Program-made: the position numbers and the translations under genes
NCBI GenBank assembly: GCA_036984305.1
Contig: BQWY01000001.1
Coordinates: forward strand, 3,307,501-3,371,500
Direction: 5' to 3'
DNA from: Nitrospira sp.
Lineage (GTDB): Bacteria > Nitrospirota > Nitrospiria > Nitrospirales > Nitrospiraceae
DNA length: 64,000 nucleotides
The notes under the pieces: generated by a model
The model's database searches: none
Told to the model about the DNA's origin: nothing
Seen by the model: the letters and a program-made list of their open reading frames with translations, nothing else
Shown here: positions 1-64,000 of the stretch, in pieces
How the letters are laid out: each line of letters begins with the position of its first letter
Position numbering within the stretch: position 1 is the first letter of the stretch

Positions 1-1242
1 GAAGTTCGGACTTCCCAAACGCTTGAGCTGGGTATCCAAATACGAGAAATTGCGTCCCTGCAGCAGAGGGTCGTTCGAGAAGTCGATTCCCGGCACGATA
101 TTCTGGGTGCAGAACGCCACTTGCTCGGTCTCGGCAAAGAAATTGTCCACGCATCGATCGAGGACCAGTCGGCCCACGCGACGCACAGGAACGGCCTCCT
201 CGGGGATGATTTTGGTCGCATCCAAGACGTCGAATTCAAATCGTTCGGCGAACTCCTCATCGAACACCTGCAACCCCAACTCCCACTCGGGAAACTGACC
301 CGTCTGAATCGCGTCCCAGAGGTCGCGCCGATGGAAATCAGGGTCCGCTCCGTTGATCTTCACCGCCTCGTTCCAGACAACCGATTGCAACCCGAGTGTG
401 GGCTTCCAGTGAAACTTCACGAATCGGGAGACGCCCTCCGTCGTGATCAACCGGAACGTGTGCACGCCAAAGCCCTCCATGAACCGGAATGAACGCGGAA
501 TCGCCCGATCCGACATGATCCACATGACCATGTGCATACTTTCGGGAGTGAGCGAAATGAAGTCCCAAAAGTTGTCGTGCGCCGTTTGGGCTTGCGGGAA
601 GCCTCGGTCGGGCTCCTGCTTGGCCGCATGGATTAAATCGGGAAACTTGAGCGCGTCCTGAATGAAAAAGACCGGAATGTTGTTTCCGACGATGTCCCAA
701 TTCCCTTCTTGGGTATAGAGCTTCACCGCAAAGCCCCGCACGTCTCGTGCGAGATCACTCGACCCTTTATTGCCCGCCACTGTAGAGAATCGGACGAAGG
801 CCGGGACGCGTTCACCCGGACGTTGAAACAAGTCAGCCTTGGTCAGATCGGCCAGGCTGTCGTAATTCTCGAAAAATCCATGCGCCCCGAAACCCCGCGC
901 GTGGACGACACGCTCTGGAATTCGTTCATGATCGAAGTGGAAGAGCTTCTCGCGAAAATGAAAGTCTTCCAACAGGGTCGGTCCGCGGGCTCCGGCCCGC
1001 AACGAATTCTGGTCATCGCCGATCGGAATTCCTTGTTGCGTCGTGAGCGTTGGAACGCCACCACCAGCGACTTGATGGAGTTCGCCTCCGTTCCCGATAG
1101 CCGATTCGCAATCGTCGCTCCGCGCACGATCGACCGAATGCAAGTCGGCCGCAGGCGGCTTTGCGGACTTTTCCGTACCCGCCTCGCGCACGGTGTCCGC
1201 CTTCGATGTCTTCGCGCGTCCCTTCTTCATGGGCTTCTTCAT
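1..1242 (-). CDS. katE: Large-subunit (clade 2) monofunctional catalase, 3' end cut by window edge
   Basis: Haem catalase that converts hydrogen peroxide to water and oxygen in the cytoplasm. The 414 visible residues follow the E. coli HPII (KatE) pattern closely: an N-terminal extension of about 85 residues, the segment [11 protein letters not shown] with the distal haem His near residue 114, then VGNNIPVFF with the distal Asn, and later DFHRRDLW and [20 protein letters not shown]-type enzymes have about 700-750 residues, so the rest, including the proximal Tyr and the flavodoxin-like C-terminal domain, lies outside the window. The start ATG at 1240-1242 is preceded by AGGTGAGG. The frame is open through base 1. 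No peroxide regulator gene is seen next to it. Identification is firm. Confidence 0.96.
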
Positions 1243-1627
1243 TCCCTCACCTTTCCTCGCAAGTCACGGTTGTCACGACAAATGCGAGCGCACGCTTGAG
1301 ATATGTTCCAATCGTCTGCGAGGCGGAGTCTATGACCGCCTCGCGCATATCCTTTAAGTTACACCGGGTTCTCTCTGAACAAGGCCGGGGCTAACCCTAG
1401 TTTCGCGTGCTGGCATGTAGACCTGTATCGATTTATGGGCGGGAACCCGGTTGTCGAAGCCCAATTACTCGGGATAGAGTGAAAGAAAGGAGGGCGGCAA
1501 CAATCCGACACTGATGAACTCAATCGTGATGATGGTGGTCTTCTGCGACGCCTCGCAAGAGGCATTGCTCCCAAGGAGCGATCGCCTCAGATTCATCTCA
1601 GTACACAGGAACCAAGGAGGGCTCGCT
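1243..1627. other. Intergenic region, no gene seen
   Basis: A 385-bp gap between the divergent catalase and the secreted-protein gene. It should hold promoters for both. The short reading frames here do not look like protein and none has a good ribosome site. No clear terminator, repeat or operator was recognised. Confidence 0.5.
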
Positions 1628-2185
1628 ATGAAGAAGTTGCTCATTCAACACCGCTTCTTCCTCGCCGTTTCATTTGCGACCGCGATAGCCTTTCTCGGCA
1701 CGACGAGGGCTGAATCGGCGCAATGGCTGGCGCCGGCATCGGCGGACCATGTGACCGCCGATTGGGTCAAGCAGATTGAAACCGACCTCTCGAGCAGTCA
1801 GTATCAGGATGTGTTTCTGAGCATTCCAGCGGACACGCCCATTCCGGCCATTGTGCACAATCTGAATCAAGCCAGCCTGGCACTGGCTGACGGCAAGAGA
1901 GAGTACGCCCAAAGCTTCGTGAACGACGCTATTCGCGTACTCGATCGTGGTGTGGCCAAGGGGTGGTACACCCCGTCGGACATCGAACCAGTCAAGGCGA
2001 TGATCCGAGCGCGAGCCGACGCGGCTATGGCTGGTAAAGCCGTGTCGGGTGTCACGAATCCACGCTGGGACGGGTACACCGGCCATGAACCGCTCGGATT
2101 GACTAACGCGGCGGGTCAAAAACAGGAATCTGTCGCCTCTACCGAAATCACCGGAGAGCCGATGGATACAACCAAGAAGAATTAA
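1628..2185 (+). CDS. Hypothetical secreted helical protein
   Basis: A 185-residue protein of unknown function. The N terminus is a typical signal peptide (KK followed by a hydrophobic stretch, likely cleaved after the Ala-rich segment near residue 30), so it is probably periplasmic. The mature part is rich in predicted helices, with a segment on tandem Asn/Ala/Asp residues (HNLNQASLALADGKREYAQ) that resembles TPR-like or YfdX-like helical proteins, though I cannot assign a family. The start ATG at 1628 has AAGGAGG seven bases upstream; the reading frame is open further upstream but that extension is not protein-like. It stands alone between katE and the OmpA gene. Confidence 0.75.
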   Translation: MKKLLIQHRFFLAVSFATAIAFLGTTRAESAQWLAPASADHVTADWVKQIETDLSSSQYQDVFLSIPADTPIPAIVHNLNQASLALADGKREYAQSFVNDAIRVLDRGVAKGWYTPSDIEPVKAMIRARADAAMAGKAVSGVTNPRWDGYTGHEPLGLTNAAGQKQESVASTEITGEPMDTTKKN

Positions 2186-2621
2186 ACGGGTAAGGTTGTG
2201 AGGCGTCGCAACGTGGGGCCGCTGGGGCAGCCACCCAGCCGCTCTCAGCGGCCCACGTTCCTCTCGCCCTACGGTCGCCCGCGTCCACCCTTACCTCCTC
2301 ACCTCCCCCGAACCGACACCCCTCCCTAGCCATCGCCATGCTCGCCGGCAGCAGCAAGGTCTCCGAGTGCAGGTGACAGACTTGCGCCTAGATCCACGAA
2401 TGAGCGCGGCACCACAGCGCGCCCGGTGAAGGCTCAAAGCTACACAGGCTTCGGGGCAGCTGCCGCGAGCCTGTTGCCCGCTCGCACGCAACATCCGCAA
2501 GAACTTTGGAGTTGCCAAGGCGATGATAGCGGCACTGGGTTTGCTCCTCCATCGCGAAGGCGGATGTACATTATGATCCTGACCCCGCCGCTGTGATCTG
2601 TCCTGAACCCGGAGGAGCACC
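2186..2621. other. Intergenic region with a strong stem-loop
   Basis: A 436-bp gap. The only clear structure is the inverted repeat at 2210-2259 (listed separately). The rest, 2260-2621, probably contains the promoter of the downstream OmpA-family gene, but no box was convincing. Overlapping short frames on both strands look like shadows. Confidence 0.5.
2210..2259. terminator. Stem-loop, possible transcription terminator
   Basis: Left arm 2210-2224 and right arm 2246-2259 pair over 14 positions with one bulged G. It sits 25 bp after the stop codon of the secreted-protein gene, where a terminator is expected. It is not followed by a T-run, so Rho-independent termination is uncertain; an mRNA-stabilising hairpin is an alternative. 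Confidence 0.5.
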
Positions 2622-4163
2622 ATGAGACACGTTGGATCCTTGGGACTCGCACTGTGCGCGTTCGTCGCATGCGGTTGCATCAGTAAAGAAACACACACGC
2701 GGACGTTGGGGCAGTTGGAATCCGAGCGGAACGATAAGGCCGCGCTGGAAGCCCGCTTGGCCGACTTGAAGCAACGGCTTGCACAGGTGGACGATGATCG
2801 CGGTGTCATGCGTGAGGAGTTGCTCGGAACCCAGACGCGCCTCGATGGATCGAATGACGCAGTCGCGAGACTCCAACAATCCCTCTACGTTGAACGGGAT
2901 GCGAAACGTGGCCTTGAGGAACGGCTTGAGCAGATGGGGGTGGAGCTGCATCACGCGGGCCAGGCCACGGCATCAGCTCGCCGCGACCGCGACCAACTAC
3001 AGACTCGAAACGACGCTCTCAAGGACGAACTCGCGGAAACGAACCACGCTCTGGACGAAGCCATCGCCCGGATCGAAACCCTTCAACAAGCCAATGACGG
3101 ACTGACGGCGGCCGTCACCGGCGCCCGAGACCGTGCTCGCGACCTCCAGTCGAAGCTGGACGCCGAGCAGGCTCAGGTGGCATCGCTCCAAGAAGATAAT
3201 CTGCGACTCCTGAGCGGCACGTCTACGGCAAAAGACGAAATTGACCGGCTCCAGAAACGCGCCGGGGAACCGGAGTCGGCCTCGTCGCGGGCGGCAGATC
3301 TGGAACAACGCTTGGTGGACCGGGATCAAGAGATCGGGCATCTACGCCAGACCGTATCCGATCGGGACACGCTTGCCGCTAAGGCGGCGGACCTCGCCGC
3401 AACACTCCACGATGCGCAACAGCGCCTGACCAGGCTGACCGACGAGGCAGCCGAGCTTGCCGAGGAGCGCGATCGACTCAGCCAAGAGCGCCAGCATCTC
3501 TCGTCTCAACTCGCTCAACTCAGGCAAGACAAGAATCGGCTCTCGCAGGCCGAACACGCATTGCTGTCCAAGCTCCAACAGGAGCAGGAGCGCCTCGCGG
3601 CCGAGGCGGCCGAAAAAGTCCGACTCGAGCAGGAACGGGTCGCCAAGGAAGAGGAAATCCGCCGACTGACCCACGCGCAGGACGATCTGTCACAGTCGTT
3701 CCAGGATGAGATCGCAAAGGGTCACATCACGATCCAACGCGTGCGCGATCGACTCACCATCAACATGATCGATCAGGTGTTGTTCGATTCCGGCCGGGCC
3801 GATATCAAACCGGAAGGGCGCACGGTGTTGAAGCGGGTCAGTGAGGTAGTGGCCGCTATGTCCGACAAGCAGATCCGTATCGAAGGACACACCGACAACG
3901 TACCCATCGGCCCAAAAATCAAAGAGCGCTTCGCCAGCAACTGGGAACTCTCCACGGCTCGCGCCACCAGCGTGGTGCACTACCTCCTCGAAACCGGTGG
4001 GATCAACCGCCAGATCATCTCGGTCGCCGGCTATGCGGATACCAGGCCGGTGGCCGGCAACGAGACGGATGAGGGAAAAGCGTCCAACCGGCGAATCGAA
4101 ATCGTCCTGTACCCGAAAGACTTGAAAGAGATTGTCGAGGACCTGCGCGCCGACGCGCAGTAG
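2622..4163 (+). CDS. OmpA-family lipoprotein with long coiled coil
   Basis: A 513-residue envelope protein that probably ties the outer membrane or periplasm to peptidoglycan. The N terminus looks like a lipoprotein signal (hydrophobic run ending in VACGC near residue 17-19, a non-ideal lipobox). Residues about 25-370 are an almost unbroken coiled coil rich in Glu, Arg, Gln and Leu. Residues about 375-500 are an OmpA_C domain: VLFDSGRADIKPEG, then EGHTDNVPIG, NWELSTARA and ASNRRIEIVL, which carry the diaminopimelate-binding Asp and Arg of the family. It stands alone downstream of a stem-loop. Its last 111 coding bases are repeated exactly at 13476-13586. ATG at 2622 follows GGAGG. Confidence 0.9.
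   Translation: MRHVGSLGLALCAFVACGCISKETHTRTLGQLESERNDKAALEARLADLKQRLAQVDDDRGVMREELLGTQTRLDGSNDAVARLQQSLYVERDAKRGLEERLEQMGVELHHAGQATASARRDRDQLQTRNDALKDELAETNHALDEAIARIETLQQANDGLTAAVTGARDRARDLQSKLDAEQAQVASLQEDNLRLLSGTSTAKDEIDRLQKRAGEPESASSRAADLEQRLVDRDQEIGHLRQTVSDRDTLAAKAADLAATLHDAQQRLTRLTDEAAELAEERDRLSQERQHLSSQLAQLRQDKNRLSQAEHALLSKLQQEQERLAAEAAEKVRLEQERVAKEEEIRRLTHAQDDLSQSFQDEIAKGHITIQRVRDRLTINMIDQVLFDSGRADIKPEGRTVLKRVSEVVAAMSDKQIRIEGHTDNVPIGPKIKERFASNWELSTARATSVVHYLLETGGINRQIISVAGYADTRPVAGNETDEGKASNRRIEIVLYPKDLKEIVEDLRADAQ
4046..4156 (+). repeat. 111-bp direct repeat, left copy (inside OmpA gene 3' end)
   Basis: Bases 4046-4156 are identical to 13476-13586 in the same orientation. This copy encodes the last part of the OmpA domain up to the final Ala of the protein. 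The two copies lie 9,430 bp apart and bound the TIR/GTPase module, as would be expected of an attachment-site duplication or of a recombination event at the 3' end of the gene. Confidence 0.9.
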
Positions 4164-4547
4164 CACTCAGCTGAAGTACAAGCGTGATTGGGTAGAAGGT
4201 CAGGCTTTCCAGCGGTCAACCGCCAGCCGCTATGCACCCAATCGTCTAGTGATTTGTCGATGAGATAATGCTCTTCCTACCTCCCTACGTGTCCAATCGT
4301 CCGGAGCAACATTTCCGCATTCGCACCGACACCTCCGCTATCAGAGCAACCATCTTCGTGTCAGTTTCCACCACCGTATCCCGCAACCCAAATACAACCA
4401 TAATACAACCATTTTTGAATGGAGCCGGGTTGTCTACCTCATTTCTTGGTGCTACCATGCTGGCTTGGAAGTAACCCTAGGGGTAACTCTCTGACACTAG
4501 TAGTCCTTACCTATCCTGGTCGTCTTGGACTACAAAGGAGACCCGCC
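4164..4547. other. Intergenic leader of the TIR/GTPase operon
   Basis: A 384-bp gap between the OmpA gene and the four-gene operon. It holds a weak stem-loop (4186-4193 pairs with 4236-4243) that may end the OmpA transcript, and a 10-bp tandem direct repeat at 4391-4411 (listed separately). The promoter of the operon must lie here or just upstream. No gene is seen. Confidence 0.5.
4391..4411. promoter_or_regulatory. Tandem 10-bp direct repeat, candidate operator
   Basis: AATACAACCA occurs at 4391-4400 and again at 4402-4411, an 11-bp period close to one helical turn. It lies about 140 bp upstream of the first gene of the operon. A regulator-binding role is inferred from position and spacing only. 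Confidence 0.3.
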
Positions 4548-5156
4548 ATGAAGACAACCCCGGCAGGGCATGATACCCAGCGAGCAAACCCGCCAATGCA
4601 GCACGACGCCGCTGGCGGGACTCACGGGACCGTGCAGGAAACGACCAGCACAACCGCGGATGATCTCAGCAAAGTACGCGAACTTCTCTTCGGCTCCTAC
4701 ACCCGTGAACAAGCACGCCGAGTTTCCCATCTCGAGGATTCCTTGACGCAAAGGATTGAAACCCTGGCACAAGAAACACGTAACCACCTCGATGCAATGA
4801 CCTCCTCACTCAAGAGCCACGTCGATACACTGGCGGCTCAGATCCACCAGGAGCAGGATGCGAGGACGGAATCCGTTGCGGCACTTCTTCGGCAGCTGAA
4901 AGAGTTTGAGCAAACGGTTGCACAATCGACCGCACGAATTGACCATCATGCGTCGGAAGAAAGCCGAGCAGTCAGACAGCATCTTGCTGATCAGGAAAAA
5001 ACCCTCCTCAGTAAGCTGCAGACCGACACCCGCCAGCTATCCACTGCCATGCAAGAAGCGTTGGATGAACTACGCAAAGAAAAGGTAACGCGAGCCTCAC
5101 TTGCCGAACTCTTCGTCAAGTCAGCCGAGTCGCTCAGCGGGCGAACATCCGACTGA
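4548..5156 (+). CDS. Coiled-coil protein, first gene of the TIR/GTPase operon
   Basis: A 202-residue soluble protein with no signal peptide or membrane segment. Residues 1-36 are low-complexity and probably disordered. Residues about 38-180 are a long coiled coil with heptads and many Gln, Glu and Thr. The stretch at 39-68 (DDLSKVRELLFGSYTREQ and the following RRVSHLEDSL) resembles residues 21-45 of the next gene product, which suggests a shared interaction module. The C terminus (VTRASLAELFVKSAESL) looks amphipathic. ATG at 4548 has AAAGGAG upstream; the longer open frame from 4419 lacks a ribosome site. The next gene begins 84 bp downstream. Function is unknown; a scaffold or adaptor role is a guess from context. 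Confidence 0.8.
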   Translation: MKTTPAGHDTQRANPPMQHDAAGGTHGTVQETTSTTADDLSKVRELLFGSYTREQARRVSHLEDSLTQRIETLAQETRNHLDAMTSSLKSHVDTLAAQIHQEQDARTESVAALLRQLKEFEQTVAQSTARIDHHASEESRAVRQHLADQEKTLLSKLQTDTRQLSTAMQEALDELRKEKVTRASLAELFVKSAESLSGRTSD

Positions 5157-5240
5157 TTGCAGTAGCTTACACTGGGGCCCAGCGAATGGAGGTGACCACG
5201 CCTTCCTCCTTTAAAATTCACACATGCCAGGAGCAGGCCC

Positions 5241-7061
5241 ATGCCTGAGCCACAATACTCTCCCCACGCACATTCGGGTGTACAATCGACACCGAGAGAT
5301 GGAGACCTTGAAGATCTCCGGGAAATCTTATTGAGTGCAGAGCGCGTCCGCCTTGCGCATATCGAAGAACAACTCCGCGCATTGAACCTAGACATCCCTG
5401 TCCTAGCCAACCTTCTTCCACGTGTCATCTCCTATAGCGCGAAACAAGATCAACATCTGGAGAAGTCGCTTGCCCCCATTATCAGCAAGACCTTCGTACG
5501 CGGCATCAAGGGATCGCCTCGTCTTATTGTTGATGCGATCTCGTCACTCATGAAGCCAATTATTAAGACGACCGCTCTTACTGAATTGCAGAACATGGTG
5601 CAACACCTGGATGACACAATTGAGCGCACCGTGTCATGGCGCGGGCTCACTTGGAGGTATGAGGCATGGAAAACCAAGAAACCCTTCGGCGAGGTTGTGC
5701 TGGCCCACACGATGAGGTTTCAAGTGGAGCGGGTCTTCCTCTGGCATAGGGAGACCGGACTGCTGCTCAATCATGTGAATAGACCCGGCACCCAACCATT
5801 TACACCCGGCCAAGAAGATCTGATCACCGGAATGTTCTCTGCGATCAAAGCCGCAGTTCAGAAGTTCGTCAAGGACGAATTCCAAGCTGACGAACATGCA
5901 TCGTGGAGAACGATCGAAATGGATGACGGTCTGCGGATCTGGATCGAGCAAGGACCTCGCGCCGTCCTCGCCGCCGTCATACGAGGGCTACCACCCCCGT
6001 CGCTGCGCACGACTATTCAGGACACGCTGGACACCATTCATGTGCAATTCAACGACGCCTTACAGAATTTCCGTGGTAACGCAGCTCCGTTCGAGGAAAC
6101 GACATCGCATCTGGAACACTGTTTACTGCAAGAGAAGCTCGACGGCGGAGCTACCGCCCAAACCGCTCTCAAGCTCTCACCAGCCGTTCTCGTCCTCCTC
6201 GTGATTCCTATTGCGCTGATTCTCTGGGGCCTATTTGGATACATTGAGGACCGCAGCTTGAAGGCATTCATCAGCCGCGCAAACGCCGAACCCGGCTGGC
6301 ATGTCATCCGTACAGAGAAAGAAGACGGGAAGACCGTCGTCACCGGATTACGGGACCCTCACGCGTCTGCCCCCGGAGAACTGGCGAATGAAGCCGGCCT
6401 GTCGTCCGAGCGGATTTCCTTCCGCCTGGAGCCGTACGTCTCTCTTGAACCCTCGCTTGTGAAACGGCGGGCGATCGCGGTGTTGGATCCTCCATCATCC
6501 GTTGAGCTAACAGTCCGGACTGGCGCTGGTGGAATACCGGTGCTGAATGTCGCTGGAACCGCACCGCATGCGTGGATTGCGGGACTTCACACGACCGCCC
6601 CAGCGTCGCTGGGGATTGCCGCCATCGATGCGACTGGTCTGCAGGATGAGGCACGACTCGGACTGGAACGGCTCCTTACTGAGATCGAGGGATCCGAATT
6701 CGACTTCGAAGCGGGGAGTTCGATACTCACAGGCTCACCCCGCGCAGCCTTGGACGTAGTCCAGCGAGTCCTTCGCTCAGCGGACGAGTTGGCCACACAG
6801 CTCGGTGCGCGCATACGTGTCGAAGTTCGTGGCGACACGAGCGAGGAGGGTCCAAATGCCCTGAATGCGCGCCTGGCGCTCGATCGCGCCCACTACGTGC
6901 AGTCAGCACTGGGAGTCGAATTACCTGCAACCGAACTCGTGCCACTCGCCGAGGGCGTCACGTCCACCGCCGAATCCACGAGAATCCCGCATTCAAGGGA
7001 GCGACGCGTCAGGCTCCGTGCCAGCCTCGAGGACCGAAATCTTCATGGGGACACCCCATGA
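5241..7061 (+). CDS. Inner-membrane protein with cytosolic sensor region and divergent OmpA-like C terminus
   Basis: A 606-residue protein. Residues 1-312 are hydrophilic, with the motif GDLEDLREILLSAERVRLAHIEEQ shared in part with the upstream coiled-coil protein (positions 21-44). Residues 313-334 form one clear transmembrane helix. Residues about 335-480 may be a BON/linker region. Residues about 485-600 resemble an OmpA_C domain (EFDFEAGSSIL, RGDTSEEGPN, NARLALDRA), though the signature is weaker than in the lipoprotein at 2622. With the N terminus inside, the OmpA part would reach peptidoglycan while the first 300 residues face the cytosol. The stop codon overlaps the start of the GTPase gene by 4 bp (ATGA), indicating translational coupling. 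Likely an envelope anchor or sensor for the GTPase. Confidence 0.85.
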   Translation: MPEPQYSPHAHSGVQSTPRDGDLEDLREILLSAERVRLAHIEEQLRALNLDIPVLANLLPRVISYSAKQDQHLEKSLAPIISKTFVRGIKGSPRLIVDAISSLMKPIIKTTALTELQNMVQHLDDTIERTVSWRGLTWRYEAWKTKKPFGEVVLAHTMRFQVERVFLWHRETGLLLNHVNRPGTQPFTPGQEDLITGMFSAIKAAVQKFVKDEFQADEHASWRTIEMDDGLRIWIEQGPRAVLAAVIRGLPPPSLRTTIQDTLDTIHVQFNDALQNFRGNAAPFEETTSHLEHCLLQEKLDGGATAQTALKLSPAVLVLLVIPIALILWGLFGYIEDRSLKAFISRANAEPGWHVIRTEKEDGKTVVTGLRDPHASAPGELANEAGLSSERISFRLEPYVSLEPSLVKRRAIAVLDPPSSVELTVRTGAGGIPVLNVAGTAPHAWIAGLHTTAPASLGIAAIDATGLQDEARLGLERLLTEIEGSEFDFEAGSSILTGSPRAALDVVQRVLRSADELATQLGARIRVEVRGDTSEEGPNALNARLALDRAHYVQSALGVELPATELVPLAEGVTSTAESTRIPHSRERRVRLRASLEDRNLHGDTP

Positions 7062-8155
7062 CCGAGGCAACTGACCCTCTGAGGCAGATCATCTGCCTGC
7101 TAGGCGCCAGCGGTGTTGGGAAAACCTCTCTTGCACTGCGATTCGTTGAGGATAGATTCGACCCCACCTACAAAATGACTATCGGAATGCACATATCCAA
7201 GAAACCCACCGTCGCCAGCGATGGCACTAAAGTCGACTTGTTCATTCGCGACCTCGAAGGTGGGCGATTTGAGAGCAATGACTTCCCTCAGGAATTTGTA
7301 GCAGGTGTCCATGGGTATATCCTGGTCGCTGACATTTCACGAGGTAACACATTTGCAGTGGCAGAACGGGTTCTTGCGCGCCTGAGAACTCAGCAACATT
7401 CTCTACTATTAGAGGACTCGGAACAGGGAGGCGGCATGAGCAGTGCGTTCCCACCCTGCGTGCTACTCGTCAATAAATCCGACCTCGTGCCTGAATGGAC
7501 GACATCGGCGCTGGGCACCGAGTGGCAGAACGTGATGAGCTTCAAAACAAGTGCGAGATCCAGCGAGAATGTGGACAAAGCGTTTAGATGGCTCACAGAC
7601 CAGATGGTTGAAATCGATCGACAGCAAGAACTTGAGAAAACAGCGACTGAAAATCAGGCCCAGGCTGCTGATCAAGAGCCGTCAGGCCAGGAACTCGTGG
7701 CACAGGTCGACACACAGAAAGAGCCGGAAGTGCTTGCTTCGGAAGGACAAGAGATATTTGATCACCTGCTGAACGCGTTGGATTGCCTCGTCCTGGAGCG
7801 GCTTCCAGAAACGCGGGCATTTCGCGCGATACATCGCATCCCCGACTGGGCCAGCTCCTTCGTGAGCTCGCTCAGCGGCGGCCTGGGATTTGCAGTCAAT
7901 CTCAACCGCTCGGACTTTCTAACGCAGTACTACCTCCCCAAGGCCGCACGCTGGTGGGACCAATCCTACGGCAATGACCCACCTTCTGAACTCTGGGAGG
8001 AGTGGGGACCCGGCCACACTCGTCTGGATTTGGAGGCGACTGCGATGGCAATTGGTCCACGGCAACTTCTCGTCATTAAGAGACTTTCACCCAGTGTGCG
8101 CGCCTACCTCCAACACATCCGAGTAAAACAGCTCGATTCAGGGAGCCATGGCTAG
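7058..8155 (+). CDS. Rab/Ras-like small GTPase with C-terminal sensor-like domain
   Basis: A 365-residue cytosolic GTPase. Residues 10-185 carry the G motifs: P-loop GASGVGKT (16-23), switch I Thr41 in TIGMHIS, G3 as DLEGG (65-69), G4 NKSD (139-142) and G5 TSA (164-166). The position matching the catalytic Gln61 of Ras is Gly, so intrinsic hydrolysis may be slow or depend on a partner. Residues about 185-230 are a charged linker. Residues about 235-365 form a separate globular domain (LDCLVLERLPETRAF, then Trp-rich WEEWGPGH) that could be PAS-like; I cannot name it. Coupled by 4-bp overlap to the membrane protein and by 8-bp overlap to the TIR gene, so the three are probably made together. 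Confidence 0.88.
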   Translation: MTEATDPLRQIICLLGASGVGKTSLALRFVEDRFDPTYKMTIGMHISKKPTVASDGTKVDLFIRDLEGGRFESNDFPQEFVAGVHGYILVADISRGNTFAVAERVLARLRTQQHSLLLEDSEQGGGMSSAFPPCVLLVNKSDLVPEWTTSALGTEWQNVMSFKTSARSSENVDKAFRWLTDQMVEIDRQQELEKTATENQAQAADQEPSGQELVAQVDTQKEPEVLASEGQEIFDHLLNALDCLVLERLPETRAFRAIHRIPDWASSFVSSLSGGLGFAVNLNRSDFLTQYYLPKAARWWDQSYGNDPPSELWEEWGPGHTRLDLEATAMAIGPRQLLVIKRLSPSVRAYLQHIRVKQLDSGSHG

Positions 8156-11057
8156 CTCGCATCCTCACGGACCTCATGACAGATCGGCCGACACGGGCCC
8201 CGCCCCCAACACGCGTGTGCACCATTTCGTCAGCTACTCGAAACACGATTCCCAGTTCGTCAACAAGTTGAGGGAGGAACTAGAATCGGGGAGCCCTCCA
8301 TTCACCGTCTGGACCTACAGCGACAGAATGCGAGACGGTCAATGGACAGAGCAGTTGGAGCACGCCATCGATGGGTGCGAAAAATTTCTTTACGTGGTCA
8401 GCAAAGGAAGCGCCAAGAGCGAGATATGCAAGAAAGAACTTAACCGTGCATACAAGGACAACAAGTGCATCATCCCTCTGATTCGTGATTCAGGAGTCGA
8501 GACGCCACTTCTTGCAAACGACTACCAACATGTGGACTTCACTCGTGGCTTCGCGAGGGCGCTGACCCAACTCCGCCAATATCTGATGACTAAGGTCGCT
8601 TCAAAGCAACCAGCCGTAGCCTCATCGCTGAATGTGATCGGGAGCCCTCCCCTTGTCTCCCCGTATTATCTCGGGCAAGAGGATCACCGTCGGAGGATCG
8701 AAGAATTCCTTGCCAACACTACTCGTTCCCTCCTTTGGATCAGCGGACGAGCCGGCAGCGGCAAAACTGCTCTAGCTCGTCATGCTCTGGATGGATTTCT
8801 GAACAGAGACCATACAGTCGCTTCCCGCGAGGTGGCGATCGATACCATTGCGTATGTCCATGCCCCGGCCTACTCGCGCTCCAATTGGATCAAGCTGTTT
8901 GGGCAGCTTCGTGGTCGAACAAGGCAACGAAAAGTCCTGGGGTCGCAGCACCCATCTTCAAAGCTAGCAGAGCGAGTGTTTTCAGACGAGGTATTACAGC
9001 TCTTGACCGACCTTGGTGACCGTCGAATCATCCTTCTGATCGATCACCTGGACGACCTCATGGACATCGAAAGCCGCCGAATCAACAATCCCGATCTGCA
9101 CGACGCACTCGAACGTGTGCTGTCGGAAACCTCCCATCGCGTGAAAGTGATTGTAACATCACGCACTCCTCCTATCGCCGTTCCGACCACACAAGAAAGT
9201 CGATGGATGTTGCTCGACTTGCGTGAGGGATTACCGCCCTCCGAGGCCCAGCAGTTACTGGCCACACTCGATCTGGACGGGTCCGTTGGGCTACGTGATG
9301 CCGATCCGACCGTGCTTACGGAGTTGAGCCGTCGCACTCTGGGGAATCCTCGCGCACTTGAAGCACTGTATCGTCTGTTGCGAAGAGACTTCGCGATTTC
9401 ACCGGCAGACATCTTGCAGGATGATCAGCACTTTTTGCCCGCGAGCGTGCTTGATGTTCTCATTGGCGAAGCGTACGAGGCTCTCGATCAACCCGCCAAG
9501 ATCGTCATGCAGGTCCTCTCGGCGAGTGAACGTCCCCTCACGGCCGAGGCCGTTTCGTGGGTGTCTCAATCCTATATCCGCGACAAGCCGCCACTTGAGA
9601 TTCTCAACCGCCTGGTCAACATGCAGCTCGTACAACGGGTCACCTGCTGCTATCGGCTCCGTGATGCCGACCGCCACTACGTGGCCTCCCAACTCATTAC
9701 AGACTCGACGGTGATGGAGCGGTACCGCAATGATCGGCTTAATCGATTTGAGCTATTTCGGCAACATGCGGAATACCTGACAAATGGGTGCGGTTCCGAT
9801 CAAGGCTTGCAGGGCGCACAATCGCTGGAGACCCAACTCCAGCAATTTGAGTACTGGTATCAGGCATGCGAGTACGCGGAAGCAGCAAGGCTCTTACGAA
9901 ACGAAATAGAGCCTGCCCTCTCTTCGCAGGGTCGATATCGGGACCTGACGCGCTACTACGAGCATTTGGAGAATCGTCTTGATGATCCGGAACTCAGACG
10001 CAATCGATTTGACGCTCTCGCCCGTTTGTATCATCGACTCGGAGCTCTTGATAATGCGATCCGAAACTACCATGAGGGTCTCAATCTGGTTCGTAGAGAC
10101 GGTGATCGGAACGCCGAGTGTCTTTACTTAGCAAATCTGGCCATTTGCAAACAAGAAGCGGGCGATCTCGTTCACTCGAGCCTTTGCAACCTTCAGGCAC
10201 TTCGCCTGGCCAGACAACTGGGGGATGCTGCGCGAGAGGCTCACATTTGGAACATCGTGAGCGATACTCTCGCTTACCTGGGACAGATTGACAGGGCGAT
10301 CCAAGTGAGTGAATGGGCACTTGCGCTAGCGCGCAAGCACTTCTCGCGCATCTGGCGCCAGGTCGAGGTTGTAGCCAAACTCAATCTCGGCCAGCGATAT
10401 AGCGCATTGGGGCGGGCTCAGCAGGCGCAGGACGAATGCGAGCGAGCCGTTCGCATCGCACAAAGTATTGGATATCAACTCGGCGAGTCCGCAGCACGGC
10501 GCAACTTAGGAGCTGTTTGGCTAGATGAAGGGCATTTCCACCAAGCCGCCGTTGTTCTGAGAGAGGCCGTTCAACTTTCTGATGTGACCCAAAGCGTGCA
10601 ACTGCAGCAAACATCCCGAACAGAATTGGCCACGGCTCTGCTCTTGACCGGTAGTCCAATTGAGGCCGAAGCGACGATGAACGAGGCGGTCACGTACCAC
10701 ACCCCTCTGTTCGATCATGAGGCATACTTAGTTCTTGGAATTATCCGGCTGCAACAGGGCAAAGATCGTGAGGCGGCTGAATCATTCCATCAAGTCCTCA
10801 AGTTGACCGAACAATTGCTAAGATCATCCTCGCACCTTTATCGTGCATTGGACACAATGGGATTGACCTACTGCGGTTTGGCACTCGCGGAGCAAACTAG
10901 CGACTATGACCGAGAAGCCGTTCTAGCCTATGAGGCGGGCGCCCTGATTACCAGGGCGCCCGGCATCGTACGACGCCGTCTTGCTCTTTTTGATGCCCTG
11001 GCGCGGCTTGACTCCCGGGGCCAACTCGCGCCTATCCGATCTGTCATAGTTGCCTAA
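8148..11057 (+). CDS. TIR - NB-ARC-type STAND NTPase - TPR protein (NLR-like)
   Basis: A 969-residue protein built like an animal or plant NLR. Residues 23-147 are a TIR domain (HHFVSYSKHDSQF at the start; SAKSEICKKEL near 88-98, where Glu97 fits the NADase catalytic Glu). Residues about 170-410 are a STAND NTPase: Walker A GRAGSGKT (200-207), Walker B IILLIDHLDD (294-303), sensor VTSR (336-339) and GNPRALE (399-405), the GxP site of NB-ARC proteins. Residues about 415-560 should be winged-helix and linker. Residues about 620-960 are TPR-like helical repeats. TIR domains of such proteins cut NAD+ or make cyclic ADP-ribose signals in known phage-defence systems. ATG at 8148 overlaps the GTPase gene by 8 bp; its 3' end overlaps the convergent gene by 14 bp. 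Confidence 0.92.
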   Translation: MASSHPHGPHDRSADTGPAPNTRVHHFVSYSKHDSQFVNKLREELESGSPPFTVWTYSDRMRDGQWTEQLEHAIDGCEKFLYVVSKGSAKSEICKKELNRAYKDNKCIIPLIRDSGVETPLLANDYQHVDFTRGFARALTQLRQYLMTKVASKQPAVASSLNVIGSPPLVSPYYLGQEDHRRRIEEFLANTTRSLLWISGRAGSGKTALARHALDGFLNRDHTVASREVAIDTIAYVHAPAYSRSNWIKLFGQLRGRTRQRKVLGSQHPSSKLAERVFSDEVLQLLTDLGDRRIILLIDHLDDLMDIESRRINNPDLHDALERVLSETSHRVKVIVTSRTPPIAVPTTQESRWMLLDLREGLPPSEAQQLLATLDLDGSVGLRDADPTVLTELSRRTLGNPRALEALYRLLRRDFAISPADILQDDQHFLPASVLDVLIGEAYEALDQPAKIVMQVLSASERPLTAEAVSWVSQSYIRDKPPLEILNRLVNMQLVQRVTCCYRLRDADRHYVASQLITDSTVMERYRNDRLNRFELFRQHAEYLTNGCGSDQGLQGAQSLETQLQQFEYWYQACEYAEAARLLRNEIEPALSSQGRYRDLTRYYEHLENRLDDPELRRNRFDALARLYHRLGALDNAIRNYHEGLNLVRRDGDRNAECLYLANLAICKQEAGDLVHSSLCNLQALRLARQLGDAAREAHIWNIVSDTLAYLGQIDRAIQVSEWALALARKHFSRIWRQVEVVAKLNLGQRYSALGRAQQAQDECERAVRIAQSIGYQLGESAARRNLGAVWLDEGHFHQAAVVLREAVQLSDVTQSVQLQQTSRTELATALLLTGSPIEAEATMNEAVTYHTPLFDHEAYLVLGIIRLQQGKDREAAESFHQVLKLTEQLLRSSSHLYRALDTMGLTYCGLALAEQTSDYDREAVLAYEAGALITRAPGIVRRRLALFDALARLDSRGQLAPIRSVIVA

Positions 11058-12000
11058 CAAGCCAAATCGATCGACCAATGTGCTTTCCCTGGAACCTTGG
11101 CCGGGGAATGTCGAAGGTTTGATTTGCCCGCTCATCCTCCAACGGAAACACAATCGCAATATAGGGGGCGAGCTGAGCTAGCCTTTCCGAAGGCACACCC
11201 GCATGGAAGAATGCCGTTCGTTGTGAATTAAACTGTTGCCTTCGGAACTCCTCCAGGGAAGCCTGATCCCACTCACCAGCTCGAGGATTGCTCGCCCGAT
11301 CCACAAAATCAAGGACCCATTCGAAAACAACCCGTGTCGACTTGTCATGACCAGGAATCAGACTAATGGCTGACAGATCCTGGAACAGAGCAGGTTTTTG
11401 TCTCTTCTCGAGTAAAAAAGGTCCCAGGCTTGAGAGTAGATAGGGACCTCCCTGCAGAGGAACTCCACCACTGCGCAACCTTGTGAGGATTGCGCGCGAT
11501 CGCTCGTAGTCGTAGCCATCCAAAACTCGTTCGGCATTCGACCGAATCCATTGGCCCTCCGACAGTCCAGATGTCTTTGGCCCCTGAACCTCAAGGGGTT
11601 CACGAACGGGGATAAGCGCGGCGTTGAGTCTGGCCCGCGAGTAGCTTGTCTCGAGACGATTAAGATCAGGAAACTCCCGAAGCCAGGCCTCAACAGCAGC
11701 AAGGTACTTCGCCCTATCTTGGGGTGCCGGGGGCTTTTCAAATAGCAAATAGCTGTAGAGCCCAAAACCCTCTCCTTCGGACTGACCTGCCACCAGGAAA
11801 GCCTTACCGGTCACAAGGCTACTGTGCCCTCTGCCTGGTATGGGCTTCTGGGCCAAACCCGTGCCACACGAGACCGACATCATACCTAATGCCACGTACA
11901 CGATTAAGCAGGGCAAGCGTGCTAACAAACCAGTTGATCCTCTTGGCCCCACAATCAGCGATTCGCGCAACGCCATACGTCCAATCCCTATCTCGTTCAC
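11044..12000 (-). CDS. Hypothetical exported protein, convergent with the TIR gene
   Basis: A 318-residue protein of unknown function. A hydrophobic segment near residues 26-45 (LLARLPCLIVYVALGMMSVSCG) looks like a signal peptide, possibly a lipoprotein signal with Cys45, followed by a mainly soluble domain rich in Arg, Leu and Tyr. The frame opens with GTG at 12000; ATG at 11976 (eight codons in) is an equally good start, both with weak AGGGA-like sites. The 3' end overlaps the TIR gene by 14 bp on the opposite strand. It lies inside the 111-bp-repeat module and next to a lipoprotein protease, so it may belong to the same system, but nothing in its sequence proves it. Confidence 0.7.
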   Translation of the reverse strand: MNEIGIGRMALRESLIVGPRGSTGLLARLPCLIVYVALGMMSVSCGTGLAQKPIPGRGHSSLVTGKAFLVAGQSEGEGFGLYSYLLFEKPPAPQDRAKYLAAVEAWLREFPDLNRLETSYSRARLNAALIPVREPLEVQGPKTSGLSEGQWIRSNAERVLDGYDYERSRAILTRLRSGGVPLQGGPYLLSSLGPFLLEKRQKPALFQDLSAISLIPGHDKSTRVVFEWVLDFVDRASNPRAGEWDQASLEEFRRQQFNSQRTAFFHAGVPSERLAQLAPYIAIVFPLEDERANQTFDIPRPRFQGKHIGRSIWLVRQL

Positions 12001-12086
12001 ATTGGTAATCCCTGTTTCGCTTTGTAAAGGTCGACATCCCTTGGATAGAGCCCTTGTGGCTGTCAGATGTTCCGAGGAAAACTGAC

Positions 12087-13034
12087 CTATCCCCCAACAG
12101 CAATCTTCGGAAGCGTAGTCAAGGCATTCTTTCGGTCTGGCGCATCGAGCTTCTCATAGACTTCCAAGGCCGGCGGCAGGCACGTCTCTCGAATGTGCGT
12201 GAAACGCTCCTCGTTCATTGGGTGGCCGTTCAAAAAATCGTACTTATCACTTGCTCCAGGCTCCTCGTCCATCCGCCTCCAAAAACCCTCGCTCTTCTTA
12301 GGATCGTACCCAGCCTTTGCCGTCAACACCAGCCCCAAGCAATCCGCCTCCAACTCATTCTCTCGTTGCACGGGCTGTCTCACCCCAAAGACGTATCCAA
12401 GTCCAAGTGCCCCGGCCACAGGCCCAATTGCCTTAGGGTCCAGCTTATCGGGCGCTGTGCCGGAAGTAATGGCGGGCCCAGCGGTCCCTAGGGCCACAGC
12501 TGCGTCGCCGGAAAGCTGCTTGAGTTCATGGCGAGCCAACACGTGCCCGATCTCATGTCCTAGTATGGCTGCCAATGCGCCTTCATTTTCCGCAACCTCG
12601 AAGACACCTTCATAGATAGCAATCCCACCGCCGGGATAAGCATCTGCCATGCTTGTCTTGTAGTCACGAAGGACGGCTAGCCTCCAATCCATTTCCCGGG
12701 CCACCTCTGCATGGACCGGATCTGACAAAGCAGCATGCTTCATGTTCTCGAACACTCGAAGCATTTGTCCTGTAATTTTAGGATCCTCCTCTCGTTCTTT
12801 ACGACCTACTTCCCAGTTGTAGAGTCCATTACTGACGGCAGCCATCATAGAGGGGGTAACAGGAGGAGCAACGCTTTTTGACAGAGAACCGGCTGAGCCT
12901 TGCATTGAAACAGGATTGGACGCTCCTTGCGTCGAAGGATCTGTCACGCCTTTCAGGTCAAGGCCTTCACAAGCCGTCAATATGCATAGCATCGCGATGC
13001 CGGTTGATCGTCGCAACACTTGTGGACGAATCAT
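12087..13034 (-). CDS. M48-family zinc metalloprotease lipoprotein
   Basis: A 315-residue membrane-anchored protease of the Ste24/HtpX/BepA/LoiP-like M48 family, acting in the periplasm. The signal ends in lipobox LTAC (Cys22). The zinc site is HEIGH at residues 160-164 inside LGHEIGHVLARHE, and ENELEADCLG further on supplies the third ligand Glu. M48 lipoproteins usually degrade misfolded or damaged outer-membrane proteins. ATG at 13034 has AAGGAGG upstream with good spacing; ten extra upstream codons of the open frame were discarded. The gene lies 86 bp beyond the hypothetical exported protein on the same strand, so the two may form an operon. Twin palindromes at 13271-13307 are upstream. 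Confidence 0.9.
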   Translation of the reverse strand: MIRPQVLRRSTGIAMLCILTACEGLDLKGVTDPSTQGASNPVSMQGSAGSLSKSVAPPVTPSMMAAVSNGLYNWEVGRKEREEDPKITGQMLRVFENMKHAALSDPVHAEVAREMDWRLAVLRDYKTSMADAYPGGGIAIYEGVFEVAENEGALAAILGHEIGHVLARHELKQLSGDAAVALGTAGPAITSGTAPDKLDPKAIGPVAGALGLGYVFGVRQPVQRENELEADCLGLVLTAKAGYDPKKSEGFWRRMDEEPGASDKYDFLNGHPMNEERFTHIRETCLPPALEVYEKLDAPDRKNALTTLPKIAVGG

Positions 13035-13270
13035 GACACACCTCCTTGCGGTATTGGACTCCATACAACTAGTTCTTTTTATGGATATGAAATTACCGTA
13101 GGTTTAGTTTCCCCGCGGAGCACTACAGATGGGAGCAATACACATGCCGTACGCTTGTATGACGAGGGAACATGATTGACCATCCGCAAGGAAGGGTAGT
13201 CTCGCCGTGGTGAGGTGCACCCTACAAGAATATGAACGGATCCTGGATTCGCAGGAAACTGTAGCACTTT

Positions 13271-13307
13271 GTATCAGAATGGATACGTGTCGTATCGAAT
13301 CAGATAC
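13271..13307. promoter_or_regulatory. Twin GTATC-N6-GATAC palindromes, candidate operator
   Basis: Two 16-bp inverted repeats of form GTATC-N6-GATAC stand at 13271-13286 and 13292-13307. They start 21 bp apart, two helical turns, so two dimers could bind the same face. A further half-site (GATAC) occurs near 13323. The nearest gene reading away from them is the M48 protease, whose start is about 237 bp off; the PRC-barrel gene starts about 475 bp to the right. The binding protein is unknown. Confidence 0.5.
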
Positions 13308-13475
13308 GCCGAATCAAGAAAAGATACAGTGTCGAGAAGGCCCGAGGTCGTGTTGGAGGCGCGAATGCAAACGTTCGATCACTGCAAATTTGACCCTGTG
13401 AGGGCGGATGCCAAACAGCGACACATGCGGTGAGTTACTGATCGGCCATGGCTCTACGACGAAATTCACTTCGTA

Positions 13476-13593
13476 GCCGGTGGCCGGCAACGAGACGGAT
13501 GAGGGAAAAGCGTCCAACCGGCGAATCGAAATCGTCCTGTACCCGAAAGACTTGAAAGAGATTGTCGAGGACCTGCGCGCCGACGCCGGATGA
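13476..13593 (+). pseudogene. Right copy of the 111-bp repeat: remnant of the OmpA gene 3' end
   Basis: Bases 13476-13586 are identical to 4046-4156. In the original frame the fragment has a TAG codon immediately upstream (13474-13476) and runs on past the repeat through Ala and Gly to TGA at 13591-13593. No start, no ribosome site and no other OmpA sequence are present, so it is a non-functional stub. It marks the right edge of the TIR/GTPase module. Perfect identity over 111 bp suggests recent origin, gene conversion, or a maintained recombination site. Confidence 0.88.
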
Positions 13594-13782
13594 GCCGGGC
13601 GGGAAGTGTCCGAGTGCCGCTGTCCCGGCATCACCCCAAAGTGACAGACACGACGGAGGAATCGTTCGAGAACAGGGTGTTCCCCTGGTGCCCAACGTGT
13701 GAGGGAGACGATGAAATGAGATTGTAGGAGGGCATGCCCAAGCCTTCCCAATCAGGCAGGCACCACCCCAGGGAGGATACCC

Positions 13783-14940
13783 ATGAAGTTACCCCTTATT
13801 CTAACGGCCATCCTCGCATCGATGACGCTCCCTCCAGCCGAGGTGAGCCTGGCGGACAGCACAATTCGAGCAGGATACAGGGCCAGCAATGTAATTGGAG
13901 AGGAAGTCCGCAACAAACAAGGGAAAGACCTAGGTACGATAGAAGATCTGGCACTGGATCGCAATGGTTCGGTGGCCTATGCGGTACTCTCGTTTGGTGG
14001 TTTTTTGGGCATGGGTGACAAGTATTTTGCCGTTCCCTGGAACGCGCTGATGTGGACCGATGATCGGAAGCTGGTCATCGACGTCACGGAGGACCGGTTG
14101 CATACGATGCCTGGCTTTGACAAGGACGAGTGGCCGGACTTAACCGATCGAGAGTGGGCGCTCCGAGTGCATGAATTTTATGCCGTGCCGTACCCCAGCG
14201 TGTGGGACCCCATGCAGACCCGCGCAATCGATGCACTCAATCGGCACGCGCATTTCTCGGCCCGTCAAGGGTATTTAGTGGGAGGTGCAGGCCAGACCGG
14301 CAACAGCATGCGGTATGACGGATCCATGATTTGGGAAGGTCCCAGCTACGCAGTGGTTGACGTGAACCCACAAGACGATACAGGCATGGTCATGGGCATC
14401 GTTCGCTCGCATGGCCACACGTATACCGTCGTGATGGCCAGCTTCGAGGGCCATGCCGATTTTATGGACGGCGGGATTGCCACGAACCTCTTGCTCCACG
14501 GCACGACGGAACAGGGGGGCCCTATCATTCCTAAAGTAAACGCGTATGTGGCCGGCTGGGGCACTGCGACCGTCTTTAGGGACGACGACGTCTTATACAA
14601 GCAATTCCCCGCTCATTTCATGTTGACGGAGGGAGTACGGGACGAGTCCACGCACAAGATTCATTTCGTGGCGCCGGAACGGCTCAAGGTGCTCATGGAG
14701 GTGACCGAAAATGGCTCGCTAAGCAAGGAGGTTGCCGAACCGGTGAAGGACAACATCAAGCAATCACGTCGGTACGTGAACCCCCATACGATGCAACTTC
14801 ACATCGTGGCGCATTCAAAGGCCCGCAATGAGAAGAACCTTCCGCCGTTCGATCAGTTCATCCATTTCATGTTCGATGACGTCTCGCTGGAGCGGACACA
14901 GGGCTCGCAGCCGAACGCTCCGCAAGCAGCCAAACAATAG
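13783..14940 (+). CDS. Exported PRC-barrel domain protein
   Basis: A 385-residue protein with a signal peptide (cleavage likely near residue 24). Residues about 30-115 fit a PRC-barrel: ASNVIGEEVRNKQGKDLG, TIEDLALDRNG and AVLSFGGFLGMGDKYFAVPW. PRC-barrels occur in many stress and ribosome-related proteins and are often exported in environmental bacteria with unknown roles. The remainder (about 115-385) has no family I recognise and is rich in His, Gly and aromatic residues. ATG at 13783 follows GGGAGG. It is followed by a stem-loop that overlaps the end of the convergent ThiS/MoaD-like gene. The gene begins about 190 bp after the repeat remnant, so it may have been the original downstream neighbour of the OmpA gene. 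Confidence 0.82.
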   Translation: MKLPLILTAILASMTLPPAEVSLADSTIRAGYRASNVIGEEVRNKQGKDLGTIEDLALDRNGSVAYAVLSFGGFLGMGDKYFAVPWNALMWTDDRKLVIDVTEDRLHTMPGFDKDEWPDLTDREWALRVHEFYAVPYPSVWDPMQTRAIDALNRHAHFSARQGYLVGGAGQTGNSMRYDGSMIWEGPSYAVVDVNPQDDTGMVMGIVRSHGHTYTVVMASFEGHADFMDGGIATNLLLHGTTEQGGPIIPKVNAYVAGWGTATVFRDDDVLYKQFPAHFMLTEGVRDESTHKIHFVAPERLKVLMEVTENGSLSKEVAEPVKDNIKQSRRYVNPHTMQLHIVAHSKARNEKNLPPFDQFIHFMFDDVSLERTQGSQPNAPQAAKQ

Positions 14941-14970
14941 GGGTGACGCGCGAGGGCACGCTCCCTCGAG

Positions 14971-15005
14971 CCGGTGGCCGACAGGTCGAAGCCTGTCAGC
15001 CACCG
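14971..15005. terminator. Bidirectional stem-loop between convergent genes
   Basis: Arms 14971-14985 and 14991-15005 are 15-bp inverted repeats with one mismatch and a short loop. It follows the PRC-barrel gene and overlaps the 3' end of the ThiS/MoaD-like gene on the other strand, fitting a shared terminator. No T-run follows. Confidence 0.5.
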
Positions 15006-15292
15006 GCCATAGCCCCCACAATCAAATATGGCTCTGCGCCGGTTGCAACGGAGTCGGGCAAGGGAGTTTCCGGGTCTTCATGAGACAGATCCTCCTCGCA
15101 GGCGAAGAAACGGATGAATGGTCGCCGCTTGAGTGTGACGTGGTCGCGAATGGTCCCTCGCAACATCGGATATCGTGCTTCGAGTTCATCCAGCACCGTA
15201 CGCTGCGTGACCGGATCGGACACGTCCAGGGAGACCTCGCCTTCGACTCTCGCGAGCGTCCGTAAGTGCTGTGGCAATACAATGCGTACCAT
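14996..15292 (-). CDS. ThiS/MoaD-family ubiquitin-like sulfur carrier
   Basis: A 98-residue protein of the beta-grasp sulfur-carrier fold. It ends in GAMAGG, the di-glycine tail that becomes a thiocarboxylate or an isopeptide donor in ThiS, MoaD and related proteins. The rest ([21 protein letters not shown], later [15 protein letters not shown]) matches the helix-strand pattern of the family. No moaE, thiG or E1-like gene is near, so it is probably one of the stand-alone carriers rather than a molybdopterin or thiamine enzyme. Two ATGs (15293-15295 and 15290-15292) lie after GAGGT; the second gives better spacing. It is followed upstream by the BNR-repeat gene, about 170 bp away on the same strand, a pairing often seen. 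Confidence 0.85.
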
Positions 15293-15459
15293 CATACCTC
15301 GTTCAACGAATAACGAGTCACGCCATTTCTTCGAACGGCCGCTCAAAATGGTCGACCAGCAAGGCCACAAGGAGTGTCGCGAGCGAGGCGTACCCTCTAG
15401 GGTACGTCGCAGCGAAGAGACCGACTGAGAACGAAGTTGGCGGCCATTTTCAGCAGCCG

Positions 15460-16641
15460 TCACAGAGTCTGGGCTTCGACGGAGAGTACGGCCGGCAAAT
15501 CCCGCACGATCGCCGTCCACCTATCACCGCCGTCCGCCGAGCCGTAGACTTGCCCTCCGGTGGTACCGAAGTAAATGCCGCAGGGATCCAGCCCATCTAC
15601 CGCCATCGCATCGCGAAGCACATTGACGTAGCAATGTTGTTGCGGTAGGCCTGTGGTCAGGGCTCCCCATTCATGTCCACCCGTGCGGCTCCGGTAGACA
15701 CGTAGCTTGCCCTCTGGCGGAACATGCTCGGAGTCACTCGTGATCGGAACGACGTAGACGGTGTTCGGCTCGTGCGCATGCACCGCGATGGGAAAACCGA
15801 AATCGGTCGGCAAATTGCCGCCGATATCCTCCCACGAATCTCCAGCGTTGTCGGAGCGCATGACATCCCAATGTTTTTGCATGAACAACGTATTCGGCCG
15901 AGACGCGTGCATGGTGATGCGATGCACGCAGTGCCCCACTTCGGCGTCCGGGTCCGGCAATTCGTACTTTGAGACCAGCCCCTTGTTGATCGGCTTCCAC
16001 GACGCGCCACCGTCGTCGCTCCGGAAAGCCCCCGCCGCCGAGATGGCCACGAAAATCCGATTGGGATTAGCGGGGTCGAGCAGAATCGTGTGCAGGCACA
16101 TCCCCCCGGCCCCCGGCTGCCACAGCTTCCCCTTGGCAGCACGGAGCGCTGCCAGCTCCTTCCACGTGCGGCCCCCGTCGGTGGACTTGAACAGCGCGGC
16201 ATCTTCAGCCCCCGCATACACGACGTTCGGATCTGCCGAGGACGGTTCGAGATGCCAGATGCGCTTGAACTCCCAAGGCTTTTGACTGCCGTCGTACCAC
16301 TGGTGTGTGGTCAGCGGCCGGCCCGTGTCGGCCGATTGATCATAGACGAACATGTTGCTGGCCCCGTTCGGCATGCCATCCGCCCCCATGAGATCTTCCG
16401 GCTTGGTTCCCGGAGGATGCCAGGTTTTCCCGCCATCGTCGGACCGTTGGATGACTTGCCCGAACCAGCTGCTCGTCTGAGAGGCGTACATCCGATCAGG
16501 ATCAACCGGCGACGCCTTCAGATGATACAGTTCCCAGCCCCCAAAGAAGGGACCGTTTACGTCCCAACGTCTGCGTGTTCCGTCTGACGTCAGGATAAAC
16601 GCCCCCTTCCTCGTACCAACCAGCAAACGAATTGCGCTCAT
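15460..16641 (-). CDS. BNR/WD40-like beta-propeller glycosidase-like protein
   Basis: A 393-residue beta-propeller protein without a signal peptide. Several Asp-box motifs of the sialidase/BNR kind are visible: [44 protein letters not shown] and [11 protein letters not shown]. They mark blades of a six- or seven-bladed propeller. Proteins of this group are often annotated as exo-alpha-sialidase or photosystem II stability factor-like, but no catalytic activity can be claimed here. ATG at 16641 has AGGA nine bases upstream. The ThiS/MoaD-like gene follows 167 bp downstream on the same strand; the pair may be co-transcribed. Function is unknown. Confidence 0.85.
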
Positions 16642-16693
16642 CTTGTCCTCCGTGTCGAATACTCCCGCTTCCTACCCACGCCGTTTGGCGTGG

Positions 16694-17038
16694 CTACAGG
16701 ATAGTCGTCGTACACGACAAAAATCGACAGCGCTCTGGGGAAGTGGACACCTCAATGGGCAGGAGGACCGGACGCTCGGACCTTTGGTTCATTCGCCAGA
16801 ATTGACCCGGTTCCCCAGTCCGGCCCCTGAACTTCAAAAACTGTACGAGTGCGGCCACGACATGCTGAACCAAGTTGTAGAGGATGATCGGCAACATGAC
16901 CTTGGGATATCCTCCCAATGAAAGGGACGCTAGAACCAGCCCCGTACCATTATTGCTCATTCCTAATCCGTTCATCAGCGATGCCTCTCGAGCTTCATCA
17001 ACCCCTAGGGCGAAACCTTTCCACGGCGCCATAGCCAC
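16694..17038 (-). pseudogene. Fragment of a BASS-family (bile acid:sodium symporter-like) transporter
   Basis: In this frame residues about 15-67 (REASLMNGLGMSNNGTGLVL, then YPKVMLPIILYNLVQHV and on) resemble the C-terminal part of BASS-type sodium symporters, with the conserved GMxNNGTG motif. The N-terminal transmembrane region is absent: the sequence upstream to the DUF1579 gene does not continue the match, and the final 45 residues lose hydrophobicity. The ATG at 17036-17038 lacks a ribosome site. I read it as a decayed transporter remnant rather than a small gene. Confidence 0.6.
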
Positions 17039-17152
17039 CGTGGCAGTTTCCAGGGCTTGGATGAGGCCGTCCGCCCGTCAAGCAGGATGCAGCCCCTCTG
17101 GCACGATCGGAACAGGCACGCTGCATTCGCGGCCTGATCCGGCCCGTTGCCA

Positions 17153-17752
17153 TTATTGCTTCCGCGTATAGACAATCTCCATCATTTTCATTTCTTTCTG
17201 ACCTGGATGCGCGCCATACATGTCGAACGTGCTGTTGTTTTCGTCTATGATCTTCCAGATAGCCCGGTGCTGCATCCGTCCTCCACCAGGTACCGGATGG
17301 CTGCCCGTGAGGGTGATGGTCCTTCCGTCCGGGCTCGCCGTTCCCTCCATGAAAAACATGCCCGTGCCCATGGTATCCATCCAGACCGTGACGTACTTCT
17401 TGGTCAGGTTATCGTACCCGTCGATCCCGATACCTGAAAACGGCTGCCCCATCATGTGTCCGTTGAATTCCTGACGGAGGAAGCGATCGCCCAACACCAT
17501 CTTGTTCTCGGCCGTCCCAGTGGACTCCGCAGGCGGTTTCCCCGGTTCCATCCATTCCTTCGTGGTCGTGGTCCAACTCCCCTCGAGTGTGGCAAACAGT
17601 TTGTGCGGTTCTCCCGGTGTACCGAGCTTTTTCCACACCTCCATCATCTCCTGCGGGTCCATCTTCTTTTCGCCCTTCTTTTCTTTGGCCAGAACTGGCG
17701 AAACGGCGAGCGCGATGCATAGGGGGCTGATCGTCAGAAATGTCACACGCAT
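17153..17752 (-). CDS. DUF1579 family exported protein
   Basis: A 199-residue protein with a signal peptide (hydrophobic core in residues 3-20). Residues about 45-195 fit DUF1579: LFATLEGSWTTTTKEWMEPG, GRFLRQEF-like GDRFLRQEFNG, GYDNLTKKYVTVWMDTMGTG and FTMYGAHPGQKEMKMMEI-like ending. The fold is a small beta-barrel of unknown ligand, generally found in environmental bacteria. ATG at 17752 has AAGGAGG upstream; the 34 additional upstream codons of the open frame lack a ribosome site. It stands alone between a transporter remnant and a damaged small membrane gene. Confidence 0.85.
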   Translation of the reverse strand: MRVTFLTISPLCIALAVSPVLAKEKKGEKKMDPQEMMEVWKKLGTPGEPHKLFATLEGSWTTTTKEWMEPGKPPAESTGTAENKMVLGDRFLRQEFNGHMMGQPFSGIGIDGYDNLTKKYVTVWMDTMGTGMFFMEGTASPDGRTITLTGSHPVPGGGRMQHRAIWKIIDENNSTFDMYGAHPGQKEMKMMEIVYTRKQ

Positions 17753-17884
17753 GGTGGCCTCCTTGTAGGTGATCAAGCTCCATGTTGGGCTTGAATGTCG
17801 ACTGTCATACGATAGTCGGTCGGTGGTCACGAAATCGACCTTTCTTCCTGCCAAGCATAAGACTCAGCGTTACGATTCGAGTGA

Positions 17885-18125
17885 GCACGATACACGTCAG
17901 GAATTCCGAGCCAGTGACGCCTTGACCGCAGCCATCTTTTGCAGTTCCTTCATCGAAACAACTTGTATAGGAGTGGCGATATACCGGACATGCCCAACAG
18001 GCATTCGCATCATCTCGTTCGCCCCAAAGGTCTTCTTGTATCGACGACCAGATATTCGCAGCGCCGCCCAGTGATACGAAGGCAAGGGCCACAGCCAAGG
18101 CAACAAGAGCGAGGAACAGGCTCAT
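17885..18125 (-). pseudogene. Small membrane protein gene, probably frameshifted
   Basis: From ATG at 18123-18125 one frame gives a good hydrophobic helix (MSLFLALVALAVALAFVSLG) and then, near 18045, protein-like sequence moves to the next frame (RRYKKTFGANEMMRMPVGHV and VVSMKELQKMAAVKASLA) ending around 17897. Neither frame alone reads as a complete protein. A single-base indel or sequencing error would explain it. The combined product would be about 75 residues with one TM helix. No homolog is recognised, so this stays tentative. Confidence 0.35.
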
Positions 18126-18202
18126 TATGATGATTCCAACCTCCTTCCTTCGCTGGTAGGATCACCAAGGAATACCCGTTCGCGAACTTTCCATTTTGCT
18201 GC

Positions 18203-19396
18203 TTATAGCTGAGCGCCACCGTAGTCAGGCAGTCGGATGTCATCGCGCAGGTCGCGACCGATGACGTACTCCGCTACAAACGGTATCCCAAAGAGCTTGG
18301 TGACGACGTTGCGGAACCGCACGCCGACGGCGTTCTTCGGAACAAATGAGGCGGCGAACCTCGCCGCCGACTTTTGCTTATGCCGGATAAACGGCATCAT
18401 GCGTTGTTGATAGCGAGCGAATGCCTTCTCATGATCATTTTCGCATGCGCCCAGTTCGCCGGCGAGCACATAGGCCTCCGCCATCGCTAGTCCTGTTCCT
18501 TCGCCGGCCAAAAGAGAGACGCAGGCTGCGGCATCGCCGATCAACGCCGTGCGGCCCGTTGCCCAGCGATCCATGCGAATTTGGCTGACACGATCAAAAT
18601 AGAAGTCGGCGGCATCTTCCATCGCAGCCAGAATCCCGGGGCATTCCCAACCCACATCCGCAAAGACGCTTTTCAGGAGCAGCTTACGTTCCCGTTCGTT
18701 CTTCGGGCGTTCGTGATTCAAATACTCATCACGAAACACGAAAAGGAACAGTGTTTTGTCCTGTCGCATCGAAAATCGGGAGATTTGTCTTCCAGGAACT
18801 CCAAGGCTCACATAGACCAGTTCATCTCGGGGCCGATAGCCTTGAATCTCAAACGCGGCGACATGATAACCAAGTGAGACTTCAAACGCGGCCTCATCGC
18901 CAAACGCCAGCTTACGAACGTTCGAGTGCAACCCGTCGGCACCAACGACCAGATCGACTTCCCGAGGAGCGGCCTGCCGAAAGCTGATTCGCACCCTGTT
19001 CTTTTCTTCGCGGATATTCGTGATGGAATCGCCGAACATCGTTTCGACCTTCCCCTCCAGCGAGTGATAGATCACGGCCGCAAGGTCGGATCGCCGTAAA
19101 CTCGTGAAGCGATGGCGGGTCAGGCGTTGTAATACATTGACCCGAAATCCGCCGCGTTTGCGGCCAGCGTCGTCTACGAAGCGCACCTCGTTCACCTGGT
19201 AGCCCAATTCTCTTATCTGTGGAACGAGACCCATCTTCTCCGCGATGTCATACCCGACGCCCCAGAAATCGATGATATAACCGCCGCTGCGAAGTTGAGA
19301 CGCCCCCTCGACGAGCAACACCTCGTGGCCGGATCTACTTAGCCAGTAGGCGAGCGTCGGTCCGGCAATTCCGCAACCGTGAATGGCAACCTTCAT
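18203..19396 (-). CDS. FAD-dependent monooxygenase (PHBH/TetX-like)
   Basis: A flavoprotein of about 397 residues in the class A aromatic hydroxylase fold. It begins with the Rossmann motif GCGIAGPTLA near residue 8, has the DG motif GADGLHSNVR in the middle and the GD motif ALIGDAAACVSLLAGEG toward the C terminus. These bind FAD and NADPH. Substrate cannot be told: relatives hydroxylate aromatics, inactivate tetracyclines, or act in secondary metabolism. ATG at 19396 is seven bases after GAGGG; ATG at 19402 is also possible. No partner genes are seen nearby. The rest of its neighbourhood is a set of small VOC/YCII proteins. Confidence 0.88.
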   Translation of the reverse strand: MKVAIHGCGIAGPTLAYWLSRSGHEVLLVEGASQLRSGGYIIDFWGVGYDIAEKMGLVPQIRELGYQVNEVRFVDDAGRKRGGFRVNVLQRLTRHRFTSLRRSDLAAVIYHSLEGKVETMFGDSITNIREEKNRVRISFRQAAPREVDLVVGADGLHSNVRKLAFGDEAAFEVSLGYHVAAFEIQGYRPRDELVYVSLGVPGRQISRFSMRQDKTLFLFVFRDEYLNHERPKNERERKLLLKSVFADVGWECPGILAAMEDAADFYFDRVSQIRMDRWATGRTALIGDAAACVSLLAGEGTGLAMAEAYVLAGELGACENDHEKAFARYQQRMMPFIRHKQKSAARFAASFVPKNAVGVRFRNVVTKLFGIPFVAEYVIGRDLRDDIRLPDYGGAQL

Positions 19397-19566
19397 GGAC
19401 ATTCCCTCGCCTCCCCTGACATCTCACCGTTCTTGTCATGTTCTCGTCTCGGCGCCCTCGATCAGACTCGTCAGACTCGCCTGTTTCGCCTCGGGGACAC
19501 AGGGCAGCTCTGTTCGACTTGATTATGCACGCTGGCTTCGTCCCGCATTGATCGGTCCTAACGTGC

Positions 19567-19945
19567 TCATGTCTTTGATTTCTCCCACAGAGCCATCACA
19601 TTGCCTTCTGGATCCGCAAAGTCGGCCATGAATCCCCACTCACCGATCGAATGTTTCGGCGTCACGACTTTCCCGCCTGCCTTCTCGATGGCCTTGAGCG
19701 TGTTATCGATCGAATCGGTTTCCGCACCGATCGACGGATGGTCGTCTTTGGGTTTGCGTGGATAGACCCTCGTTGATGCCGCCCGGCTCGGTTGGATTGT
19801 ACTTGTCGTCCGCAGTCGTAGTGCGCGCCATGGCGCCTTCGTCACCCAATACGTCTGCCCTCCAAGCGAACACCGTTTCATAACACGTCTTCGCTTTTTG
19901 AAAGTCCGCCGACGGGATCTCAAACATCACGACCTTATTCTTCAT
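19567..19945 (-). pseudogene. VOC-family (glyoxalase-like) protein with a frameshift
   Basis: Two frames together make a complete VOC domain. From ATG 19945 (ribosome site AAGGAG): KNKVVMFEIPSADFQKAK and onward to PGGINEG; then the second frame continues with VYPRKPKDDHPSIGAETD and IEKAGGKVVTPKHSIGEWG and ends FADPEGNVMALWEKSK. The break falls in the CCC run at 19767-19769 on the given strand, where one missing base would restore one reading frame. It is either a recent inactivation or a sequencing or assembly error. Intact, it would be about 125 residues, of the VOC subtype often beside YCII genes, like the neighbour at 20100. Confidence 0.82.
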
Positions 19946-20099
19946 GTCGTCTCCTTTTCCATGCGCGACGAGCCATCCTGTCCTTCCTGCAGCCAAACTG
20001 TCTGCCGACCATGTGTGCGACCCACGGACGAAACTCAACAATGTGAGGGCTAATATTCTCGGCCCGGCAAATTGATGGTCGTCGAGCGCTGGAAACTTA

Positions 20100-20531
20100 C
20101 TATTTCTTCTTGGCTGCTTGCGTCCGAACCCGTTCTTCATGCTCTCTTAGTTCCGGCGTGAACTCGGCCCCGAAGTCTTCGTTCTCGAAGACCTGACGAA
20201 TTTCGAGCACACCGTCCTTGCCGTCAACGGCCGGATTGGGACAGCGTTTCGCCCATGCGATCGCCTCTTCCTTCGATTTGCATTGCCACAGCCAATAGCC
20301 GGCAATCAGTTCCTTTGTTTCGGCAAAGGGGCCGTCGATGACCGTACGCTTGTCTCCGGAAAATTTCACGCGAACGCCTTTGGAACTGGGGTGCAATCCC
20401 TCGCCGGCAAGCATGATTCCGGCCTTCACGAGTTCTTCGTTAAAACACCCCATATCCGTCAAGAGCTGAGTACTTGGCATGACTCCGGCTTCTGAATCCT
20501 GTGTCGCCTTGACAATGACCATAAACCGCAT
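20100..20531 (-). CDS. YCII-family (DGPF) protein
   Basis: A 143-residue cytosolic protein of the YciI-like/DGPF family. It shows MRFMVIVKATQDSEAG at the start, the hallmark DGPFAETKELIAGYWLW segment and a C-terminal strand with the motif AIAWAKRCPNP. A catalytic His-Asp pair occurs in some family members, but this subtype has no known reaction. DGPF proteins are often co-encoded with ECF42-type sigma factors; here the sigma gene is 18 kb away with two other YCII genes beside it. ATG at 20531 has GAGGAGG upstream. The frameshifted VOC gene follows downstream. Confidence 0.9.
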   Translation of the reverse strand: MRFMVIVKATQDSEAGVMPSTQLLTDMGCFNEELVKAGIMLAGEGLHPSSKGVRVKFSGDKRTVIDGPFAETKELIAGYWLWQCKSKEEAIAWAKRCPNPAVDGKDGVLEIRQVFENEDFGAEFTPELREHEERVRTQAAKKK

Positions 20532-21021
20532 GACACACCTCCTCTGGATTACTGCATTATCGCCGTGTGCCCAGCCCTACACTCGCTCAATGGTTTCAAG
20601 CCCGCGCGTGCTATCTGAAGGATCGAGTCCTTCATGCAACCTGGTGAATTCTTGCATGAGCGCCAACATCGCTGCCTACCTACTAGTCGAGCGAGAACGC
20701 TGAAATCGACATCGCTCCTAAACCATCCTCACGCTATGCCATACACCGTTCTCTTGCTTCTGAGTCTGTACATGTCGAGAATCTTCAGTCCCACTTGGCT
20801 ACGTGCATAGCCCGTTCCAGGCGAAGTGGCGAGCTTTGACACTCGTGTCTCTCCTTCCTTTATCAATAGCATGGTGGTGCTTATGGGCAGGTTCTCACCC
20901 CTCCACCATTTGCAGTGATGTCCTCGCCGAAACAAGCGCGTTCGTGCCGATATATCGGCGCCCTTGTGCAAAATCGAATTAGTTAGGAGAGGCGGCTTCA
21001 GCTTGTAGAGGACGTAGGGAT
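20532..21021. other. Intergenic region, no gene supported
   Basis: About 490 bp with no supported gene. An 80-codon frame at 20729-20971 (minus strand) lacks a ribosome site and a recognisable family. No repeat or terminator stands out. Confidence 0.4.
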
Positions 21022-21870
21022 TTACCGGCTAAGTGAGGATCGTGCGTAAAGCGTTCGGGCCTTGTGAAGGTGTCTGATTGCCTCGGATCGCCTCCCTTTC
21101 GCCTCATAGAGGAGGCCAAGGTTGTAGTGAGCGTCGGCGCAATCAGGATCGTGGGCAATAGCCTGACGGTAAGATTGGATTGCCTCCTCGGTTCGACCGA
21201 GATCGTCAAAGAGCGCGGCAAGATTGAAATGGGGAATCGGATCGTCGGGGGCATGCTCGATCGCAGCACGATAGTGGGATTCGGCTTGAACGGGCTTTTT
21301 CGCCTCTTGGTAGAGGCGACCAAGATTCACATGGGCGTCTGGCAACGTCGAGTCGAGCTCCAGGGCTTGGTGATACGCGCGCTGTGCCTCCTGCGGTGAG
21401 GATGCTTCCAGTTCCACCGCGAGGTGGAACCATTCCGTGGCTGTGAGAACGGGTGCCGCATCCGCTGAAGAGGGAGACGTGATGGGCATCGGCGTCATCG
21501 CCGCCTGATCAGCGACGACCTGAGCCTCGAAGTTGAACAGAAACTGCCCCGAGTCAGGCTGCCAACGCGCCGTTCCGTCCCAGGCCACGACCCGACTGCC
21601 GTCGGCGTAGATCGTGAGGCTCGTCAGGTGCCGGTCATCCGGGAGCTGACGTTTGAGAGAGACCATCATCCTCCGAATGCGCTTCAGAGGAACCCGGGAG
21701 TCGAGCAGACCCTTCGTAGTTTTCAGGAGGAGGAGATCTTGGAAGGTGAACCGCAACCGTCGCGCAGGACCACGGCTCGGCGATAGAAAACCCGCGCGGA
21801 CACACGCACGTATCTGCTTCTCCGGCAGCTCGAGGATCTTAGCCGTATCGCGGGTGGTGAAGTCCGTCAC
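21022..21870 (-). CDS. MerR-type HTH plus TPR protein, coupled to ku
   Basis: A 282-residue protein. The first 75 residues look like a MerR-type winged helix (TRDTAKILELPEKQIRACVR, then LRFTFQDLLLLKTTKGL). A linker with a short beta segment follows. Residues about 145-275 hold at least three TPR units (PDAHVNLGRLYQEAKKPVQA; PHFNLAALFDDLGRTEEAI; DAHYNLGLLYEAKGRRSEAI). The GTG start at 21870 overlaps the stop of ku in GTGA, so translation is coupled to ku. The gene is therefore likely connected to double-strand-break repair, as a regulator or scaffold, but this is inferred from linkage. Similar HTH-TPR genes next to ku occur in other environmental bacteria, in my recollection. Confidence 0.82.
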   Translation of the reverse strand: MTDFTTRDTAKILELPEKQIRACVRAGFLSPSRGPARRLRFTFQDLLLLKTTKGLLDSRVPLKRIRRMMVSLKRQLPDDRHLTSLTIYADGSRVVAWDGTARWQPDSGQFLFNFEAQVVADQAAMTPMPITSPSSADAAPVLTATEWFHLAVELEASSPQEAQRAYHQALELDSTLPDAHVNLGRLYQEAKKPVQAESHYRAAIEHAPDDPIPHFNLAALFDDLGRTEEAIQSYRQAIAHDPDCADAHYNLGLLYEAKGRRSEAIRHLHKARTLYARSSLSR

Positions 21871-22733
21871 TTCCTGGACGTCTGCGCGACCTTCTTTTCC
21901 GGCTTCTGCGACGCCGACTCCGCACGCTTTGCTTGCACAGCAGGTTTCTTCTCCCGTGGGACTCGCTTGGCGAGGCTCTCCTTGAGCGCCTCCATCAGGT
22001 CGATGACCTGAGCGTGCTGAACCTGTGGGCCGCTCGTCGTCACTTCCTTGCCCTCGACCTTGAGGTTGACGAGATCCAGGACGCGCAGCCGATATTCGTC
22101 CTGATACTTATCGGGATTGAAGTCGCCGCTGGACAATTCATCCACGAGTTTCAAGGCCAGCTGCAGCTCACCGTCCTTCACTTTGGCGGTTTGCCCCTTC
22201 TCGATCTCGCCGAAGTTCCGCACCTCATCGGCGAAATACATGGTGTGGAGCATCAGGCCGTCCTGCGCCGGTCTGATCAAGACGAGGTTCTCCTTGCCGC
22301 GCATCACGAATTTCGCGAGGGCGACCCGGTCGGTCTTGGCCATGGCGTCCGCCAAGAGCCGGTACGCCTTTTCGCCTCCCTTGTCGGGACCAAGGTAGTA
22401 GGTCTTCTCAAAATAGATTGGATCCACCTTGGGAAGCGGTACGAATTCAGCGATATCAATGACCTTTGAGGCCTCTCCTTCCAAGGAATCGAGCTCCTCA
22501 TCGGTGAACCGTACGTACTGATCCTTGGCAAACTCGTAGCCTTTGACGAGCGTGCTCCGTTCCACTGTTTCGTTACAGACTGGACAGAACGTCTGCTGTT
22601 TGATCCGGCTGCCGCACTTACCGTGGAGCTGGTTGAACGAGACGCTCTCGGAGGACGCGGCCGTATAGAATTTGACGGGAATCGAGACGAGCCCGAAAGA
22701 GATAGTGCCCGAGCCGGTTGAGCGAGGCGGCAT
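21867..22733 (-). CDS. ku: Ku homodimer subunit of bacterial non-homologous end joining
   Basis: A 288-residue Ku core protein, which binds DNA ends as a ring-shaped homodimer and recruits LigD. The family pattern is clear from the first residues (STGSGTISFGLVSIPVKFYTA), through HGKCGSRIKQQTFCPVCNET and EEVPLPKVDPIYFEKTYYLGP-like sequence to LVDELSSGDFNPDKYQDEYR. The last 40 residues are Lys-, Ala- and Arg-rich (KKPAVQAKRAES), as in the basic tails of bacterial Ku. ATG at 22733; no strong ribosome site, possibly leaderless or short-leader. It is divergent from ligD across a 167-bp gap and coupled to the HTH-TPR gene. Confidence 0.96.
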   Translation of the reverse strand: MPPRSTGSGTISFGLVSIPVKFYTAASSESVSFNQLHGKCGSRIKQQTFCPVCNETVERSTLVKGYEFAKDQYVRFTDEELDSLEGEASKVIDIAEFVPLPKVDPIYFEKTYYLGPDKGGEKAYRLLADAMAKTDRVALAKFVMRGKENLVLIRPAQDGLMLHTMYFADEVRNFGEIEKGQTAKVKDGELQLALKLVDELSSGDFNPDKYQDEYRLRVLDLVNLKVEGKEVTTSGPQVQHAQVIDLMEALKESLAKRVPREKKPAVQAKRAESASQKPEKKVAQTSRK

Positions 22734-22900
22734 GGCTTATCATCACAGTGAAACGGTCGAGTTTGCACCGTAACATGAACCCTTCCTATACTTCAACGTG
22801 GCTTGAGACCATCGCCGGTCATGGGGCGAACCGTTGAGCCATGGGAAATACCTGTCCCGATAAACGGTGAATAGTCGGGGGAAATGGTAGCCTCATTGCC

Positions 22901-25420
22901 GTGACCAACAAGAAGATTCAGCACCTTGAAGCCTACCGGAAAAAGCGCGATCCCGAGCGGACACCCGAGCCGTTCGGCGGTCGCCGGGTTGTAAGCGCGC
23001 GACTCTTCGTTGTCCACCAGCACGCGGCCAGGCGGATCCACTACGATTTGCGTCTCGAGATGGATGGGGTCCTGAAGAGCTGGGCCGTGCCCAAGGGCCC
23101 ATCCGTACGGCCTGAGGAGAAGCGTCTTGCCCTGCATGTCGAAGACCACCCGATCGAGTACGGCGATTTTGAGGGGGTCATCCCGGCTGGCAATTACGGT
23201 GCCGGCGGGGTCATCATCTGGGATCGCGGGTGGTACCGACCGGTCAAGGACGGCGACCCCCTCGAGCAGCTTGCCAAGGGAAAGCTGGAAGTCGAGTTGT
23301 TCGGCTTTAAGCTCCGCGGCCGGTGGACGCTCGCGCGAATGGCCAAGAAGGAGAAGGATTGGCTCCTGTTGAAGAAGGCGGATGCCGCAGCCTCCCGCTT
23401 GGAACTCATCGAGCGTTATCCCCAGTCGGTCCTCTCGGGTCTCACCGTCGAAGAGATTCGCGATCCATCCATTAAACGCGCAGCGATCCGGGCGCACGTG
23501 CAAGCCGTTGGGGCTTCCCTGAGCGAGGTCTCGGGACGACATCAACCGTTCATGTTGGCTACGCTCGCGGAGCGCCCGGTGTCAGGCAAGGAGTGGCTGT
23601 TCGAGATCAAATACGACGGGGTGCGGGTGATGGCCTCTCGTCATGGGCAAGCGGTGGAGTTGTACGGCCGAAGCGGTCAAGCGATCACAGGGCGCTATCC
23701 GGAGTTGGTGAGTGCACTGCGGGCCCTTCCGGTGGAATCGTTCCTCCTCGATGGCGAGATCGTTGCGCTTGACGAGAACGGGAAGCCGAGCTTCGAGCGG
23801 CTTCAGGCCCGCATGCATCTCACGAGCCCGCGCGACGTCGAACGCGCGGTGGCGGCCGTTCCCGTCATGGGGATCTGCTTCGACTGTCTGGCGCTGGATG
23901 GGCACGACCTTCGTCGGCTTCCTCTTCTCGCACGCAAGGAATGTCTGCGGATGCTCCTGCCGCCCCTGGGCCCGGTCCGTTACGGAGATCACGTCTCTGA
24001 GCACGGCGAGGCATTCTTCGAGGCTGCGTCCGCCGAACGCCTCGAGGGGATCGTGGCCAAGAAACGGAACAGTCTCTACACCGGCGGCCGATCGCAAGAT
24101 TGGATCAAGATCAAGTGCCTGCTCCGCCAGGAATTCGTCATCGGCGGCTACACAAATCCCCAGGGAGCGCGGGCGTACTTCGGGGCGCTGCACATCGGTA
24201 TCTATGACGGGGCTCGCCTGGAATACGTCTCCAAGGTCGGCACCGGATTCGGCGACGCGTCCCTCAAGAACGTCTGGGAAGCGCTGCAATCGCTCAGGCG
24301 CTCAACGTCTCCGTTTGACGTCGGCACCCCCACGGGCCGGAACCACCACTGGGTCGAGCCCACGCTGGTCTGCGAGGTCCGCTTTACCGAATGGACCAAG
24401 GATGGGGGGATTCGCCATCCAGCCTTCCTTGGACTGCGGACGGACAAACGCCCGGAGGAGTGCAGGCGAGAAAAGCCCGTAGACATTGCGGCACGCGTTC
24501 CTTCACTGGTCGAGTCCTTCCCTCCAGCAGAGGTCAAGATTACAAACCCTAAGAAGGTGTTCTGGCCGGCGGACGGTTACACCAAGACAGATCTGGTCGA
24601 ATACTACGTTGCCATGGCCCCCTACCTGCTCCCGTACCTTCGGGATCGGCCGGTGGTGCTCACGCGCTACCCCGACGGAATCACGGGGAAGTCGTTCTTT
24701 CAAAAGGACGCACCGGAGTTCACTCCGGCGTGGGTCCGTACGGAACGGATCTACTCCAAGGACGCCGAGCGCGAGATCGACTATTTCATCGTGAACGATG
24801 TCGAGACCCTGCGCTACGTGATCAATCTGGGGACGATCCCGCTCCATCTGTGGAGCGCGCGGGTCGACGCTCTCGACCGGCCGGACTGGTTGATTCTCGA
24901 TCTCGATCCAAAAGGGGCTCCGTTCACCGACGTCGTGAAGGTCGCGCGGCAACTCCACCGAATCCTGGACGAGCTTGACCTGCCAAGTTACGTCAAGACT
25001 TCTGGCGCCACCGGCCTCCACATCCTCATTCCCCTCGGCGCCTGCTACACGCATGAGGAGGCGCGCACGTTCGCTCGGTTGCTGGCCCTACTCGGTGTAG
25101 AGGCCATGCCCAACCTTGCCACCCTTGCCCGTCCCATTCGGGCCCGTGAAGGGAGAGTCTACATCGATTTCGGCCAGAACGGTCACGGCCGGACGATCGT
25201 GGCCCCGTTCTCGGTCCGTCCACTGCCCGGCGCCCCCGCTTCGTGTCCGCTTCCATGGCAGCTGGTGACCGCGCGCCTGGACCCCCGCCGCTTTACGATC
25301 ACAGGGCTGCCCGCACTGATCGAGAAAATGGGCGATCCTCTGGCACCGCTCCTCACCGGCTCCCTGGACATGGCTGCGGCCATCGCCCGCATCGAGGCCC
25401 GCCTCCCTCCGCCCCGTTGA
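22901..25420 (+). CDS. ligD: Multidomain DNA ligase D (PE-Lig-Pol)
   Basis: An 839-residue end-joining enzyme. Residues 1-170 are the 3'-phosphoesterase domain (HQHAARRIHYDLRLEMDGVL; HPIEYGDFEGVIPAGNYGAG). Residues about 205-510 are the ATP-dependent ligase, with the adenylated Lys237 in FEIKYDGVR and LDGEIVALDENG further on. Residues about 545-835 are the polymerase/primase domain (VFWPADGYTKTDLVEYY, WLILDLDPKG, TSGATGLHILIPLG). The order PE-Lig-Pol is that of Pseudomonas-type LigD. GTG at 22901 is the first codon of the frame; no ATG or stronger ribosome site is nearby. The divergent ku gene makes a full two-component NHEJ system. Confidence 0.95.
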   Translation: MTNKKIQHLEAYRKKRDPERTPEPFGGRRVVSARLFVVHQHAARRIHYDLRLEMDGVLKSWAVPKGPSVRPEEKRLALHVEDHPIEYGDFEGVIPAGNYGAGGVIIWDRGWYRPVKDGDPLEQLAKGKLEVELFGFKLRGRWTLARMAKKEKDWLLLKKADAAASRLELIERYPQSVLSGLTVEEIRDPSIKRAAIRAHVQAVGASLSEVSGRHQPFMLATLAERPVSGKEWLFEIKYDGVRVMASRHGQAVELYGRSGQAITGRYPELVSALRALPVESFLLDGEIVALDENGKPSFERLQARMHLTSPRDVERAVAAVPVMGICFDCLALDGHDLRRLPLLARKECLRMLLPPLGPVRYGDHVSEHGEAFFEAASAERLEGIVAKKRNSLYTGGRSQDWIKIKCLLRQEFVIGGYTNPQGARAYFGALHIGIYDGARLEYVSKVGTGFGDASLKNVWEALQSLRRSTSPFDVGTPTGRNHHWVEPTLVCEVRFTEWTKDGGIRHPAFLGLRTDKRPEECRREKPVDIAARVPSLVESFPPAEVKITNPKKVFWPADGYTKTDLVEYYVAMAPYLLPYLRDRPVVLTRYPDGITGKSFFQKDAPEFTPAWVRTERIYSKDAEREIDYFIVNDVETLRYVINLGTIPLHLWSARVDALDRPDWLILDLDPKGAPFTDVVKVARQLHRILDELDLPSYVKTSGATGLHILIPLGACYTHEEARTFARLLALLGVEAMPNLATLARPIRAREGRVYIDFGQNGHGRTIVAPFSVRPLPGAPASCPLPWQLVTARLDPRRFTITGLPALIEKMGDPLAPLLTGSLDMAAAIARIEARLPPPR

Positions 25421-25442
25421 TTCGACGGGACGATCACCACAC

Positions 25443-25793
25443 CTACACATGTTGCAGGATATTGATCAACTTTCCAAGCGGATCGCGGATGTAGAATCTT
25501 CGTACTCCCCATGGCTCGACTGCCGGTCCGTATTCAATGGCGATCTGTGCTTTTTTGACTCTGTTCAAAGCAGCCTCAAGGTCGTCAACCTCAATAGAGA
25601 GATGTGGGACGGGTGTGCCAGACCCACCTTGTGAGGCAAAACTGACCTGAACTCCCATCTTGGAATCCGAACCGTACGTTCGTAACCAGCCATGATCCAT
25701 AACGATCTCGAGGCCGAGCACGTCATGGTAAAAGGCGTGTGCCTTCTCCATGTCTAAGGTTTCGATGTTAGAGACGATGCGTTTGACCCTCAC
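25443..25793 (-). CDS. VOC-family (glyoxalase/bleomycin-resistance-like) protein
   Basis: A 116-residue small protein with one full VOC module (VKRIVSNIETLDMEKAHAFY at the start; DPLGKLINILQH at the end). Such proteins often act as metal-dependent isomerases, dioxygenases or binding proteins; no specific activity is visible. The start is taken as GTG at 25793, which follows GGAGGG; a further upstream GTG (25814) gives seven extra residues. It is convergent with ligD (22-bp gap) and runs toward it. Confidence 0.82.
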   Translation of the reverse strand: MRVKRIVSNIETLDMEKAHAFYHDVLGLEIVMDHGWLRTYGSDSKMGVQVSFASQGGSGTPVPHLSIEVDDLEAALNRVKKAQIAIEYGPAVEPWGVRRFYIRDPLGKLINILQHV

Positions 25794-25842
25794 TTGCAGT
25801 CCCTCCAGCGCCACGTTGCCGGACCGCGTTCAGACCGTCGAC

Positions 25843-26547
25843 TTAAGAAAGCAGGAATCCGCGAAGCTGCTGAGCGAGGGCGGGACCAATTCCCGATTCC
25901 TCGTGCTTGAAATAGATGAAGGTCTCCCGCCACCCTGCCTTGTGTTGCGTGACGTCCTCCGCCCACTTCCTGAGGTTTTCATCCGTGTAGCCTTCATCGC
26001 GCAGACGGAGGTATCCAAAATCGGCGGTTGTGACGACCGGGGTCGTGCCTTTTTCGCTGTCGACGACACAGAGGGCTACATTCCGGGTCTTGAGCAGCGC
26101 GTAGACCTCATCGTCAAACCACGACTCATGGCGAAACTCGAAAGCGGTGCGGACGCCGGCCGGCAGAAGGCCCAGGACGTCTCCCAGCCGATCCAGATCC
26201 TTGCGAAGGTACGGGGGCAGCTGAAACAGGACCGGGCCGAGCTTGGGCCCAAGAGCCTGGGCCGTATCGAGGAAGTAGCGGAGCGGATCACCGACATCCT
26301 TGAGACGCGCGTCGTGCGTGATGCGCTTGGACGCCTTGAGGGCGAATGCAAATCCGTCCGGCGTCTCGGCGCTCCAATTGCCGATGATTTTGGCGGTCGG
26401 CATTCGGTAAAAGGTGTAATTGACCTCGACGGTGGAGAATCGCCCGGCATAATAGGGAAGCATTTTGGCGGTCGGGAATTTCTCGGGGTAAAAGTTCCCC
26501 CGCCACTCCGGATAATTGTACCCTGACGTGCCGACCCAAATCGCCAC
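25843..26547 (-). CDS. DUF72 (YecE-like) protein
   Basis: A 234-residue TIM-barrel-like protein of the DUF72/YecE family. Family features: VGTSGYNYPEWRGNFYP at the N terminus, FSTVEVNYTFYRMP, FALKASKRITH in the middle and a C-terminal YFKHEESGIGPALA segment. The function of the family is unknown despite structures. GTG at 26547 is preceded by GGGGAG. It lies 49 bp from the next VOC gene on the same strand. Confidence 0.9.
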   Translation of the reverse strand: MAIWVGTSGYNYPEWRGNFYPEKFPTAKMLPYYAGRFSTVEVNYTFYRMPTAKIIGNWSAETPDGFAFALKASKRITHDARLKDVGDPLRYFLDTAQALGPKLGPVLFQLPPYLRKDLDRLGDVLGLLPAGVRTAFEFRHESWFDDEVYALLKTRNVALCVVDSEKGTTPVVTTADFGYLRLRDEGYTDENLRKWAEDVTQHKAGWRETFIYFKHEESGIGPALAQQLRGFLLS

Positions 26548-26686
26548 GACTCATCTCCCCACGTTTGCATATATCACCAAATCTTACGCGCTAACGCCAG
26601 CCCTCCTCATGACCGTATGAGCCGGTGGGACGGGTTCGCTGCCCACTCTCTCTGCCACATAACGGAATGAATGACTTCAACGAGCT

Positions 26687-26974
26687 TCACGAGTCAGTAT
26701 CGGGGCCCGAGCCGGTGATACCCTCGACGATGGTCCTGTTACAGCATCCGATCGTGGTCAGGGCAGCACCTTCCTGCCACATGCGCCGTAGGAGTTCCGT
26801 GCCCATCTCCTCTATGAAGGTGACGCCGGACAAGTCCACTGTATACGCGCCCTTATCGGATGGCCGAACGTTTTTCCAAACGCGTTCGAGTTCTGTTACC
26901 CACGGCCCTGCCAATCGGCCTTCCAATATCAGTTGTATGGAATCTTGATCCCACTGAGCGGTGATCTTCAACAT
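26687..26974 (-). CDS. STAS-domain protein
   Basis: A 95-residue single STAS domain (LKITAQWDQDSIQLILEGRL, then VDLSGVTFIEEMGTELLRRM). STAS domains act in partner-switching or as ligand-binding modules; the canonical anti-anti-sigma phosphorylation Ser is not obvious (Thr or Glu at the DLSGVTFIEEMG position). It starts with ATG 26974 and AAGGAG upstream. It is 41 bp downstream of the RND permease gene on the same strand, so it may be part of that operon and act in its regulation. Confidence 0.85.
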   Translation of the reverse strand: MLKITAQWDQDSIQLILEGRLAGPWVTELERVWKNVRPSDKGAYTVDLSGVTFIEEMGTELLRRMWQEGAALTTIGCCNRTIVEGITGSGPDTDS

Positions 26975-27015
26975 GCTCCTTACCCCGCGAATGGCCCGGC
27001 GCGACGCCGATAGAG

Positions 27016-30000
27016 TCAGGCCTTTGCTCCAGCCGCGATCAGCCCGTCTTGTGAGACCTCCTCATCATGGACCGCCGGGAGACGGTGCTGGGCTGCTATC
27101 AGCGAATAGAACACGGGGACGATGAATAAGGTAAACAAGGTCCCTACGGTCATCCCAGAAACCAACACGATTCCGATACTGTTGCGGGCCGCAGCCCCAG
27201 GCCCGGATGCCAGCACTAATGGAAGATGTCCGAATACCGTAGCCGCGGACGTCATCAGCACCGGCCGCAATCTGGTTAACGCTGCCTCGCGGACCGCTGC
27301 CGCTCGCGTAAGACCGCCGGTCTGCAACTGGTTCGCAAACTCAACGATCAGAATGCCGTTCTTCGCGATCAGCCCCACGAGGGTGATCAGCCCCACCTGC
27401 GAATAGATGTTGATGGTGGTGAGATCCAGAAAGCTGAACACGAGCGCCCCGGAAATCGCGAGCGGAACCGACCCCAACAACACGATGAGCGGATCGCGAA
27501 AGCTCTGGAACTGTGCCGCCAGCACCAAATAAATCAGCAAGACCGCGAAGCCGAGGGTCACCGTCAGCGCCGCCCCTTCAAGACGGAGTTGACGCGACTC
27601 ACCCGCGTAGTCGAGCACCACCCGGGGCCCACCCGCCGCCGCGGCAGCCGCTTCGAGCACCCGCAACCCCTCTTCCTTGGTGACACCGGGCTTCACGCCG
27701 CCGAAAATCCGTACGGCGTTACGCTGTTGGAACCGATTCAAGGTACGCGGTGCGGCACTCGACTCGATGTGCGTGAACGTCGACACCGGCACGAGCTGAC
27801 CACCGGGAGTTTTGATCTTGAGGTCGAGCAAGGGATCGAGCGTAGCCCGGTCCTCGTCCCCAAGCTGTGGAATCACTTTGTAGCTCCGGTCGAAAAAGTT
27901 GAACCGGTTCACATATGCCCCACCGAGCATCGTTCCCAGCTCCCGGCCGACTCCCGCCAGATCGAGCCCCAGATCCGCCAACCGCTCTCGGTCCAACACC
28001 ACGCGGGCCTCTGGGAGATCAATCTTGAGATCCGTGTCCACATACAAAAACTTGCCGCTCTTCCATCCGGCAGCCAGCACAGAGGCGGTGGTTTCGAGCA
28101 TTTGATCGGCTGGCGTCTCGCTCTGCAGCACCAGCTCGACATCGTACTGGCCGGGCGTGGGCAGCGGGGGGTCTAGGCGCGGGAATACCCGCAACCCGGG
28201 CACCTGCGACACGGCGCCGTACACCTCGCCGTACATCTCCTCAGTGGACCGTGACCGCTCGTGCCAATCCTTGGCCACCAGGCCGCCGAATCCGCCCCAC
28301 GCCGTTGTCAGCGACCAGGTGAAATTGGTTTCCGGAAAGGCCCTGATCGCGCGCACCACCTGTAGCTGCTCGCGGTTGGTGGCAGCCAGCGTCGAATCCG
28401 GCGACGCTTCGAAGAACAAACTGATGTGGCTTTGATCCTCGACGGGAGCCAGCTCCTGGCGGGAATACAGATACAGCGGCCAGGCGACCACCATGATGAG
28501 GAACGCGGCCGCGACGATTCCGCCGCGCATACTCAGCGCGCCGTCGAGCAGCCTCGCGTAGGCGTCGCGCACTCGCCCGAATCCGTGATTGACCAGCCTG
28601 GTCAATCGGCTTTCCTTCCCCTGCGGGTCCACGAATCGCGAGCTCATGACGGGGGACAGCGTCACGGCGACGAGACCGGATAGTACTACCGCAACCGCCA
28701 GCGTCAGCGCGAACTCCAGAAACAACGAGCCAGTCAGGCCGCCCTGAAACCCGATCGGCGTATACACCGTGGCCAGCGTGATCGTCATCGCGATGATCGG
28801 ACCCATCAGCTCCCGGGCACCGATCAAGGCGGCCTCGATCCGTGATCGACCCGCGCGCACGTGGCGCTCCACGTTCTCGACGACGACAATGGCGTCATCC
28901 ACGACCAACCCGACGGACAACACGATCGCGAGCAACGTCAGAAGATTGAGACTGAACCCGAACGCATACAGAAAGATCGCGGCCCCGATCAGCGAAACGG
29001 GCATCGCCACAAGCGGCACCAAGGCCGTGCGCATCGAGCCCATGAACAGGAACACCACCAACGCCACGATCAAGACGGTCTCCGACAGCGTCTTGGTGAT
29101 CTCCGCTAACGCGTTCCGCATGAACATGGTGCCGTCCCAGACAAGACGCATGTCGATATCCGGCGGCAGGGTCGGCCTGAGACGATCCATTTCGTCGCGC
29201 AGGCGTTGGGCCACTTCGATTTCGTTCGCACCCGGCACGGGCCAGATGCCGAGATAAACCCCCTCGGTATCGTTATACTTGGCCACCATGTCCGCTTCTT
29301 CGGCACCACGTTCAACCCGCGCCACGTCCCTGAGACGCACAATGGCGCCTCCCCGGTCGGAGACGATCAAATCCTCGAATTCCTCCGTCGAGCGCAAGTC
29401 CGTATTGGCGAGCAGATTGACCTGCACGAGGTTTCCCTTCGTCCGGCCGACCGCAGCCAGAAAATTGTTGCGTTGGAGGGCCGCCTGCACGTCACCCGGA
29501 GACAGATTCATGGCGGCCAGGCGATCGGGATCGATCCACACGCGCATGGCGAGCTGACGCCCCCCCTCGATAGTCACGCGCTGAACCCCCGCGAGCGTCG
29601 AGAATTGGGGCTGTAGCGTGCGCTGCAGCCAGTCGGTGACAGCTGGCACGCTCCGCTCGCTGGAGGTGAAGCTGAGGTAGAAGGAGGCATACGGCCGGTC
29701 CGCCCGTTGCACTTCGATCACGGGCGGCTCCGCTTCAGCCGGGAGTTCAGATCGCACTTGCTGCAGCCGCGCGGTGACTTCGGCAAGCGCCGCGGTGCTG
29801 CTGTGGTTGAGCTTGAGATGCACCGTCACCGTGCTGACCCCCGCACGACTGGTCGACTCGACATAATCAACGCCGGCGATGGCGGAGACGACCCGCTCAA
29901 TCGGCGTGCTCAGAAATCCCCGCACAGTCTCGGCACTCGCGCCGTAGTAGACCGTGGTGATCACCACCGAGGAGCTTTCGAGCTTGGGATACTGCTGCAC

Positions 30001-30102
30001 CGGCAGGACCGAGAGCGCCCGCCACCCGGCCAGCACAATGACCAGGTTGACGACGACGGCCAGGACTGGATGCTTGATGAATATATCGGTAAACGAGCGC
30101 AT
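27016..30102 (-). CDS. RND (HAE1-type) efflux permease
   Basis: A 1,028-residue proton-driven inner-membrane efflux pump of the AcrB/MexB class. N-terminal TM, LPVQQYPKLESSSVVITTVY and PIERVVSAIAGVDY match the first repeat; the TM4 proton relay region is VVDDAIVVVENVERH; the second half restarts at about residue 500. Length is normal for the family. Substrate cannot be told. It is preceded 30 bp upstream by its membrane fusion protein. No TolC-like outer-membrane factor is in the window, so it must use one encoded elsewhere. ATG at 30102 follows GAGAGGA. Confidence 0.95.
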   Translation of the reverse strand: MRSFTDIFIKHPVLAVVVNLVIVLAGWRALSVLPVQQYPKLESSSVVITTVYYGASAETVRGFLSTPIERVVSAIAGVDYVESTSRAGVSTVTVHLKLNHSSTAALAEVTARLQQVRSELPAEAEPPVIEVQRADRPYASFYLSFTSSERSVPAVTDWLQRTLQPQFSTLAGVQRVTIEGGRQLAMRVWIDPDRLAAMNLSPGDVQAALQRNNFLAAVGRTKGNLVQVNLLANTDLRSTEEFEDLIVSDRGGAIVRLRDVARVERGAEEADMVAKYNDTEGVYLGIWPVPGANEIEVAQRLRDEMDRLRPTLPPDIDMRLVWDGTMFMRNALAEITKTLSETVLIVALVVFLFMGSMRTALVPLVAMPVSLIGAAIFLYAFGFSLNLLTLLAIVLSVGLVVDDAIVVVENVERHVRAGRSRIEAALIGARELMGPIIAMTITLATVYTPIGFQGGLTGSLFLEFALTLAVAVVLSGLVAVTLSPVMSSRFVDPQGKESRLTRLVNHGFGRVRDAYARLLDGALSMRGGIVAAAFLIMVVAWPLYLYSRQELAPVEDQSHISLFFEASPDSTLAATNREQLQVVRAIRAFPETNFTWSLTTAWGGFGGLVAKDWHERSRSTEEMYGEVYGAVSQVPGLRVFPRLDPPLPTPGQYDVELVLQSETPADQMLETTASVLAAGWKSGKFLYVDTDLKIDLPEARVVLDRERLADLGLDLAGVGRELGTMLGGAYVNRFNFFDRSYKVIPQLGDEDRATLDPLLDLKIKTPGGQLVPVSTFTHIESSAAPRTLNRFQQRNAVRIFGGVKPGVTKEEGLRVLEAAAAAAGGPRVVLDYAGESRQLRLEGAALTVTLGFAVLLIYLVLAAQFQSFRDPLIVLLGSVPLAISGALVFSFLDLTTINIYSQVGLITLVGLIAKNGILIVEFANQLQTGGLTRAAAVREAALTRLRPVLMTSAATVFGHLPLVLASGPGAAARNSIGIVLVSGMTVGTLFTLFIVPVFYSLIAAQHRLPAVHDEEVSQDGLIAAGAKA

Positions 30103-30132
30103 GCGACGGTCCTCTCTCGTGAACGTGTCCCT

Positions 30133-31251
30133 TCAATGCCGGGTCATCACCTGAGCCAGGTCCGAGTTCTCGCCACTGTCCTTCACCAGTACGGCCTCCC
30201 GCAGCTTGAAGGAGCCCGACGCCGCGATGCGTTCGCCCGGGGCGAGACCGGCATGGATGACCATCTCGTCACCCACCATCGCTCCGCTCTCGACCGCCCG
30301 AACATGCGCCCGATCGCGTCCCTCTGCGTCCGGACTGACGACGAACACTTGATCGCCCCCTGGCCCCTTGCGCACCGCACTGACAGGTACCGCCACAGCT
30401 TTCCGCGAGGCGCCGACCGACACGCGAACCCGCACCGAACTGCCCGGTGCGACGACGGCCGCGGCACGGTCGAGCTTGGCTCTGACGATGGCATTGCGCG
30501 TCGCGGGATCCACACGGGCATCGAGTGCGACGATTATGGCCGTTAATGGCGACCCGACGCCGGGAGGGAACACGTCCACCGGCTGGCCCTCATGCAGTGC
30601 TACGGCGACCTGCTGCGTGACCGAGAAATCCACGTGTGCGGCGTCGTCCACTCCTTGGAGCGTCGTAAGCGCCGTGCCTTCGTTGAGGTATTGGCCTGGA
30701 TGCACATCTGCAATGCCCACGCGAGCGCGAAACGGCGCGCGGATGGTCTTTCGTTCGATGATCGCCTTGATGCGAGCGATTTGAGCCTTCCCCACATCGA
30801 GGTCGGCCCGTGCGCGGTCGACCTCTTCCTGCGCGGCAGCCAGATCTTGGCTCAAGTGCCGGCGACGATCGAACACCGTCCTCGCAAGAGCCACTTGCGC
30901 CTCCTGCGCCTTCAGTTCGGCTTCCTCCACCGCCACATCGAGCGCCACGAGGATGGTTCCCGCCTCGACGATGTGTCCGGGCATCAGTCTGACCTGGCGA
31001 ACCGTCCCCGGCAGCTCATTCCGCAGAGTGATCGACCGTAACGCCAGAACGGTGCCGATCGAGGTCGTAGTCGGCCGATGGTCCAGCTCCCGTACCGATG
31101 CGACGGTCACCACCTCGATCGGTTCCGGCTGGTTTGTCGACGAGGCCTCGTTGCTTTGCAAAGTCTCATACTTCCAGGCCGCCAGCGAGAGGCCGGTCAG
31201 GAGGACCACGGTCAATAGCAGCATCGATTTGATCCAATCACGACGAATCAT
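30133..31251 (-). CDS. RND efflux periplasmic adaptor (membrane fusion protein)
   Basis: A 372-residue HlyD/AcrA-like adaptor. One N-terminal TM anchor (IKSMLLLTVVLLTGLSLAAW), barrel-sandwich halves around RQVRLMPGHIVEAGTILVALD and APFRARVGIADVHPGQYLNEG, with an alpha-hairpin of about 70 residues between, and beta-barrel and membrane-proximal domains behind. It works with the permease at 27016. ATG at 31251 has GGAGG 8 bp upstream; a GTG at 31260 is a weaker start. Confidence 0.93.
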   Translation of the reverse strand: MIRRDWIKSMLLLTVVLLTGLSLAAWKYETLQSNEASSTNQPEPIEVVTVASVRELDHRPTTTSIGTVLALRSITLRNELPGTVRQVRLMPGHIVEAGTILVALDVAVEEAELKAQEAQVALARTVFDRRRHLSQDLAAAQEEVDRARADLDVGKAQIARIKAIIERKTIRAPFRARVGIADVHPGQYLNEGTALTTLQGVDDAAHVDFSVTQQVAVALHEGQPVDVFPPGVGSPLTAIIVALDARVDPATRNAIVRAKLDRAAAVVAPGSSVRVRVSVGASRKAVAVPVSAVRKGPGGDQVFVVSPDAEGRDRAHVRAVESGAMVGDEMVIHAGLAPGERIAASGSFKLREAVLVKDSGENSDLAQVMTRH

Positions 31252-31584
31252 GTCTGACACCTCCGAACGGTTATCGAGGCCAATGCCCCGTTACCTCGCA
31301 ATCATCGGTCCAGTACGTGCAGAAGGGCATCACCGTTCATAAGTAAGCAATGTCGTTACAAGAATTTTCCCTAGACGCCATCGAGATGGAGCGATACCCA
31401 TTCCAGCCGAGCCATCCTGCCTGCCGTGAGTTCGGCAGTTGCCGACATGTCGGCGACCTTCTGAAGCAGACGGATCGCGCACAAGATGGTTCGAGGCAGG
31501 GAACGTGTAGGCAAGCAGCGCCTGAGGGAAATAGCACCTACGCAGGCTGGTGGGCCGGGCGGGAATTGGAAGGCCCTTGGAGAG
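31252..31584. other. Intergenic region between pump operon and DedA gene
   Basis: A 333-bp gap in front of the adaptor gene. It should hold the pump promoter. A frame on the minus strand (31371-31790) ends in plausible residues but overlaps the DedA gene and has no start; I found no convincing gene or regulator site. Confidence 0.4.
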
Positions 31585-32541
31585 TTACACGGTGGCGAAA
31601 CTGCTTTCGGCGATCTCCGACCCGCTCGTATGCTTCTCGGCCACGGAGCGCCATGCCTCGATCCCGCCGGCAAGCACCCGCACCCGGGCGAGTCCCTTTC
31701 GTTGCAAGACCAACGCGGCGTGTGCACCCGCCGCATCCGCGGGGCATCCGCAATAGATGACAAGGTCGCGATCATGGGGAAGTTCGGCATAGCGATGCGT
31801 CAGGTCGTCGATTGACAGCCGGATTGCCTGCGGGATCGCCGGGGTCTCCGTGTCGCTTGAAAGCTGGCGAACATCGATCAGCGTCAGAGGTTCGCCGTCC
31901 GCGAATCGGGTCCAGAGCTCATCGGCGCTAATACGAGACACACCGTTGAGTTGGCTGCGACGGACCAGCGCTTTATAGGCTATGTACGATACAGCCAGGG
32001 CGAGTAATCCGCTCGTGACAATTGGCGCGGCCGCTTCGACGGACGCGTACATCTCCTCGATCTGCTCGGTGAAGGCATAGCCGATTCCAAGACCAGACCC
32101 CGTCCACAGGAATGCTCCAACCCCGTCATAAAGCAAGAACCGGAGCAGCCCGAATCCCACGATGCCAGCCAGCGGAGGAGCAATGGTGCTCAAGCCCGGT
32201 AGAAATTTCGCGAGCACCAGAGAACGCGCTCCATGCGTGACGAAGAACGCCTCGGTGCGTCTGACACAGGACGTCGGTTCCAGCGAAATGCGGCACAGCC
32301 AATCGAGGACCGGACGCCCCTTTCTTCGGCCCAACTCGTACCACAGGCCGTCGGCCAATAAGGATGAGCAGAGCGTCAGTGCCACGGCCACCCAGGGATT
32401 GAGGTAGCCCGCGCCAGCCAGTGCCCCCGCGGCCACAAGCAATGGAAACGCAGGAAGGGGCAGACCCACTTGCTCGGCAAATACGACAGCCATGAGGACC
32501 GCCACGCCGTATTCGATCAAAAAGTGCTGAATGTCGCTCAT
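31585..32541 (-). CDS. DedA-family membrane protein fused to a rhodanese domain
   Basis: A 318-residue fusion. Residues 1-200 are DedA/SNARE-associated: FAEQVGLPLPAFPLLVAAGA near the start, then KFLPGLSTIAPPLAG and several TM helices. Residues about 205-310 are a rhodanese domain with the catalytic-loop Cys in IYCGCPADA and the opening LIDVRQLSSD. DedA proteins act in undecaprenyl phosphate flipping or membrane homeostasis; rhodaneses transfer sulfur or detoxify sulfur compounds. The fusion ties the two but its exact role is unknown. ATG at 32541; upstream ribosome site weak. Confidence 0.9.
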   Translation of the reverse strand: MSDIQHFLIEYGVAVLMAVVFAEQVGLPLPAFPLLVAAGALAGAGYLNPWVAVALTLCSSLLADGLWYELGRRKGRPVLDWLCRISLEPTSCVRRTEAFFVTHGARSLVLAKFLPGLSTIAPPLAGIVGFGLLRFLLYDGVGAFLWTGSGLGIGYAFTEQIEEMYASVEAAAPIVTSGLLALAVSYIAYKALVRRSQLNGVSRISADELWTRFADGEPLTLIDVRQLSSDTETPAIPQAIRLSIDDLTHRYAELPHDRDLVIYCGCPADAAGAHAALVLQRKGLARVRVLAGGIEAWRSVAEKHTSGSEIAESSFATV

Positions 32542-32669
32542 ATGTTATCGTCGAAATCAGACGGCCCCCGACGGGTCGTTGCTTTCGCTGGTACCTTTTC
32601 TTACGGTCAATCGATCTGCGACTCGCAAGAAAGTCGCCGCTTCCATCCCCCCGCATAAGCAGATTGCGC

Positions 32670-32981
32670 TTAGGCTGAACTTCCTGCCGAGACACCTGTG
32701 GCTGAACGGACAGATCCCTGGTCACGCGCATGAATAGAATCAAGGTGATAGCGAATCGGCTGCCGTTGAACCCGCCCCTTACGTGAGAGCAGGCGGATTT
32801 CCTCAATCAGATCTCCACAGGCCTGACACGTCCACGCCCTGATCGCCAAGGACCCGCTGGCATCCGTGGCGATTCGGATGGAGTCCCCCACCGGGGCAAC
32901 CAAACGATGACGACACTGCGATCGGACTGTCGTGTGGTTGTGCAAAACTGCGGTTTCAAACACTCGCTTCGCTGTGGTCAT
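32670..32981 (-). CDS. Small protein with a CxxC motif, unknown function
   Basis: A 103-residue cytosolic protein. The middle holds WTCQACGDLIEEIRLL, a single zinc-ribbon-like CxxC; a second Cys pair is absent, though a further Cys and His lie near residue 23 (SQCRHRLV). ATG at 32981 has GGAGGAGG upstream; the 56 upstream codons of the frame are rejected. It lies between the DedA-rhodanese gene and the sigma-54 activator, same strand. Confidence 0.65.
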   Translation of the reverse strand: MTTAKRVFETAVLHNHTTVRSQCRHRLVAPVGDSIRIATDASGSLAIRAWTCQACGDLIEEIRLLSRKGRVQRQPIRYHLDSIHARDQGSVRSATGVSAGSSA

Positions 32982-33198
32982 GCTGCCTCCTCCTCTGTCC
33001 CTCGAGTGAGCGTCGCTTTTCACGTGACGATCGTTGGACAAAGCACACCTCGTTCCACAAAAGGGCCGAGGCAAGCTACTGACGCAACTGATTGATTGAC
33101 AAGGTCGATGGGGCGACGACGGGAGGATCGAACATGGATGGGAGCCCAAAAGGACGAACCAAACCGCCGAAATATCGGCGCTTGCCGAATGTTCGGCA

Positions 33199-35787
33199 TT
33201 ATCGTGGGCGGCTGATACCGAGCCTCTGCATCTTTGATTGCAGAGTCGTACGCTTCATGCCCAGACGGGCCGCGGCCCCATTGACGCCACCGATGATCCA
33301 GGCGGTCTCGCGGAGGACTTTCAGAATATGGTCCCGCTCCGCGTCCTCAAGGGTCGCGGCAGCGCCGTTGTGATTCGCAGGCATCCGCTTCAACTCAGCC
33401 AGCGGCACGAAAAGTTCCGAACCCGATGAGAGGATGACCGCCCGCTCCATGAAATTCTCCAGTTCCCGCACGTTGCCGGGCCAGGGATACTGCTGCAAGG
33501 CTTTCATGGCTTCGGACGGAATCGTTTCAATCGACTTCTTCATCCGTTGGGCGAATTTCTGGGCGAAATGCCTGACCAACAGCGGGATATCGTCTACTCG
33601 TTCCCGTAGCGATGGGACGGTGATCGGGAAAACCTTCAGCCGGTAGTACAGATCGCCGCGGAACGTGTGTTCGTTCACCATCGATTCTAAATCGCGATTG
33701 GTCGCGGCAACCACCCGCACGTTGACCCGCATCGTTCTCGTCCCGCCCAATCGCTCGAACTCCTGCTCCTGCAGAACTCGAAGCAGCTTCACCTGCAGTT
33801 CCAGGGGGATTTCCCCCACCTCATCGAGAAAAATCGTTCCCCCGTCCGCCAATTCGAACCGACCGATCTTCGTAGCGATGGCGCCGGTGAACGCGCCTCG
33901 CTCGTGGCCGAACAGTTCGCTTTCCAACAAGCCGGTGGGGATGGCGGCGCAGTTCAGCTTGACGAACGTCCGCTCGCGTCGATCGCTCAACTTGTGGAGC
34001 GCCCGCGCAATCAACTCCTTGCCGCTGCCGGTTTCCCCCAATATCAGAACCGTGGAATCCGTCTTGGCGACGGTCTGCACTTGTCTCAGCACGCCACGAA
34101 TAGCCGGCCCCTCTCCGATGATTTCCTCGAAGTTGTGCTCGGTCTGGATCTCTTCTTCGAGATACAACTTTTCTTTCGCGAGCTTGTCCTTCAGCACGGC
34201 GATCTGCTTGTAGGCGACCGCGTTCTCGACGGCGAGGGTGATCTGTTGGGCGACCTGGCTCAGCAGCTCGACGTCTTCCGGGGTGAATCCAGTCTCCTGC
34301 CGCCGTCCGACGTTCAGGACGCCAAGCGCCCGATTGTGCGACAGGAGGGGCACGCTGCAGAAGGATTTCACGCCCCTCTCCAGCAGGTCGCGGGCGCAAG
34401 CCGAAATGTCCGACTTGTCTTGAAAGTCCCTTTCCAGGAACACCGCCGGCTTTCTCGTCTCGATCGCCACACAGGACGGTGACCATGCCACGGACTCGTT
34501 TCGTCCTCGCTCGACAAAACTCTCATTCCTGGAAAAGTCCAAGACATGAATACGCCATTCGCCGGCTTCGTCATCGCAGAGCAGCAAACTCGACCCATCG
34601 TGCTGAATCACCCTTCGCAAACACGCACTGACGGCGGCAAAGAGGTCGTCGAGGTCCAAATGAGCAACCACGGCATTGTTCACTTCCAACAAGAGGCGCT
34701 GTCGGTCCCGCTCGCGCTCCAATTGCTGCTGAGCCAACTGTGCGCTTTCCGTGTGCAACACGTTGTCCACGGCGACGGCTACCTGGCTGGCCACCTGCTG
34801 CATGAAGCTGATCTCGCCGGGTTGGTAGCGTCTTCGCTCCATGCTGCCGAAACCCATCGCGCCGAGTCGTCGGTGCGCCGTCGTGAGCGGCACCACGCAG
34901 AACGATTGCACGCCGTTTTCACGGAACATGGTCATCAACTTCTGGAAACGGCACTCATCATTCACGTCATCGACCACCAACGGGACTTGAGTCCTCCACA
35001 CCAATCCGCCCGGCGACTCATCAACGGGCGTTTCCAGGCCTGGCTCGATCGTGGCGGGTTCCGAGGTCACCAGCAACCAGAGCCGCATGACATCCCGGGC
35101 AGGATCGTGCAACACGGCATTGATAAAATCAAACGGGACGACCTGTGGAAGCCGCTTCGCCAGATCCCTCAGCAACAGATTGACGTCGCGCTGCGCCGCA
35201 ATGGACTCGGACACTTCGAGGAGGAGCCGCAGTCGATCGCGATCGCGGGTCAGCTCATGATGATGGAGGACGTTGTCCACCGCCGCAGCGATCTGGGTGC
35301 CCACATGGCAGAGGAACTCCATATCCGCCTCGCCATAGGCCCCCCTTTGCAGGCTGGAGAATCCCATGGCGCCCAGGCGTCGGACTGCCGTCGTGAGAGG
35401 AACGAAACAAAAGGACTGGACTCCGTCCATCTGCATGCGCTGGATGACGGACGGCCAGCGAGTTTCTTCCGCGAGATCGGTGACCAGCAGAGGGCGCTGC
35501 GTCTGCCACACGAGTCCGGCCGGTGTTTCATCTACGGTTTCCTCGTGTCCACCTACAAGTTTCGCCGGAATGTTGGCCTGCACGGTATGTAACCGCATCA
35601 CCTGGCGCTCGGGATCGTGCAGGGATAGTCCGACGAAATTGACGTGCACCACGCGGGGAAGCCGACGGGCGAGATCCTGGAACAAATCGTGGAGATCACG
35701 ATGGGACGAGATGGCCTCGCAGACTTCGAGCAGGGTGAGATACTGCTCCGCCATCGTATCGCAGGGTGAGGCGGAAATCGGTTCCAT
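33199..35787 (-). CDS. Sigma-54-dependent activator with three GAF domains
   Basis: An 862-residue bacterial enhancer-binding protein of FhlA/NorR style. Three GAF domains span about 15-165, 190-345 and 375-535; each has VPLTTA or VPLLSH-type strands. The AAA+ domain (about 550-790) has Walker A GETGSGKE, the sigma-54 contact loop GAFTGA, Walker B GGTIFLDEVGE and arginine fingers around LYYRLKVFPI. The last 50 residues are a Fis-type HTH (GGVNGAAARLGMKRTTLQSK). GAF inputs may sense small molecules or gases; the ligand is unknown. No clear sigma-54 target was found nearby. ATG at 35787; ATG at 35754 is an alternative start. Confidence 0.93.
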   Translation of the reverse strand: MEPISASPCDTMAEQYLTLLEVCEAISSHRDLHDLFQDLARRLPRVVHVNFVGLSLHDPERQVMRLHTVQANIPAKLVGGHEETVDETPAGLVWQTQRPLLVTDLAEETRWPSVIQRMQMDGVQSFCFVPLTTAVRRLGAMGFSSLQRGAYGEADMEFLCHVGTQIAAAVDNVLHHHELTRDRDRLRLLLEVSESIAAQRDVNLLLRDLAKRLPQVVPFDFINAVLHDPARDVMRLWLLVTSEPATIEPGLETPVDESPGGLVWRTQVPLVVDDVNDECRFQKLMTMFRENGVQSFCVVPLTTAHRRLGAMGFGSMERRRYQPGEISFMQQVASQVAVAVDNVLHTESAQLAQQQLERERDRQRLLLEVNNAVVAHLDLDDLFAAVSACLRRVIQHDGSSLLLCDDEAGEWRIHVLDFSRNESFVERGRNESVAWSPSCVAIETRKPAVFLERDFQDKSDISACARDLLERGVKSFCSVPLLSHNRALGVLNVGRRQETGFTPEDVELLSQVAQQITLAVENAVAYKQIAVLKDKLAKEKLYLEEEIQTEHNFEEIIGEGPAIRGVLRQVQTVAKTDSTVLILGETGSGKELIARALHKLSDRRERTFVKLNCAAIPTGLLESELFGHERGAFTGAIATKIGRFELADGGTIFLDEVGEIPLELQVKLLRVLQEQEFERLGGTRTMRVNVRVVAATNRDLESMVNEHTFRGDLYYRLKVFPITVPSLRERVDDIPLLVRHFAQKFAQRMKKSIETIPSEAMKALQQYPWPGNVRELENFMERAVILSSGSELFVPLAELKRMPANHNGAAATLEDAERDHILKVLRETAWIIGGVNGAAARLGMKRTTLQSKMQRLGISRPR

Positions 35788-35871
35788 AGCCGGTCAGTAT
35801 GATCTAATCTATGGCCGCGGCTCAAGAGGGTTGGCGTATCGCTTTAGATGGGTTGTTATTCCTCATGGATC

Positions 35872-36261
35872 TCATCTCGTGCCCCGCCGCCGCTCGCTCT
35901 CACGAATCATCTGAGTCAGGTCTTCCACCGGACGAATCTCCCACGGTCCCATTTTCACGCCCGGATGATTCGACATGAGTTGAATGGCGTGGTTCCGATC
36001 GCGGGCCTCAATAATCAAGAACCCTCCCAGGAGTTCCTTAGTCTCAATAAAAGGCCCATCGGTGACCGAGACCCTTCCGTTCCGGAAGCGAAGCGTAGAA
36101 GCAACCTCAGGACCTTGGAGCCCTTCTCCGCCTGCCCAATGACCGTTTGACTTGAGCACGTCGTCATAGGCAAAACATTCGTCGATCATGGCTCCCTTCT
36201 GCTCTGCGGTCAATGTCGCCCACTTCGCGACATCAAGATATCCCAAACAGATGAATTTCAT
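35872..36261 (-). CDS. YCII-family (DGPF) protein
   Basis: A 129-residue protein of the DGPF type: FICLGYLDVAKWATLT at the start and TDGPFIETKELLGGFLII in the middle. It follows AAGGAGA with ATG at 36261. It is one of two YCII genes in tandem with an ECF sigma factor region downstream, the usual genomic company of ECF42 sigma factors. Confidence 0.9.
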   Translation of the reverse strand: MKFICLGYLDVAKWATLTAEQKGAMIDECFAYDDVLKSNGHWAGGEGLQGPEVASTLRFRNGRVSVTDGPFIETKELLGGFLIIEARDRNHAIQLMSNHPGVKMGPWEIRPVEDLTQMIRESERRRGTR

Positions 36262-36464
36262 CCTGTCTCCTTTCATGCGATCGCGGCCACCTGCTCGCGT
36301 CGGTCACAAGGGGTCTGCCTTCACGACCCCATGACCGCTATCGCCGACGACTGGCGCGGGAAACGCATGGACATGTGGTCCGGCTGCGTGCAACTGGTGC
36401 GTCGGTCATCGATTCGGCGAGCTTCTGTCGACGACGCTGCTCCGATTCAATTCACCATGCGGCA

Positions 36465-36821
36465 TCATGCGCACCCGCCGTCCTTCAGCGGTCGCACCTC
36501 GATGCTGCCGAACTGGGCTGCGGGAAACTTGGACGCGATGCGGACGGCGTCGTTCAGGTCTCTGACGTCGATCAGCAGGTATCCCCCCAGCTGCTCTTTC
36601 GTTTCGGCAAACGGGCCGTCCGTGGTGGTTGTCTTGCCATCGCGGATTCGCACCGTCGTGGCCGTCTCCACCGGATGCAACGGTGAAGCGCCCAAGAGTA
36701 GACCTTGCTTCTGCAGAGTGTCGCAGTAGGACATGGACTCGTTCGAAATGGCGACTCGTTCGTTCTGTGGCATGGCGTTGAGGATCTTCTCCTCAACATA
36801 GACAAGGCAGAGATACCTCAT
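36465..36821 (-). CDS. YCII-family (DGPF) protein
   Basis: A 118-residue DGPF protein (MRYLCLVYVEEKILNAMP; TDGPFAETKEQLGGYLLIDV). ATG at 36821 has AAGGAGG upstream; the 26 upstream codons of the longer frame are rejected. The sister YCII gene follows 203 bp downstream on the same strand. Likely regulated with the ECF sigma factor gene, but no shared promoter was seen. Confidence 0.9.
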   Translation of the reverse strand: MRYLCLVYVEEKILNAMPQNERVAISNESMSYCDTLQKQGLLLGASPLHPVETATTVRIRDGKTTTTDGPFAETKEQLGGYLLIDVRDLNDAVRIASKFPAAQFGSIEVRPLKDGGCA

Positions 36822-37107
36822 GGTGCATCCTCCTTCGAATGGCTCGTAGTCTGCTGTTATAAGATGGTCGTCGGCCGAGGCCGAAATCGACACGGACATG
36901 ATCTACGCCTGTAGAGCATCGACAAGACTGCTATGACAGGGAATCGTATTGGTTCGAGCGAAAGTTGGAGCATGGCAGACGAGTGAAATGATGAAATCGC
37001 AGTGGCGGTGCTCGCAGGCAACAATGAGATATTGCATGTCCCTCGGGATACCCACCCCTGGGCGCCATGAGCAATCGATAGAGGTCGTACGGTATCGCTC
37101 GAAACAC

Positions 37108-38094
37108 TCACGGCTTGACGATGGCATGATAAACGCGGCGCAGGTCGACCATAACCTGCAGGCCGAAAGTTGGGCCGTCGTCCGTCGCCCCGACCACATC
37201 ATTCCACGTTTCCACGACGCCATACGGAAATCGAAGCGCGATGGATCCGAACCATCGTTGCAGCGAATGTCCCCGGCTGTCCACGAAGAGGCCGGAATCG
37301 AATGTGGCGGAAAATTCCAGCTCCCATCCGGGTTCCCCGCCGCTGTAGTCTCCGAACGACAGAGACGCCTGGCCGAGATACGAATGGTCCGCCGTCTGGT
37401 TCGAGCCGTAGGCAGATCCTCCCCAGATGCGCCCATACCGCGCCATCGCTGACAAGCGCACATAACGGGAAACCGACTCCATGAAGGCATGGCGACCGAC
37501 AACCGGTTCGAGCAGTTCGCTCATGGACAGACGACGGATTCCCGCACGGAGGTACGCTTCATGGTAAAGGGTGCCCGTCGCCACTCCCAACCCCGCAAAG
37601 ACCGCTTCCTGTTGCCCAAGCAGGGGAAGCCAGCGGGTCAGGGCTCCGCTGGCCATAAAATCAGTTTCTTCACGCCTCTGGCCGACGGGGACGGGATTCT
37701 CCCCAGCAAGATGATGGACGAGTCCGTTTTGGAGTGATTCCGTCGGCTCCCGATATGTGGGACCGGCCCCGAAACTGAGGTTCGAACTCCATCCAGGCAG
37801 CCGCTCGAAGCGCTCCGACCAACTCACTGTGGCAAAGTTGAAGCCCGCCGATTCGCCGATTCGAGAACTGAACGGTTTCCCATCCTCATTGAATTGTGTG
37901 AATCGGTTCAAGGTCAACCCGGCGGCCAGCCAGGACGTGCGATCGGGGTAGGCAATGGCCCCCCAGTGGACGCTCGGCGCCAGGGCTTCGCCGTGCGCGG
38001 TGGACACCCAGAGGAGCAGAACGACCGCGGCCAACCCTCCACGGAAGGCATACCGCATAGAACACGCTCGCCGCATCCACGAGATTGGCTCCAT
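37108..38094 (-). CDS. Hypothetical outer-membrane beta-barrel-like protein
   Basis: A protein of about 328 residues without a recognised family. A signal peptide lies at about residues 13-35 (RYAFRGGLAAVVLLLWVSTA, cut near HGEA). The mature part shows many alternating hydrophobic strands and aromatic girdle residues (TLNRFTQFNEDGKPFSSRIG; AGFNFATVSWSERFER), ending in an aromatic/charged tail, like a barrel of 10-14 strands. Start choice among ATGs at 38094, 38076 and 38058 is uncertain; none has a strong ribosome site. It sits between YCII and VOC genes. Confidence 0.6.
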   Translation of the reverse strand: MEPISWMRRACSMRYAFRGGLAAVVLLLWVSTAHGEALAPSVHWGAIAYPDRTSWLAAGLTLNRFTQFNEDGKPFSSRIGESAGFNFATVSWSERFERLPGWSSNLSFGAGPTYREPTESLQNGLVHHLAGENPVPVGQRREETDFMASGALTRWLPLLGQQEAVFAGLGVATGTLYHEAYLRAGIRRLSMSELLEPVVGRHAFMESVSRYVRLSAMARYGRIWGGSAYGSNQTADHSYLGQASLSFGDYSGGEPGWELEFSATFDSGLFVDSRGHSLQRWFGSIALRFPYGVVETWNDVVGATDDGPTFGLQVMVDLRRVYHAIVKP

Positions 38095-38287
38095 GGTCGA
38101 TTCACTTGCCCAGCCATGTGACAGGAGGAGTTGTCTCCAGGATGTCACCCGTCGCAACAACACTCTGAGCACAGGCGCCGCCGATTCGTTTGACAACAGA
38201 TAGGTCCGTGACCTAGTCGAAACGACGGCCTGACGATTACATGTACCTCAAGACCCTCCACCGAGCCAACGTACGTCCGTCGCTCCC

Positions 38288-38671
38288 CTACCTCCCCGAA
38301 TGGATGCCGAACAGATTTCCCTCCAAATCGGCGGCCAGTGCGAGATACCCGTATTCCCCGATTGGGGATTTCTCCTTCACCACACGGCCGCCGCTTGGGA
38401 CCACCCGCTCCGTCTCGACGGCACAATCCTGAGAGGAAAAATAGACGATTGTACCGATTCCCTCGCCGTTGGAGCCTCCAGGTATTTTCGCAAGCGCACC
38501 GGCGGCTCCTGCGCCTTCCCGTTGCGTCGGAAATGCCCACGTCTCCGAGGGACCGGAGTCGGGAGTCTTCAGCGGTTCCAACGTGACCCCGAAGACGGCC
38601 TCGTAAAACGCTTTGGCACGGGGCATGTCTTGAACATCGATTTCGAACCAGATCACAGGATTCTTCGTCAT
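38288..38671 (-). CDS. VOC-family protein
   Basis: A 127-residue VOC-fold protein: NPVIWFEIDVQDMPRAKAFY, FGVTLEPLKTP and the closing DLEGNLFGIHSG. It resembles the damaged VOC gene at 19567 in its KSPIGEYGY / KHSIGEWGF segment. ATG at 38671 has AGGAG upstream. It lies 158 bp upstream-side from the sigma factor gene on the same strand, typical of ECF42 neighbourhoods. Confidence 0.88.
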   Translation of the reverse strand: MTKNPVIWFEIDVQDMPRAKAFYEAVFGVTLEPLKTPDSGPSETWAFPTQREGAGAAGALAKIPGGSNGEGIGTIVYFSSQDCAVETERVVPSGGRVVKEKSPIGEYGYLALAADLEGNLFGIHSGR

Positions 38672-38829
38672 CGCATGACTCCTTTCTTCAAGCCGTGATC
38701 TCGGACAGCGCATGCGGCGTCGCCCGTCCCAGCAGGAGGCTACGCTCCGACAGACTCCGACTGGACTAGGCACAATTCTAGGGCTCGGGGTATTCAAGGC
38801 CATGACACGCCGGCATTGTTCCTGTATCG

Positions 38830-40101
38830 TTACGAAGGGTGTGGCATGTCACACTCGCGCAGCCGTCGCTCGAGGAATCGCCGCTCTGGTTCCTGCCGCG
38901 TCAGGTGGAGCGCTCGTAGGTAGGAGGCGCGCGCATCGGCCTGACGGCCGAGCCGGCGGCAAAGATCCGCCCGCGCCGCGTGGGCCAAATGGTAACCCTC
39001 CAGCTCTCCGGTGCCGAGCAATCGTTCGACGAGTTCCAACCCGGAAGACGGCCCGTCTCTCATCGCGACGGCGACCGCACGATTCAATTCCACCACCGGA
39101 GATGGCTCGGCCTGTAGCAGCAGGTCATACAAGCCGACGATCCTCCCCCAATCCGTGGCTGCCGCAGTCGCCGCCTGCGCGTGCACGGAAGCGATCGCCG
39201 CTTGAAGCGTGTAGACTCCGACGGAGGTGGCCGCCAACGCTTGGGCGACGAGCGCAGTCCCTTCCGTCATCTGGTCTCGATTCCACAGGGACCGGTCTTG
39301 ATCTTCCAAGAGGACGACATCTCCCGCTGGAGAAGTCCGGGCAATCCGCCTTGAGTCCTGCAGAAGCATCAACCCCAGCAGCCCGAGCGTCTCCGCATCG
39401 GAAAGGAGTTCGACCAGTACTCGCCCAAGCCGAATCGCTTCGCTCGACAATTCATGTCGAGTCATGGCGTCCCCTGCGGACGCCGAATACCCCTCGTTAA
39501 ACACCAGGTAGACGACCCGAAGGACCGCCTCCATCCGCCCGGGAAGGTCCCGATGATCCGGGACCTCATAGGGAATCCGAGCATCGCGAATCTTGGCTTT
39601 GGCCCGCACAATTCGCTGGGCAATCGTCGCGGGCTTGGTCAGAAACGCATGTCCGATTTCCTCGGTCGTCAAACCACAGACTTCTCGAAGCGTCATGGCA
39701 ATCTGCGCCTCCGGCGCCAAGGCGGGGTGGCAGCACGTGAAAATCAACCGCAACCGGTCGTCATGGACGGCACCCTCGTCCATGGATTGCTCATCCGTCG
39801 GCTCTTCGGTCGTCTCCAGATGCCTTTCCACGTCGTGCAGCGACGCATGCTGACGCGCACGGCGCCGTAAGTTGTCGATCGCCTTGAACCGTCCCGTGGA
39901 AATCAGCCATGCCCGGGGATTGCTCGGGATGCCGTCTCGCCCCCATTGTTCCACCGCAACTGCGAACGCATCGTGCACGGCCTCTTCCGCCATGTCGAAA
40001 TCTCCCAAAAGGCGGATGAGTGTGGCCAGCACATGCCTCGACTCACTTCGGTAGAGTGTGTCGACCGCTTGCTGAATTGAGCCGACCCGGTCCTCGATCA
40101 T
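38830..40101 (-). CDS. ECF sigma factor with C-terminal TPR-like domain (ECF42 type)
   Basis: A 423-residue sigma-70-type factor. Residues 1-170 are the ECF core: region 2 (DFDMAEEAVHDAFAVAVEQW) and region 4 (LTTEEIGHAFLTKPATIAQR). Residues about 180-420 are an extended helical C-terminal domain with TPR-like pairs, as in ECF42 sigma factors, where it has been reported to be needed for activity and no anti-sigma gene exists. ECF42 genes are typically next to DGPF/YCII genes, as here (35872, 36465, VOC 38288). ATG at 40101 with GGGAGG upstream. The signal it responds to is unknown. Confidence 0.92.
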   Translation of the reverse strand: MIEDRVGSIQQAVDTLYRSESRHVLATLIRLLGDFDMAEEAVHDAFAVAVEQWGRDGIPSNPRAWLISTGRFKAIDNLRRRARQHASLHDVERHLETTEEPTDEQSMDEGAVHDDRLRLIFTCCHPALAPEAQIAMTLREVCGLTTEEIGHAFLTKPATIAQRIVRAKAKIRDARIPYEVPDHRDLPGRMEAVLRVVYLVFNEGYSASAGDAMTRHELSSEAIRLGRVLVELLSDAETLGLLGLMLLQDSRRIARTSPAGDVVLLEDQDRSLWNRDQMTEGTALVAQALAATSVGVYTLQAAIASVHAQAATAAATDWGRIVGLYDLLLQAEPSPVVELNRAVAVAMRDGPSSGLELVERLLGTGELEGYHLAHAARADLCRRLGRQADARASYLRALHLTRQEPERRFLERRLRECDMPHPS

Positions 40102-40338
40102 GGTTGATGTTCCTCCCTGCCCGGCCTGCTTTTCGGAACCAGCTTTCACCCCGATCGATCCCTGCCCTTCGCGCGTCCTTCCGCGAACCGGTTATTGCAA
40201 GACCTCGGCTACGTTCAGTGGATATGAGCCCTTCGGCCCCGTTCCGCTGTCCCAGTGGATCTTCGTATTGCCATGCTCGTAGTGTCAACAGAGGATCTAC
40301 CCCCGACCAATGCCCGCCCATGCAGGGACGTAGGATAA

Positions 40339-40687
40339 ACTAGAACCTATCTTAAAATCGTTTTCGGGGAGCCTGGCGCAGTCGGGTTAGGCTCCGAGGG
40401 GGACAATCTTTCGAGCGGGTTGTCCCCGCCCACGTTATTCCCTCAAACGGCTGGAGGGGATGAGCCCGCTCGCCTTCGCCATGGCGGGCGCCGATCGTGA
40501 CGGGCCAGATGGGCTGCTGGTCGCCGATCCGACGATCTGCCGGAGGCGATCAGCCAATCCAAGGACTCGTGCTGGCGATCGGGGCATCACCGCATCATGC
40601 CGAGGCTGGCGCGGCTCGCCCCTCGCCAGCCGTCCGTGTTTAAGAGCGCACTCCGTTGACTCGAGCGATTTTGAGATAGGTTCTAGT
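40339..40687. mobile_element. MITE-like element with 22-bp terminal inverted repeats
   Basis: Arms 40339-40360 (ACTAGAACCTATCTTAAAAT and two more) and 40666-40687 are inverted repeats with one mismatch over 22 bp. CTAG at the ends could be a target duplication, as in IS5-like elements. The 349-bp interior has no transposase and two perfect hairpins (40368-40374 with 40389-40395; 40399-40406 with 40420-40427), so the element looks non-autonomous. It sits between the ECF sigma gene and the ndh gene. Confidence 0.65.
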
Positions 40688-40901
40688 ATCCGGATCCCTG
40701 CGACCGTCTCACGTCTCTCAAGGTAGACAACGGCATGCGATTCTCCGCAAATCCGGCTCCCTGCCCCCAGCGAGCGAGTGAACCGTCACGTACAGCCATA
40801 CCGCCAGGGACCAACGGGTCATCGACCTCATGCTCACAGCTGCAACTTGGACGGTTCTCTGCATGTTGAAGACATGCTCCAAAACTGGCAATCTCACTAT
40901 C

Positions 40902-42239
40902 ATGATCCCCAAAGGGGCGAGCACTATTGTTGGAACCGATGGCAACACCTTGCCGCACGTCGTCATCGTCGGTGGCGGCTTTGGTGGTCTGGTGACCGCA
41001 CTGTCGCTTCGGCACGCCCCGGTTCGCATTACCTTGATCGACCGCCACAACCATCATTTGTTTCAGCCGCTCCTCTATCAGGTGGCAACCGCCGCTTTGT
41101 CTCCCTCGCAAATCGCCGCCCCCATTCGACACGTCCTTGCCACGCAGGCCAATTGCACGGTCTGGATGGCTGAGGTGCAACGGATCGATGCGGCGCGTCG
41201 GAGGGTCGTGTTGGCCGACAGCACCGTGAACTATGACTACCTCGTCCTGGCCGCGGGCGCCACTCACTCCTACTTTGGACACGAGGAGTGGAGCCGTCAC
41301 GCTCCAGGCCTGAAAACCGTTGAAGATGCCATCCAGATCCGTCAACGACTCCTGCTCGCGTTCGAGCGCGCGGAACGCCTGTGTACCGACAAGGAACAGC
41401 AACGTGGTTTGACATTCGTCATCATCGGTGGCGGCCCGACGGGCGTGGAATTGGCCGGCGCCATCAGCGAAATCGCCCTCCGCACGGTACGCCGGGACTT
41501 CAGGCACCTCCAACCAGCCGACACGCACGTCCTCCTGGTGGAGGCATCGGATCGGCTCCTGGCCGGCTTTCCGGAAAAGTTGGCACGCCGGGCCGAGCGA
41601 GACTTGGCAGATTTGGGCGTCGTCGTGCGTTTGAACAGCCGCGTGACGGGCATCGGTGAGGACGCGGTCCGGATCCATACCTCAGGGGGAGAGGAAACCA
41701 TTGCCACGCGCAACGTGTTCTGGGCCGCAGGAGTCAAGGCGTCTCCGCTCGGTGCGACGTTGGGAGTGCCGATGGACCGATTAGGGCACGTGCATGTGAA
41801 TGCCGACTTGTCTGTCCCTGGCCACCCGGAGATCTTCGTGGTGGGCGATTTGGCGCATGCGAAGGACGAACGGACCGGCGAGCCGGTCCCAGCACTTGCC
41901 CCCGCCGCGCTACAGATGGGAAAGCATGTCGCAAGAATTATCGCGGCCGGCACCGAACGGACTGGAGGTCGTGCCAAAGCACGGCCCCGCTTTCACTATC
42001 ACGATCGCGGACTGTTGGCGGCGATCGGACGCAGGAAAGCCGTTGCCTCGGTAGGACCGTTTCAGTTCGCCGGGCTCCTCGCCTGGCTGGTATGGTGCCT
42101 GGTCCACATTTTCTTTCTGATTACCTTCCGCCAGAAGGTTCTTGTCATGATCGAGTGGGTCTGGTCCTACCTCACGTTCACGGGCGGTGCGCGATTGATC
42201 AACGGTACGTCGACCACCAATGAGAAGCCTTCCGGTTAG
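40902..42239 (+). CDS. ndh: Type II NADH:quinone dehydrogenase (NDH-2)
   Basis: About 445 residues. A membrane-associated FAD enzyme that passes electrons from NADH to quinone without pumping protons. Rossmann motifs: VVIVGGGFGGLVTALSL (FAD) and FVIIGGGPTGVELAGAISEI (NADH). DRHNHHLFQPLLYQVAT, VFWAAGVKASPLG and FVVGDLAH are typical. The C terminus has hydrophobic helices (FAGLLAWLVWCLVHIFFLIT) for membrane binding. Start uncertain: ATG at 40902, 40863 and 40830 lie in frame, none with a good ribosome site; the conserved start region begins soon after 40902. The MITE is just upstream and may affect its promoter. Confidence 0.92.
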   Translation: MIPKGASTIVGTDGNTLPHVVIVGGGFGGLVTALSLRHAPVRITLIDRHNHHLFQPLLYQVATAALSPSQIAAPIRHVLATQANCTVWMAEVQRIDAARRRVVLADSTVNYDYLVLAAGATHSYFGHEEWSRHAPGLKTVEDAIQIRQRLLLAFERAERLCTDKEQQRGLTFVIIGGGPTGVELAGAISEIALRTVRRDFRHLQPADTHVLLVEASDRLLAGFPEKLARRAERDLADLGVVVRLNSRVTGIGEDAVRIHTSGGEETIATRNVFWAAGVKASPLGATLGVPMDRLGHVHVNADLSVPGHPEIFVVGDLAHAKDERTGEPVPALAPAALQMGKHVARIIAAGTERTGGRAKARPRFHYHDRGLLAAIGRRKAVASVGPFQFAGLLAWLVWCLVHIFFLITFRQKVLVMIEWVWSYLTFTGGARLINGTSTTNEKPSG

Positions 42240-42304
42240 CGCGACTGTGCTGTGAATGCCCCGTCGGCCCCCGAGCCGGCCGGTCCGACCCTATCAATCG
42301 ATCC

Positions 42305-42694
42305 TCAGGTACGCCCCTGGACGGACAGTTCCCACCGATAGCCGTCGAGATCATAGAACCAGAGTCCCATGTGAGGGGATCCCGGTGCCTCCGGACCGAT
42401 CTCATCTCCCGGGTCTTCGATCTCCACCTTGTGTTTCTTCAAATGAGCGAGGGCCTTCCGCAAGGCGGCCATGTTCGGCAGGTGGAACGACATATGGCCG
42501 ATGGTACGAGGCGATGGTTTGCCTTTCGTCAAAGCAATCGTCACATGGTCGTTCCCTACCGCAACCCCGTCATCGAAGGTAAACTCTTCGCGGAGCCCCA
42601 GCGATTTCATGAACCACTTCGCACTACGCCGTGGATGTCGGACGGCCAACCCGAAATGGCCTACGGTTCCCACTGTAAACGGCACCCGTTTCAT
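42305..42694 (-). CDS. VOC-family (glyoxalase-like) protein
   Basis: A 129-residue VOC protein (VGHFGLAVRHPRRSAKWFMK at the start; MGLWFYDLDGYRWELSV at the end), convergent with ndh. ATG at 42694 has AAGGAGG upstream. Substrate unknown. Confidence 0.88.
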   Translation of the reverse strand: MKRVPFTVGTVGHFGLAVRHPRRSAKWFMKSLGLREEFTFDDGVAVGNDHVTIALTKGKPSPRTIGHMSFHLPNMAALRKALAHLKKHKVEIEDPGDEIGPEAPGSPHMGLWFYDLDGYRWELSVQGRT

Positions 42695-42797
42695 ACGCGT
42701 CCTCCTTCCCGGCAACTTGACTCGTCACTCGCCCTTCCTCCGGCGGATCCGGGCACGCGACCATCGGAACGTTGCTGCGCAGAATGTGACTCTCGCG

Positions 42798-43682
42798 CTA
42801 TCGGGCCATGCCCGAGGCAGTCAGGAATTCTCTGGCGATCTCGCCGACCTGTCCGCGTCGGCTGACGGCCAGATGATTGAGCCGGCGCATGGTGGTCTCG
42901 CTGAATCGTCCGGTCAACTCATCGAGCACACTTCTTAGACTAGGGATGCGGCCCAGCGCGTCGGGTCGAACGACAATGGCGGCTTCGTAGGCCGGGAAAC
43001 ATTGCCGGTCATCGCGAAGAACGGTCACATCCAACACGGCGAGCGGCCCGTCCGTTGAATTGCCGGCTATCATGTCGACCTGCCGCTGCTGCAAGGCCTG
43101 ATAGAGCAACCCCAAGTCCATCGTGGTCGGAGGCCCCGTCAAGGTCAGCGGATAGGTCTCCAATAATCGAGGCAATCCGTCCGAACGCTGCTGAAACTCG
43201 TATCCGACTCCCATCGTCCAAGCCGAGGCACGCCGGCTTGCGTCACTGAGGGATTGCAACTGGTCACGTTCCGCGTCCGCCTTCCGCACGATCATGGCGA
43301 ACGTATTTTCGAACCCAAGTGGATCGAGCCACTCCATGCCATAGCGCCGCTCATATTCCCGCTTCACGCGGTCACGGACCGCGGCGGCGTCGGTGGAGGG
43401 CGGGAGATCCAGCACCGCGGTCAAGGCGGTGCCGGTGTATTCCGGGTAGAGATCGATATTGCCATTGAGCAACGCACGATGCGCAATCATCGTTCCGCCC
43501 AGATTGAATCGTCGCTCGACGGTGATCTCCAGACGACGCTCGAGGTGCTGAGCGATGAGTTCGCCCAGCAGCATCTGCTCAAGGAAATTCTTTGAGCCGA
43601 CCGTGACACGACGGCGATCGTCCGAGCATCCGGCACCGATCACCAGCAGGATCAGGCAGGCGCATAGACACGTTCGAGCCAT
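42798..43682 (-). CDS. Substrate-binding lipoprotein of OpuC/EgtU-type ABC transporter
   Basis: A 294-residue glycine-betaine/choline/ergothioneine-class binding protein. The signal ends in lipobox IGAGC. The mature part starts VTVGSKNFLEQMLLGELIAQ, with LYPEYTGTALTAVL and further on the YEAAIVVRPDALGRIPSLR segment typical of OsmF/OpuCC folds. It probably binds a quaternary amine or ergothioneine; the operon with egtBD favours ergothioneine, but the binding residues cannot be judged here. ATG at 43682; it overlaps the permease gene by 31 bp. Confidence 0.9.
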   Translation of the reverse strand: MARTCLCACLILLVIGAGCSDDRRRVTVGSKNFLEQMLLGELIAQHLERRLEITVERRFNLGGTMIAHRALLNGNIDLYPEYTGTALTAVLDLPPSTDAAAVRDRVKREYERRYGMEWLDPLGFENTFAMIVRKADAERDQLQSLSDASRRASAWTMGVGYEFQQRSDGLPRLLETYPLTLTGPPTTMDLGLLYQALQQRQVDMIAGNSTDGPLAVLDVTVLRDDRQCFPAYEAAIVVRPDALGRIPSLRSVLDELTGRFSETTMRRLNHLAVSRRGQVGEIAREFLTASGMAR

Positions 43683-44263
43683 TCAAATCCCCAGTCCGCC
43701 GACAACGCCATGAGCGCGGCCGGAATCGCCCCCGACAACAGAAGTCCCGAATCCACCGTCGCAAGCCCGCGAAAGATCAACACACCCAAACCGCCGGCGC
43801 CGATCGCCGCGGCAATCGTTGCGGTTCCAATGGTGGCGACCGTCGCAATTCTCACACCCGCGAGAATCGTCGGAGCGGCAAGGGGGAGTTCCACTTGCCA
43901 CAAGACCTGTCGGCCGGTCATGCCAAGTGCGACCGCGGAGTCCCGCACGGAGGGTTCCACCGCGAGGATTCCTGCGACGGTGTTCCGTAGCATGGGAAGG
44001 AGCGCATACAGGACGAGCGCAATGATCGCCGTATGAGGACCGATGCCTCCGATCAAAGGAATGGGAATCAAAAAGCCGAAGAGCGCGAGACTGGGCACCG
44101 TTTGGACCACATTGGCGAAGCCCAGGAGCCACTGGCGAAGCCACGGCCGCCGCGTCACGAGAATACCGGCGGGAAGGGCCACGGCTCCCGCGATCAACAT
44201 GGCGACCCCAACGAGCAGGAGATGCTCCAACGTCAGATCAATGAGTTCCCCGGACAGTGTCAT
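43652..44263 (-). CDS. ABC transporter permease (OpuC/EgtU type)
   Basis: A 203-residue inner-membrane permease with about five TM helices and the EAA-like loop (AVALGMTGRQVLWQVELPLA). VVQTVPSLALFGFLIPIPLI is typical of ProW/OpuCB proteins. In some bacteria this permease is fused to the binding protein as EgtU; here they are separate genes. ATG at 44263 has GGGGGAAGG upstream. It overlaps the ATPase gene by 26 bp. Confidence 0.92.
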   Translation of the reverse strand: MTLSGELIDLTLEHLLLVGVAMLIAGAVALPAGILVTRRPWLRQWLLGFANVVQTVPSLALFGFLIPIPLIGGIGPHTAIIALVLYALLPMLRNTVAGILAVEPSVRDSAVALGMTGRQVLWQVELPLAAPTILAGVRIATVATIGTATIAAAIGAGGLGVLIFRGLATVDSGLLLSGAIPAALMALSADWGFEWLERVYAPA

Positions 44264-45008
44264 GATCGCCTTCCCCCTTGAACTCGAGACTGGCGAGAAA
44301 CATGCGAACTTCAGGACTGGAGGCCCGGACAAACTCCGCCGGTGCCGCGACGAGATCCAGCCCCCCGTTTGCGAGCAGGGCAATGCGTGTGCCGAGCCGG
44401 AGCGCCTCGCGCACGTCATGAGTGACGAAAATCGACGTCTTCCCGTATTCGCGGCGAAGTCGAAGAAACTGGCGTTGCAACTCGAAGCGGGTCACGGGGT
44501 CCAACGCCCCAAACGGTTCGTCGAAGAGGAGCAGTGGAGGATCGGCGGCCAGCGCCCGCGCGATGCCCACCCGCTGCCGTTGTCCTCCCGACAAATGTCG
44601 GGGATACCGCTCGGAAAATTGATCCGGCGGCAGCTCCACCTGGTTGAGTAACGCGTCGACTCGTCGGCGGATGTCGCCCGGAGGCCACCCCTGAAGCCGC
44701 GGCACGAGCCCGACGTTTTGCGCCACCGTGAAATGAGGGAATAACCCGCCCTCCTGCATCACATATCCCGCGCGCCGTCTCAGCCTGATCGGATCCCACT
44801 GTGTCGTCGGAGTTCCCTCGACCACCACCTGCCCGGCACTGGGAAGGAGCAGCCCGTTCACCAATTTCAATGCCGTCGTTTTGCCCGATCCGCTCCGCCC
44901 CAGCAGGACCACCGTTTCCCCGGACTCAACCTCGAGGCTCACGTCGCGTAGGATGAAGACACCGCCGAGTCGGACCGAGACCCGTTCGAACGAAATCACC
45001 GCAGTCAT
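44238..45008 (-). CDS. ABC transporter ATPase (OpuC/EgtV type)
   Basis: A 256-residue ATPase: Walker A LGRSGSGKTTALKLVNG, signature HLSGGQRQRVGIARALA, Walker B LLLFDEPFGALDPVTR, H-loop VTHDVREAL. No C-terminal CBS domains, unlike ProV/OpuCA. ATG at 45008 overlaps the stop of egtD in ATGA. It is the energising subunit of the transporter downstream. Confidence 0.94.
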   Translation of the reverse strand: MTAVISFERVSVRLGGVFILRDVSLEVESGETVVLLGRSGSGKTTALKLVNGLLLPSAGQVVVEGTPTTQWDPIRLRRRAGYVMQEGGLFPHFTVAQNVGLVPRLQGWPPGDIRRRVDALLNQVELPPDQFSERYPRHLSGGQRQRVGIARALAADPPLLLFDEPFGALDPVTRFELQRQFLRLRREYGKTSIFVTHDVREALRLGTRIALLANGGLDLVAAPAEFVRASSPEVRMFLASLEFKGEGDHDTVRGTH

Positions 45009-46033
45009 GCGGATGCACCGGGAGCCGGGGCATTCGTAGCCGTCCACAGGTTCTCTGCGAACGGCCATTCCTGATCGATCCATTGGGCGACGGGAACAAA
45101 ACCGGCCCGGGCGGCCATGCCGGGCAGTTCGTCGACGCGAAACTTGTGACAGGATTCAGTCCAGATGGTCTCTCGCTCACGGAACTGGCAGACCAGATTC
45201 GCGGACGGGACGCAGACAGTTTGGCGATGCGTCGAACGCAAATGCATCTCGATGCGATGCGCGGCAGCATCATAGCGCACGAGATGCTCGAACGCGGACA
45301 GATCGAAATCGGCCCCGAGTTCCCGGTTGATACGTGCCAAGAGATTGAGGTTGAAGGCGGCGGTGACTCCCGTCGGATCCGCATACGCGCGGACCATGGT
45401 CGGGAGGTCCTTCTCCAAGTCGGTGCCGATCAGCAGCATGTCTCCAGGCTGCTGACGTCGCCGGATTTCGCGGAGGAAGCTTTCGGCCTGGGACGGCTCA
45501 AAATTTCCGATCGTGCTTCCCAGAAACAGCACCAGCAGCGACTGTCCGGGGCGCCGCCTGGCCGCGACCTCTTCCAGCCCGTCCAGATAGGAGGCTTCGA
45601 GCCCGACCAGGCTGACCGCACCGAGTTCCGCCAGCTCTTGGCGGCATTTCAGAAGAGCGGTTGGGGAGACGTCGATCGGGAAATAAGCGAGTCGTTCCCG
45701 CGTCGCCAACGCTTCCAGCAGCCAGCGAGTTTTCCGTCCGCTGCCGCTCCCCAGCTCCGCGACCAACAGCGAGCGCGGCAGCTGTTGGACCATGTCCGGA
45801 GCCCACCGGCGGAGCAGTCGATCGTCTGCCCGGCTCAGCCCGTACTCAGGCAATAACGTGATCGCCTCGAACAGGGCGCTTCCCACGGCATCGTAGAGAT
45901 ACGTGGACGGCAGTTCCCGTTGCGATCGACTGAGACCGGCGCGTACCGCACGAGCGAAGTCGTCACGGAGAGATTTGGCGGCTTCGACCGGGCGGAGGCT
46001 ATGAACTGACGCATCGAAAGCCGGCATAGACAT
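45005..46033 (-). CDS. egtD: L-histidine N-alpha-methyltransferase of ergothioneine synthesis
   Basis: A 342-residue SAM-dependent enzyme that makes hercynine from histidine. Family signatures: STYLYDAVGSALFEAITLLP, then VAELGSGSGRKTRWLLEAL, LVLFLGSTIGNFEP and the C-terminal EMHLRSTHRQTV and SHKFR-like SCHKFRVDEL. Length fits EgtD (about 320-345). It overlaps egtB by 35 bp and the ATPase gene by 4 bp. No egtC (glutamine amidotransferase) or egtA gene is seen, as in cyanobacterial or other reduced pathways using free cysteine. Confidence 0.94.
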   Translation of the reverse strand: MSMPAFDASVHSLRPVEAAKSLRDDFARAVRAGLSRSQRELPSTYLYDAVGSALFEAITLLPEYGLSRADDRLLRRWAPDMVQQLPRSLLVAELGSGSGRKTRWLLEALATRERLAYFPIDVSPTALLKCRQELAELGAVSLVGLEASYLDGLEEVAARRRPGQSLLVLFLGSTIGNFEPSQAESFLREIRRRQQPGDMLLIGTDLEKDLPTMVRAYADPTGVTAAFNLNLLARINRELGADFDLSAFEHLVRYDAAAHRIEMHLRSTHRQTVCVPSANLVCQFRERETIWTESCHKFRVDELPGMAARAGFVPVAQWIDQEWPFAENLWTATNAPAPGASA

Positions 46034-47246
46034 ACGAATAGTTGGGCCGATACCAATTCCGAAAAGAGCGCCGGAGGAGCCGGCTGGCCGTCAACGGCGA
46101 CGCGCCCTTGACGACGTGGTGCTTCCCATCGAAAAACGGAGCTGAATAGCCGGGGTAAAATGCGAACGGCTCAAAGCGGGGAAACGGACCGAACACCGTG
46201 CTCGTCCACTCCCAGCCGTTGCCAAGCATCTGGGCGACCCCAAAGGCACTGTCGCCCATCGGGCAGGCCGTCACCGGCACGGGATCCCAACGCTGGAAAT
46301 CGAAATTTCCGCGCGCCGGGTCGGGCGGCACGTCGCCCCACGGATATGGGCGCTCGTGGTCGTTCAGGGTGCCATAGGCGGCTCGCTGATACTGGGCTTC
46401 GGTGGGCAAGGACTGACCGGCCCACTGCGCATAGGCGGCCGCTTGGTTGTAACTCACGAACACGGGCCACTCCATGGGAAGCGGGATGTTGCCCGTGAGC
46501 GTCCTCCACCACCAGGCCCCGTGGCGCCGCCTCCAATAGCGCGGCGGCGGCGCACCGGCGTCGACAAACCGTCGATACTGGGCGTTCGTGATCTTGTACC
46601 GGCTGATCTCGAAGGGGGGAACGACGACCTCCTCCGCCTCGAATTCGTTGTCCCAGTGAAAGGCCTCCGGTTTCACGAGTGCGCTGCTCCCAGTACACCG
46701 ACGCACCCCTAATGTGGTCTTTCCCGCAGGGATGGGAATCATCCGATGGCAGGGCGGCGGGGAAGCCACGGCGAACGGAGACTCTGATGCGACGGGATCT
46801 CTCACGGGCTGATCGAGGTTGTGCAGCAGATATGTGAAGGTTTCCGCGTGCATCAGCCGATGTTCGGACGCAACCGCGAGCAGGACCGGGTCGGTAGAGG
46901 GAAGCCGTGCATCAAGGTGCGATCGAACTTGTCGGACGTAGTGCCGCACCTCGGTCAGCGTCGGCCAATCGCCCGGCTGATCGTCAGGCAGCCGGTCCGC
47001 GTTCGGGTCGATACCGAAGGCAAAAAGTTCATCGAGCGCCACATGAGGAGAAGGTTCACCACCGGCGATCAGCAGGTTCCAATCGAAGGCTTCCATGTGA
47101 CCGAGGTAGAAAATCAAGCGATGACGCTCAGGGACAGGCCGCGCATACCATGTGTCCTCCGGGACCAGATCGAAGACGGCATCCATACGGGCTCGTGCCT
47201 CGCACACCGGGTCACTCACTCGCCCGAATACTCCCGAGTCACGCAT
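45999..47246 (-). CDS. egtB: Iron-dependent sulfoxide synthase of ergothioneine synthesis
   Basis: A 415-residue nonhaem iron enzyme that joins hercynine with gamma-glutamyl-cysteine or cysteine. N-terminal DinB-like domain holds the iron ligands: His50 in YLGHMEAF and the HxxxHxE motif His129-x3-His133-x-Glu135 in SEHRLMHAETF. The C-terminal FGE-sulfatase domain (about 165-415) has FEISRYKITNAQYRRFVD, LPTEAQYQRAAYG, GNGWEWTSTVFGPF and FRNWYRPNYSYVYAGFR. ATG at 47246. First gene of the five-gene overlapping operon; its promoter lies in 47247-47529. Confidence 0.94.
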   Translation of the reverse strand: MRDSGVFGRVSDPVCEARARMDAVFDLVPEDTWYARPVPERHRLIFYLGHMEAFDWNLLIAGGEPSPHVALDELFAFGIDPNADRLPDDQPGDWPTLTEVRHYVRQVRSHLDARLPSTDPVLLAVASEHRLMHAETFTYLLHNLDQPVRDPVASESPFAVASPPPCHRMIPIPAGKTTLGVRRCTGSSALVKPEAFHWDNEFEAEEVVVPPFEISRYKITNAQYRRFVDAGAPPPRYWRRRHGAWWWRTLTGNIPLPMEWPVFVSYNQAAAYAQWAGQSLPTEAQYQRAAYGTLNDHERPYPWGDVPPDPARGNFDFQRWDPVPVTACPMGDSAFGVAQMLGNGWEWTSTVFGPFPRFEPFAFYPGYSAPFFDGKHHVVKGASPLTASRLLRRSFRNWYRPNYSYVYAGFRCVSS

Positions 47247-47529
47247 GAGCCATCGTTCTCCAGTTCAAATTCCCGTCAGTTCAACCATGTCAACCGCGAC
47301 GTGGCGGCACAGTGATATTTTACGTAACGCCCACGCCTTGCGCCACCACAAAGCATCGCCCCCCGATTCGTCGATGAACGGCGGATCGACTCGGCTCCGT
47401 GCCGGTTTCACCATGCCGAAACGTGCCGGTCCTGACACCCAGTGGAACCCCTAGTCGAGTAATCGTGACGTAAGTTGCCCTCACGCCATCAGCGCAGGGG
47501 TCAAGAGGGAGGATGGGGAGCTTCGTCCA

Positions 47530-47905
47530 CTACGCTTTGGGCACATCTCGCTCTCTGTGTGGCTGCAACTGGGCTTCGGCTGCCGCGGCATCGGGGGTCG
47601 TGAGCTCACCGATCTTGAAATGCCCGGCGGCACGCGCCACCTCTCGACCGAGCCCGTGCAATTGTTGCTCGACCATCGGATCCGTCGCCCGGCCATCATC
47701 CGAGAAAACACGTCACTCCTCGGGGATTGGAATGACAAGCGGCACCGCCCATCCCCTCAAGGCTCGTACGGCAAACTCCATGCTGTTGACCGCCTGCAAT
47801 CCGTGCAGACGGCCGGCCGTGCTGATGAGTCCCACCACCTTATCGGTCAAATAGGCGGGACGCCGGTCGGCAAGCAGTTACAGCCAGTCCGGAGCAACCA
47901 ACGGC
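47530..47905 (-). pseudogene. NADPH-dependent FMN reductase-like gene remnant
   Basis: One frame reads ADRRPAYLTDKVVGLISTAG, then QAVNSMEFAVRALRGWAVPL and DDGRATDPMVEQQLHGLGRE and ends at TAG 47530-47532. It matches the C-terminal half of flavodoxin-like NAD(P)H-FMN reductases. The same frame carries a TGA at 47713-47715 and a TAA at 47878-47880, and the N-terminal half is missing upstream. It is dead unless several stops are sequencing errors. Confidence 0.8.
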
Positions 47906-48047
47906 CATCATCAAACAGCTGCTATGATATCGGGTCATTTGGTCCGGTCTACTGGTCAGAGCCCTTGTCTCCCCCAAGACCTCGTGACAAGATCGCAATG
48001 CTGACCTCGAGCCTGGTTCAGTAGCGCACCGACGGCAGGAAGGAACC

Positions 48048-48581
48048 ATGCCTCGCATCCGTCATATCGCTCCACTCCCACCGACTGCCCCGCAGATCGT
48101 CGTACTGATGGGCGTTTCGGGATCAGGAAAGACCACCATAGGGCAGCGACTTGCGCGCGAGCTCGGGTGGCATTTCTGCGATGGCGACGATCTCCATTCT
48201 CGCAGCAACATCACGAAAATGAGTCTGGGTACTCCATTGACGGACCGTGACAGGGCCGGATGGCTGGAAAAAATGCGCGAGAGACTCAATCAATGGATGC
48301 GCGAGGGGGTGCACGTTGTGCTCGCCGCATCCTTATTGCGTGCCATGTACCGACAACGGGTCCTCGGCCCGTGGCGCTCTCATGTTCTCCTCGTCTACCT
48401 CGGGACAGCACCCGTCGTGTTGGCCCAACGGCTGGCGCAGCGTAGCGGCCATTTTATGAAGCAAGGCATGCTTGCCAGTCAGTTGGCCATTCTCGAAATA
48501 CCAGATGACGCGATGGTCGTCGATGCAACGGACCCGCCTGAGTCGATCGTGCAGAAAATCACGCGTGAGATCCTCGGCTAA
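48048..48581 (+). CDS. gntK: Gluconokinase (GntK-like)
   Basis: A 177-residue P-loop kinase that phosphorylates D-gluconate to 6-phosphogluconate. P-loop VLMGVSGSGKTTIGQRLA, substrate region CDGDDLHSRSNITKMSLGTP, and the C-terminal GHFMKQGMLASQLAILE segment (RxGHFM motif) identify the family. Length is normal. ATG at 48048 follows AAGGA. No other gluconate genes are near. Confidence 0.92.
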   Translation: MPRIRHIAPLPPTAPQIVVLMGVSGSGKTTIGQRLARELGWHFCDGDDLHSRSNITKMSLGTPLTDRDRAGWLEKMRERLNQWMREGVHVVLAASLLRAMYRQRVLGPWRSHVLLVYLGTAPVVLAQRLAQRSGHFMKQGMLASQLAILEIPDDAMVVDATDPPESIVQKITREILG

Positions 48582-48752
48582 GCGGTACGTACGGATGCAG
48601 CAAAGCAGCCTTGCCTGGCGAGCCTACCCTGGGCGCCGCTCACTCACCTGCGCCTTGGGGTGTGCCGCGGCCGGAGCTCATGGCCATCTCGCCGCCCTCG
48701 GCATTGGCTATGACATCTTGTCCGGTGAGGCGAACTCCATTACAGTACGCTC

Positions 48753-48905
48753 ATGGGGGAATTGGAGTGGCAGATCTCGGTCGCACTCGGGGTGGGCCTC
48801 GCGCTCACCATCGGCTATCGCCTCTATCGCAAGCGCGCCGAGGCCAAGCGGGTGGACAAACTGTTGGCTGACGTCGTGAAGGGCATGGACTCCTTCCGCC
48901 GGTGA
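48753..48905 (+). CDS. Small single-TM protein, hypothetical
   Basis: A 50-residue frame: MGELEWQISVALGVGLALTI followed by a basic, charged tail (YRKRAEAKRVDKLLADVVKG). One TM helix with positive-inside tail makes it plausible as a small membrane protein. ATG at 48753 has no strong ribosome site, and the frame is inside a larger out-of-frame open region. Tentative. Confidence 0.4.
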   Translation: MGELEWQISVALGVGLALTIGYRLYRKRAEAKRVDKLLADVVKGMDSFRR

Positions 48906-48964
48906 ACCCTGACATTCGGCGGTCACCGTCCGCCGTCGCAGCCATATGAGGAACGGCCTGTGGC

Positions 48965-50203
48965 TCACCCCGTCGCAGTCCGCCGCAAGGGAGCCAATCC
49001 TGGGCTGGAGAGATTCAGCCAACGAGCCATCATCGGTAGCGATGTTCCCTGGAGAAGGACAGAACTCAACACGATGAAGAAGACCAGATTGAATATGACA
49101 CCCGCCTGCGGCAATCCCGCCGTCAATGGAAACGTGGCGAGGATGATCGGAACCGCTCCGCGCAGTCCGACCCAGGCGAGCAGCAACTGTTCCTTGAATG
49201 ACAAATCGGAAAATCCCAATGTCGTAAAAACGGCAATGGGACGCGCGACAAAGATGAGAAACAATGCGAGCACAATACCTGCGTCGAGAATCGGCACGAT
49301 CTGCGACGGAAAGACCTGTAAGCCCAGCGTGAGAAACATGAGGATCTGCATCAGCCACGCCTGCCCCTGATGATAGCGTCGGAGGAAGTCCAGTGGCCTC
49401 ACGTCCTGGCTTCCAGCCGTCACTCCGGCGAGGTACACCGCCAAGAAGCCGTTCCCACCGGCCGCTGCTGTGGTGCCGTAGGTGAACAGCGCGATGGCGA
49501 GGCTCAGTACCGCATACAAGCCTTCGTGCTCGAGATGCAGGTGCCGGAGGAGGGCCACCATGCAGATGCCCATGCCATACCCCACGAGGCCTCCGAGCAC
49601 AACTTGTTGCACGAACATCCACAGCACGCCAAGCCACGTTCCTCCTCCGACCAACAGAGCAATCAGGCCGACCGTGAGAAACACCGCCATGGGATCGTTG
49701 CTCCCGGATTCCAGTTCGAGCAAGGGCGCCAGTTGCCCGCGTAGCCGCGCCTGTCGCGAGCGGAGTACGGAGAAGACGGCGGCCGCATCGGTGGACGAGA
49801 CGATGGCTCCGAGCAGCAAGCCGTCCAAGAGCGCAAATCCCAGGAGCCAGACCGCGAACCCGGCAACCAGAGCGGCCGTGAGGACCACCCCGATCGTGGA
49901 CAACGCCAAACCTTTCCACACCACGGGACGGATCTGTTGCCACTTGGTATCCAGCCCCCCTGAAAACAGGATGAGCGTGAGAGCCACGACCCCCAGGGAT
50001 TGCGCCAAGCTGGGATAGTCGAACTCGATCCCGCCGGGCCCCTCGGATCCCGCGAACATGCCAATGACCAGGAAGAGGATCAGCGCAGGAATGCCGATCC
50101 GACCAGAGATATGGCTCGCCAGGACGCTCAGGAGGAGCAGCGTCGACGCGCCGAGCAGAAGAAATTCGATCGGGAGATCCTGGAGTAGTCGGAGCAGGTC
50201 CAT
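48965..50203 (-). CDS. Cation:proton antiporter (NhaP/CvrA-type)
   Basis: A 412-residue membrane antiporter of the CPA1 family. About 12-13 TM helices; typical motifs are FSGGLDTKWQQIRPV, IVSSTDAAAVFSVLRSR and ELESGSNDPMAVFLTVGLI (the DP/ND motif). NhaP2/CvrA proteins of about 560-580 residues carry a C-terminal TrkA_C cytosolic domain; this protein ends after the last TM, so it is a short form lacking it. ATG at 50203 follows AAGGATG. Ion (K+ or Na+) cannot be told. Confidence 0.92.
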   Translation of the reverse strand: MDLLRLLQDLPIEFLLLGASTLLLLSVLASHISGRIGIPALILFLVIGMFAGSEGPGGIEFDYPSLAQSLGVVALTLILFSGGLDTKWQQIRPVVWKGLALSTIGVVLTAALVAGFAVWLLGFALLDGLLLGAIVSSTDAAAVFSVLRSRQARLRGQLAPLLELESGSNDPMAVFLTVGLIALLVGGGTWLGVLWMFVQQVVLGGLVGYGMGICMVALLRHLHLEHEGLYAVLSLAIALFTYGTTAAAGGNGFLAVYLAGVTAGSQDVRPLDFLRRYHQGQAWLMQILMFLTLGLQVFPSQIVPILDAGIVLALFLIFVARPIAVFTTLGFSDLSFKEQLLLAWVGLRGAVPIILATFPLTAGLPQAGVIFNLVFFIVLSSVLLQGTSLPMMARWLNLSSPGLAPLRRTATG

Positions 50204-50446
50204 CTCATCCTTATACCACGACCCGGTCCGTCGACACGTGCATGAGTTCCTCTGGGCGCAGGACGATCGGCCACCAAGCAGCATCGAACGCGTACCACGG
50301 CTGGTGAGCAGTCTTCACATCAACAGACTGCTCGTCGAGGCCGACCGGCTTGATCGTCCGCAATCCACGTTCAATACGGTGGAACGTAACATTGACACAC
50401 CTTGTGCAAGGTGCTGTAACCTGCTTCCCCGTCAGTTTAAGTTTCC

Positions 50447-51841
50447 ATGACACACGCTATTCCTGCCCGTTCATTGCCAGGTCCGCCTGTCTCTCGGTGG
50501 CTGGGTTTCTTCCCCGAATTCCAGCACGATGCGACCGGCTTCCTCCTGCGTTGCCATGCATTCGGCCCTGTCACGAAGTTGTCGATGGGCCGGTTCGCGG
50601 AATTCATCTTCCGCCAGCCCGACATGGCGATGTACCTACTCAACGAGCCCGCCGACATCAAACATGTCCTCGTCACTCATCAGCAACAATACCTCAAGGG
50701 GCCGGTCCCTCCAGCCGAGTCTCACATCTTCGGGCACGGGGTCCTCCACACCGAAGGAGAGCTGCACCACCACCGGCGACGTATCCTTCTGCCGGCCTTT
50801 CATCGAGACCAGGTCATGGACTACGCCCACTTGATCGCGTCGAAGGCCATGGCAATGGCGGACCGCTGGCCCGACGGCTCGACCATCGACGTCACACACG
50901 AAATGACGCAGCTCACGCTCTCGATTATCTGGATGCTGCTCTTTGGAGAGGACGTCGGTCCGGCGGCGGCGCAGGTGGCGGACTCCGTGACCGTGGGAAC
51001 ACGATTGATCACGAAGCAATATCACTCTCCCTTGGCGCTCCTCACACCGTTGTGGCTCCCCACTCCGACACACCGGACGTTTGCTCGCCATACGCGCCGA
51101 CTGGACGACATCGTACGAAGCATCATCCGAGAGCGACGAAGTCATCGGCGAACTCGAGCAGATCTGCTCGGCCTTTTGCTCGCCGCAACAGATAGTCACG
51201 GAAGACCGCTGAACGACGACGCCATTCGAGACGAACTCGTCACCCTATTGCTGGCCGGACACGAGACAACGGCGAACGCGCTCACCTGGACCTGGTGGTT
51301 GGTCGCACAGCATCACGGGGCGTATACTCGTGTGGCACAGGAAGTTTCGACTCATGTGGGCCACCGCTTGCCTGGTACTGCCGACCTGCCCCGCCTAACC
51401 TATACAAAAATGGTCTGGGACGAAGCGCTCAGACTGTATCCGCCGGCTTGGCTGCTCCACACACGCGTCGCGCAGGAGGAGGATCGGCTTCCTTCCGGCG
51501 TGCTCCTCCATACGGGCGCCTCCGTCTTTCTGAGCCCGTGGAGCATGCATCGGCACGCCCGCTGGTTTCCAGAACCGCATCGCTTCGCACCGGAACGATT
51601 TTCAGCCGATGCAACGGCGGCCCGACCGCCGTACTGTTATTTCCCCTTCGGCGGAGGCGGTCACCGCTGCCTGGGAGAATCGTTTGCCGAGCTGGAGGGA
51701 ATGTTGATTCTGTCCACCGTGATCAAGGCGGCCCGACTCCGGTTAGTGGAAGGCCCACCCATCCTCCCCGATCCACTCATGACGCTTCGACCCAATCGAC
51801 CGGTCCTGATGACCGTGCAGCGCGTGGGTGTTCGCCCATAG
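50447..51841 (+). CDS. Cytochrome P450
   Basis: A 464-residue soluble P450. I-helix LLLAGHETTANALTW, K-helix DEALRLYPPAW (ExxR), PERF region (FAPERFS), and the haem-binding loop FPFGGGGHRCLGESFAE with the thiolate Cys. Length and style fit bacterial CYP102A- or CYP4-like single-domain members with no N-terminal anchor. Redox partner genes (ferredoxin, reductase) are not nearby. Substrate is unknown. ATG at 50447; weak ribosome site. Confidence 0.95.
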   Translation: MTHAIPARSLPGPPVSRWLGFFPEFQHDATGFLLRCHAFGPVTKLSMGRFAEFIFRQPDMAMYLLNEPADIKHVLVTHQQQYLKGPVPPAESHIFGHGVLHTEGELHHHRRRILLPAFHRDQVMDYAHLIASKAMAMADRWPDGSTIDVTHEMTQLTLSIIWMLLFGEDVGPAAAQVADSVTVGTRLITKQYHSPLALLTPLWLPTPTHRTFARHTRRLDDIVRSIIRERRSHRRTRADLLGLLLAATDSHGRPLNDDAIRDELVTLLLAGHETTANALTWTWWLVAQHHGAYTRVAQEVSTHVGHRLPGTADLPRLTYTKMVWDEALRLYPPAWLLHTRVAQEEDRLPSGVLLHTGASVFLSPWSMHRHARWFPEPHRFAPERFSADATAARPPYCYFPFGGGGHRCLGESFAELEGMLILSTVIKAARLRLVEGPPILPDPLMTLRPNRPVLMTVQRVGVRP

Positions 51842-52039
51842 CAGACTGTACGCAGCGGCAACGACAGGGATCTCTTCCGAGGGTCAACGGCGCTCCTGAA
51901 AGGAGCAGTTCGTCGACCGAACACTTCATCGGGAGGCGGCCCGGTCTGATGCCGGATCATCATGCTCCCGTAGCAGGACGGAGAGGTCGCAGGGGATCGG
52001 CCGTCACAGCCTCTTACCAGACATGAGCAGTGTCACCTG

Positions 52040-52477
52040 CTAGGTGGGCGGATGCGGGTACGGCGTTCGCCGCAGCCGCATGGAGACGATGCCCGTGTCC
52101 GACGTGGCAAATCCACATCGGCGGTAAAAGTCGACCAACTCGGGCCGGCAGAACAACACGATCGATTCCACCTTGGCCAGAACCGGGTGCGCGAGGATAT
52201 CCCGCATCAGTTTCGCGCCCAGGCCACGTTTTCGATAACGAGGCGCCACGATAACGTCGAGCAGCAACGCGCGATACAGATGATCGGTCAAGACGCGGGC
52301 AAAGGCCACGAGTGTCCCATCCGGCTCGGCGTATCCGAACACGAGCCCTGAGTTGTGAAGCATGGTAGTGACGTCGGACAGCGAGCGCCCCTTTGACCAC
52401 CATTCCCCCTGATACAGGCGCCACAGCTGCTCGGTTTGCATCTCCGTCAGGGAGTTCAGCGAAATCAGATCATGCAT
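52040..52477 (-). CDS. GNAT-family acetyltransferase
   Basis: A 145-residue GNAT protein with the acetyl-CoA motif A region (LDVIVAPRYRKRGLGAKLM) and the closing CRPELVDFYRRCGFATSDTG. ATG at 52477; ATG 52473 is also nearby. Acceptor unknown. Confidence 0.88.
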   Translation of the reverse strand: MHDLISLNSLTEMQTEQLWRLYQGEWWSKGRSLSDVTTMLHNSGLVFGYAEPDGTLVAFARVLTDHLYRALLLDVIVAPRYRKRGLGAKLMRDILAHPVLAKVESIVLFCRPELVDFYRRCGFATSDTGIVSMRLRRTPYPHPPT

Positions 52478-52566
52478 GGTTCCCGTACCGCATGCACCTC
52501 TTGTGACATCACGCGTTGCAGGCCGGAGCAACATGGATCGGACGCCGGAGCTGCCTTCACGCCGGC

Positions 52567-53721
52567 TCACTCAGGCGCCGTCATTTCGTCCTGCGCGACG
52601 TGGCCGGCTTGGGATTTCTCCACGATGTTGTGGTGGATTTCTTTGGCAATGACGAGCGCCAGCTGTTCCGTCGTGAGGGCGCCCATCGGCAATTGGCTGG
52701 TATCCGCATAGAAAGAGTCTTCCGGATCAGCCTTACGGTAGGTATTCAGGAGGATCGTCGCCGGTTGAATGGTCCGGCCGGCCTCTCCGACCACGACGGC
52801 CTTTTCGGCGGGCAATACACGCGTTCGGGTCGCCCAGTCGCGCCGGTCAATCTTCGCGAAGGTCACGTTCCAGATCTTCCCGTTTAGCAAACTCCTCACA
52901 GCGTTCGGCGTCTCCTTGAGGAAGGACGGCTCGCTCACGATTCGCTGGAGGGCTTCTCGTACGCGAATGTCATAATAGCGGATGGTGGAGTCTGGCTGAG
53001 CGGGTTTCACCAGGTTGCCGGTGCCCGGCTCGTAACGCGGTTGGTTCTCGAGGCTGGCGAAGTCGTCGACGGTGCGCAGATAGGTCTCGAACAACTGCTC
53101 CAGGAGTTGAACTCGTTCCTCACCCGACATCTTCCGAATCTCTTTGTTCGTCCGGATCGGCGCATGCGCGAGCTCGCGTGGAGCGGAAATGATCTTCGGC
53201 TTGGGCTTCGTATCGGCTTTGGCAATCACCCATTGGAACTCCCTGGCGAGGACCGGAGCCAACCGATCAGGATGTCCGAGATATCCTTGCTCTTTGAGGG
53301 AACTACCGCTGATCAGCAATCGGACTCGGCCGGGTTCGCCCGTGCGCGCGACCAGAAACGGAAACGTGAGCCCTTCACGATTGATGACCGTGGGCTCAAT
53401 TTTTACCCCTTCCAGGAGGTTGTTCTTGATGGACTCGTCGAATCGGGGGTAGTCGGCCCGATGCTCAAACAAAAGAGCGAACGCGTCCATGACCGTTTGA
53501 ACGGCGGCGTCCGCATCGGCAGGTTGAAGAGTTCCGCGCGTTCCCGCAGACCCGCCTCGATCCACGAGCAGGCGGAACGCCGCCCGAGGAACAGCGTAAC
53601 TCTCTTCAGCCCGAACCGTCGTCGCCCACGCCAGAGTATCGGCAACCACAAACCCTATGAGCCCGGCGTAAAAGGTCGCCCACACAAGACTGATGCGGCG
53701 AGATCGAGCGGACGTTCGCAT
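52567..53721 (-). CDS. Hypothetical exported protein
   Basis: A 384-residue protein with an N-terminal TM or signal anchor (SLVWATFYAGLIGFVVADTLAW from about residue 10) and a large soluble domain. No family is recognised. A segment near the C terminus (LALVIAKEIHHNIVEKSQAG) is reminiscent of metal sites but does not match HExxH. ATG at 53721 has GGAGA upstream. The neighbouring GNAT gene is on the same strand. Confidence 0.65.
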   Translation of the reverse strand: MRTSARSRRISLVWATFYAGLIGFVVADTLAWATTVRAEESYAVPRAAFRLLVDRGGSAGTRGTLQPADADAAVQTVMDAFALLFEHRADYPRFDESIKNNLLEGVKIEPTVINREGLTFPFLVARTGEPGRVRLLISGSSLKEQGYLGHPDRLAPVLAREFQWVIAKADTKPKPKIISAPRELAHAPIRTNKEIRKMSGEERVQLLEQLFETYLRTVDDFASLENQPRYEPGTGNLVKPAQPDSTIRYYDIRVREALQRIVSEPSFLKETPNAVRSLLNGKIWNVTFAKIDRRDWATRTRVLPAEKAVVVGEAGRTIQPATILLNTYRKADPEDSFYADTSQLPMGALTTEQLALVIAKEIHHNIVEKSQAGHVAQDEMTAPE

Positions 53722-54273
53722 GGCGTTCTCCGGGCGATGAGGGTAGTTCGAGGACTCGAACTATTCTAAACCTATTCCCCCAGAACGAGGCAACCCCTGT
53801 CGTTCACCCAGACATTCACAAAGAACCGCTCGCACAGGTTGCAATCACGGGGTGACCCGTTGAGAAGCACCGAGTATAGACGTGCACCGTGCACGACAGG
53901 ACAGAGACAATCACTGATCGGATCGACCTGACGCGAAGGCCTTGAGGGACCCCATGCCCCCCACGCCTCATCTGATCAGCCGTCCCTTCTTCACGGCAAC
54001 TCCGTAGTCATGTCATGCATGAGCACGTCTGATCCTGTCGCGGAAACGAATGGAACAGAACCTCACTTGCCTTGACTCATGCACTGGTGAGCAGTAGCTT
54101 TCGTAGACGAACAGCGCGACTCGAAGTGCTCAACGGGTTCGCAACCTCGATGCTGTGAACTCAAGGTTCAACTCGTCCGGCAATTCGGTTTGTCGATGTC
54201 AGTACTGGAATAGGAACCGCCATAGGGCTGGGAGGGGACGCCATGTCCGCACCGCGGAGTCTCGGAGAACAAC
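53722..54273. other. Intergenic region, no gene seen
   Basis: About 550 bp between divergent genes with no supported protein or RNA gene. The promoter of the methyltransferase gene must lie here. No repeat or stem-loop was convincing. Confidence 0.45.
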
Positions 54274-55017
54274 GTGGGCGTCACGGACTATAACCATATC
54301 GCTCGGCAATACCAGAAGGCCAAGAAACACCTCTGGCGTACACGGATCGAAGTCTATTCGTTCATGAGGCTGCTCGGGGACGTACAGGATAAGGCCGTCC
54401 TCGACGTGGCATGTGGTGAAGGGTACCTGACGCGCAGGATTCGCCATGCTGGAGCCGCCGAGGTCGTGGGCATCGATATCTCGGAGCGTATGATCGACTT
54501 GGCCAAAGCCCAGGAAGCCGCGGATCCGCTCGGGATTACCTATCGCGTGGAAGACGCGCGCGAGGCAGCCCCAGAGCGACAATTCGACGTGGCGATATCA
54601 GGATGGCTGCTTGACTATGCCGGTACGCGTGCGGAATTGGCGGCCATGTGCCGAGGCTTGGCGCGCAGTCTCAAACCGGGTGGCCGATTCGTCACGGTGA
54701 TGACCAATCCCGCTCTCTACCATATTCACATTCCCGACTATCGCAAGTATGGCTTTACGATCGCTCGGGACGCGCACGCCCGTGACGGCGCACCGATCCG
54801 TATCACGACCTATCTGGACAACGGCACATTCGACATCGAAAACTACTACCTCCCAATCGAATCATACGCGACGGCATTCGAGGAAGCAGGCTTCGTCCAT
54901 TTCAGCGTCCATCCGCTGGAACTGGCCCCAGACCCGGAAGGAGCAGACGACCGCCAGTTTTGGGCCGATTTTCTCGCTTCTCCTCCTTTTATCCTGATCG
55001 ACTGTGACAAACGGTGA
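54274..55017 (+). CDS. Class I SAM-dependent methyltransferase
   Basis: A 247-residue methyltransferase. Motif I AVLDVACGEGYLTRRIRHAG, motif II VVGIDISERMIDLAK and post-motif FDVAISGWLLDYAGTRAEL. The C-terminal half is family-specific, with HIHIPDYRKYGFTIARD. Substrate unknown; small-molecule methyltransferases of this type are common near secondary metabolism. GTG at 54274 follows CGGAGAA. Confidence 0.9.
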   Translation: MGVTDYNHIARQYQKAKKHLWRTRIEVYSFMRLLGDVQDKAVLDVACGEGYLTRRIRHAGAAEVVGIDISERMIDLAKAQEAADPLGITYRVEDAREAAPERQFDVAISGWLLDYAGTRAELAAMCRGLARSLKPGGRFVTVMTNPALYHIHIPDYRKYGFTIARDAHARDGAPIRITTYLDNGTFDIENYYLPIESYATAFEEAGFVHFSVHPLELAPDPEGADDRQFWADFLASPPFILIDCDKR

Positions 55018-55040
55018 AGCGCTTCCGCCGGCCCGCTCTG

Positions 55041-55634
55041 TTAGTGCGCCGACGGCGGCGTCGAAGTGGCGGTGGGGTATGGAATGAACCGGCAATGAGC
55101 GTTCATGACCTCGATGACCTTTTGCTGCTTGTCAATCTGGGCCTGCGTGCCGTCTCGTGGAATGTTGTTCCATTCCTGGACGTCATTCTGCAATTGCTGC
55201 CAGAGCGTATCGTACGCCTTGCGATAGAATTCCGGTGTCGCGCCTTCTCTCGCCATCGTCGGCTGCACACCCGACGCCACACCCGCCCCGGCGCTGAACA
55301 ACGCCGCCGTCGATGCATTGGCGGCACTGGCCGCCAGCAGTGCGCTTCCAGCCGCGCCGAGCGCAGCACCCAGGACCGCGATCCCGATCAGCCAGTAACT
55401 GAGGCCTCGTTGGTCCTGCCTGATGCCTTGGAGCTGCGCCTGACAGTAATCGATCACCGTATTGTAGTCGTCGGTCTGGTCCTTGAACTTTTGTAGGCTC
55501 TCTGCGGTGGTCCCTTGAGAGACGGGCGTGTACGTGGAGGCCTTACCCATTTTCGGCGGACTCGAGCAGGCCTGAACGAGAAAGGCGGCGATCGTGATCC
55601 ACACGGTGAAAGAGACTGCGACACTTCGCAACAT
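55041..55634 (-). CDS. Hypothetical lipoprotein with one Gly/Ala-rich TM hairpin
   Basis: A 197-residue protein with a lipoprotein signal (FLVQACSS, Cys near residue 23) and an Ala/Gly-rich hydrophobic segment at about 80-125 (IAVLGAALGAAGSALLAASA) that could be a membrane hairpin. A soluble C-terminal helix bundle (EFYRKAYDTLWQQLQNDVQE) follows. ATG at 55634 has AAGGTG upstream. Function unknown. Confidence 0.72.
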   Translation of the reverse strand: MLRSVAVSFTVWITIAAFLVQACSSPPKMGKASTYTPVSQGTTAESLQKFKDQTDDYNTVIDYCQAQLQGIRQDQRGLSYWLIGIAVLGAALGAAGSALLAASAANASTAALFSAGAGVASGVQPTMAREGATPEFYRKAYDTLWQQLQNDVQEWNNIPRDGTQAQIDKQQKVIEVMNAHCRFIPYPTATSTPPSAH

Positions 55635-55782
55635 GGCACCTTCGACGATAGCGATCTGATACGCGTGCGAGCGAGGGAGGTCTACACGGGATAACACGGG
55701 GACGACCAGGGGGTCCGCCCAGGTTCACACGGACTCTCGTGCTGTCCGCAATGCCGGCACGTAGGTTGATAAGCATGCCATC

Positions 55783-56418
55783 CTAAGGTGGAATGCCCCC
55801 GAACTCTCCTTGAATGCCGCCGGGCGCTTCGAGCACGTAATTCGGATCGATAAAGTACTCCCACACTCCATCTTGCGCCCCGCTCATGCCCCAGCCTCGG
55901 ACGTACAAGAGCGCCAGCACCGGCTCATTGCCAAGTTGCGTGAGTCCGGTGACGCGGCCCACCACCGTCACACGCGCCCAGCGATGATATCCACGGGGCA
56001 TTTTCCCCTTGGCCACCGTGATCCAGTAGCGGCCGCCCTCCGGACCCTGCGGATCGGCCGGACGATGCGGCATATAATCCTGATCCAACGGTCGGTTGGT
56101 CAGCCGGATGAGGAGATGGTCCTCGCGTTCATCTTCCTCGACGATCGTGCCGCCGAGCATCGCCACTTTCCCTCGATATCGTTCCGGATCGGAGGCCAGC
56201 GTCGTGAGCGTCAATCCGGGTTCGGCCATCTTCACATACTTCCGCGGCATCGAACTACAGCCCCAGAGCAACCCGATCGTCCCGATCACCAACACCACCA
56301 GGATGGAGACGCAACGCGAGCGTCGTCCGCGCATTGACCCATACATGAGGTGCCGTTCATTCCTCGCATGGCGGGCCACGCCATGCCGATCCGTCCGCGC
56401 GTACCATTTCACCTGCAT
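55783..56418 (-). CDS. Slp-family outer-membrane lipoprotein-like protein
   Basis: About 211 residues. A hydrophobic signal ending in LLWGCSS is followed by a Slp-like domain: LTTLASDPERYRGKVAMLGG and YWITVAKGKMPRGYHRWARV. Slp proteins are starvation-inducible outer-membrane lipoproteins. ATG at 56418 has GGAGG upstream but leaves an n-region of over 30 residues before the signal core; an in-frame ATG at 56346 would give a normal signal peptide but lacks a ribosome site. Start is therefore uncertain. Confidence 0.8.
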   Translation of the reverse strand: MQVKWYARTDRHGVARHARNERHLMYGSMRGRRSRCVSILVVLVIGTIGLLWGCSSMPRKYVKMAEPGLTLTTLASDPERYRGKVAMLGGTIVEEDEREDHLLIRLTNRPLDQDYMPHRPADPQGPEGGRYWITVAKGKMPRGYHRWARVTVVGRVTGLTQLGNEPVLALLYVRGWGMSGAQDGVWEYFIDPNYVLEAPGGIQGEFGGIPP

Positions 56419-56443
56419 CGAATGGTCCTCCGTCGGCAATCGA

Positions 56444-57598
56444 CTAGCGCTCGAATCCATAGCTCAGTCCGAAAATGATCGAGCTATCGACTTCTTTCTT
56501 GCCTTGCACAGGATTGGAATTGAACCGGATGTCGTATTCAAAGTTGAACGAGAGGTCTCCATAGATATTCACCCTGATGCCTTGCTGCGCGTCTATGCGC
56601 AAGGCCCCATGATCATCGAGATCACGGTATCCCTTGTGATCGTGAAACAGATTCACACGCCCTCCGGGCAGGTCCCGATACCAATGCACAAACCACGAGG
56701 CTGACGGCACGACCGTCGACGGCTCAGGCCTGAACTTCTGGTAGACGAGACTCGGCCCCACTCCGATCGACAGCGTACGATCCGCCCGGTCGTAAAAGTA
56801 ATAGCCAGGGGCCAGCGTCGTCGTGCTCCGGAGTGTGAGCAACTGAAACTTGTCCGTCTCTTCCAGAATTTGTCCGGAGATGAAGAATCGTCGTGACAGG
56901 AGATAATCATACGAAGCTGACAGGGAGCCGTTTTCAGCCGCCAATTCCCCATTGGCTTCACCGCGGTTGAACTTCCCGCTCATCTGCACGCGATGCCATT
57001 GTTGCCGAAGAATGTACGTGGCGGACACATTGAGGGCGCTCGTATTCGAATTTCCGGACGCATGGTTGCCACCCAGATTGAAATTTCCTCTCTGGTAGGG
57101 GGCTGTCACGCCGATGGACTTCACGTACTCCATGGGAAGGGGGCCGTCGGCGGACAACTCTTTCACGATCACGTGATCTCCATCGCGCTCTCCGGCCTCT
57201 TCGGGAATCTCCACGTCTCGGTGCACCGTCACCGACAGCGGCTCGGCCGGCTGAATATGCTGAATTTCTCCCCAACCAATTTTGATCGTTCCCGAATGTT
57301 GTGTCGCAATCTCGAGCTCGTCAGACTCCATGGAACGGATCTTTCCCGTAATGCGATCGCCGTTCTTGAGGATGACGACATCGTCTTTGGCATCGACCTG
57401 AGCGGGAGTGCCAACCCACATCATCATGAGGACAAGCCAGAAGACGACTCGCGTGCACGAAGCCTCGATCCTCCTGTGCGGTTCGACGCGCGTCAGGAAA
57501 AGGAATCGGCTCCCCCCAGGACTCACGGCGCGGGCGCATCCTGACCGTCGAGGTCCGGCCATCCGCCCCATCAAAACCCCATGCCAATCAACCTTCAA
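56444..57598 (-). CDS. DUF481 outer-membrane protein
   Basis: A protein of up to 384 residues with a C-terminal DUF481 (YdiY) beta-barrel: GNFNLGGNHASGNSNTSAL, FNRGEANGELAAENGSLSAS, IGVGPSLVYQKF and a final FGLSYGFER with a terminal aromatic-charged motif. Residues about 75-140 (VVILKNGDRITGKIRSMESD) form a small strand-rich domain seen before DUF481. The frame starts with TTG 57598; a signal-like segment begins near residue 50 (RVVFWLVLMMMWVG), so the true start is likely further in. It lies 26 bp from the Slp-like gene on the same strand. Confidence 0.82.
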   Translation of the reverse strand: MKVDWHGVLMGRMAGPRRSGCARAVSPGGSRFLFLTRVEPHRRIEASCTRVVFWLVLMMMWVGTPAQVDAKDDVVILKNGDRITGKIRSMESDELEIATQHSGTIKIGWGEIQHIQPAEPLSVTVHRDVEIPEEAGERDGDHVIVKELSADGPLPMEYVKSIGVTAPYQRGNFNLGGNHASGNSNTSALNVSATYILRQQWHRVQMSGKFNRGEANGELAAENGSLSASYDYLLSRRFFISGQILEETDKFQLLTLRSTTTLAPGYYFYDRADRTLSIGVGPSLVYQKFRPEPSTVVPSASWFVHWYRDLPGGRVNLFHDHKGYRDLDDHGALRIDAQQGIRVNIYGDLSFNFEYDIRFNSNPVQGKKEVDSSIIFGLSYGFER

Positions 57599-57769
57599 AG
57601 ATGGAACCTAAAAGAGATTCCCGATGACAGGGCGTCCCAGCACTACCTTTTCAATCATCTGGACTAGTGCAATGGCCCGCATGGCTTGCTCTGTGCACTG
57701 ATGGAGCATCCTTGTCTCATGTTTGCTGGGGCAAACGCCAGTGGAAGGTCACGGAATGTTGCGCCCTGG

Positions 57770-58744
57770 TCAGAGATGGGCCAAACCTGACGGCTCGACA
57801 TGATGACGGACGACATACCGGCCGGCGAAACCCGCGTGAGGGAGCATACGCTGCAGGCCCCAGTCGGGATAATTGAAGGCGTCAGACGCACAGGTCATCG
57901 GTTCGATGGCCAGCGCTCTGCGTGCCGCGGACGCAATTGCGTCGCCTGTGTACACGACCACGGCGGAGAAGGATCGGTCCATGACGACATCGATCACTCG
58001 ACCGGTCACGGGATTGCGCAGTGACGCCGTCGCGGCACCCTCTCGATCCCGTTCCAGCTGCACATAACAGTGATTGAAGCGGCGAACACCGATCGGTCTA
58101 TCCCCACGAAAGTCCCACTCGGTCCCGGCAACCGGAATCACGCTGCCCGTCGGGACCAGCCGCTCGTTCGATTCCAGATAGCCGGCTCCGGGAATCCTAA
58201 TCCATGCATCATCGACAAATTCTGTGCCGACGGTAAAGTAGGGATGAAAACCAACGCCCACCGGTGCCGCCTGCGTGCCGACGTTCGTTACCTCGAATGC
58301 GCAGGACAAGCCTGCGTCGCTCACGGCATAGGTCACGCGAACGACCAGTGAGAACGGATAACCCTTGCAGCCATACTCCTCGGCCTCGAGACGAATCTGG
58401 AACTCGGCTTCTGCACGCTCGGCCCGAAGCACCCGCCACGGCAAGTTCCTCACGAAGCCGTGAATCGCGTTTGGACCTTCTTTGTCATTGCGCTCGAGTT
58501 GGTATACGTGGCCGTCGAACGTATAGCGGCCGTCGGCAATGCGGCCCGGGAAGGGAATCAGCACATCCCCTTGGCCGCCTTTCTTTTGCGAGCCGCCCGA
58601 ATATCCCCATACGAGATCGGTCTCCCCGCCGTCGGCGCCAACGAAGAAGTACCGCCGCAAGGCCCCGCCCCACGGCGATACCACCGCACGCCGGTTCCCG
58701 AATGCGAGCGTGATTTCGGAATCCGAGGTGATGGGCGGCGTCAT
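57770..58744 (-). CDS. Aldose 1-epimerase family protein
   Basis: About 324 residues of the galactose mutarotase fold: GGALRRYFFVGADGGETDLV, NAIHGFVRNLPWRV (with the catalytic His), PVGVGFHPYFTVG (second His) and SAVVVYTGDAIASAARRALAIEP (with the Glu). It interconverts sugar anomers. The start is taken as ATG 58744; ATG 58771 is an upstream option. TATACT on the minus strand (58753-58758) lies 8 bp before this ATG, so the mRNA could be leaderless. Confidence 0.88.
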   Translation of the reverse strand: MTPPITSDSEITLAFGNRRAVVSPWGGALRRYFFVGADGGETDLVWGYSGGSQKKGGQGDVLIPFPGRIADGRYTFDGHVYQLERNDKEGPNAIHGFVRNLPWRVLRAERAEAEFQIRLEAEEYGCKGYPFSLVVRVTYAVSDAGLSCAFEVTNVGTQAAPVGVGFHPYFTVGTEFVDDAWIRIPGAGYLESNERLVPTGSVIPVAGTEWDFRGDRPIGVRRFNHCYVQLERDREGAATASLRNPVTGRVIDVVMDRSFSAVVVYTGDAIASAARRALAIEPMTCASDAFNYPDWGLQRMLPHAGFAGRYVVRHHVEPSGLAHL

Positions 58745-58895
58745 CGAGCGGGAGTATAGCAGCTTCGCCATGATGTCGTTCAATGAAAGCCGAAGGAGAG
58801 AGATTGTGCGGAGGTTTGCCGAAGGCTAGACTGTGCCCCCATGGATGAGCCGCACGACCGTGTGCCGCAGCTGACTGCTGAGAGAGGAGTTTCCG

Positions 58896-59681
58896 ATGTT
58901 CGAATGGCTGATGAATCCCGAGGATTGGATTGCACTGGGCACCCTGACCGCGCTCGAGATCGTCCTCGGCATCGACAATATTATATTCATCGCCGTGCTC
59001 GTCGGCCGGCTACCCGAGGGACAACGGGCCCTAGCCAGGCGACTGGGGTTGGGCCTGGCCATGCTGGCACGGCTCGGACTCTTGTTTTCGATCTCCTGGG
59101 TCATGACCTTGACGACCACGTGGTTCACACTCATCGGGAACGAGATTTCAGGGCGCGATCTGATCCTCATCGGCGGAGGGCTCTTTCTTCTCGCCAAAGC
59201 CACCAGAGAAATCCACGTGAGCCTGGAAGGTGTTGAAGAAGTCGGATCTGCAGCGGTTGTCGGCAGCTTGGGCATGGCGCTCGTCCAAATTGCCCTGCTT
59301 GATATCGTGTTCTCTCTGGATTCCGTGATCACGGCGGTGGGGCTGGTCGACCAGGTGTCGATCATGGCCGTCGCCATCATCCTCGCGGTCGTGGTCATGC
59401 TCATGGCCGCAAACTCCATCGGCGAGTTTGTCGAGGCACATCCCACCATCAAGATTCTCGCGCTCTCCTTTCTGATACTGGTGGGCGTCACACTCATGGT
59501 AGAGGGCTTCGATGTGCATGTGCCCAAGGGATACATCTACTTTGCCATGGCATTTTCGGTCAGCGTCGAAATGCTCAACATCCGCATGCGTAAACGACGT
59601 GCCGCCGCCGTCCGCTTGCACAGCAAGTATGCGAGAAGCTCCCGGTCGGACACGAGGAATCCGAATGACATGGCGGGGTAA
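58896..59681 (+). CDS. TerC/Alx-family membrane protein
   Basis: A 261-residue membrane protein of the TerC group (LEIVLGIDNIIFIAVLVGRL; VQIALLDIVFSLDSVITAVG; GYIYFAMAFSVSVEMLNIRM). About 7 TM helices. TerC proteins act in tellurite resistance or Mn2+ and alkaline-pH adaptation; which applies here is unknown. ATG at 58896 follows GAGAGGAG. The small membrane gene at 59736 follows on the same strand. Confidence 0.92.
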   Translation: MFEWLMNPEDWIALGTLTALEIVLGIDNIIFIAVLVGRLPEGQRALARRLGLGLAMLARLGLLFSISWVMTLTTTWFTLIGNEISGRDLILIGGGLFLLAKATREIHVSLEGVEEVGSAAVVGSLGMALVQIALLDIVFSLDSVITAVGLVDQVSIMAVAIILAVVVMLMAANSIGEFVEAHPTIKILALSFLILVGVTLMVEGFDVHVPKGYIYFAMAFSVSVEMLNIRMRKRRAAAVRLHSKYARSSRSDTRNPNDMAG

Positions 59682-59735
59682 GAGTCGCTGGAACGACTGG
59701 TCTCTCCCTGCCGTTCATATCGCGATCACACTGTC

Positions 59736-60128
59736 GTGAACGCAGTCATGCCGGCACTCACCTATTTCTTCGTCGTCTTCGGGGCGGGGTTTCTATTGGG
59801 CACTGCCCGTGTCCTTGTGGTGGTCCCGTTCCTCGGCGAACGCGTGGCGGAACTTTCCGAAATGCCGCTCATGCTGGGGGTCATTGTGGTGACGGCACGA
59901 TGGATTGTGCGATCTCGACTTCCGGATCGATCGCCCGTCACGGCATTGCTCGTGGGTATGATCGCGGCAGGATTCATCTTGACGGCCGACTTGGGGATCG
60001 GCGTGTTGCTGAGAGGAATGACAGCGAGTGAGGTGTTTCTCGCGCGCGATCCCATTGCCGGTACCGCCTATTACGTTGCTGTTCTGACATTCGCCCTGCT
60101 GCCATGGCTGTTCTCACACAACCGCTAA
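59736..60128 (+). CDS. Small membrane protein, 4 TM helices
   Basis: A 130-residue protein with four hydrophobic helices (FFVVFGAGFLLGTARVLVVV; PLMLGVIVVTARWIV; ALLVGMIAAGFILTADLGIG; YYVAVLTFALLPWLF). Resembles unnamed DUF membrane proteins of environmental bacteria. GTG at 59736; in-frame ATG at 59748. Unknown function. Confidence 0.7.
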   Translation: MNAVMPALTYFFVVFGAGFLLGTARVLVVVPFLGERVAELSEMPLMLGVIVVTARWIVRSRLPDRSPVTALLVGMIAAGFILTADLGIGVLLRGMTASEVFLARDPIAGTAYYVAVLTFALLPWLFSHNR

Positions 60129-60322
60129 TCTCGGGGATACGTCGACCGCGCGAACAGACGGCCGGGAGCGATAGACCCCCTCCGGACTCGTATCTTCTCG
60201 TGATTGACTCGACCATCCGCCTGTGCTCCTATGCGATTGGGTTTCGGCCCGCCCCACGACAGCTGGCCGACGGGCACATGCGCGGGGCCGGCGCCATTGC
60301 CTGAACGGTTCGTTCCTCCACC

Positions 60323-61762
60323 ATGACTCGAGCCCCACAGACGTCTCCACCTCGGTCACCCACCACCGACTGGCTGTTGTTCGGGGGACTCTATCTCTTC
60401 GAACTCCTGGCCCTCCTGGCCCTCCTGGCCCTCTATAGGACGGGACCTCATGCCACACACCTGGCATTCCTACAGAGCCTGTCCGGACTGCTCTTCCTCG
60501 GATCCACCCTGAGCTGTATCTCGCTCGGCACCATGCTTGTCATGCTCGCCGTCCGCAATTCTCGGAACGGATCGAATCGCTGGCTGTTTGCGCTCGTCAC
60601 CAACCTCGTCGTCGTCGGGAGCGTGATTGTGATCACCGAGGTCGTGCTGAGACTCGCCGTTACCCAACGCGGAATCGGCAAAGAGCTGAACGGCCGACTG
60701 CTCTATCCAAGACAATGGGAGCAGGTGGCCGCACGGTACCAAGGTATTTTGGAACAGGCTCGCATGCAGCCACCCTACGATGTGGCCCATCCATTGTTGG
60801 GGTGGACTATTGCTCCGAGCCGGACGAGCGCCAACGGGCTCTACAAAAGCAGCGTGGAAGGCTTACGAAGCCCCGAAGCCGGTGTCGCGCTCCGTTCGAT
60901 CGAGACCGATTGTCGCGTCGCCTTGCTGGGAGATTCGTTCACCTTCGGCGAGCACGTCCCCTATGAACAGACCTGGGCTCATTTTCTGGATAGCGCCTTG
61001 GGTCCGGCGTGCCAGGTTCTCAATTTCGGTGTCGGCGGGTATGGGATTGACCAGATGTATCTTCGTTACACCGAGGAGGCGCGCGGCTGGTCGCCGAACG
61101 TCGTCGTGTTCGCCTTCATTGACCACGATGTCTTTCGGGCACTGGGCATCTACAGCTTCCTCATGTTCCCCGGCGGTGCCATGCCGTTTACCAAGCCGCG
61201 CTTCGTGCTCGACAACGATGACCTGCGGTTGCTGAATCTCCCCCTGATTTCCAGCGATGAGATCTTTCGCATGCCTTCGATACGCGATCTGCCGTTTATC
61301 GAGTACGACTGGGAATATCGCGCCACCGAATGGGACAGGCCGGGCTGGGAATGGTCAACGCGGCTCTATGGGTTCCGGTTGCTGACGTCCCTCTACCCCC
61401 TGTACGAACCCGCACGTTCCGAAATAGCGTCGGAGCAGCTCTTCGGGATCGGTCGGCAAATCTTTCGTCGATTTTGGGGCGAGGCGCTCGCCGATGGCAC
61501 CGTTCCGCTGATGATATATTTGCCGTCGGAAAGGGACTTTGAACAAGCCCCGACGTGGGACCCCGTCGGCGTGAGACTTCTGCGTGAACTGAATATTCCA
61601 CACGTCGATCTTCGCCCCTGCATGCGGCAGGTCGGCGTCGAGGACATGTTTCGCCCTCCGCAACTCGGCGGACATTATTCCGAGGCCGGCAACAGGCGGG
61701 TGTCCACCTGCCTGTTGGACACGGTCCGTGCCATGGTTAGCACATCGACGGCCGCTTCCTGA
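60323..61762 (+). CDS. Membrane-anchored SGNH/GDSL hydrolase-like protein
   Basis: A 479-residue protein: two or three N-terminal TM helices (about 18-115), then an SGNH fold: block I LLGDSFTFGEHVPYEQTWAH, NFGVGGYGIDQMYLRYTEEA and the C-terminal GGHYSEAGNRRV (catalytic His, with Gly where Asp is usual in block V). Such proteins modify cell-surface polysaccharides (acyl-transfer or deacylation) or are orphan esterases. A 27-bp tandem repeat near its start encodes part of the first TM helix. ATG at 60323, weak ribosome site. Catalytic Asp loss makes activity uncertain. Confidence 0.82.
   Translation: MTRAPQTSPPRSPTTDWLLFGGLYLFELLALLALLALYRTGPHATHLAFLQSLSGLLFLGSTLSCISLGTMLVMLAVRNSRNGSNRWLFALVTNLVVVGSVIVITEVVLRLAVTQRGIGKELNGRLLYPRQWEQVAARYQGILEQARMQPPYDVAHPLLGWTIAPSRTSANGLYKSSVEGLRSPEAGVALRSIETDCRVALLGDSFTFGEHVPYEQTWAHFLDSALGPACQVLNFGVGGYGIDQMYLRYTEEARGWSPNVVVFAFIDHDVFRALGIYSFLMFPGGAMPFTKPRFVLDNDDLRLLNLPLISSDEIFRMPSIRDLPFIEYDWEYRATEWDRPGWEWSTRLYGFRLLTSLYPLYEPARSEIASEQLFGIGRQIFRRFWGEALADGTVPLMIYLPSERDFEQAPTWDPVGVRLLRELNIPHVDLRPCMRQVGVEDMFRPPQLGGHYSEAGNRRVSTCLLDTVRAMVSTSTAAS
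60404..60430 (+). repeat. Three tandem 9-bp repeats in the SGNH gene
   Basis: CTCCTGGCC occurs three times in a row. Each unit is three codons and adds Leu-Ala-Leu type residues to the first TM helix, so copy changes would alter helix length without breaking the frame. Confidence 0.7.
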
Positions 61763-61984
61763 GCGTCGACCTCTACCCGGAATCCAGGGGGCATCATCCG
61801 CCGAGAGCGCCATCTCCTCGGCCCCACTGTAGAGCATCCGCCACGGACTTGTAGCGGACACCGCTCCAGCCAAGCCGTCTCCGGTCACACTTTGTTACAA
61901 ACTCTTACAGGATGGAAAAGATCCCTCTCGTCCAGTCCGTGTAGAGTGAGGCATGGACGTTTACCACTCACAGGGAGGTTGTGT

Positions 61985-62503
61985 ATGACTCGCTCGATGC
62001 TCACGAAAGGCAGCGCATTGGTGTTCGCGCTCTTCATGGTAACCGCCGGGTCGCTGATTCCTAGGGCGTCATGGGCCGATGGGGGCCACGGTCACCGTCA
62101 TGGCCACGGCTCGCGGCACGATGCCGGGTCCTTCATCTGGCATGTCCTCCAGGCCAAAGAGGCCCTCGCTCTCACCGACGACCAGGAGATGAAGCTCCGC
62201 ACCATCGGCATCACCTACAAGAAGGCGCGTGTCACCAAGACCGCCGAGATGGAATTGGCCGAAATAGACATGCACCAACTGTTGCACGAGAAGCCGATCA
62301 AGCATGAGGCCGTCGAGCCCGCGATCCGGAAGGTCTACGCGCTGAAGGCCGACTTGCGGATCGCCTCGGTGCACGCTCGTGAAGAGGCGAAAGCCGTGTT
62401 GACGCCCGAACAACAACAGAAGCTGCGGAGCCTTCACAAAGAAAAGCATGGCGCGATGGCGGGCGGACAGGAGAAGAGCTGCAAGGAGTCGGAACGGAGC
62501 TAA
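61985..62503 (+). CDS. Spy/CpxP-like periplasmic protein
   Basis: A 172-residue periplasmic protein with a signal peptide (core ALVFALFMVTAGSLI) and a His-rich start to the mature part (GGHGHRHGHGSRHD), which may bind metals. The helical domain (EALALTDDQEMKLRTIGITY, then VLTPEQQQKLRSLHKE) has the LTxxQ-type motifs of Spy/CpxP chaperones. ATG at 61985 has GGGAGG upstream; longer frame starts are rejected. First gene of the run towards the response regulator. Confidence 0.86.
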   Translation: MTRSMLTKGSALVFALFMVTAGSLIPRASWADGGHGHRHGHGSRHDAGSFIWHVLQAKEALALTDDQEMKLRTIGITYKKARVTKTAEMELAEIDMHQLLHEKPIKHEAVEPAIRKVYALKADLRIASVHAREEAKAVLTPEQQQKLRSLHKEKHGAMAGGQEKSCKESERS

Positions 62504-62541
62504 GTGTCCACCACGGGAGGAGCCGACACAAGGAGGATGTC

Positions 62542-63003
62542 ATGAAACTGCCGAGTCTCATCGGAACCGTCATCATAATAGGGGGAGTGCTGCTCGGGCT
62601 CGTGGCACTCCCCGCCTGCCATCGCCACCACACGCCCGCGGAGCGCGCGGATTGGATGGCACACAAGATCGCGAAGGAACTGGATCTCAATGACGCCCAG
62701 AAAGCAAAGCTGGAAGCCCTGAAACTGGAAGTGCTCACGGCCCGAACACAGATCGCCAGCGAACGGGACGCTGTTGCGAATGAGTTACTGAGCCAGGTGC
62801 GATCCGACCGCTTGGATGAGGCGAAGTTGCTGGACCTCTTCGAGCAACACCAGACCCTCAAAGCGCGTGTTGCTCCCGGCATTATCGCGAAGGCGGCCGA
62901 GTTTCACGCGTCGCTGACGCCTCGACAAAAGGAAGAAGCCGCGGAGCATCTGCAGCACTTCCGCGAGCGCATGCAGGACCGTCATCACGATGCTAAAATG
63001 TGA
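62542..63003 (+). CDS. Spy/CpxP-like lipoprotein
   Basis: A 153-residue protein, the second Spy/LTxxQ-like one. Lipobox LPAC with Cys near residue 26; mature helical part (KELDLNDAQKAKLEALKLEV; SLTPRQKEEAAEHLQHFRER). AAGGAGG precedes ATG 62542. CpxP-like proteins typically damp their own two-component system; the response regulator gene follows 85 bp downstream, which fits that logic. Confidence 0.86.
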   Translation: MKLPSLIGTVIIIGGVLLGLVALPACHRHHTPAERADWMAHKIAKELDLNDAQKAKLEALKLEVLTARTQIASERDAVANELLSQVRSDRLDEAKLLDLFEQHQTLKARVAPGIIAKAAEFHASLTPRQKEEAAEHLQHFRERMQDRHHDAKM

Positions 63004-63088
63004 CGGGGGCGTCGCCGTGTCGACGGTATCGGCGGGGCGAGGGATCGTAGGGGCCTCCCTCGCCCCGCCGGCGCCTCTAGTTCGGCCT

Positions 63089-63841
63089 ATGACCTCGTAC
63101 GACACCGTCATTCTCGTCATCGACGACGACCGCGCGCTGAACGAGCTGCTCACATCCTATTTGCAGCAATTCGGCATGCACGTGCTCACCGCCACCACGC
63201 CCGACGCCGGTCTGAAACTTCTACGAGACACCCCGCCCTCCCTGGTCATTCTCGACCTGATGCTCCCCGGGCGGGATGGGTTCGCCGTCTGCCGGGAGAT
63301 TCGTCGGGACAGCACAGTACCCATTATCATGCTCACGGCGAGAGGTGATCTGGCGGATCGCGTCGCCGGCCTCGAATTGGGCGCGGACGATTACCTCGCC
63401 AAACCGTTCGAGCCACGCGAACTCGTGGCTCGGATTCAGACCGTGCTGCGTCGGAGCGGCGATTCTCGTTCAGCCGTATCGAGAGAGGTTCTGCAGGCAG
63501 AAGGTCTGACGGTCGACCTGCGCAGCCGCACCGCGCAACTCGACGGGGTGTCCGTCGACTTGACGACGATGGAGTTTGAGCTGTTGGCCATCTTTTTCAA
63601 AAATCCCGGCACCGTGCTCAGCCGCGATCAGATCATGGAACAAGTGCGCGGCGTCGATTGGGACGCGTACAACCGTTCCATCGACGTCGCCATGAGCCGC
63701 CTCCGGCACAAACTCCACGACGATCCGAAGCGTCCCCGCTATTTCAGGACAGTCTGGGGCACAGGATATCTCTTCATACCCATACCCCAGGTCACCACGC
63801 CTGATGCGCCCGATGGCACGGCGGAGTCGTCGCATGGCTGA
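63089..63841 (+). CDS. OmpR/PhoB-family response regulator (CpxR/RstA-like)
   Basis: A 250-residue response regulator. The receiver (VILVIDDDRALNELL with the acidic pair, LVILDLMLPGRDGF with the phospho-accepting Asp, LTARGD, YLAKPFEPRE) and the winged-helix DNA-binding domain (LTTMEFELLAIFFKNPGTVL; IDVAMSRLRHKL; VWGTGYLFIP) are complete. Start taken as ATG 63089; the frame also opens at 62990, overlapping the Spy gene, but that part is not like a receiver. The kinase gene overlaps its end by 8 bp. Confidence 0.94.
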   Translation: MTSYDTVILVIDDDRALNELLTSYLQQFGMHVLTATTPDAGLKLLRDTPPSLVILDLMLPGRDGFAVCREIRRDSTVPIIMLTARGDLADRVAGLELGADDYLAKPFEPRELVARIQTVLRRSGDSRSAVSREVLQAEGLTVDLRSRTAQLDGVSVDLTTMEFELLAIFFKNPGTVLSRDQIMEQVRGVDWDAYNRSIDVAMSRLRHKLHDDPKRPRYFRTVWGTGYLFIPIPQVTTPDAPDGTAESSHG

Positions 63842-64000
63842 CACCGGCCGTGTCTTTGGAGGTCACCGCTCCATTTTCTTCAAACTCTTCCTGATCTACG
63901 TCGTCACGACGGTGGCCCTCGTCGCCGCCGTGGGCGGGTATGGTCGGATGGTCCTGCGCAACGACGATCTTCGGCAGACCCGAACCCGTCTCTTAGCCCA
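63834..64000 (+). CDS. Histidine kinase of the two-component system, 5' part only
   Basis: The frame starts with ATG 63834 inside the response regulator end and runs to the window edge. Visible residues have an N-terminal TM helix (LIYVVTTVALVAAVGG preceded by FFKLF), as in CpxA/RstB-like sensor kinases. Its conserved boxes lie beyond the window. Assigned by position and overlap. Confidence 0.75.
   Translation, partial: MADTGRVFGGHRSIFFKLFLIYVVTTVALVAAVGGYGRMVLRNDDLRQTRTRLLA

Follow-up and report, generated by a model that had tools for sequence, protein, structure and literature searches.

The window analysed here is a stretch of 64,000 nucleotides (G000:C1:3307501–3371500, G000 being the genome that holds the element described below) from a member of Nitrospira, whose relatives drive nitrite oxidation. 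It contains a 349-bp element between two divergent genes, which were assigned by domain search. On one side lies the gene of an ECF-type sigma factor (positions 38830–40149, minus strand; Sigma70_r2, Sigma70_r4_2 and DUF6596), directed away from the element, and on the other that of an NDH-2-like, NADH dehydrogenase-like flavoprotein (40830–42239, plus strand; Pyr_redox_2 and NDH2_C), whose actual start may be located further 3′. This is the setting given in the original prediction, which had placed the element between a sigma gene and ndh. A simple scan of positions 40100–41000 returned no sigma-70-like promoter, with 0.2 expected.

The element is bounded by arms of 22 nt at 40339–40360 (plus strand) and 40666–40687 (minus strand), just where they had been predicted. 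The arms are 95% complementary, with one mismatch, and 305 nt lie between them. The left arm comprises the terminal inverted repeat and the CTA target bases (A-CTA-GAACCTATCTTAAAATCG), and the same end is present on an IS5-type insertion sequence (IS) of the relative G012; the right arm, likewise with target bases, was recognised by arm pairing and an end-pattern scan. An 18-mer of the end, with up to three mismatches allowed, occurs twice in the window, both times at the element (0.01 occurrences expected; 0 of 100 shuffled sequences contained two). Folding of the 349 nt yielded −192 kcal/mol (z = −7.7), which was equalled by none of 100 shuffles. Chance or artefact was rejected as an account of the window element on the basis of the arms, the 18-mer shuffles and the fold z-score.

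Both internal hairpins noted earlier are present in the minimum-energy fold. The first spans 40368–40395 (plus strand; stem of 10 pairs) and the second, H1, 40399–40427 (plus strand; stem of 11 pairs), with AGCG in its loop region and a pyrimidine-rich tract behind it. They are followed at 40449–40631 (plus strand) by a structured core, which was identified by covariation and by a match to the covariance model R1 (G000:C1:3347949–3348131, 176.3 bits) as one copy of a family-wide element of ~180 nt. As predicted, the element lacks a transposase ORF; its only mechanically called ORF, of 88 aa, overlaps the right end.

The CTAG termini of the original prediction hold for the left end, which reads CTAG in all five intact copies of relatives, but not throughout for the right end, which reads CTAG, CTAA, CTAC, CTAA and CTAA in the same copies; the ‘CTAG’ terminus is partly target sequence. 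Based on the alignment of copies and on these five with the same ends, the MITE proper, exclusive of target bases, would extend from 40343 to 40683. As read from the sequences, it would run 5′-GAACC…GGTT(C)-3′ within a CTA target, of which TA or CTA would be duplicated. Either duplication is compatible with the five copies of relatives, and the target itself is almost palindromic.

Copies of the MITE and an IS with the same ends

A search of G000 gave 27 BLAST matches to the element at 24 loci, pieces of one copy being counted once. The original prediction had named the lack of any other copy and of any empty site as what would speak against it; because other copies exist, this objection does not arise. 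No empty site was seen; the relatives covered, namely all 41 entries listed for the element search and those shown for the family survey, include no genome of the same genus. One copy is 94% identical to the window element and the others 69–78%, except that one of the 24 loci is a solitary 28-bp end (93%). All copies have the same ends, whereas their flanks are unrelated. Both neighbours could be called for 19 of the copies L001–L020: convergent genes flank ten of them, and the window copy is the sole one flanked by a divergent pair. Since it is alone among the 19 in this position, an effect of the window copy on ndh, as suggested earlier, is possible. No match to the element was found by blastn at E 1e-5 in a plasmid or a phage collection.

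Two MITE copies about 85 kb apart (L017/L042 and L019/L041) carry a shared replacement of internal sequence whose left boundary coincides, inside the MITE ends and with differing outer flanks. As two distant copies share it, the MITE unit appears to have transposed whole after the change. In both, part of the core is swapped for the same GC-rich segment of ~140 bp with its own hairpins (L041, G000:C1:3103032–3103431; L042, 3018200–3018595), and a third copy, L018, has the right part of this segment only. The ~140-bp replacement could define a second-generation subfamily or be another repeat that was inserted. Two further copies, L006 and L007 (G000:C1:3664248 and 3653612), are identical and separated by ~10 kb; their near flanks agree as well, which resembles a duplication more than two insertions.

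An end-pattern search of G012 revealed two end pairs, 843 and 840 bp apart, with the same ends as the MITE. The 843-bp element, to which the transposase assignment applies, encodes an IS5-family transposase of 257 aa (NF033580 at 217 bits, cut-off 110; PF13340; PF01609). The predicted IS with these ends thus exists in a relative but was not found in G000, where a search for the G012 transposase at E ≤ 0.001, run without a positive control and hence weak, returned no relative of it. Ends of this IS5 type also bound short elements in G002 (L075 and L076; 190 and 167 bp) and G011 (L077; 167 bp). By eye, the 190-bp element looks like the IS with its middle deleted; G002 yielded no match to the core.

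Many copies, ends common to an IS5-family IS of a relative and the lack of an internal transposase support the window element as an IS5-type MITE, apparently present in G000 without its helper transposase. Like known IS5-family IS and MITEs, it shares its ends with an IS whose transposase fits the NCBIfam IS5 model, and it is short, multicopy and devoid of a transposase. Unlike them, it bears a structured passenger that is found family-wide, and a G012-type transposase was not found in its genome. The earlier reading as a non-autonomous IS5-like element therefore stands as far as copies and ends are concerned, but missed that the interior is a structured element conserved outside any MITE. A partial parallel is offered by the Tn3-derived miniature elements (TIMEs), described in an excerpt of PMC4133298 as non-autonomous and able to form mosaic mobile units. 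The window MITE is likewise non-autonomous; its ends are of IS5 type, in contrast to the Tn3 ends of TIMEs.

A structured core within one family

Relatives match positions 107–294 of the element query without the MITE ends. R1, which was built from 24 cores, 16 of them of G000 origin, finds matches in 95 of the family's 175 genomes and in 19 of its 22 genera; with 15 candidates scored per genome, copy counts from this survey are lower bounds. When 150 candidates were scored, R1 gave 28 matches in G190, 22 in G000, 17 in G019, 16 in G011, 14 in G012, three in G181, two each in G140 and G131, one each in G139 and G064, and none in G002, G014, G047, G044 and G058, i.e. five of the 15 genomes. A broader model, R2, found one match in G044, where R1 had given none. 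In a phylum sample of 395 genomes, surveyed with six candidates scored per genome and strict filters, R2 matched 79, namely G000 and 78 genomes of the same family, and none outside the family. A DNA pattern scan returned 12 loci, 11 of them titled Nitrospira, Nitrospirae, Nitrospirota or Nitrospiraceae; judging from such contig titles, the family is taken to be the Nitrospiraceae. R2 matched eight of the ten that were scored, the exceptions being L189 and L196 (L188 and L193 were left out of the scoring). The twelfth locus, L192 (SYOC01000366.1), is a core on a contig titled as a Proteobacteria MAG, by mis-binning or transfer.

Within G000, 21 of the 22 cores are at MITE loci, and the remaining one (G000:C1:623155–623335) lies 10 nt past the uvrA stop. 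In G190, cores form clusters (L121, L178 and neighbours) at a spacing of 0.6–3 kb with small genes between them, one of which looks, by eye, like a CopG/BrnA-type antitoxin gene.

Alignment of 96 cores (94 distinct) revealed a structure of 42 pairs, with 92.6% of cells paired versus 79.7% after shuffling. Thirty-six of the 42 pairs are altered on both sides, in 458 cells versus 127.8 in shuffled alignments and at most 82 in slid versions; covariation amounts to 0.351, versus 0.134 for shuffled and 0.030–0.048 for slid alignments, figures that lean toward the structure, which was itself derived from an alignment fitted to R1. A check independent of this fit came from five flanking positions beyond the model, where 276 of 425 cells in 85 copies are Watson–Crick pairs (shuffled mean 175, maximum 198 in 500). 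The ends of the core pair as GGNTG/CANCC, with compensating variation. Two cores are on average 0.60 identical, the lowest value among 3000 sampled pairs being 0.44, and conservation reaches 85% or more in 12 unpaired columns. The weak opposite-strand row L122 was kept for covariation and for R2, and dropped for column conservation, the tree and the strand count described below. Outside the MITE, H1 and the pyrimidine tract precede many copies of the core, not all, in the arrangement seen within the MITE.

Rfam 15 gave no match at the gathering threshold in the window, and at E up to 10 gave four matches in six loci, none covering a core; a known RNA family was rejected on these grounds. A literature search returned no description of the ~180-nt element. 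The ~180-nt interior of the MITE is neither filler nor an IS remnant.

Cores beside stop codons

Outside the MITE, cores often lie directly behind genes. MITE copies were excluded from this and all other outside-MITE counts, including those of flanking pairs; ORFs were called mechanically, a convergent ORF was counted if it had at least 90 aa, and distances were taken from the 3′ end of the core. Among 85 copies, a convergent ORF stops between −15 and +65 in 46, versus six for the mirrored placement, and within 20 nt of the core in 31, versus two. The other 39 have no ORF stop nearby. A second batch of 22 copies (24 of 32 R2 matches listed, minus the repeats L190 and L198) gave 15 versus none for the wider interval and 13 versus none within 20 nt. 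A look by eye at the strands of the cores in G012 showed no clear bias with respect to replication.

The genes with adjacent stops, one example each, include uvrA, secA, panB and those for methylmalonyl-CoA mutase, glutaredoxin, an Rsm22-like protein, a succinyl-CoA-ligase-like protein and an M20 peptidase. Cores stand next to uvrA in 16 genomes from six genera, among them G000. The last 150 aa of the G000 UvrA were located by tblastn next to cores, with 82–91% identity, in another 15 genomes (G019, G181, G140, G131, G134, G011, G077, G005, G048, G053, G044, G066, G070, G078 and G190), and were absent at three core loci with other neighbours. Wherever it was read, the distance between uvrA stop and core is at most 20 nt, except in G078 (57 nt). 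At nine further uvrA loci, from genomes with few, no or other-gene matches, R2 at E < 0.001 matched three (G190, G015 and, weakly, G058) and did not match six. Behind the uvrA stop of G058, G139 and G047 (L233, L234 and L235), which lack the core there or have a weak one, stands another palindromic sequence, GCTCGC..AACGCGC ... GCAGTGAAGGAC. Similar motifs flank some cores, and this palindrome may represent another family of structures next to stops.

The history of the cores was read from a tree without support values, and the core set behind it was drawn from 84 chosen loci that include eight of the 21 G000 MITE cores. The eight MITE cores fall into a single clade. The copies beside the mutase gene group by locus, as do four uvrA copies including that of G000; the uvrA copies of G019/G011 and G181 are placed apart from the others. 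In seven orthologous pairs, gapped identities, read without a random baseline, are 0.72–0.84 for the core and 0.63–0.87 for the adjoining coding end; from −180 to −60 they are 0.57–0.60 in five pairs, and 0.78 and 0.89, about the level of the core, in two.

Origin and possible role of the core

We consider it likely that an IS5-type MITE captured a native element of the family once and then multiplied, and that the core is a 3′-end structure kept by selection. One capture followed by amplification fits the tree, in which the MITE cores form one clade.

Alternatively, the core could be mobile in its own right, as a REP-like or other single-strand DNA element that settles near stop codons, its retention at the same genes reflecting old insertions. 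We regard this as unlikely. REPs are short palindromes; like them, the core is intergenic, palindromic and multicopy and lies close to stops, but it differs in its length of ~180 nt, its conserved unpaired bases and its occurrence beside the same genes across genera. Mobility would agree with the number of copies, up to 28 in one genome and none in five of 15, and with the other palindromic sequence that replaces the core at some uvrA loci. However, several copies from different genera cluster according to their locus, and conservation of the core is similar to that of the adjoining coding DNA. Moreover, no Y1 transposase of the REP type (Y1_Tnp) was found in G000, G004 and G019, which hold 22, 7 and 17 cores, whereas the other five of the eight host genomes searched have one; a REP/RAYT origin was rejected on this ground.

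Integron attC sites are imperfect palindromes with conserved bulges that follow stop codons and carry an RYYYAAC/GTTRRRY pair at the base of the stem. The core shares the imperfect palindrome, the conserved bulges and the place behind a stop codon, but ends in GGNTG/CANCC, with no GTTRRRY/RYYYAAC pair visible by eye at its stem base, and the neighbours tested are housekeeping genes. Its stop-side placement also resembles that of part of the E. coli REPs, as far as the excerpted text of PMC12306157 describes them. A table in the same source gives counts of predicted short palindromic repeats for Nitrospira moscoviensis, which might include the core.

A further reading, to which we give a little less credence than to a mobile core, is that the plus strand of the core yields an RNA that acts in trans or as a catalyst, with H1 as a terminator-like border upstream. 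Odd pairs on the plus strand comprise 119 G-U versus 58 A-C (bootstrap share 0.60–0.75), counted after removal of identical rows, of one fixed U-G pair and of three weak opposite-strand rows; the G-U share is about equal in stop-adjacent (0.66) and other copies (0.69). At one position, 59 of the 93 cells with letters are U-G pairs. Because G-U outnumbers A-C, these counts suggest that the plus strand of the core folds, antisense to the gene beside whose stop it lies. This is only a hint, since the alignment model itself scores G-U as a pair and the bias arises partly through the fitting. The 12 conserved unpaired columns would also suit such an RNA, but promoter support is absent, Rfam has no match and there are many copies per genome. 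The same folding bias speaks, with the same reservation, against a simple role in the mRNA 3′-UTR.

A plain IS5-type MITE whose internal hairpins are merely its own palindromes, absent elsewhere, is very improbable: its ends, copy number and missing transposase are typical, but the core covaries strongly and is found free of the ends in many genomes, G000 itself having one such copy beside uvrA.

On the favoured reading of a single capture, a MITE with IS5-family ends would have taken up an older family element made of H1, the pyrimidine linker and the ~180-nt core, and an IS5-type transposase acting in trans would have spread this composite to the ~24 loci of G000. Outside the MITE, selection would keep the core, often immediately after the stops of conserved genes and on the side of convergent genes. 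There it may stand as a long bulged hairpin that protects the 3′ end of the mRNA; alternatively, it may tune ribosome release or, with H1 and the T-rich tail, halt opposing transcription. In our model, the core probably acts at the 3′ ends of genes in one of these three ways. Ribosomes are reported to stall at REPs that lie no more than 15 nt from a stop codon (PMC12306157, excerpted text), which may serve, by analogy, as a precedent for such a function, not as proof of it.

We tentatively suggest that the core could represent a new class of structured RNA behind stop codons, either a 3′-end regulator or one read from the opposite strand, so far known from one family of Nitrospira relatives and raised about twentyfold in copy number in G000 by an IS5-type MITE. 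With its strong covariation, its lack of an Rfam match and its tie to the stops of uvrA, secA and further core genes, the ~180-nt core is a candidate regulator that can be tested directly. The MITE copies offer a natural experiment, in which the same structure has been placed at ~20 new sites. If the reading is true, a transposon spreads a regulatory structure.
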